DNA from: Emcibacteraceae bacterium
GTDB lineage: Bacteria > Pseudomonadota > Alphaproteobacteria > Sphingomonadales > Emcibacteraceae
NCBI GenBank assembly: GCA_016763335.1
Contig: JAESUD010000354.1
Coordinates: forward strand, 1 to 10,578
Reading direction: 5' to 3'
DNA length: 10,578 nt
The notes beneath the pieces are model-generated. The model made no database searches. It had not been told where the DNA came from and saw only the letters and a program-made list of their open reading frames with translations. Position 1 is the first letter of the stretch; the number at the start of each line of letters is the position of its first letter. A program made the translations under genes and the position numbers. Of this stretch, positions 1-10,578 are shown in pieces.

Positions 1-1
1 G

Positions 2-430
2 GATGCTTTTGGTTTGATGGGCAGCGAAAATAATATGATCCAGGCCTATAAACGTCCGGTTAGCTCCATGTCGCCAATTATCGTTTCTAAAGATGGCAAA
101 CCATTCCTTGTCACCGGAACCCCAGGGGGATCAAAGATTATAAGTGCTAATATGCAAATGGTCCTTAATGTAATTGAGTATGGAATGAATATTGGTGATG
201 CTTCTGTCGCGCCACGAATTCATCATCAATGGCATCCCGACGAATTAATGATTGAAAGCGGCATAAGCCCTGACACCGTTACTTTACTGCGCCAAAAAGG
301 ACACAAAATCAGCTTCACCAAGTCCAGTGCGAGCATGGGAAGCTTACAAACTGTTATGCGGAAAGACGGCTTATTTTATGGTTATTCAGACCCAAGGCGC
401 CCCGGAGCCAAAGCTGTCGGCGTCCAATAA
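2..430 (+). CDS. ggt: Gamma-glutamyltransferase, C-terminal part (5' end outside window)
   Basis: This is the 3' end of a gamma-glutamyltransferase gene, 142 codons plus TAA; the open frame continues off the left edge. The enzyme is a periplasmic or secreted Ntn-hydrolase that removes the gamma-glutamyl group from glutathione and related peptides; this fragment belongs to the small, catalytic subunit. Visible family motifs are KRPVSSMSPIIV (fragment residues 17-28), where the paired serines bind the gamma-glutamyl carboxylate in characterised enzymes, and VTGTPGGSKI (37-46), whose paired glycines form the oxyanion hole. APRIHHQWHPDEL and the terminal YGYSDPRRPGAKAVG also match the family. The autocatalytic threonine lies upstream and cannot be checked. 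The end of the protein looks intact. Nothing ties it functionally to the genes downstream, from which a hairpin separates it. Confidence 0.95.
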   Translation, partial: DAFGLMGSENNMIQAYKRPVSSMSPIIVSKDGKPFLVTGTPGGSKIISANMQMVLNVIEYGMNIGDASVAPRIHHQWHPDELMIESGISPDTVTLLRQKGHKISFTKSSASMGSLQTVMRKDGLFYGYSDPRRPGAKAVGVQ

Positions 431-455
431 AGTATTTGCAACCAATAAAATATAT

Positions 456-501
456 CAAATAAAGGCTAAGAGGTTAGAACTCTTTGGCCTTTATTTGATT
501 T
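456..501. terminator. Probable (bidirectional) intrinsic terminator after ggt
   Basis: An imperfect inverted repeat begins 25 nt after the ggt stop. The left arm is 456-472 and the right arm 480-497, with a 7-nt loop. The arms pair over about 16 bp with one bulge, and the core is AAAGGC...GCCTTT plus AGAG...CTCT. The right side is T-rich (TTTATTTGATTT), and the complement is also U-rich, so it could end transcription from either side. Confidence 0.65.
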
Positions 502-542
502 CAATTCGGTATTATCAGAAATTTTATACATGGAACGCTCCT

Positions 543-560
543 GTTAATTAATGAATTAAC
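543..560. promoter_or_regulatory. Short perfect inverted repeat upstream of the membrane-protein gene
   Basis: GTTAATT and AATTAAC (7 bp each, 4-nt spacer AATG) form a perfect palindrome 83 nt before the start at 644. The flanking sequence is very AT-rich and includes a TATTAT at 573-578 that could be a -10 box, although no convincing -35 was seen. The repeat could be an operator for a dimeric regulator, or chance symmetry in AT-rich DNA. The rest of the 431-643 gap, apart from the terminator, shows no gene. Confidence 0.25.
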
Positions 561-643
561 AAATTATATCCATTATTATAAATAATTTAACATTTCCATT
601 CTATCATAATATTTTTCGCCAACTATTATGAAGGACCGCAGGA

Positions 644-1720
644 ATGGCACAAGCCACAATACAGCCATGGAAAATGTCATCTGGTTATTTAAGTTCCTCA
701 CTTTACGATAACACTCTCATATTTGGAGTGTTATTTCTAGCGTTGGCGAGCGGTTTCATCGTGCTGACAAACCCTGAGATGTTTTTGCCTGTTTTATTTG
801 CTGACCTATGGTTTCTAGGATATCATCATGTACTTTCTACTTTCACAAAACTTGCTGGTACGAAACAAGATAGAATAGACAATAAATTCCTTATTTTCGT
901 TCTCCCGTTTATCGTTTTGGCGTCCGTATCATTAATACATTATAGTATTGGCAGTTGGGCTATCGTCACAATTTATTTCTTTTGGCAATGGTATCATTAT
1001 ACACGTCAGGCATATGGCATATCCACGTTTTACAGGCGCAAATCAGGCATTACACATTCGATTACCCCTGTGCATCTTGATCATGCTGCTCTCTGGTCTA
1101 TGCCCATATGGGGAATAGTTTATAGATGCTCGCAAGGGTGGGAACTTTTTATATTCCAACCTTTTTGGACACCTAACATTCCTTCATGGGTAAATACACT
1201 CGTTGGTATAGTCGCCTGTGGTGTTTTGGCACTTTGGTTCGTAACAAAATTAGTTGACTGGTCAAAAGGAAACCTTGCCTATGCTCCTTTCTTTTTTGTC
1301 ATTAGCCACCACTTCACATTTTTTGTCGGGTATATTCTTATACAAGATATAACAATAGGCTGGCTTGTCGCTAATGTATGGCATAATGCTCAATATATTC
1401 TTTTTGTATGGCTGTTTAATCAAATGCGTTTCCAAAGTTCCGATACAAAAAAACAGTCTCCAATTTTACATTGGTTATGTCAGAGAAACCCCTTTAGAAC
1501 GCTTGCCTATTTTGCATTTTTTCTCATCTTGACCACTCTAGTTTATAATGGACTAAGTTCTGGCATTAAAATGATATCGGGCGCTGATACTGTTAAAATA
1601 ACGGCTCTTATGATTGTTGTTTTTCAAACAATAAACTTTCACCATTATATCGTAGATAGCCTTATTTGGAAGGCACGCAAGAAATCTCATCAAAAAATAT
1701 TAAAGATTAATGAGGCGTAA
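644..1720 (+). CDS. Polytopic membrane protein with five histidine clusters, family not recognised
   Basis: A 358-residue integral membrane protein that I cannot assign to a named family. About eight or nine hydrophobic segments are visible, for example near residues 24-57, 83-99, 103-116, 184-203, 211-232, 238-258, 285-301 and 317-331. Its outstanding trait is histidine-bearing motifs in or next to membrane segments: GYHH (59-62), WYHYTRQ (116-122), SHHF (221-224), VWHNAQY (245-251) and NFHHYIVD (331-338). HH pairs and HxxxxxQ spacing of this kind recall membrane metal enzymes such as fatty-acid desaturases/hydroxylases or the Brp/Blh carotene-cleaving family, but no diagnostic signature of either is present, so a membrane metalloenzyme is only an inference. 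The ATG at 644 has AAGGA at 631-635, 8 nt upstream. The C-terminus is basic (KARKKSHQK). The gene overlaps or abuts the following acyltransferase gene, so the two are probably co-transcribed and may modify the same lipid or surface molecule. It is AT-rich compared with the yej genes. Confidence 0.85.
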   Translation: MAQATIQPWKMSSGYLSSSLYDNTLIFGVLFLALASGFIVLTNPEMFLPVLFADLWFLGYHHVLSTFTKLAGTKQDRIDNKFLIFVLPFIVLASVSLIHYSIGSWAIVTIYFFWQWYHYTRQAYGISTFYRRKSGITHSITPVHLDHAALWSMPIWGIVYRCSQGWELFIFQPFWTPNIPSWVNTLVGIVACGVLALWFVTKLVDWSKGNLAYAPFFFVISHHFTFFVGYILIQDITIGWLVANVWHNAQYILFVWLFNQMRFQSSDTKKQSPILHWLCQRNPFRTLAYFAFFLILTTLVYNGLSSGIKMISGADTVKITALMIVVFQTINFHHYIVDSLIWKARKKSHQKILKINEA

Positions 1721-2888
1721 AATCTTGCATAAAGAAAAAACTCTTCATTATGGTTTTTTAGATACATTACGTGCTCTCGCAATTGTCCTCGTTCTTTTAA
1801 GACATACAATTAGGCCATTTATGCCTGATTTTGCTCCTGATGCAATTGTTGATGATGCAATTTGGATTCCTTTAAAAAACTTCTTTATAAATGGTTGGGT
1901 TGGTGTAGATTTATTTTTCTTACTATCAGGTTTTTTAATTACTCAACCTTTCTTAAAACAAACTCAAATTACTGTAAAAAAATTCTATTTGAAAAGAGCG
2001 TTAAGGATATTTCCCGCTTATTTCACAGTTTTATTTTTAATTATAATTGGTGCTTTCCCAGGTTATACAATGCCAGCAGAAAATTCTGCAACCGCTATTA
2101 TTTATCATGTCTTTTTTATGCAAGATTATACTGGCCCCTCAATAAATACTGTTTTTTGGTCTCTTGGTGTCGAAGTTAAATTTTATTTATTAGCGCCCTT
2201 AATTTTAATTCCAATTTGGAAATTCATCCAGTCTCAACAATGGAGCAAGGCATATATATCAATTTTAGGGGTTATTATTCTTATTCCGACTTTAAGATAT
2301 TTCATTTATACGGCACATAGTGGCGTTGAAGATTATAATGAGTTTTTTAGTCTACTAAGAAGTCCTTTTCATAATTGTATCGACGGGCTATTTTTTGGCG
2401 TATTATTGGCTGTAATGGTCAAACAACTAACTCCATATTTTTTAAAAAAGACCTCAAAAAATATAATGTACGCCAAAAGAATATTAATAGGCCTTACCTT
2501 CATTCTATTAAGCCTTTTAGTGTCTCATGATTTTATGGAAGAAATCACTCTTTATGATGCAGTTTTTCAGCCAATGGTACTTTCTGTGCTGTTTCTTGGC
2601 ATTACTATTTCTGGCTTATTTTACTTTAAATCCAGTAAAGAAAGCTGTCTGTCTAAATGGGGTGCTAAGTTATCTTATTCTACTTATCTAGTACATTGGC
2701 CACTGATACCATTTTGTCTTGCGATTCCATTTGCACTTGGGATCGGCTCCGCTGGACAAAGCCTAATGGCCGCACTAGTATTTTCTATATCCTTATGGGG
2801 GCTTTCAATTTCGTTGGCATACGTCATCTATACTTTCATTGAAAAACCATTTTTAAACCTCAAACCTGTTTTCCGCCAAAGCTTATAA
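1710..2888 (+). CDS. Acyltransferase-3 family (OafA/YrhL-like) membrane O-acyltransferase
   Basis: A 392-residue inner-membrane protein of the acyltransferase-3 family. These proteins move acyl groups, usually acetyl, onto exported sugars of O-antigen, peptidoglycan, exopolysaccharide, antibiotics or lipids. Motifs run in the usual order: LDTLRALAI (17-25) and RH (31-32, the conserved TM1 arginine-histidine); GWVGVDLFFLLSGFLIT (62-78); KRALRIFPAYF (95-105); FWSLGVEVKFYLLAP (149-163, where E155 fits the conserved glutamate of WSLxVE); LSYSTYLVHWPL (321-332); and FIEKPF (376-381). About ten membrane segments and normal length; no SGNH or other extra domain follows. The ATG at 1710 overlaps the previous gene by 11 nt. 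A TTG at 1725 has a better ribosome site (GAGG, 1712-1715, spacing 9) and would start the protein five codons later without overlap. The acceptor cannot be told from sequence. The gene is very AT-rich (27-30% G+C in two 60-base samples) and runs convergently into yejA. Confidence 0.93.
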   Translation: MRRKILHKEKTLHYGFLDTLRALAIVLVLLRHTIRPFMPDFAPDAIVDDAIWIPLKNFFINGWVGVDLFFLLSGFLITQPFLKQTQITVKKFYLKRALRIFPAYFTVLFLIIIGAFPGYTMPAENSATAIIYHVFFMQDYTGPSINTVFWSLGVEVKFYLLAPLILIPIWKFIQSQQWSKAYISILGVIILIPTLRYFIYTAHSGVEDYNEFFSLLRSPFHNCIDGLFFGVLLAVMVKQLTPYFLKKTSKNIMYAKRILIGLTFILLSLLVSHDFMEEITLYDAVFQPMVLSVLFLGITISGLFYFKSSKESCLSKWGAKLSYSTYLVHWPLIPFCLAIPFALGIGSAGQSLMAALVFSISLWGLSISLAYVIYTFIEKPFLNLKPVFRQSL

Positions 2889-2930
2889 GACTATTATGGC
2901 GTTTAATATGATATAAAATTCAATTTTTAT

Positions 2931-4736
2931 TTATTCTTTACACCACAAGAATTCCATACCGCTACCATATTCGGGGGGTTTTGACGCGGGGACTAACCGT
3001 TCTGACCAGTAAGCATATCGCCATTGCCGATCTTGGTAACTGGGAACGGCGTAATGGCCGTTTTGTAAGGCACGGTCTAACAGACGTAGGGCAAATGCTT
3101 TATCATCATCCGTTTTTGCCACTTGAAGTAGCTTTAGAAAATGATCAACAGCGGGACTATTTATACCAAAGGTATTTCCACCCTCTTTTTCTGGGTTCAT
3201 TTTAACACTACCCCAAAGACGGACTTGCTCCTGCCCAGGTCTGGGAGAAGGAATATAAAACCGGTATGCGGCATCAAAATCACTTTCTTTGATACGCTTT
3301 TCAAAGGCAGAGGAATCTACGATCTGTAATTTACTGCGAACACCTATTTTTTCTAACTGTTGCGCCCACGCCCCGTAAAGTTTTTCTTGGCTATCACTAA
3401 AAGCCAGAATGGTGAATTCTAAAAGCTTTCCGCTTGTTTTATGTCTTTGGTATCCTGTTTTAGGATCAATTTCCCACCCTGCTTGTTTTAACATATTGGT
3501 TGCGGCAATTAATTGCTCGCGTGCGCCTTCTGATAAATTTACATCATAAGGCGTGAATGCCGTTTTGAGAGAAAGCTCATCAAAATGGTTAGGAAAGGCA
3601 GACATTTCAGAACGCTCTCTTGAATTTGGCGGGAAGACCGCTGAGAAGCTTGCATTTTCAAAATAACTCCGCGTACGGGTATAGGCACCATGCATCAAAT
3701 GTTCGTTAACCCAGTTAAATGGTACAACCATATTTAAGGCCTTACGAACATGAACATCACTAAATAGATCATTTCTCATATTAAAGAAAAAGCCATTCAT
3801 GCCCATCGGCCACCATGCATCAACACGTAACAAGGCAATCTTGCCTGATTGCACCGTTGGTTTATTTGATGCTTCGCCCCATTGTTGTTCAGTTATTTTA
3901 TAAAGGTCTATATCACCTTTCATAAAGGCGGTTAAGCGTGTGGTTTCATCAAAAAAATGGTTGTAAATAATCCGGTCAAAGTTTGCTATACCCACACGAA
4001 CAGGCAATGATTGTGCCCAATAGTCACGGACCCTTTCAAACGTGATTTGTCGTCCGGATTTAATTTCTGCAATCCGGTAAGGGCCGCTTCCAACTGGAAT
4101 GTCTAATGTTGTTTTGCCAAAATCTCTTTCTTGCCAATAATGCTTTGGAAGTATTGGTATGACGCCGAATTGATAAACCGCTTCCCGGTTGGCTGTTTTA
4201 GGGAATTTAACCTGCACCGTATGGGCATCAATTTCCGTTACTTCAGCTTCTTTTAATAATATACGCCAACCCGGGCGAGCTTTGTCACGAAATACGTCTG
4301 CGGAAAAGATAACATCATCACTTAGAATAGGTTCGCCGTCATGAAACCGTGCCATTGGATTTATATGAAATATAGCTTCCCGTCCGTCTTTAGATACTTC
4401 TATTGATTGGGCAATAAGCGCATAACCAACCTGTTGTTCATCGGGTGATTCAGATAACAGGCTGTCATAAAGCCAATCATATACCCCACTAGCATAACGA
4501 CCATTCACGATCCATGGATTAAGAGTATCAAAAGTTCCTTTTGCAGAAAGCCTGAGGGTGCCTGCTTTTGGTGCATCAGGATTAGCCGATTGATAATGTT
4601 TAAAATTCGCTGGATATTTTGGTGTGGAATATGGTGCATAAGCATGCTTACCCGGCGTATCAACAGCAGCGATGATAGAGACAGGCATATAGAACAAAGC
4701 CATAAATACAATAATTCTAGAACCGACTTTTATCAT
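2931..4736 (-). CDS. yejA: Periplasmic peptide/microcin C-type ABC transporter substrate-binding protein (YejA)
   Basis: A 601-residue solute-binding protein of the SBP_bac_5 (peptide/nickel/opine) family, close in length to E. coli YejA. It captures an oligopeptide-like ligand in the periplasm and delivers it to YejBE-YejF. An N-terminal signal peptide is clear: basic start (MIKVGSR), hydrophobic core to about residue 22 and likely cleavage after IIAA (24). No lipobox cysteine is present, so the mature protein should be soluble. YejA-type motifs follow: NPDAPKAGTLRLSAKGTFD (52-70) plus TLNPWI, and the family signature around FHDGEPILSDDVIFSADVF (131-149). The ATG (complement of 4734-4736) has AAGGA at 4745-4749, 8 nt upstream. 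Unlike in the E. coli yejABEF operon, it is divergent from the permease and ATPase genes, with a TonB receptor gene between. The shared upstream region holds an inverted repeat and a good -10 box. Ligand specificity cannot be read from the sequence; family members carry microcin C, host peptides or related compounds. Confidence 0.93.
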   Translation of the reverse strand: MIKVGSRIIVFMALFYMPVSIIAAVDTPGKHAYAPYSTPKYPANFKHYQSANPDAPKAGTLRLSAKGTFDTLNPWIVNGRYASGVYDWLYDSLLSESPDEQQVGYALIAQSIEVSKDGREAIFHINPMARFHDGEPILSDDVIFSADVFRDKARPGWRILLKEAEVTEIDAHTVQVKFPKTANREAVYQFGVIPILPKHYWQERDFGKTTLDIPVGSGPYRIAEIKSGRQITFERVRDYWAQSLPVRVGIANFDRIIYNHFFDETTRLTAFMKGDIDLYKITEQQWGEASNKPTVQSGKIALLRVDAWWPMGMNGFFFNMRNDLFSDVHVRKALNMVVPFNWVNEHLMHGAYTRTRSYFENASFSAVFPPNSRERSEMSAFPNHFDELSLKTAFTPYDVNLSEGAREQLIAATNMLKQAGWEIDPKTGYQRHKTSGKLLEFTILAFSDSQEKLYGAWAQQLEKIGVRSKLQIVDSSAFEKRIKESDFDAAYRFYIPSPRPGQEQVRLWGSVKMNPEKEGGNTFGINSPAVDHFLKLLQVAKTDDDKAFALRLLDRALQNGHYAVPSYQDRQWRYAYWSERLVPASKPPEYGSGMEFLWCKE

Positions 4737-4789
4737 TTTGACATTCCTTTTTTGACTTTATTTTTGCTCGTTCTCTGAATGAAAATCAC

Positions 4790-4816
4790 ATTATATTAAA
4801 AAGACTTGTATTGCAA
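4790..4816 (-). promoter_or_regulatory. Candidate sigma70-like promoter for yejA
   Basis: Read on the minus strand, a perfect TATAAT lies at 4795-4790 and TTGCAA at 4816-4811, with a 15-nt spacer (slightly short). Transcription would begin near 4783 and give a leader of about 45 nt before the yejA start. The -35-like element lies inside the left arm of the inverted repeat, so a protein bound there should block this promoter. Confidence 0.5.
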
Positions 4817-4868
4817 TTAAGAATCATTATTATCTACGTTAATATTGCTAATGATTCTCAATTGCAAT
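4810..4868. promoter_or_regulatory. 20-bp inverted repeat between divergent genes, candidate Fur-family operator
   Basis: The left arm ATTGCAATTAAGAATCATTA (4810-4829) and the reverse complement of the right arm (4849-4868) agree at 19 of 20 positions; the spacer is 19 nt. Each arm contains a GAATCATTA-like core preceded by TTGCAATT, which is reminiscent of iron-regulator (Fur) boxes upstream of TonB receptor genes. The left arm overlaps the yejA -35 region, and the right arm ends 6 bp upstream of the TATAAT serving the receptor gene. The layout fits co-regulation of both divergent units by one regulator. The symmetry is seen directly; the identity of the regulator is inferred. Confidence 0.6.
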
Positions 4869-4874
4869 TTAGGG

Positions 4875-4880
4875 TATAAT
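4875..4880 (+). promoter_or_regulatory. -10 box of a candidate promoter for the TonB receptor gene
   Basis: A perfect TATAAT lies about 70-85 nt before the receptor start. The -35 window at 17-bp spacing (4852-4857, TGATTC) is a poor match and falls in the right arm of the inverted repeat. The expected start of transcription is near 4887, leaving a leader of roughly 60-75 nt. The weak -35 lowers certainty. Confidence 0.45.
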
Positions 4881-4948
4881 AAATAACTAATACTAAAAAT
4901 AATAACAGATGATTAAACCCAATAAAAACAAAGGGTTAATAATCACCA

Positions 4949-7276
4949 ATGAAAGGTTTGTTTATGTCTATGTTTTATACACCACTGGCCACGGTTTCTA
5001 TATTTGCGCTTATGTCAGCTTCGCCGGCATTGGCTCAGTCAAGCAATGCCGGTACCCAAGAAGCAAATATCAATGCTTCTGCAGCTTCCAGGTCAGCTGA
5101 TACAACCGGGCTTGTCCGCCTACAACCAGTAACAGCTACTGCAACACGTCAAGACAGAAAGCTTATTGATACAGCCGCCAATGTTTCATCAATAACAGAT
5201 GACGAATTAGACCGTCGGATGGACAACCTTATTGAAGATGTTTTCCGCTATGAACCAGGCATCGAAGTAACCCGTCAAACATCAGGAGCGGATCCTTTTT
5301 CAAGTACGGGCGGCATTCGAATTCGTGGTGTTGGTGGTAACCGAACGCAAATATTAGTGGATGGTAACCGGACCATTGAAAGAATTACAGACTCAACACG
5401 TGACATTATCGATTCATCAAATATAAAAGCCGTTGAGATTGTCCGTGGCCCTGCATCGACCGTATGGGGCAGTGATGGATTAGGTGGTATTGTGAATTTC
5501 GTCACCAAAGACCCAGAAGATTATCTGCAAGACGGTAATGATTTTGGCGGTAGTGCTAATTTTAATTACGCCACAGTGGATAATGCATTAACTGAATCGC
5601 TAGCTGCTGCTTTTAAAGTGTCACCAAAATTGGAAGCATTGTTAGTATATACACGCCGAGATGCTAGTGAAATTGAACTGAGTAACGCCAGAACGGGCGC
5701 AGACGCCGTACAAAATTGTACGCGTAACCCTGAAGCAACACAATGTAATGTATTTGATCCACTGGATTCAAAATCAAATAATATCCTTGGTAAATTAGTG
5801 TGGAATACATCTGCAAATAATAAAATAAAATTGACGGGTGAATATTTCGTTCGCAATACGGATGTACAACAAAATTCAGTTTTAGGTGCAGACGGTGCGA
5901 ATTTTATAAATAGTTATGACCGTACTCAAGAAATCAAACGGTGGCGTTTATCAGTCGATCAAGACTGGTCACCAGATGATATGTTTTTTGATACATTAAA
6001 TTGGCAATTAACTTATTCACCACAAGATGTTAACCGAAATGGTGACCGCCGCCGCACTTTAGCAAGTACAGACGAAGAACAACGCCTTGACGACCAAGAA
6101 TACGGCGAAACATTTTTAGAAGCCGATATTCAGTTTACATCATCATTCGGTATTGGCAAATCCAATCATTTAGTAACTTATGGTTTTGATGGTGATATCG
6201 TAAAATCAGATTTCAACAGGATCGATACTACGCGCAACCTTACCCAAGGGACAGAAACTATAAGACGTGCAGGTGGGTTTAATTTTTCCGATGCAAAAAC
6301 TATTCGTGCCGATACATATATTCAAGATGAAATTAGCCTGTTTAATGACCGTTTGAAGATAATACCCGGCATACGGTTGGCTCATTATTCAAATGACCCT
6401 TCCCCAGATGAAGATTATCAATTGGTACCTGGTGCAGAACCGCAAAAATTAAGCAGTACGACAGTTCAAATGAAGTTAGGTACAATTCTAAAACTAAATG
6501 AAACATTGTCATTATACGGACAATATTCAGAAGGCTTTAAAATGCCAACAGGGCAGCAATTATACCAGTCACTTAATAGTTTACCATTTTTTGCACTTGT
6601 GCCTAATGCAAACCTTCAACCGGAAAGTGTTGATAATTTTGAAATAGGTTTACGCGGTGATTTAGGCGACAGGGGATACTTCTCTGTTAATGGATTTTAT
6701 GCAGATTACAGTGATTTCATTTTGAATTTTGTTGAAGTTGATCCTGTTGCATATGGTCTTTCTGAAGGTGATTATGCCTTAACATATGATAATGTTGATG
6801 AATTGAAAGTTTATGGAATTGAAGCTTCCACAGGATTTTACATAAACGATAACTTCTCAACGCGTGTCTCGCTTTCTTACCAAGAAGGTAAATTAAAAGA
6901 AGATAATATAGAAAGAGAATATAACGGAGCACTGCCATTAAAAGCAATTGCCGGATTACGTTATAACAATAAAGACTTAGGGTTAGATGTAGAATTTATC
7001 GGAACTATGCAAGCCGCAAGCGTCAATGTGGAAGATCCTGGGTTTGACTATACACCGTCCGGATTTACCGTATTTGATTTAATTGGTAGTTGGGAAGTGA
7101 GCAATGGACTGTTCTTAAGAGCCAGTGTTTTGAATATTTTAAACACGCGTTATTTTCCTGGTGAGACAAAAGGGCATACTATCAACGGCTCAGACGCTGT
7201 TAAAAGGGTCGCCCCTATTGAGCTTCAAACTGCGCCCGGGCGCAATTTCAAGCTAGGTCTTTCATATAATTTCTAA
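4949..7276 (+). CDS. TonB-dependent outer-membrane receptor, heme/hemoglobin-receptor-like
   Basis: A 775-residue ligand-gated outer-membrane porin that would import a large or scarce ligand with energy from TonB-ExbB-ExbD. A signal peptide ends at SPALA (25-29). A TonB-box-like stretch LQPVTATATRQ (58-68) precedes the plug domain, seen in YEPGIEVTRQ (101-110), GGIRIRGVGGNRTQILVDGNR (121-141) and VEIVRGPASTVWGSDGLGG (162-180). A long beta-barrel follows and ends in LSYNF, with the terminal aromatic residue used for barrel assembly. The plug and the FKMP (530-533) and PNANLQPE (552-559) boxes resemble the FRAP and NPNL boxes of heme receptors. However, the plug region (about 60-200) and the stretch between these boxes contain no histidine, so heme as ligand is doubtful. 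C257 and C266 could form a loop disulfide. The ATG at 4949 has only a distant AAAGGG (4930-4935); the in-frame ATG at 4964 has GAAAGG (4951-4956) at 7 nt and is probably the true start. It sits between yejA and yejB, which makes a Yej substrate its likely cargo. Confidence 0.93.
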   Translation: MKGLFMSMFYTPLATVSIFALMSASPALAQSSNAGTQEANINASAASRSADTTGLVRLQPVTATATRQDRKLIDTAANVSSITDDELDRRMDNLIEDVFRYEPGIEVTRQTSGADPFSSTGGIRIRGVGGNRTQILVDGNRTIERITDSTRDIIDSSNIKAVEIVRGPASTVWGSDGLGGIVNFVTKDPEDYLQDGNDFGGSANFNYATVDNALTESLAAAFKVSPKLEALLVYTRRDASEIELSNARTGADAVQNCTRNPEATQCNVFDPLDSKSNNILGKLVWNTSANNKIKLTGEYFVRNTDVQQNSVLGADGANFINSYDRTQEIKRWRLSVDQDWSPDDMFFDTLNWQLTYSPQDVNRNGDRRRTLASTDEEQRLDDQEYGETFLEADIQFTSSFGIGKSNHLVTYGFDGDIVKSDFNRIDTTRNLTQGTETIRRAGGFNFSDAKTIRADTYIQDEISLFNDRLKIIPGIRLAHYSNDPSPDEDYQLVPGAEPQKLSSTTVQMKLGTILKLNETLSLYGQYSEGFKMPTGQQLYQSLNSLPFFALVPNANLQPESVDNFEIGLRGDLGDRGYFSVNGFYADYSDFILNFVEVDPVAYGLSEGDYALTYDNVDELKVYGIEASTGFYINDNFSTRVSLSYQEGKLKEDNIEREYNGALPLKAIAGLRYNNKDLGLDVEFIGTMQAASVNVEDPGFDYTPSGFTVFDLIGSWEVSNGLFLRASVLNILNTRYFPGETKGHTINGSDAVKRVAPIELQTAPGRNFKLGLSYNF

Positions 7277-7290
7277 TGCAATCGACGAGG

Positions 7291-7323
7291 AAGCAGGCAG
7301 GGTCATCTGGCCCTGCCTGTTTT
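7291..7323 (+). terminator. Hairpin between receptor gene and yejB, leaky terminator or processing site
   Basis: CAGGCAGGG (7294-7302) pairs perfectly with CCCTGCCTG (7311-7319) around an 8-nt loop, and G-U/A-U pairs can lengthen the stem to 12 bp. Only four T's follow (7320-7323). It begins 15 nt after the receptor stop and ends 17 nt before yejB. With no clear yejB promoter seen, it probably lets part of the transcription through, or stabilises the upstream mRNA, so that the receptor is made in excess over the inner-membrane parts. Confidence 0.7.
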
Positions 7324-7340
7324 AAGGAAAAAACCATATA

Positions 7341-8423
7341 ATGATACCTTACATTATCCGGCGCCTTTTATTAATTTTACCCACTTTATTAGGGATAATG
7401 TTGATAAACTTCGTGGTGTTACAATTTGCACCTGGTGGCCCAATAGAACAAATTTTAGCAGAATTAAAAGGGACAAATATAAGTGTTTCCCAAAGAGTGG
7501 GGGGCTCAGGTGATTTCAGTGACCCCACGGGTGAAGACATGCTTTATAGAGGTGCTGAAAATCTTGATCCTGAATTTATCGCTGAACTTGAAATTCAGTT
7601 TGGTTTTGATAAACCGCCGCAGGAACGTTTTTTACTTATGGTCGGTAATTATCTAACCTTTGATTTTGGGCAAAGTTATTTCCGTGACCGTAAAGTTATC
7701 GACATGATCGCCGATAAACTACCTGTTTCCATTACTCTTGGATTTTGGACAACAATAATCATTTATTTAATTTCAATTCCGCTTGGAATACGCAAGGCCA
7801 TTAAAGATGGCTCAAAATTTGATTTTTGGACCAGTAGCATAATTTTTATTGGTTATGCCATACCAAGCTTTGTTCTTAGCATTGTGATGATTGTTTTATT
7901 TGCGGGAGATTCTTTTTGGAATATTTTCCCACTAAGAGGGCTTGTCAGTGACGATTGGCAAAACATGAGCTGGTACCAGCAAATACTGGATTACTTATGG
8001 CATATTGCTGTGCCGATATTTGCGCTCGTGTCTGGTGGTTTTGCATGGCTTACCATGTTGACGAAGAATAGTTTCATTGATCAATTAAGCCAGCATTATG
8101 TTTTAACCGCACGCGCCAAGGGCCTAAGCGAAAAACGTGTCATATACGGACATGTTTTTAGAAATGCGATGCTCATCGTTATTTCAGGTATGCCAAGCGC
8201 TTTAATAGGCATTCTTTTTACAGGCGTTTTAATGATTGAGCTTATTTTTTCGCTCGATGGCCTTGGACTTATGGGGTTTGAAGCGGCTGTTAGTAGGGAT
8301 TATCCTGTCGTATTTGCAACACTGTATATATCGTCATTGATCGGGCTTTCTTTGCGCCTTATATCGGATATTATTTACACATTTGTTGATCCACGCATTC
8401 ATTTTGGATCGTATAATGCGTGA
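7341..8423 (+). CDS. yejB: Peptide/microcin C ABC transporter permease YejB
   Basis: A 360-residue inner-membrane permease of the oligopeptide (DppB/OppB/YejB) class, which forms half of the translocation channel with YejE. It starts MIPYIIRRLLLILPTLLGI, the typical first membrane helix, followed by FAPGGPIEQ (29-37). A soluble periplasmic insert (about 38-125) includes the NLDPEFIAELEIQFGFDKP stretch (74-92) found in YejB proteins and makes it longer than DppB. About five more membrane segments follow. The EAA loop that contacts the ATPase is at about 255-275 (LTARAKGLSEKRVIYGHVFRN), with the conserved glycine. The C-terminus ends FVDPRIHFGSYNA, the usual VDPR ending. The ribosome site AAGGA (7324-7328) is 12 nt from the ATG, rather far. 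The gene overlaps the following yejE, so translation of the two is probably coupled. Confidence 0.95.
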   Translation: MIPYIIRRLLLILPTLLGIMLINFVVLQFAPGGPIEQILAELKGTNISVSQRVGGSGDFSDPTGEDMLYRGAENLDPEFIAELEIQFGFDKPPQERFLLMVGNYLTFDFGQSYFRDRKVIDMIADKLPVSITLGFWTTIIIYLISIPLGIRKAIKDGSKFDFWTSSIIFIGYAIPSFVLSIVMIVLFAGDSFWNIFPLRGLVSDDWQNMSWYQQILDYLWHIAVPIFALVSGGFAWLTMLTKNSFIDQLSQHYVLTARAKGLSEKRVIYGHVFRNAMLIVISGMPSALIGILFTGVLMIELIFSLDGLGLMGFEAAVSRDYPVVFATLYISSLIGLSLRLISDIIYTFVDPRIHFGSYNA

Positions 8424-9528
8424 AATATCAAATGATAACGCCGTCAAACCCTCAAACAGTTTTGGACGATTGAGCCTGACGCCTTTAAATCGGCGTCGCT
8501 TGGAAAATTTTAAAGCAAATAAACGCGCTTTATATTCTTTCTGGATATTTTTTATATTGTTCATGATAAGTATAATGTCTAATTTTATAGCCAACGATAA
8601 ACCTTTAATCATATCATATGAAAATGATGTATTATTCCCGATATTCAAAGCATACCCGGAAACAAGGTTCGGCGGCATTTTTGAAACGGAAGCCGATTAT
8701 AAAGACCCGTTTGTAAAAAATCTTATTGATGAAAAAGGTTGGATGATCTGGCCCTTAATTTCTTTCTCATACGATACCATTAATATTCAAGGCGATTACC
8801 GTCACCCCGCACCGCCATCATATGAAAATTGGTTAGGAACGGATGATCAAGGCAGAGATGTCGTTGCACGCATGGTATATGGTTTTCGAATTTCTGTTCT
8901 ATTCGGGTTAGCGCTGACAATAAGTTCGGTCATTTTTGGTGTAACTGCGGGGGCAGTTCAAGGATATTTCGGTGGATTTGTTGACCTTTCACTTCAAAGG
9001 TTTGTTGAGGTTTGGGAAAATTTACCGCAATTTTACCTGCTGATTATTATGTCGAGCTTCATTGTTCCGGGTATTTTCACAATTTTTTTCATCTTGGCTT
9101 TATTTAGCTGGATACAATTAACGCCAATTGTCAGGGCGGAATTCTTTCGTGCTCGTAATCTCGATTATGTGCGCGCAGCAACGGCGCTTGGTGTTTCGCA
9201 TGTTGTTGTGATGTACCGCCATCTTTTGCCAAATGCAATGGTTGCTACGCTGACTATGCTACCTTTCTTATTAACAGGCAGTATTGTTTCGCTCACAAGT
9301 CTTGATTTTTTAGGGTTTGGGCTTCCCCCGGGTGAGCCATCCCTTGGTGAACTCCTTCAGCAAGGGCGAAATAACCTAGGGGCACCTTGGTTAGGTATTA
9401 CGGCAATTATGACATTAGGAACGATGCTTACACTTCTTACATTTGTTGGTGAAGGTATTCGCGACGCCATGGACCCTAGAAAGTCTATTAGTCCTCAAAA
9501 TCAAAGTATAAAGGGGGCGCAGAAATGA
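8416..9528 (+). CDS. yejE: Peptide/microcin C ABC transporter permease YejE
   Basis: A permease of 370 residues when started at the ATG at 8416. The frame is open to an upstream ATG at 8383, which would add MLIHAFILDRI and overlap yejB by 41 nt. The 8416 start gives an 8-nt overlap, has a GGA at 8406-8408, and yields MREISNDN followed by the hydrophilic N-terminal tail usual for this class, so I prefer it. After SLTPLNRRRLENFKANKRA comes the first membrane segment (about 41-58). A large periplasmic insert (about 60-140) includes the YejE-type FGGIFETEADYKDPFV stretch. NWLGTDDQGRDVVARMVYG (about 138-156) is the DppC/OppC/YejE signature. The EAA loop VRAATALGVSHVVVMYRHLL is at about 252-271, followed by PNAM. 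Final membrane segments end at GEGIRDAMDPRK. It pairs with YejB and with the tandem ATPase YejF, whose gene overlaps its stop by ATGA. Confidence 0.94.
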   Translation: MREISNDNAVKPSNSFGRLSLTPLNRRRLENFKANKRALYSFWIFFILFMISIMSNFIANDKPLIISYENDVLFPIFKAYPETRFGGIFETEADYKDPFVKNLIDEKGWMIWPLISFSYDTINIQGDYRHPAPPSYENWLGTDDQGRDVVARMVYGFRISVLFGLALTISSVIFGVTAGAVQGYFGGFVDLSLQRFVEVWENLPQFYLLIIMSSFIVPGIFTIFFILALFSWIQLTPIVRAEFFRARNLDYVRAATALGVSHVVVMYRHLLPNAMVATLTMLPFLLTGSIVSLTSLDFLGFGLPPGEPSLGELLQQGRNNLGAPWLGITAIMTLGTMLTLLTFVGEGIRDAMDPRKSISPQNQSIKGAQK

Positions 9529-10578
9529 AGACCACCGCGATAGAAGCACCGCTGCTTAGTGTTAATGATCTTGCCGTATCGTTTTGCGTATCAGGCGATG
9601 TGGCGATACCCGCCGTTGACGGCGTCAGCTTTTCAATAAAGAAAAATGAAACTGTTGCACTTGTTGGCGAGTCCGGTTCGGGTAAAACGGTAACGGCTTT
9701 GTCTATTTTACGACTGTTGCCTTATCCATCAGCGTTCCACCCAAAGGGAACCATTGACTTTGCCGGGCATGATATTCTTTCAATGTCAGAGCAAAAATTA
9801 AAAACTGTTCGCGGCAATGCGATTTCAATGATTTTTCAAGAACCGTCAAAAAGTCTTAACCCGCTGATGACCGTAGAAAAGCAAATTTCCGAAACCCTTT
9901 TGTTAAGAGAGAAAGCACCTGCGAAGGTAATACGCGAAAGAGTATTAGAGTTGTTGGACCTCGTGAAGCTTGCGCATGCGCCCAAGCGTTTGGGGGCTTA
10001 TCCCCATGAACTTTCCGGAGGAGAACGCCAAAGAATAATGATCGCCATGGCGCTTGCCCATAATCCAAAAATATTAATTGCTGATGAGCCAACAACGGCT
10101 CTTGACGTGACAACAGAGGCACAAATATTAACGCTGCTGCAAGATATTCAGAAGAAGCTCGGCATGGCGCTTTTGCTGATCACCCATGACCTTGCCATTA
10201 CGCGGAAGATGGCCGACCGGGTTTGTGTTATGAAAGCCGGAAAGATTGTTGAACAAGGTAAAACCGAGCAAATTTTTGACCATCCGAAACATCCCTATAC
10301 CAAGATGTTAATAACATCGGAACCTGAGGGAATGCCGCCAAAAATTAAACATAATGCCAAAGAAATTATTTCAACACGAAATATGAAGGTCCATTTTCCA
10401 ATAAAATCGGGGATATTTAGAAGGACAACCGGTCATATTAAGGCTGTGGACGGTGTTGATGTTTTAATTAAACAAGGCCAGACAGTTGGCGTTGTTGGGG
10501 AATCCGGCTCGGGAAAAACGACTTTGGCCTTGGCCTTGTTACGCTTGCTTAAAAGTGATGGTGATATTGTTCTTGATA
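9525..10578 (+). CDS. yejF: Peptide/microcin C ABC transporter ATP-binding protein YejF, N-terminal part (3' end outside window)
   Basis: The first 351 codons of a tandem-domain ATPase that powers YejB-YejE import; the frame is still open at the right edge (full YejF proteins are about 530 residues). The ATG overlaps the yejE stop (ATGA), with a strong AAGGGGG (9511-9517) 7 nt upstream. The first nucleotide-binding domain is complete: Walker A GESGSGKT (48-55), Q-loop [10 protein letters not shown] (104-113), ABC signature LSGGERQR (163-170), Walker [13 protein letters not shown] (183-194) with the catalytic glutamate, and H-loop ITHDLA (219-224). The oligopeptide-transporter tail [10 protein letters not shown] (253-262) follows. 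The second domain begins near residue 281 ([15 protein letters not shown]), with its Walker A GESGSGKT at 325-332, and is cut soon afterwards. Two complete-looking nucleotide sites in one chain is the known YejF arrangement, in contrast to the separate DppD/DppF or OppD/OppF proteins. Confidence 0.95.

What the first reader, a model, noticed from the sequence alone, without database searches (positions are those of the whole stretch)
2931..10578. TonB receptor embedded in a split Yej importer locus: a possible complete peptide or metallophore uptake system
In E. coli, yejABEF is a single operon without its own outer-membrane receptor. Here yejA is turned around, and a TonB-dependent receptor gene heads the yejBEF operon, so one locus encodes outer-membrane entry, periplasmic capture and inner-membrane import. 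Relatives in the peptide/nickel/opine importer family take up metal-loaded opine metallophores (the Cnt systems, some paired with a TonB receptor), which gives a precedent for such pairing. The inference is that the receptor and Yej share one ligand, too large for porins and probably peptide-like and iron-linked. No biosynthesis genes are seen here, so the ligand may come from other organisms.
Basis: partly seen in the sequence, partly recalled or inferred. Interest (0 to 1): 0.7.

Follow-up and report, generated by a model that had tools for sequence, protein, structure and literature searches.

The report
Haem receptor wired to peptide importer
A group of bacteria appears to take up haem through an outer-membrane haem receptor genetically tied to a peptide-type importer (Yej) instead of the usual haem importer, and close relatives use a different peptide-type importer in the same place.

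Summary
The genes are as described: yejA is divergent from a TonB receptor that is followed by yejB, yejE and yejF. The pairing is conserved. Of the best 80 of 151 related receptor loci, 13 have Yej genes beside the receptor, 65 a BacA-like ABC transporter, 2 neither and none both. Receptor-linked YejAs form their own clade. The ligand is more likely haem than a peptide metallophore. The receptor passes two haem-receptor models and its best solved relative is PhuR. The window's end overlaps contig C250 of the same genome by 79 bases; C250 completes yejF and then carries a HugZ/HOZ-like gene. ChaN, HemS-like or HugZ-like genes occur in 11 of 13 Yej loci over the fetched stretches (6 of 13 within 5 kb). 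Two Fur-like boxes lie between yejA and receptor. Against a simple haem reading, the receptor lacks the His/Tyr ligands recalled for PhuR, and YejA's best PDB hit binds copper-methanobactin. Nothing was shown biochemically. It looks like a new variant of haem uptake in which two peptide-importer types alternate as inner-membrane partner.

The parts
2931..4736 (-). yejA-like solute-binding protein (SBP family 5) of a receptor-linked YejA clade; proposed periplasmic haem (or haem-peptide) carrier
   Evidence: SBP_bac_5 217 bits; clade apart from 46 other YejAs, starred branch; diagnostic residues; best PDB MbnE 325 bits, 7z8e 300, YejA 8fss 273
4818..4832 (.). Fur-like box, 11 of 14
   Evidence: scan with a recalled 7-1-7 consensus; the same 15-mer lies upstream of the receptor in L039 and L041
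4846..4860 (.). Fur-like box, 12 of 14, in the divergent yejA/receptor region
   Evidence: P(max>=12) 0.014 in order-1 Markov copies of the intergenic region
4949..7276 (+). TonB-dependent receptor of the haem/haemoglobin family
   Evidence: Plug + barrel; TIGR01786 and TIGR01785 over cut-off; PhuR 208 bits
7290..7323 (+). 15-bp hairpin followed by TTTT: terminator or attenuator between receptor and yejB
   Evidence: -28 kcal/mol, z -5.2, 0 of 200 shuffles as stable; sequence
7341..8423 (+). yejB permease
   Evidence: NCBIfam YejB subfamily 492.1 bits > 445; groups with linked YejB of L046/L047, 99 starred
8416..9528 (+). yejE permease, overlapping yejB by 8 bases (start inferred at the ATG)
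   Evidence: 437 bits against a cut-off of 439; sequence
9525..10578 (+). yejF double ATPase, N-terminal 351 aa; the rest is on contig G000:C250, followed 42 bases later by a HugZ/HOZ-like gene (G000:C250:1913-2671, -)
   Evidence: 79-base exact end overlap; DUF2470 + CREG barrel; PDB relatives

Best explanation
This is an iron-regulated haem-uptake locus in which a dedicated YejA and YejBEF take the place of the usual HmuTUV/PhuTUV importer. The PhuR-like receptor would bring haem, or haem stripped from haemoproteins, across the outer membrane with TonB energy. The divergently encoded YejA would capture it. YejBEF would pump it inward, and the HugZ/HOZ-like protein encoded next to yejF would bind or degrade it to free iron. 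Fur would repress both sides of the divergent promoter, and the hairpin after the receptor gene would lower transporter expression relative to receptor. Shown here: gene content, order, conservation, clade structure, haem-gene company, Fur-like boxes and the contig overlap. Inferred: the ligand, transport by Yej, haem breakdown and Fur control.
For: The receptor passes both haem-family models and is closest to PhuR in the PDB. A HugZ/HOZ-like gene follows yejF in this genome and, in a shorter form without a DUF2470 match, in L046 and L047. Of 13 Yej loci, 11 have a tblastn hit to ChaN, HemS-like or HugZ-like in the fetched stretch; 6 of 13 within 5 kb. Pfam over cut-off was checked for HemS in L050 and L056, ChaN in L046, L051 and L056, and CREG/PNPOx in L046 and L047; L055's HemS-like match is below cut-off, 21.1 against 24. 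Of 65 loci with a BacA-like importer, 61 have such genes within 5 kb. Control: 14 other contigs of this genome (128 kb), 13 of them among the 20 other receptor-bearing contigs, gave no hit to these haem genes, to YejA, YejB or YejE, or to the BacA-like importer; the only Yej-type hit was YejF against a BtuD-like ATPase. Linked YejAs, and the linked YejBs of window, L046 and L047, group apart from other copies. Fur-like boxes: window 12 and 11 of 14; at least 12 of 14 in 11 of 80 upstream stretches against 9 of 3370 windows elsewhere. Precedent for family-5 binding proteins in haem import: M. tuberculosis DppA (PMC6751184, passages); E. coli and Haemophilus Dpp (cited in PMC12136057, passages).
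Against: PhuR's haem-ligand His and Tyr (which residues these are is recalled) align with T150 and F548 here, and no His is invariant or nearly invariant in 42 aligned receptors. The HugZ-like protein is far below the HugZ/HutZ equivalog cut-offs, 36.6 against 240 and 24 against 225, and its two best PDB hits are uncharacterised or FMN-type proteins. YejA's best PDB hit is MbnE, a copper-methanobactin binder. The hairpin may separate receptor and yejBEF transcription. L048 and L055 have yejA but no yejB nearby, and in L051 I found yejB but no yejE or yejF. A FecCD importer set does exist in this genome (C42/C97); it is B12-like by best hits only, below the BtuB and BtuC cut-offs, so a haem role for it is not excluded; the genome is 90.6% complete. 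FecCD-type hits lie more than 5 kb from the receptor in 4 of 80 loci (L067, L095, L103, L110). Upstream Fur-like scores are on average not extreme: a mean of 27% of other windows in the same locus reach them.
Confidence: 0.6

Rival explanations
1. Peptide-metallophore uptake: the receptor and YejA import a metal-loaded peptide (methanobactin-like or foreign), as MbnT/MbnE do for copper methanobactin.
For: MbnE is the best PDB relative of this YejA, 325 bits, and shares N314 in the alignment. YejABEF and BacA-type importers are known for peptides: phazolicin enters by both (PMC10128002, abstract start in the listing and passages); corramycin enters by SbmA and YejABEF (PMC10099666, abstract start in the listing).
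Against: The receptor family is haem-type and the partners are ChaN, HemS-like and HugZ-like genes. CntA model 58 bits against 800. No metallophore biosynthesis genes among the window's annotated genes; methanobactin genes were not searched for in the whole genome.
Confidence: 0.15
2. Neighbours only: the receptor imports haem, and Yej is a peptide importer that sits in the same iron regulon and serves another ligand.
For: Yej is widespread in the class (YejB in 283 of 385 genomes). A strong hairpin separates receptor and yejB. L048 and L055 keep yejA without yejB near. The FecCD set on C42/C97 could carry the haem.
Against: yejA stays beside the receptor in two different gene orders. Receptor-linked YejA is its own clade with changed residues. 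Yej and BacA-like importers exclude each other at the receptor: 0 of 80 with both, Fisher p 3e-13, not corrected for relatedness. Four ordinary yej loci (L179, L181, L182, L183) have no such receptor in the fetched stretch.
Confidence: 0.15
3. The cargo is another tetrapyrrole (a corrinoid or chlorophyll-derived pigment) rather than haem.
For: The alternative importer is closest in the PDB to 6tqe (Rv1819c, identity recalled), then ABCD1 and the cobalamin transporter ABCD4; Rv1819c is a corrinoid importer (PMC3603451, passages). The receptor lacks PhuR-type axial ligands.
Against: HemS-like, ChaN and HugZ-like partners and Fur-like boxes point to iron and haem. This genome has a separate BtuB-BtuF-BtuC-BtuD-like set by best hits.
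Confidence: 0.1

Closest known systems
PhuR-PhuTUV / HmuR-HmuTUV haem uptake
   Same: PhuR-like TonB receptor; haem-handling genes (HemS-like, ChaN, HugZ-like) nearby in relatives; Fur-like boxes
   Different: no FecCD permease within 5 kb of the receptor; YejABEF instead; His/Tyr ligand positions of PhuR not kept
Dpp (DppABCDF/HbpA) haem import of E. coli, Haemophilus and M. tuberculosis
   Same: a family-5 peptide-binding protein and Opp/Dpp-type permease used for haem
   Different: Dpp is a housekeeping peptide importer not tied to a TonB receptor gene (recalled); here a dedicated YejA and YejBEF are encoded beside the haem-type receptor
Methanobactin uptake (MbnT-MbnE)
   Same: a TonB receptor works with a YejA-type binding protein; MbnE is the best PDB hit of this YejA
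   Different: receptor family and neighbours are haem-type; no methanobactin genes seen in the window
YejABEF / BacA(SbmA) dual uptake of peptides (phazolicin, corramycin)
   Same: the same two importer classes share a substrate range (the BacA-like type here has its own ATPase)
   Different: there the two act side by side on toxic peptides; here they alternate as partner of one receptor family
Rv1819c (BacA-like ABC importer of corrinoids)
   Same: the alternative importer at 65 of 80 related receptors resembles it; it carries a large tetrapyrrole in M. tuberculosis
   Different: not linked to a TonB receptor; the cargo there is B12

Membership tests
TonB-dependent haem/haemoglobin receptors (TIGR01786/TIGR01785) | family model over its curated cut-off | tested here: met
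   366 > 323.75 and 319.5 > 316.85
TonB-dependent haem/haemoglobin receptors (TIGR01786/TIGR01785) | plug and beta-barrel domains over the full length | tested here: met
   PhuR aligned over residues 54-773
TonB-dependent haem/haemoglobin receptors (TIGR01786/TIGR01785) | PhuR-type axial His and Tyr (plug and FRAP/NPNL loop; positions recalled) | tested here: not met
   T150 and F548 at the aligned places; loop FKMPT...PNANL; no conserved His in 42 receptors. I therefore call it a member by model, not a proven haem binder
TonB-dependent haem/haemoglobin receptors (TIGR01786/TIGR01785) | haem binding and haem-dependent growth | not testable with these tools
   needs biochemistry
YejABEF importer | YejB and YejE permeases and double-ATPase YejF | tested here: met
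   YejB 492 > 445; YejE 437 against 439 (just under); YejF N-part 430 bits of the model, the C-part on C250
YejABEF importer | YejA in the ordinary (housekeeping) YejA clade | tested here: not met
   receptor-linked clade separate from 46 other YejAs
Cnt-type opine metallophore importer | CntA-type binding protein over cut-off | tested here: not met
   58.1 bits against 800
HmuTUV/PhuTUV haem ABC importer | FecCD permease with the receptor | tested here: not met
   no FecCD or BtuF-type hit within 5 kb of any of 80 receptors at E<=1e-5, with this genome's own FecCD and binding-protein sequences as the only queries; hits beyond 5 kb in 4 of 80
HmuTUV/PhuTUV haem ABC importer | a haem-type FecCD set elsewhere in this genome | tested here: inconclusive
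   one FecCD set (C42/C97), B12-like by best hits but below cut-offs; the C18 hit looks like ZnuB by its neighbours, judged by eye
HugZ/HutZ haem oxygenase | equivalog model over cut-off | tested here: not met
   36.6 against 240 and 24 against 225
HugZ/HOZ split-barrel plus DUF2470 haem-protein superfamily | CREG/PNPOx barrel and DUF2470 domains | tested here: met
   53.8 > 27 and 56.4 > 22; PDB relatives include AT3G03890 (a HOZ, recalled) and PtHOZ1
Methanobactin uptake | methanobactin biosynthesis genes in the genome | not tested
   none among the window's genes; whole genome not searched for them

The most novel reading that the evidence does not exclude
The physiological cargo of these loci is haem carried on, or still attached to, peptides (proteolytic fragments of haemoproteins or secreted haem-binding peptides). 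That would explain why two unrelated peptide importers, YejABEF and BacA-like ABC transporters, and not HmuTUV, alternate behind the same haem-type receptor, and why the receptor has lost the usual haem-coordinating residues. Haem salvage would then be a native role of these importer classes, with peptide antibiotics exploiting it.
Probability: 0.13. Interest if true: 0.85.

Novelty: new variant of a known kind. Interest (0 to 1): 0.6.

Why it matters
The natural substrates of YejABEF and BacA-type importers are, as far as I recall, an open question; both are studied mainly as doors for peptide antibiotics and host peptides. Finding the two types, mutually exclusive, behind one haem-receptor family proposes haem (or haem-peptide) import as a native role and gives a named set of genes and organisms in which to test it. 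It also gives the annotation 'microcin C transporter' an alternative in alphaproteobacteria.

Tried and rejected
Mis-binning of the contig: 12 of 12 congeners searched lack a receptor match at 1e-60 and a YejB match at 1e-50, which suggested contamination, but composition fits the bin and C250 of the same assembly continues the gene. Mis-binning of both is not excluded, because binning itself uses composition.

Generic haem permease elsewhere in the genome: the FecCD hits are a gene split over contigs C42 and C97, best matched by BtuC but below its cut-off, and a hit on C18 that I read as ZnuB from its neighbours by eye. This stays open.

Counting: one search's raw list shows YejA at 14, YejB at 11 and YejE at 10 of 80 loci; one of each is L097, whose hits are 23-31% identical and which I counted as another Opp-type transporter, not Yej. 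Its raw SbmA count of 73 includes weak ATPase cross-hits; 65 is the count at 200 bits or more.

A YejE tree failed: seven linked rows were dropped as nearly empty after my trimming of fused frames; I use no conclusion from it. In the YejB tree L051 is a very long branch and not trusted. In the receptor tree L055 is a broken, long-branched row; without it the Yej label still needs two changes, and one clade of Yej receptors is rejected on a thinned set of 36 rows. The receptor tree left out 13 loci, three of them Yej loci (L045, L053, L064), for which my script had not extracted a receptor protein. All trees were quick LG+G4 searches.

The scanner's list of terminators missed the 7290-7323 hairpin; folding found it. 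Rfam: no match at gathering thresholds.

Literature: 10 searches of the open-licence library; in their listings I saw no paper whose title or abstract links YejA/YejABEF or a BacA-like transporter to a haem TonB receptor, and one 2025 haem review held none of the words SbmA, Yej, Dpp or HmuTUV. probably caught mostly the author name Chan, so ChaN papers were not searched well. Subscription papers are mostly absent.

Not done: structure prediction, since it would not decide the ligand; one protein search, some genome searches and all viral-contig scans left unused.


Full report
Observation. The window (contig C301 of a 2.89-Mb, 371-contig genome) holds yejA on the minus strand (2931-4736), a TonB receptor (4949-7276), yejB (7341-8423), yejE (8416-9528) and the first 351 codons of yejF (from 9525). 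Pfam and NCBIfam place each gene. The genes to the left (end of a gamma-glutamyltransferase gene, an unplaced 358-aa ORF, an acyltransferase) gave no tblastn hit at 1e-8 in the 80 related receptor loci, so the conserved unit seems to start at yejA.

The receptor. It passes the NCBIfam models for haemoglobin/transferrin/lactoferrin receptors (366 bits, cut-off 323.75) and haem receptors (319.5, cut-off 316.85). In the PDB its best relative is PhuR, 208 bits from end to end, the next being at 88. Two reservations: PhuR's axial His and Tyr (positions recalled; a review states that PhuR has a His-Tyr motif, PMC12670364, passages) align with T150 and F548, and no His is conserved among 42 aligned receptors.

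The operon goes on. The last 79 bases of the window are identical to the end of contig C250 (reverse strand), which holds the missing 3' part of yejF and then, 42 bases on, a 252-aa gene with a CREG/PNPOx barrel and a DUF2470 domain. Its two best solved relatives are uncharacterised or FMN-type (3dnh, 6vna); then come the haem-binding MSMEG_6519, AT3G03890 (a HOZ haem protein, recalled), PtHOZ1 and Ssr1698. It is below the HugZ and HutZ equivalog cut-offs, so I call it HugZ/HOZ-like. Shorter homologues without a DUF2470 match follow yejF in L046 and L047.

Conservation. A scan of named genomes with 42 aligned receptors found 151 relatives; the best 80 were kept and examined, so the other 71 were not seen. 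Beside the receptor, 13 of 80 have Yej genes, 65 have an ABC transporter of the ABC_membrane_2/SbmA_BacA type with its own ATPase within 5 kb (200 bits or more), none has both, and 2 have neither (L052 and L093, which end 983 and 814 bases after the receptor). L097 has weak Opp-type hits (23-31% identity) that I did not count as Yej. Fisher p is 3e-13, without correction for relatedness. In the PDB the alternative importer is closest to 6tqe, which I recall as Rv1819c. Six Sneathiella-clade loci, at 57-61% receptor identity, have the BacA-like importer plus ChaN; many Rhizobiales and Rhodobacterales loci have BacA-like, HemS-like and ChaN. FecCD-type hits were absent within 5 kb and present farther out in 4 of 80 loci.

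Haem company of the Yej loci. Over the whole fetched stretches 11 of 13 Yej loci have tblastn hits to ChaN, HemS-like or HugZ-like genes; within 5 kb of the receptor 6 of 13, because in the Roseomonas type the HemS-like gene comes after yejF. The exceptions are L048 and L064, whose contig ends in yejF. HemS is over the Pfam cut-off in L050 and L056, and ChaN in L046, L051 and L056; L055's HemS-like gene is below cut-off; the others were not put to Pfam. As a control, 14 other contigs of this genome (13 of them among its 20 other receptor-bearing contigs) showed none of these haem genes, no YejA, YejB or YejE and no BacA-like importer.

Phylogeny. In a quick tree of 83 receptors the Yej label needs at least three changes. 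Without the broken L055 it needs two, and a single Yej clade is rejected by the AU test on 36 rows. Six rows of these trees were labelled Yej because receptor and YejA homologues share an identical longest-contig length; this is inference. Receptor-linked YejAs fall in one starred clade of 29 rows: 20 linked, 8 of unknown context and 1 (P0150) that I had labelled generic without knowing its context; the 46 other YejAs ('generic' means not known to be linked) lie outside it. Ten positions distinguish the clade, among them R80, W308, N314, M378, Q450 and R492; the window itself lacks the clade's C59, and 24 of the 46 other rows have no letter at positions 59 and 80. N314 is also in MbnE. The window's YejB groups with the linked YejBs of L046 and L047 (99 starred). 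In a sample of 385 genomes of the class, YejB (1e-60) is in 283 and this receptor (1e-100) in 6, this genome included; in the other five no YejB lies in the fetched 19 kb around the receptor. So the pairing is a special case of a common importer.

Regulation. Two Fur-like boxes (12 and 11 of 14 to a recalled consensus) lie in the divergent region. Across 80 loci, scores of at least 12 occur in 11 upstream stretches and in 9 of 3370 other windows, although the average upstream rank is modest. The 7290-7323 hairpin may make receptor transcripts outnumber transporter transcripts (inference).

Mechanism. Most likely: haem enters by the receptor, is caught by the dedicated YejA, pumped in by YejBEF, and handled by the HugZ/HOZ-like protein. 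A family-5 binding protein carrying haem is established for DppA (PMC6751184, passages). BacA and YejABEF share peptide substrates (PMC10128002, passages and section 11; PMC10099666, abstract start only). NCR247 binds haem in the cytoplasm after BacA-dependent import (PMC12714254, passages). A PhuR-like receptor whose cluster has no hmuSTUV is known in Stenotrophomonas (PMC9241770, passages). These make haem or haem-peptide import by such transporters plausible; none shows it for Yej.

What stays open. This genome has a FecCD importer set on C42/C97 that is B12-like only by best hits below cut-offs, so I cannot say that Yej is its only possible haem route.

Verdict. The layout is real and conserved.

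Noticed in passing
L047:13430-16249, L050:5775-8336: YejE and YejF are fused into one ORF (939 and 853 aa) with one permease domain and two ATPase domains.
   Followed up: partly
window 644-1720 (+): A 358-aa ORF without Pfam or NCBIfam match; a 42% relative in one of 12 congeners (G084).
   Followed up: partly
L075 (record titled Bacillus subtilis SK6B4): Carries a Pseudochrobactrum-like alphaproteobacterial receptor locus, so the record is probably contaminated or mislabelled.
   Followed up: no
L055:9866-12175: The receptor gene of Pseudorhodoplanes is split into two open frames; sequencing error or decay.
   Followed up: no
L051:14089-22157: Pseudoroseomonas cervicalis locus with yejA and yejB but no yejE or yejF hit downstream, unlike its relatives.
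   Followed up: no
G000:C250:350-1768 (-): A 472-aa ORF with no Pfam match lies downstream of the HugZ-like gene.
   Followed up: no
L048 (Parvibaculum), L055: Receptor-linked yejA without yejB nearby; the binding protein may feed a YejBEF encoded elsewhere, as YepA does in Sinorhizobium (PMC10128002, passage).
   Followed up: no
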